DNA of 10,791 bases from Promethearchaeia archaeon (GTDB lineage: Archaea > Asgardarchaeota > Lokiarchaeia > Sigyniarchaeales > SOKP01). The translations under genes and the position numbers were made by a program. The notes beneath the pieces were generated by a model that was not told the DNA's origin, ran no database searches, and worked only from the letters and a program-made list of their open reading frames with translations. The first letter of the stretch is position 1, and each line of letters begins with the position of its first letter. Location: positions 1 through 10,791 of the forward strand of contig JAHQWX010000030.1 in assembly GCA_029856375.1 (NCBI GenBank), given 5' to 3'. This document shows positions 1 to 10,791 of the stretch, one piece after another.

Positions 1-345
1 CCATAGAGGAGATTCCACATTTTCAACCGCAGTTAAGGTGTTAATAAGGTTAAAATCCTGAAATACAAAACCGATTTTTTGCCTTCGAATACGACTTAAT
101 CTATCTTCGGTCGAGCGACTGATATTTTCGCCGTCAAATACGATCTTACCACTATCGGGCAAATCGAGTCCCGATAAAACGTTCAAAAGAGTACTTTTCC
201 CACAACCCGTTGGACCTTGTACGCAAACGAATTCGCCAGATTTTATATCAACGGTAATATCAACTAAAGCTCTGATGATTGCCCCTTCTCTTCTATATTC
301 TTTATTCACTTCGCTTGCACTAATCATAATATCTAAACTTGACAT
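1..345 (-). CDS. ABC transporter ATP-binding protein, LolD/MacB type (C-terminus outside window)
   Basis: This is the N-terminal 115 codons of an ABC ATPase that would power the FtsX-like permease encoded just upstream. The Walker A motif GPTGCGKST lies at residues 44-52 and the Q-loop glutamine at about residue 96 (FVFQDFNLI). The pattern around it (LSGLDLPDSGKI, then SRIRRQKIGFVFQDFNL) is typical of the LolD/MacB/FtsE branch, which serves lipoprotein, macrolide or peptide export and cell-division roles. The signature motif, Walker B and H-loop lie beyond the window edge, so activity cannot be judged. The ATG at 345-343 is preceded by a perfect AGGAGG that starts at the base after the permease stop codon, so the two genes are almost certainly co-transcribed and translated together. 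The substrate is unknown. Confidence 0.93.
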   Translation of the reverse strand, partial: MSSLDIMISASEVNKEYRREGAIIRALVDITVDIKSGEFVCVQGPTGCGKSTLLNVLSGLDLPDSGKIVFDGENISRSTEDRLSRIRRQKIGFVFQDFNLINTLTAVENVESPLW

Positions 346-354
346 TTTTTGATA

Positions 355-360
355 CCTCCT
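355..360 (-). promoter_or_regulatory. Strong Shine-Dalgarno for the ABC ATPase gene
   Basis: AGGAGG on the minus strand sits directly after the TAA of the permease gene (363-361) and 9 bases before the ATG at 345. It fixes the ATPase start and indicates translational coupling within the operon. Most other genes here have weak or no such site. Confidence 0.85.
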
Positions 361-903
361 TTACGTCCCCACCTTTTTTAAAGCGATAATAGGCCTTACC
401 CGCAACACTCTTCGATTCGCTAAAAGAATACCGATTAATTGAACGGAGACGAAGATGCCAAAAGTCAATAAAACGGCTGGCAAACTAATTAAGGGCAATT
501 GGCTTGATGGAACAGATGGATTAACTGCAGAGTAGAAGTACCCCAAAGCCGCTACAAAATGAAAGAGAACCTCGATAACTATAATAAATCCACTTATTGT
601 TGCGAACAGAATCTCGCCAATTATAATAGTTTTACAGTCTCTGTTTGTGTATCCTATGCATTTCAATGTCGCGATTTCGCGCCTTCTATAGTTTGTTATA
701 ACCCAGGCATAGAGGAGACTCAGGAATATTGAAATCCCCATAGCGATTAAAAAAGAAGTTACCGCTGTAGTCGTCTGAACAGATGAAATGTGTAAAGAAT
801 AGGATGACCAGAACAAGAGTGCAGTATACATCATTGTAAAAACGAAATACCTTTTTCTGCTTCTAAGAGCAAGGATAATCGCTTTTTTCCATAATCGTAA
901 CAT
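361..903 (-). CDS. Minimal FtsX-like ABC transporter permease, four membrane helices
   Basis: A 180-residue membrane protein with four predicted helices, roughly at residues 18-37, 45-68, 95-118 and 138-163. The cytosolic stretch after helix 2, with the RRREIATLKCIGYTNRD pattern, is the hallmark of FtsX/MacB-fold permeases, where this coupling region contacts the ATPase. Family members usually carry a large external domain between helices 1 and 2 and run to 300-650 residues. Here that loop is under ten residues, so the protein is a stripped-down transmembrane core that would probably work as a dimer or with another subunit. The C-terminal RRVLRVRPIIALKK matches the usual FtsX end. The ATPase gene follows with no gap beyond the ribosome binding site. 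The start is the ATG at 903. The substrate cannot be read from the sequence. Confidence 0.85.
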   Translation of the reverse strand: MLRLWKKAIILALRSRKRYFVFTMMYTALLFWSSYSLHISSVQTTTAVTSFLIAMGISIFLSLLYAWVITNYRRREIATLKCIGYTNRDCKTIIIGEILFATISGFIIVIEVLFHFVAALGYFYSAVNPSVPSSQLPLISLPAVLLTFGIFVSVQLIGILLANRRVLRVRPIIALKKVGT

Positions 904-1063
904 TTGATTATCACTGAATTTTTAATTTATTTTATTAATTAGTTCAAATATATTTTTAAACTTAATATATTATTATAAAAGCACGAAATATTTTATATAT
1001 TTAAGTAATTAAAAAACTAATTTAATTAAATTTAGAAAGTAATTACTCAATTCTCGATAAATC
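904..1063. promoter_or_regulatory. Divergent A+T-rich intergenic region between the ABC operon and the profilin-like gene
   Basis: These 160 bases are strongly A+T-rich and separate two divergently transcribed genes, so they should hold both promoters. A TATA-like TTTAATTA at 1021-1028 is placed about right for a short-leader transcript of the plus-strand gene (ATG at 1064). On the minus strand a TATA-like stretch lies near 949-960. The background is so A+T-rich that neither box is certain. No ORF or RNA structure is evident. Confidence 0.45.
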
Positions 1064-1450
1064 ATGTCGGAAGAGATTAATAGCATTATTAACGAGTTAT
1101 TTGATGTTGAGGCAACTGTGGGTGGCATTGCTCTCATCGGAAGTGATAATCAAATTAAATTTCAAACGGAAAATTGGGACCTTTCCGGCGATTTAGCATC
1201 GATTATTGAACTCATAGAGGCAGAAGGGGGAATTGGAAGGATTGTGCTTCAAGGTATAACATACATGGTCGTGGAAAACACACCAGAGAGAAAAATTGGG
1301 ACAAATATTAAGGGGCAAGGGCATTTAATAATAGCTCCTACGGGCGACAATAGCGCAGCTCTTGTTTGCTACATAATCCCTGAAGCAGGTCCGCGCGACG
1401 CTCTCTTTAATGTTCAAGAGGCTGCTCAAAAATTAAAGGGTAAAATATAA
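1064..1450 (+). CDS. Profilin-like actin-binding protein (Asgard profilin candidate)
   Basis: A soluble 128-residue protein matching the profilin fold in length and order of elements. There is an N-terminal helix (2-14), then strands (20-26, 30-35), a helix (41-53), and the characteristic block LQGITYMVVENTPERKIGTN (62-81), which resembles the profilin pattern G-x-x-(F/Y)-M-x-x-x-x-x-D-x-x-I-x-G. A GQGHLIIAPTG strand-turn (84-94), a hydrophobic strand (98-105) and a C-terminal helix (110-125) follow. Profilins bind monomeric actin and control filament assembly; Asgard profilins are known to act on actin. The aromatic residues that eukaryotic profilins use for polyproline (near the N-terminus and in the last helix) are absent, apart from F33 and W38, so proline-rich ligands are unlikely to be bound in the usual way. 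No Shine-Dalgarno is seen, so a short or absent leader is likely. The main alternative is a roadblock/LC7 protein, also common in Asgards. Confidence 0.75.
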   Translation: MSEEINSIINELFDVEATVGGIALIGSDNQIKFQTENWDLSGDLASIIELIEAEGGIGRIVLQGITYMVVENTPERKIGTNIKGQGHLIIAPTGDNSAALVCYIIPEAGPRDALFNVQEAAQKLKGKI

Positions 1451-1470
1451 AATACTAATTTATTTCTCTT

Positions 1471-1480
1471 TTCTTTTTTT
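1471..1480 (+). terminator. Poly-T terminator after the profilin-like gene
   Basis: A pyrimidine-rich stretch ending in seven consecutive T lies about 20 bases after the stop at 1450 and before the end of the convergent deacetylase gene. Archaeal RNA polymerase terminates on such T-tracts without needing a hairpin, and none is visible. Confidence 0.6.
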
Positions 1481-1490
1481 GAAGATTTCC

Positions 1491-2591
1491 TTAGAGTTTA
1501 TGAACGATTGGCCAGAAATTTTTCAATATATTTATCAATTCTGCTTTAACGCGAGATATAGTATTTTTCAATTCTGGATCTTCTGGAAGCGAGATTTTTT
1601 CTTCAAACGGTAACTCAACTTGATCCCCTAAAAGTGTCTGAATTATCGAATATGAACATATGGGTAAAGCGCTTTGGCTGTACCCCCCTTCAAGAACAAA
1701 CGAGAGTTTTCCATTACACAGCCTTTTTGCGAGATCTAATATGTTATGGGTAAATTGAATGTAGGCATTTGCAGTAAGCAAACAATTACCAATGGGATCC
1801 GTGAAATGTCCATCAAAACCACAAGCAACAACTATTAGCTCGGGTTTAAATTCTGAAAAAATTGGATCGACGATATCAAACAATTCCATAAAATATTTAT
1901 CGGTTGTTTTGGGTGGAATTGGAAAATTGATATTTTTTCCTAAACCTTCCCCTTCCCCAACTTCAAAAATAAAACCTAATTCTCCTTGATCGAAATCGTA
2001 TTCGTGAATTGAAAAATACAAGATATCGGGGTCTTCGTAGAAAAATTTTGCAATCCCGTCTCCGTAGTGATTATCAATGTCGACAATGGCAACTTTATTG
2101 ATCGCTTTCTTTACTTTTCTCAAGTACTGAATTGCTATCGCAATATTATTAAAGATACAAAGGCCAGAAGCAACATCTCTTAGAGCGTGATGGCCAGGTG
2201 GTCTAATAAACGCAAAAGATTGATTTACATCGTTGTTAATTACGCTTGACAAAGCGCTTATCGTTGCACCTACAGCTTTTTTCGCTAAATTATAGGTGTC
2301 TTTTGTGATAAAAACAGATTCACCCGCGTCTCCGGACCCAATATCAGAGAGATACTTTATTGACTGGATGTGATATTTCGAATGTACTAATTCTATAACA
2401 GAATCGTCAATATCAGTCAAAGGTAGTTGTTTTACTCGACCATCTTCAAAAAGATCAGTCTTGTTGAAGTAATCCATGATTCTTTTAATTCTTAAAGGAC
2501 TTTCAAACGATTCGAAATATGGTCTTGGGTAGGGAGGATCGTTGAGTACCTCAAAATCTTTGTCTGTGATTATTCCGACAGTTTCCTTCAA
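1491..2591 (-). CDS. Histone deacetylase family protein (zinc-dependent, arginase/deacetylase fold)
   Basis: A 366-residue member of the HDAC/AcuC/acetylpolyamine amidohydrolase superfamily, which removes acetyl groups from lysines or polyamines. The active site looks complete: the general-base pair H134-H135 in RPPGHHA, zinc ligands D173 and H175 in DIDNHYGDG and D260 in CGFDGHFTDP, and the transition-state tyrosine Y304 in LEGGYS. The GLCIFNNIA block (143-151) is also typical. A small oddity is Y176, where most relatives have a second histidine (DxHHGDG). No signal peptide or membrane segment is seen, so it is cytosolic. The start is probably the TTG at 2591; the next in-frame ATG (residue 39) would remove conserved N-terminal sequence such as the ESPLR pattern. 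Substrate options include archaeal histones, other acetylated proteins or acetylpolyamines. It converges with the profilin-like gene and is divergent from the membrane protein gene. Confidence 0.92.
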   Translation of the reverse strand: MKETVGIITDKDFEVLNDPPYPRPYFESFESPLRIKRIMDYFNKTDLFEDGRVKQLPLTDIDDSVIELVHSKYHIQSIKYLSDIGSGDAGESVFITKDTYNLAKKAVGATISALSSVINNDVNQSFAFIRPPGHHALRDVASGLCIFNNIAIAIQYLRKVKKAINKVAIVDIDNHYGDGIAKFFYEDPDILYFSIHEYDFDQGELGFIFEVGEGEGLGKNINFPIPPKTTDKYFMELFDIVDPIFSEFKPELIVVACGFDGHFTDPIGNCLLTANAYIQFTHNILDLAKRLCNGKLSFVLEGGYSQSALPICSYSIIQTLLGDQVELPFEEKISLPEDPELKNTISRVKAELINILKNFWPIVHKL

Positions 2592-2637
2592 TTTAACATC
2601 AAATTTTTATACGCTGATTTAGATAAGTTAATTATCG

Positions 2638-2645
2638 TATAAATA
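2638..2645 (+). promoter_or_regulatory. TATA box for the long membrane-protein gene
   Basis: TATAAATA lies 35 bases before the ATG at 2673. Archaeal transcription starts roughly 25-30 bases after such a box, predicting a leader of only a few bases. This favours the ATG at 2673 over the GTG at 2661, which would sit upstream of the predicted transcript start. Confidence 0.6.
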
Positions 2646-2672
2646 AATTTATTTAATGAAGTGAAATTCAAA

Positions 2673-4925
2673 ATGGACGCAACTGAAATTCTGTTCCTAT
2701 TACTTTTTAACGGGCTCCCAGTTATTCTCTTAGCAATTCCAATTCCTATTTTATATAAAAAGACCATAGGAAAACTTTACCTTAGGATATATTTAGGGAT
2801 TTTAGTATTCTTTTTAGTTTATTGGATTTTACCCATTATTTTTCAATTGGATGTTCAACCAAAAGAATTAGCACAAACTACGGAAGGTCAAGAAGATATC
2901 CTTGCGGGAATCACATTTATTTTTGTTCACATGCTGTCGATAATTTCTTATTTCCTACAGTACCCATTTTTAACGCTATCTTTTATTTTCGTTATCGGCC
3001 CAGTTATATCTTTCCTGCTACTAAGAAGAAAGCTACGAAAAGAACCAGGCACTATGGAAGAGAAATTATCTGAAATTACTTACGAATTAAAAGCCAGTCC
3101 ATCCGAAATGATAAAGGAGGGATTAAAAAAATCAGGTTGGTCCGAGGAGAAAGAACTTTTTAAAAGTTTGGTTGTTCTTTTGCCAATTTCATTATATTTA
3201 TTATCTGTCTTTATAGATGTACTCGGTTTAGAGAGCTTTTCTTTAACAACTGGTACAACAGCTATTGGGTGGTTTATAGAAATCATGTTTATATATCTCG
3301 CAACTCTTTTATTTGGAATTCATTTGCTTTATTCAAGCAGAGTTTCATTTAAGGGTATTTTCGTTGGGGAACAATTAAAAGAAAACACTTTTAGGAGTCT
3401 ATATCAAGTTGGCACACCAATATCAATATTAAGTATTATTTTATTTCTTGCAAAACCTACAACGAATCCAATTGTGATAATCTATTTTTTTGCGTATTTC
3501 ATAATGGGATCAATAATTTTCATACTTTTCTTAAAAATAATTGAACCAATATCGATCCTATTATTAATAAAATTAATTGACTGGTGGAAATTTAAGAAGA
3601 AGAGATTAAAAGAAATAGATTGGAATAATTTTTATTACCCCATTATTTTTGGTTTTGCTGCAACCTTTATCGTAATTTTAGTATTATTTCTAGGAATGGG
3701 GGGATTGAATTATTTAATCGTACCTACAGATGCTATTCGAGATGCTTTAGTAGAAAAGGCTGCAATTACATACACAGACACTATATATTTGGAGGATGCG
3801 ATAAAATTAGACCTTTACAATGTAAATGGGTCTTTAATTTATATTGTATTGTGCGGAATGATTATGGCATACCTTTTTTCGAAGAGCTTACAGTACATTA
3901 AAAGAATTACTATGACATCTTTTCTTTTTTTGGGTATACTGGTCCCTCTAGCGGTCTTTTTTGAAATCACTAAAATGGCCCCTAATCCAATTCCTTTTGT
4001 ACTAGAAGAATATTGGATAACTGGCTCACCAGCTTATTATACCTTATTTAATCAAAATTTTTATACGATTAGAACTGCATTATTTACTACAACTTCAGCT
4101 GCAGAAGGAGGTGTCATCTTATTAGGAATAATAGCAGCCCCTTATATGTATACTAGGTATGTGTTAAACATCGTGATCTGGGGATTAATTTTTTACTATT
4201 TCAATAAGACATTTATTTCAAAAAATATCCCTAAGGAAGGTGATCTGATAGAAAAAATAGCGTTTTCACAAATGATCGAATTCCCAAAGTATGAAGATTA
4301 TCAGACGAATCGCTATCGATATTTAATCACAAAAAGCGAAGAGATAGAGTTGGAAACGGTAGAAAAGCGAGACGATGTAAAAAATTTACTCGACCAACTC
4401 AATGAGAACAAGTTTATCGAAGAATTAAAGTCAGACAATGTGGAGGAGTCTAAACGTTTCTATTATACCCTGAAATATTTATTCTACAAGGATATGATAT
4501 CTATTTGGATACCAGAATTCTCTTACGAATCCCAGAAACCCGAACTTAAAGGACTTTACATAATGTATTCCGATGGGAGGGATGTCTTTTCTCATAATTT
4601 CGAGGAGGAACAATATGTAGATCCCGCTTTAATTTCTGGGATGTTCTCAGCAATTACTTCTTTTATAAAAGAAGCAACGAAAAGTTCGGAGTTACTTCGC
4701 GTTATAGACCACGGGGATATAAAAATAATGCTCGAATATGGTAAGTGGGTTTTTGCTGCGTTATTCGTTAAGGGACAACAAACTCTAGAAAATAGAAGTC
4801 GATTACGAGAATTTATTGATTGGTTCGAAGAAAAACACGGCGAGCTTTTATTAGATTGGAACGGCGCAATGCATCCATTTAGAGGCGACGAGGATAATGT
4901 TAAGGAGCTTTTCAAAGAAGACTGA
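2673..4925 (+). CDS. Polytopic membrane protein with C-terminal longin/roadblock-like domain, function unknown
   Basis: A 750-residue protein I do not recognise as a named family. About eleven to twelve hydrophobic helices fill residues 1 to about 512, interrupted by a charged cytosolic loop (about 120-165) and a hydrophilic loop (about 350-385). A soluble tail follows. Its first part (about 525-610) is helical and charged and ends in LKYLFYKDMISIW, suggestive of a winged-helix-like element. Its last part (about 626-745) has a beta-strand pair (GLYIMYSDGRDVFS), helices (LISGMFSAITSFIKEA), a strand pair (IKIMLEYGKWVFAALFV) and a final helix. This is the order seen in longin/roadblock-type domains, which in Asgards often accompany small GTPases. 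The protein may be a membrane receptor or transporter with a GTPase- or partner-binding tail. The ATG at 2673 is chosen over an in-frame GTG at 2661 because of the upstream TATA box. It appears monocistronic. Confidence 0.75.
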   Translation: MDATEILFLLLFNGLPVILLAIPIPILYKKTIGKLYLRIYLGILVFFLVYWILPIIFQLDVQPKELAQTTEGQEDILAGITFIFVHMLSIISYFLQYPFLTLSFIFVIGPVISFLLLRRKLRKEPGTMEEKLSEITYELKASPSEMIKEGLKKSGWSEEKELFKSLVVLLPISLYLLSVFIDVLGLESFSLTTGTTAIGWFIEIMFIYLATLLFGIHLLYSSRVSFKGIFVGEQLKENTFRSLYQVGTPISILSIILFLAKPTTNPIVIIYFFAYFIMGSIIFILFLKIIEPISILLLIKLIDWWKFKKKRLKEIDWNNFYYPIIFGFAATFIVILVLFLGMGGLNYLIVPTDAIRDALVEKAAITYTDTIYLEDAIKLDLYNVNGSLIYIVLCGMIMAYLFSKSLQYIKRITMTSFLFLGILVPLAVFFEITKMAPNPIPFVLEEYWITGSPAYYTLFNQNFYTIRTALFTTTSAAEGGVILLGIIAAPYMYTRYVLNIVIWGLIFYYFNKTFISKNIPKEGDLIEKIAFSQMIEFPKYEDYQTNRYRYLITKSEEIELETVEKRDDVKNLLDQLNENKFIEELKSDNVEESKRFYYTLKYLFYKDMISIWIPEFSYESQKPELKGLYIMYSDGRDVFSHNFEEEQYVDPALISGMFSAITSFIKEATKSSELLRVIDHGDIKIMLEYGKWVFAALFVKGQQTLENRSRLREFIDWFEEKHGELLLDWNGAMHPFRGDEDNVKELFKED

Positions 4926-5032
4926 TTAGAGTTATGTTAAATAACTAATTATATTTCTCTACTTTTATTTTTTGGATATATTAAGCCTATTTTTCAGGCA
5001 AAGGAAAAGAATATTCTTTTAAGTATCGAGGA

Positions 5033-5040
5033 TTTATACA
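5033..5040 (+). promoter_or_regulatory. Possible TATA box for the small alpha/beta protein gene
   Basis: TTTATACA lies 60 bases ahead of the ATG at 5100. Transcription would begin near 5060, leaving a leader of roughly 40 bases that includes the Shine-Dalgarno at 5088. It is a reasonable match but not exact in this A+T-rich background. Confidence 0.4.
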
Positions 5041-5087
5041 CTTTTGTCTAAATTATCAGATGTCCATTAATTAAAATAATCCAAAAA

Positions 5088-5093
5088 GAGGTG
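5088..5093 (+). promoter_or_regulatory. Shine-Dalgarno that fixes the start at 5100
   Basis: GAGGTG lies 6 bases before the ATG at 5100. The longest open frame begins at the GTG inside this motif (5091), but a start there would have no ribosome binding site, so the ATG is preferred. Confidence 0.75.
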
Positions 5094-5099
5094 AAACTC

Positions 5100-5426
5100 A
5101 TGGTATTGATTATGATAACGGGTTGGATGCCGTTTGGTAAAGAGAAGGAACTTGGTAAAAAATACATCGAATCGGTAAAAAAGTTTCCGTTGGATAGGTC
5201 CTTGGAAAAAACTGTATTACAAGTGGCCGTTAGACCCACCAAAGACGGTTATAAAACGATAACCCTTGCAGAAATTAAAAAAGGGAAATACGAAGAATAC
5301 ATGGATAGATTGTCGCGACAAATGTTAATGTTTAACGAGATCGAAGGATATAGATACGAATTTGAAACATTTATATCTGGAGTAGACGCAATGCCAATGA
5401 TAGGACTTGAACTCCCTAAGCTCTAA
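5100..5426 (+). CDS. Small alpha/beta protein, possibly dimeric ferredoxin-like (Dabb-like) fold, function unknown
   Basis: A 108-residue soluble protein. The order of elements looks like beta-alpha-beta-beta-alpha-beta: strand LIMITGWMPF, helix GKEKELGKKYIESVKKF, strand KTVLQVAVRPTK, strand YKTITLAEIKKG, helix KYEEYMDRLSRQMLMFNEIEG (split here as KYEEYMDRLSRQ and MLMFNEIEG), then strand YRYEFETFIS. This suits the ferredoxin-like dimeric alpha/beta barrel group, whose members range from monooxygenases to stress proteins, but I see no catalytic or metal-binding signature. The C-terminal DAMPMIGLELPKL would pack against a partner in such dimers. The gene stands alone between the membrane protein gene and the convergent glycosidase operon, with its own promoter-like and Shine-Dalgarno sequences and a poly-T terminator, so it is likely expressed independently. 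No function is proposed. Confidence 0.75.
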   Translation: MVLIMITGWMPFGKEKELGKKYIESVKKFPLDRSLEKTVLQVAVRPTKDGYKTITLAEIKKGKYEEYMDRLSRQMLMFNEIEGYRYEFETFISGVDAMPMIGLELPKL

Positions 5427-5427
5427 T

Positions 5428-5433
5428 AAAAAA
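5428..5433 (-). terminator. Possible poly-T stop for the reductase-glycosidase operon
   Basis: On the minus strand this is a run of six T about 50 bases beyond the glycosidase stop codon (5485-5483), next to the stop of the convergent small gene. It is short, so the call is tentative. Confidence 0.35.
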
Positions 5434-5454
5434 TCCCCAATTCTAAATCCTATA

Positions 5455-5462
5455 TTTTTTTT
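5455..5462 (+). terminator. Poly-T terminator after the small alpha/beta protein gene
   Basis: Eight consecutive T lie about 30 bases past the stop at 5426, ahead of the end of the convergent glycosidase gene. This is the standard form of an archaeal intrinsic terminator. Confidence 0.6.
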
Positions 5463-5482
5463 CATAATTCTTATAAAGAAGA

Positions 5483-7786
5483 TTAATCGATCGTACTAAT
5501 GCGAAATGCTTGAATTAGTGAATAATAGGTATTCCTCAACCAACGAATAAAATGACTAATAGAATTTCGCACCCTCTTCCACTTAGACTTTACATAAAGT
5601 TCAATAGCGTTAGTGGATAATAATTGTTTGGATTTTTTATTGAATAATTCGGCTTTAATCTTTATCGTACCGTTCTTCACCGTTTCACCTATATTTAAAT
5701 TTAAAAGAAAACATAAACGACTTGATGAGGATTCAATCTTAATGCTTAGTTTCCTTTCGAAAAAGGGATTTCCGTTGAGTTCTCCTTTCAAGACTAGATT
5801 AACGTCGATATGATTGATTAGATCGTTTATAATGTGAATATAAATCGGTTTCCTCTGACCATGGCTTACGACCTCGTTCCAACTCATTCCAATAATAGGC
5901 CCCCAAAGAAACAATCCGGCGTCCAATCCACTAAAAATGATAGATCTGTAAGGTAAACGGATTTTAGTTAGCGAAAAACTACAAAGAACGGGAGAACACG
6001 CCTCCTTAACAGCATGATACGCTTTCTTTCTGAGGTTGAAGTAGTCAATTATGGACCAGGTAATGCTTGGCCAGGTGTCTTTAAACATAAAAAGCGCGAA
6101 CATGTGAGTTTTTCCCTTACACCTTCTAAAAGCTTCAATACTGAATTTAAGGTTATCTGCTTGATAGGCTTGGGTTTTTTCAATCATTTTTTTTAAGCCA
6201 TGATCAGGTGTTGCGTTAGACATGTGATAATTTAAAATATTCTGACTGTCGTGGTACTCCCACTTCCTATTAGGTGGCCAATTATTTTTAACATCCAAGT
6301 TCTCTTCGTTCCAGGTTGGAGAATTTATGCTCGGGAGGCTTTGAGGTCCAAATTCTGAGGGATACGGCGCTCCTGGACACAAAAGGTACCCATATTTCGT
6401 GCCAAAATACCAACCACAGAACGGATGACCAGAAATTGCAGATTCTGACCACACGAGACGACCGAAGAGGTCTTCAGAATCGACATGCTTCTTTAAGATT
6501 TTTGCCATCAAGTGGTTTTCTTCGTTCGAAGGCTCTGTCCAACAGGAAAAGATTATGATTGAAGGATGGTTGTGCAGCTGAATTGTCATTTCTTTTGATT
6601 GGTTTACAGCTGCATTAACCGATTCCCTGCTATATTCGTAGTTCCATAAAGTTGGGAAATCTTGTTGCAAGACAATCCCTGTTTCGTTGATGTAATTGTA
6701 AAATAGCGACTTCTCAACATGGTACGAAATTCTTAAAAAATTCAGGTTTGCCTCTTTAACATCGCTTACTGTTTTAGCGTAGGCTTCGTCGTCCATTTTA
6801 GAAAGCCATAAATTGCTAAAAAAGTTAGCACCTCTTAGATATATCTTCTCACCATTAAGATACCAACCGTCTTTTTTATACTCAGCAGACCTGATTCCGA
6901 AAGTGCCTTCCCACTTGTCTAATTTTTCTTCATGACTTTCAAATGTTAAATTCATTAAATAAAGATTAGGGGTTCCCAAATCCCATGTCCACCACAATTT
7001 TGGCTTTTCTATTTGAATACTTCTTTCAATAACAAAATCTCCTTGAATTAACACTTTAATTGGGATCGTAAAAAGCTGTTCTTTGCCTTTAAAATTCTTC
7101 GGTAAAATCTTAATATTTAACGATAATTCATCGGTATTCGTTTGGCTCTTATTAAAAACAGAAATAATCAATTGGACATTTGATTTTTTAGAGTATATAT
7201 CTTTCGAGACAATTTTAACATGATTAATGTACAATTTATTCGATATTTTTAGCGATACTGAGTCCCATATACCGCCAGAGCCTTTATCTTGTCCATATTT
7301 TTTCGATGTGCTCCCTGGTCTGCAATCCCAATGAGAAAACCCTCCTTTGAACTGCCTTTTGCGAGGAGCAAATGGTCCAGTCTTGTTAAAGCCCTCGTCG
7401 AACGGAGCATTGACTTGTAGAACAATCTCGTTTTCCATGGGATTATCAAAATCTAAATAATTTGTGATATCAAACAGAAAATGTCCGAAATACCCTTCGT
7501 GAAATCCCACATATTCTCCATTTACCCATATTTTCGCGTAATAATCGACGCCATTGAAGCAAATTCTTACGATTTTCCCTTTCCAGTTGGGATTTACATC
7601 TAATTGTCTTGCAAACCAAACGATCCCATTATAATCTAATTCTAAGCCAGTATACCAATTACAGGGTATCTGTACTTCTCCCCAATCGCTTTTATTGGAA
7701 TTTTTTTTCCAGATTCCCTTCTCTTCGCCTTCGGAATTTTCATCGATAAAATACTTCCATTTTCCGTCAAGCGAAATGTCTTTCAT
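5483..7786 (-). CDS. Glycoside hydrolase family 2 protein (beta-mannosidase / exo-beta-glucosaminidase-like)
   Basis: Residue numbers count from an upstream TTG at 7801. The order is a jelly-roll sugar-binding domain (about 10-190, ending GGIWDSVSL), an Ig-like domain (190-305), a TIM barrel (about 311-600) and a C-terminal beta domain (610-738). The acid/base is E423 in NHPSIIIFSCWTEPS and the nucleophile E483 in SEFGPQS. The FKDTWPSITWSIIDYF stretch (574-588) is typical of beta-mannosidase and exo-glucosaminidase relatives rather than LacZ. The usual Asn before the acid/base is T422, which may mean an altered sugar at C2. No signal peptide is seen, so it should act in the cytosol. The last 35 residues are rich in Lys, Arg, Trp and Ile and could bind membranes. 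The ATG at 7786 is chosen over the TTG at 7801, which lacks a ribosome site. It follows the reductase gene by 32 bases, so they form an operon. Confidence 0.88.
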   Translation of the reverse strand: MKDISLDGKWKYFIDENSEGEEKGIWKKNSNKSDWGEVQIPCNWYTGLELDYNGIVWFARQLDVNPNWKGKIVRICFNGVDYYAKIWVNGEYVGFHEGYFGHFLFDITNYLDFDNPMENEIVLQVNAPFDEGFNKTGPFAPRKRQFKGGFSHWDCRPGSTSKKYGQDKGSGGIWDSVSLKISNKLYINHVKIVSKDIYSKKSNVQLIISVFNKSQTNTDELSLNIKILPKNFKGKEQLFTIPIKVLIQGDFVIERSIQIEKPKLWWTWDLGTPNLYLMNLTFESHEEKLDKWEGTFGIRSAEYKKDGWYLNGEKIYLRGANFFSNLWLSKMDDEAYAKTVSDVKEANLNFLRISYHVEKSLFYNYINETGIVLQQDFPTLWNYEYSRESVNAAVNQSKEMTIQLHNHPSIIIFSCWTEPSNEENHLMAKILKKHVDSEDLFGRLVWSESAISGHPFCGWYFGTKYGYLLCPGAPYPSEFGPQSLPSINSPTWNEENLDVKNNWPPNRKWEYHDSQNILNYHMSNATPDHGLKKMIEKTQAYQADNLKFSIEAFRRCKGKTHMFALFMFKDTWPSITWSIIDYFNLRKKAYHAVKEACSPVLCSFSLTKIRLPYRSIIFSGLDAGLFLWGPIIGMSWNEVVSHGQRKPIYIHIINDLINHIDVNLVLKGELNGNPFFERKLSIKIESSSSRLCFLLNLNIGETVKNGTIKIKAELFNKKSKQLLSTNAIELYVKSKWKRVRNSISHFIRWLRNTYYSLIQAFRISTID

Positions 7787-7818
7787 GCTCTTGATTCTCA
7801 ATTTGAAAAATAACTAAG

Positions 7819-8670
7819 TTACTCTTTTCCTAGCTTTTTCCGCGCTTTTTTTAGGTCCTTATCCATAATATTGCGAACTAATTTAGGAAAAAGACGGAAC
7901 ATTCGCCACGGAAACTTTGCTTCTCCAGGTAAAATTTCAAATCTATTTTTGAGAATTCCTTCGATAAATGGCTCAGCTACTTCTTCTGGCTTTAAAAGGC
8001 CCCCTCGTTCCGATATAATCTTACATTCTTCTGGTTTTGTTTTGTTTTCTTCTTCAAATGCGGGGGTTTCGGTATCTGGCGGGTAAAGAATTGAGAATTG
8101 GATATTATACGGTTTTAACTCGTTGCGTAAAGCTTCAGTTAACCCAACGATAGCAAATTTAGTTGGAGTATAAGCGGTGTAGCCTATAAGCCCAATAAAA
8201 CCTGCCATAGAAGATACATTCGCAATGTACCCTTTCTTTGCTTCCATAAAATATGGTAAAGTAATTAAAATCGGAACTAATTGTCCGTAATAATTTGTGT
8301 CCATTTGGGTTCTAAATTCTTCTAGCGAGTGATCTTGAACATATCTTGGCATAGCGTAACCAACGCAATTAATTAAATAATCCGGTACGCCTTTTTTTTC
8401 AAAAAAATCTGTTAATAATGGTTTTAGCTTTCCCATGTCAGTCGTATCGCACGAAATCATCTCTACATATTGGTCGTCTTGAGTTTTTACGGCTTCGATT
8501 TCTTTAACTGCTTCTTTTAACACTTCAACTCTTCTGGCAATAATACAGACGCTACCACCCAATTGAACGATCTCCTTAGCAGTAGCTTTCCCTATCCCGG
8601 TCGATGCGCCAGTAAGAACGGCACTCTTACCTTTGAAAGGCTGTTTCAGTATGAATTTTTCTTTCGCCAT
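7819..8670 (-). CDS. Short-chain dehydrogenase/reductase resembling 3-ketodihydrosphingosine reductase
   Basis: A 283-residue classical SDR. The nucleotide-binding motif TGASTGIG is at 20-27, followed by IIARR (44-48), where the arginines after the second strand favour NADPH. A CDTTD at 74-78 contacts the adenine, and NCVG (101-104) replaces the usual NNAG. The catalytic set is S153 or S154 with Y167 and K171 (YTPTK). The stretch after the active site, YPPDTETPAFEEENKTKPEE (196-215), closely resembles the block YPPDTxTPxxxxEN(R/K)TKP of KDSR/Tsc10, the enzyme that reduces 3-ketosphinganine in sphingolipid synthesis. The C-terminus (about 252-283) is basic and partly hydrophobic and may touch the membrane. 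It is the first gene of an operon with the GH2 glycosidase. Substrate identity is inferred from similarity remembered by eye; another 3-keto lipid is possible. The start is the ATG at 8670. Confidence 0.88.
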   Translation of the reverse strand: MAKEKFILKQPFKGKSAVLTGASTGIGKATAKEIVQLGGSVCIIARRVEVLKEAVKEIEAVKTQDDQYVEMISCDTTDMGKLKPLLTDFFEKKGVPDYLINCVGYAMPRYVQDHSLEEFRTQMDTNYYGQLVPILITLPYFMEAKKGYIANVSSMAGFIGLIGYTAYTPTKFAIVGLTEALRNELKPYNIQFSILYPPDTETPAFEEENKTKPEECKIISERGGLLKPEEVAEPFIEGILKNRFEILPGEAKFPWRMFRLFPKLVRNIMDKDLKKARKKLGKE

Positions 8671-8794
8671 AGGTAATCACTAAATTATATTCAACTCAAC
8701 TCATTAAAATAGCTTTTTTTGAAATCTTTTACGCTCTTATTCGGCTCAAATCCATTTAAATAAATATAAATTGCATTATTCAATATTTTACTTA
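8671..8794. promoter_or_regulatory. Divergent promoter region between the reductase and DUF39-ferredoxin operons
   Basis: These 124 bases separate two operons read away from each other. The plus-strand TATA box is at 8755-8762. For the minus strand, the best candidate is a TATTTTAA-like stretch near 8703-8712 about 35 bases before the ATG at 8670, which is weak. No ribosome binding site is evident for either first gene, as expected for short-leader archaeal transcripts. Confidence 0.5.
8755..8762 (+). promoter_or_regulatory. TATA box for the DUF39-ferredoxin operon
   Basis: TTTAAATA is an exact match to the archaeal consensus TTTAWATA. It sits 40 bases before the ATG at 8795, which predicts a leader of about 10 bases. 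It also argues against the upstream in-frame TTG at 8771, which would lie before the transcript start. Confidence 0.7.
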
Positions 8795-10075
8795 ATGTCT
8801 AAAACTAGAACATTTGAAGAGATCAACAACAAAATCGCCAGTAAAAACGCTGTCGTAATGACAGTGCAAGAGTTCATTGAGAAAATTGCAGATGGCGAAA
8901 AGATCGAATTCGACGATGTTGATGTGATAACAACCGCAACAAAAGGATTAATGAGCGGGATCGCGGGAGTGTTCTCTTTTCGATTAGCAGAACCTAGAGT
9001 ACATAGAAAATTTAAAGCCGTTTCATTAAATGGGATTCCGGGTTATGTTGGCCCTTGTCCTAACGAATTCCTCGGAGTAATTGATTTAGTTTTATACGGT
9101 ACTGCACAAAGTGAAACTAGAAATAATTATGCTGGAGGCACATTATTTCGCGAGTTAGTTGAAGAAAAGCCTATAGAGATCGTTGCAAAAACAGATGACG
9201 GCGTTCAAATAGACAAAACAATAACAATAGACGATATGCAATTTGCACGATTAATGGGTACTCGCCAAGCCATTAGAAATTATAGTTCTATGATCAACAC
9301 TTCCACTGAATCCATTGACACAATTTTCTCTGCACTCCCATTCGCACCAAATACCAGTCAATTGACTTTCTCCGGATGTGGGGCGTTAAATCCGCTTCAA
9401 AACGACCCTCTCTTTGAGATCGCGGGGGTCGGTACTCCAGTTTTAGTAAATGGGAGCGTAGGACACATCATCGGGCCTGGTACTAGGAATAACATAGAGA
9501 AACCAAACTTGATGTGTATCGCTGATTTTAAAGGAATGAAACCAGAATACATGGGATCGTTTATGACTTCCTTCGGTTTAGAACCAATTTGCTCCATTGC
9601 TATGGCAATTCCTATTATTAACGAAGGTGTATTTAATAACATCGTAAGAGCAGATAAGGAGGTTAAATTACAAATTCTTGACTTGGTTGGAAGGGCAAAA
9701 ATTGGAGAAATAACCTATGGAGACGTCTGGAATAATAATTTCTTTATTAAATTCGATCCAAAAAAATGTAAAGCTCACGAGGATTGTCCGGTCGAAGCTG
9801 GATGTCCTACGAAAGCGTATGAAGTGGGAAAAGGTATTGATCGAACAAAATGTTTTAATTGCGGAGCGTGCTTAAGATTGTGCCTTGAAGGGTGTTTTAT
9901 GGGCGATTTAAAAGCGATCGATTATAATGGTATTGAAGTTCCCGTTGTTCTCCGCCAATCCGATCGATTTAACGCGATAAAGTTAGCTACAGAATTAAAA
10001 AATATGGTCATAAAAGGCGAATTTCCGATAAAAGAACGAATATCAAAACTCAGTTTTTACGAATTTGTGATATAA
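8795..10075 (+). CDS. DUF39-ferredoxin protein, methanogenesis marker 16 / L-aspartate semialdehyde sulfurtransferase group
   Basis: A 426-residue soluble protein. Residues 1 to about 315 are a DUF39 (homocysteine biosynthesis) domain, with family blocks VDVITTATKGLMSG (42-55), GPCPNEFLG (86-94), TFSGCGALNPLQNDP (191-205) and GVGTPVLVNG (211-220). Residues about 318-371 are a ferredoxin-like domain with eight Cys: C325, C331, C337, then C353, C356, C359, C363 and C367. In methanogens, DUF39 enzymes add sulfide to aspartate semialdehyde to make homocysteine, using persulfide cysteines and a partner ferredoxin. The fused form with the GPCPNE block matches what I recall of marker 16. C88 and C195 are candidate reactive cysteines. 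The ATG at 8795 is chosen over the TTG at 8771 because of the TATA box. The VOC and ThDP genes follow in one operon. Whether the substrate is aspartate semialdehyde or another aldehyde is unknown. Confidence 0.88.
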   Translation: MSKTRTFEEINNKIASKNAVVMTVQEFIEKIADGEKIEFDDVDVITTATKGLMSGIAGVFSFRLAEPRVHRKFKAVSLNGIPGYVGPCPNEFLGVIDLVLYGTAQSETRNNYAGGTLFRELVEEKPIEIVAKTDDGVQIDKTITIDDMQFARLMGTRQAIRNYSSMINTSTESIDTIFSALPFAPNTSQLTFSGCGALNPLQNDPLFEIAGVGTPVLVNGSVGHIIGPGTRNNIEKPNLMCIADFKGMKPEYMGSFMTSFGLEPICSIAMAIPIINEGVFNNIVRADKEVKLQILDLVGRAKIGEITYGDVWNNNFFIKFDPKKCKAHEDCPVEAGCPTKAYEVGKGIDRTKCFNCGACLRLCLEGCFMGDLKAIDYNGIEVPVVLRQSDRFNAIKLATELKNMVIKGEFPIKERISKLSFYEFVI

Positions 10076-10078
10076 ATA

Positions 10079-10083
10079 GAGGT
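10079..10083 (+). promoter_or_regulatory. Shine-Dalgarno for the VOC gene pointing to an ATA start
   Basis: GAGGT lies just after the DUF39 stop codon and 8 bases before the ATA at 10092. No ATG, GTG or TTG occurs in the right frame nearby. The spacing is ideal for 10092 and far too long for the first in-frame ATG at 10257. Confidence 0.65.
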
Positions 10084-10091
10084 AGATTGAA

Positions 10092-10565
10092 ATATCAGAG
10101 AATAAAATTCCAAAATTTGACCAAGTAGGTATAGTTGTTAAGGATATAGAAAAAGCAGCGGAATTATTCGGTGCCTTACTCGATTTTAAAGGAAAGGTAA
10201 ATATCGTTGAGCAGAGTAGCGATATTAATTATAAAGGCCAAGAGGGAATAGTAAGAATGAAGAAAATTATGCAGAATTGGGGCGATAAACAACTTGAAAT
10301 TGTCGAAGTCGTTGATGCAACTGGTCCAAATGTTTATTCTGATGCCGTAAAAGCTGGTCGGTTTGGTTTACATCATTTGGGAACTTATGTAGATAACGCA
10401 GACGAGTTAGTAAAGTATTTTAAAGATAATTATAATATAAATGTAATCCAAAGTGGTAAAGCGGGACCTGTTAATTTTTATTATTTAGACACCGAACAAA
10501 CATTAGGATTTATTTTAGAACTTATTAATATCAAAAAAAGAAGAAGAGTTAAGAAAAATGAGTAA
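10092..10565 (+). CDS. VOC (glyoxalase/epimerase fold) protein with apparent ATA start
   Basis: Read from the ATA at 10092 this is a 157-residue two-module VOC protein beginning (M)SENKIPKFDQVGIVVKDIEK, the usual VOC opening. The first in-frame ATG (10257) would delete the whole first beta-alpha-beta module, so it cannot be the true start. VOC enzymes (methylmalonyl-CoA epimerase, glyoxalase I, dioxygenases) bind a metal through four side chains. Here the expected sites read Q in FDQVGIVV where His is usual, E in LEIVEV, H in FGLHHLGTYV and E in FILELI. The His-to-Gln change is common in uncharacterised VOC proteins of the DQIGIVVKD type. The C-terminus is strongly basic (KKRRRVKKNE). The gene lies 16 bases after the DUF39 gene and overlaps the ThDP enzyme gene by 8 bases, so it works with both. 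An epimerase role on an acyl-CoA is possible but not shown. Confidence 0.82.
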   Translation: MSENKIPKFDQVGIVVKDIEKAAELFGALLDFKGKVNIVEQSSDINYKGQEGIVRMKKIMQNWGDKQLEIVEVVDATGPNVYSDAVKAGRFGLHHLGTYVDNADELVKYFKDNYNINVIQSGKAGPVNFYYLDTEQTLGFILELINIKKRRRVKKNE

Positions 10566-10791
10566 AGAAAAACCTCAAGAATATAATGGTGGAGATTTAT
10601 TAATCCAGTGTTTGCTAAACGAGGGCGTGGAATATATTTTTGCAATTGTCGGTGGACAGCTACTAGCCATTTTTAACGCCGTGGACAGATGGGGGAAAGA
10701 CAAGGGGATTCAAACCATAATGACGCGGCACGAGCAAGCAGCTGGTCATATGGCTGATGCCTACGCCCGCACCAGCGGTAAAGTCGGCGTT
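10558..10791 (+). CDS. Thiamine-diphosphate-dependent enzyme, N-terminal part (acetolactate synthase-like superfamily)
   Basis: The first 78 codons of a ThDP enzyme run off the window. The N-terminal pyrimidine-binding domain begins with NGGDLLIQCLLNEGVEYIFA and then GGQLLAIFNAV, followed by TRHEQAAGHMADAYARTSGK. E59 in RHEQAA is the invariant glutamate that activates the thiamine cofactor. This fits the acetolactate synthase, oxalyl/2-hydroxyacyl-CoA lyase and decarboxylase group; the domains that decide between them lie outside. The ATG at 10558 overlaps the VOC stop by 8 bases, implying coupled translation, and a purine-rich stretch lies upstream. The last 114 bases are about 58 percent G+C, far above the surrounding genes, with codons such as CGC, CGG and GCC that are rarely used elsewhere in the window, suggesting a different origin. 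Confidence 0.9.
   Translation, partial: MSKEKPQEYNGGDLLIQCLLNEGVEYIFAIVGGQLLAIFNAVDRWGKDKGIQTIMTRHEQAAGHMADAYARTSGKVGV

Follow-up and report, generated by a model that had tools for sequence, protein, structure and literature searches.

A LokiProfilin-1/-2-type profilin from a Lokiarchaeon and its FtsX/ABC and HDAC gene neighbourhood

Does a short open reading frame (ORF) in a lokiarchaeal contig encode a profilin or a roadblock/LC7-type protein, what would its product do, and do the neighbouring genes bear on that role? We analysed a stretch of 10,791 nucleotides (the window), which is contig 435 of the 503 contigs in a 2.54-Mb source genome that is 69.3% complete. The ORF and its nearest neighbours are arranged as follows.

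1 to 345, minus strand: ABC ATPase (ABC), 115 aa, cut by the window start; resembles LolD and FtsE, under the cut-off of both NCBIfam models
361 to 903, minus strand: short FtsX-family permease (FtsX), 180 aa, with three strong hydrophobic segments; PF02687 at 37 bits against a cut-off of 25.5; divergent to profilin
904 to 1063, no strand: A+T-rich intergenic region common to the divergent FtsX gene and profilin; from an alignment of the window, G004 and G002
1064 to 1450, plus strand: profilin, 128 aa, ortholog-like to LokiProfilin-1/-2; from ORF call, sequence matches, predicted fold, tree and codon comparison
1491 to 2591, minus strand: histone-deacetylase-family protein (HDAC); PF00850 at 257.6 bits; convergent to profilin
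2661 to 4925, plus strand: multi-pass membrane protein, 754 aa, without a Pfam or NCBIfam match

The ORF is a genuine gene. It runs from an ATG at 1064 to a stop codon ending at 1450, and 267 of 271 candidate homologues match it at E ≤ 0.01. Compared with orthologs from three congeneric genomes over 128 codons, it differs at 32–35 first, 18–19 second and 82–84 third positions, and this third-position excess marks it as clearly coding. The corresponding dN is 0.23–0.25, while dS is saturated and yields no value. These codon comparisons indicate that the ORF is under purifying selection which, together with the 267 homologues, shows that it is more than a chance reading frame.

The product is a profilin that closely resembles the two characterised Loki profilins. 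LokiProfilin-1 (PDB 5yed, 5yee) and LokiProfilin-2 (PDB 5zzb) match it at E = 1.6e-35 and 5.3e-35 over residues 1–125 of 128, and their fold alignments give 52–55% identity over 128 residues with an rmsd of 1.1–1.2. Both of these closest relatives of known structure were crystallised with actin. The window profilin differs from them in having a W38–M68 segment five residues shorter than their 36-residue form, one residue fewer near residue 95, and Ala rather than Tyr at residue 120. OdinProfilin (5zza) and a Thorarchaeota profilin (7pbh) share the fold (E = 1e-11 and 3.2e-11) at 25–28% identity, the latter having, by its entry title, an extended N-terminus that the window profilin does not have. 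Eukaryotic profilins show 10–20% identity. The motifs GITYMVV, IGTN and GQGHLIIAPTG, on which the original prediction had relied, are all found in the translation, and the C-terminal helix that it described corresponds to residues 110–123 of the predicted model. The protein was named correctly. It is an ordinary Loki profilin that adds little beyond LokiProfilin-1/-2.

Its function is likely to follow that of its relatives. Loki profilins bind actin and slow its polymerisation, according to PMC8410842. Given its relation to them, the window profilin, too, is most likely an actin-monomer binder that retards polymerisation. Here, profilin would bind monomeric lokiactin at the barbed-end face, nucleation and elongation would be slowed, and profilin would thereby set the size of the polymerisable actin pool. 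By analogy with the same relatives, the window profilin would be controlled by lipids and would not bind polyproline, so that acidic lipids would be likelier regulators than recruitment via polyproline tracts. We have high confidence in this reading: the ORF encodes a LokiProfilin-1/-2-type profilin, one that most likely binds lokiactin monomers and sets their polymerisable pool, with lipid control likelier than polyproline recruitment. The source genome carries a eukaryotic-type actin gene on contig C243 of G000 (PF00022, E = 2.8e-131); among PDB entries its product matches ‘HC1 actin’ best (3.8e-188), and the matches to eukaryotic actins start at 7.2e-160. The gelsolin profile PF00626 has no match in the source genome (69% complete), but it has none in the control genomes either, so this blank does not establish that gelsolin is absent. 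Asgard profilins bear on the origin of a regulated actin cytoskeleton before eukaryotes.

The membrane-transporter genes beside this profilin recur in nearly all of the relatives compared. FtsX lies upstream of profilin in 54 of the order's 56 other genomes that were compared, and the two exceptions both have less than 1 kb of contig upstream. Within the family, represented by all 45 other genomes in which profilin is matched at an E value better than 1e-30, FtsX is kept at 44 loci, ABC at 42 and HDAC at 40; the 754-aa membrane protein is matched at 31, some loci being too short to reach it. FtsX is missed in G030 (953 bases upstream), and ABC in G003, G030 and G036 (396, 953 and 447 bases upstream). 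HDAC is missed in G006, G007, G008, G015 and G057, where G008 leaves 190 bases of room and G057 leaves no room; each of the five has its best HDAC match on a contig other than that of the examined profilin locus. Some gaps to profilin are wider, reaching 1.6 kb for FtsX (G016) and 1.4 and 4.4 kb for HDAC (G054 and G018). Outside the family, 11 of the order's 14 genomes were compared, G061, G071 and G073 being excluded for weak profilin matches. Ten of these have both FtsX and ABC, the miss being G072 (142 bases upstream), and three have HDAC. The complete ABC ATPase of G004 is, like the truncated window copy, LolD/FtsE-like and below both NCBIfam cut-offs. The soluble C-terminal part of the 754-aa protein may resemble a roadblock/longin-type domain.

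The FtsX-ABC pair was found neither at paralogous profilin loci (0/8) nor at those of more distant lineages (0/7, with tblastn using the window's proteins at E = 1e-3 as the sole test). Of the seven distant loci, four belong to other orders of the class and three to the rest of the phylum, and one of the seven (G075) has just 937 bases upstream. At one paralogue locus, in G001, a match to the 754-aa protein lies 4.4 kb off. For the five window genes past 4925, the 71 loci yielded a single match; most of these loci extend no more than 6 kb downstream, hence only the nearer of these genes were really tested. In a tree of 44 rows with a midpoint root, FtsX-linked profilins fall within one side (31 rows) of a split supported at 100/97. 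With the same rooting, that side also includes 126-aa paralogs without an FtsX neighbour, while 201-aa paralogs and the seven distant profilins occupy the opposite side. We did not find this neighbourhood described in the literature on Asgard and Loki profilins, as far as its accessible text goes, which lies mostly outside subscription journals; the conserved FtsX/ABC neighbourhood may therefore be unreported so far.

Could profilin, besides binding actin, work with the ABC/FtsX unit, in a complex or through a shared control region that links the supply of actin monomers to transport or membrane state? Such a link is possible, and the near-constant presence of FtsX within the order, set against its absence from the paralogous and distant loci, speaks for it. 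So does family f4, in whose four genomes (loci L041, L047, L048 and L050) the FtsX-ABC pair is inverted onto profilin's own strand yet still lies upstream. Also in its favour, many genes are rearranged between two cultured Lokiarchaea, according to PMC9834061. However, adjacency is not interaction, and HDAC and the 754-aa protein are kept too, which leaves room for another reason behind the block's conservation. In one f4 genome (G067), moreover, the pair lies 2.0–2.4 kb off, and the arrangement was absent outside the order in the loci examined and hence is no general feature of profilins. On balance, we consider the coupling of profilin to the ABC/FtsX unit unlikely. A stronger version, in which this order has an ancient module made up of profilin and an FtsE/FtsX-like ABC system, and the membrane complex controls actin-monomer supply in place of the eukaryotic polyproline-based recruitment, seems to us quite improbable. 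The conserved block is nevertheless a testable lead on any actin-membrane coupling where profilin does not use polyproline.

ABC lies 0.42–0.47 kb from profilin in three f4 genomes and 2.0 kb from it in G067, and FtsX, ABC and profilin could possibly form one transcript in this family. Within the window's intergenic region, the stretch attttatatatttaag is identical in two congeneric genomes (alignment of the window, G004 and G002) and is possibly a promoter element. Joint absence of profilin and FtsX was considered as evidence of linkage and dropped. Profilin matches better than 1e-30 occur in 45 of the 60 other family genomes; of the remaining 15, six still have an FtsX match (E = 0.001) and nine do not. 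Broken contigs are likely to account for the missing matches, since HDAC is matched incompletely in G001 and G050.

Departures from the usual profilin sequence raise the alternative that the ORF is a profilin by descent whose actin function was lost or altered in this genus. The original prediction held that the N- and C-terminal aromatic residues of the polyproline pocket are absent. This is partly correct. It holds at A120, where 54 of the 60 rows of our alignment (A1, window profilin included) have Tyr or Phe, a point that also counts against the profilin reading. The window copy does, however, have F13 in the N-terminal helix, it keeps F115, and W38 is invariant (60/60). The helices of the window copy thus do not carry the full set of pocket aromatics, with F13 alone in the first and A120 in the last. 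W3 and Y6 of human profilin find no aromatic equivalent in the N-terminal helix of the window profilin except F13; W38 probably matches the position of human W31/W32. Missing N-helix aromatics are a trait of the family, as 54 of 60 rows have no Phe, Trp, Tyr or His in the columns of residues 1–15; A120 is special to the window copy.

The W38–M68 segment is likewise atypical, spanning 31 residues against 36 in 31 of 60 rows, and would fit altered function. A Loki-loop is named for Loki profilins in PMC8410842, and the shortened loop may or may not be this element. Yet the 31-residue form occurs in 16 of 60 rows, the window included; at each of the 23 columns where the other 59 rows do not vary, the window copy has the same residue, and selection on the gene is purifying. 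Loss or change of actin function is thus very unlikely, and we retain the reading of an actin-binding Loki profilin.

A roadblock/LC7 identity is a further alternative, and several observations count against the profilin reading. Among the best 120 relatives listed, ten are named Roadblock/LC7/MglB and three profilin; the Z scores of roadblock chains overlap with those of the lower eukaryotic profilins; and neither the Pfam profilin model PF00235 nor NCBIfam matches the window profilin. PF00235 is precomputed for close relatives, e.g., P0002 and P0003 (71–73% identical), so the missing match looks like limited model reach rather than non-membership. The sole Pfam match, DUF7076, was disregarded (E = 0.092; 13.2 bits against a cut-off of 27). 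Comparison of the predicted model with known profilin structures, which the original prediction had proposed as a check, gives a profilin fold on which the Loki profilins rank best. Roadblock/LC7 and MglB chains show no sequence match, score below the Asgard profilins in fold, and are the best match by neither measure. With the Loki profilins about 11 Z units ahead and roadblock chains missing from the sequence matches, the idea that the ORF is an MglB-like dimer regulating a small Ras-like GTPase, resembling profilin through common architecture alone, can be virtually dismissed, and the claim of a better fit to profilin is upheld.

Further along the window lie a glycoside hydrolase family 2 protein of 772 aa (5483–7801, minus strand), with no match near profilin in the loci examined, and an HcyBio (PF01837) protein whose C-terminal part is cysteine-rich and ferredoxin-like (8771–10075, plus strand).

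A second profilin of the source genome, of 201 aa (L033:2173–2778; contig C469 of G000), has a profilin domain whose best fold match is OdinProfilin (E = 1e-10), and 518 relatives at E ≤ 0.001. The C-terminal extension of this copy, conserved and about 75 aa long, is predicted to form two helices (mean pLDDT 76, linker below 50), and the last 59 aa have no Pfam match. In G057, a contig of 6199 bases (L127) carries a second, partial profilin at one end, 69% identical over residues 72–126, and an HDAC match at the opposite end. Arg76 is invariant in all 60 alignment rows; the 126-aa paralogs of family genomes (L055, L074, L075, L076 and L077) have Ala or Gly at this position in 5/5 cases (PEAIIGTN/EGIIGTN, by eye), and may bind actin differently.
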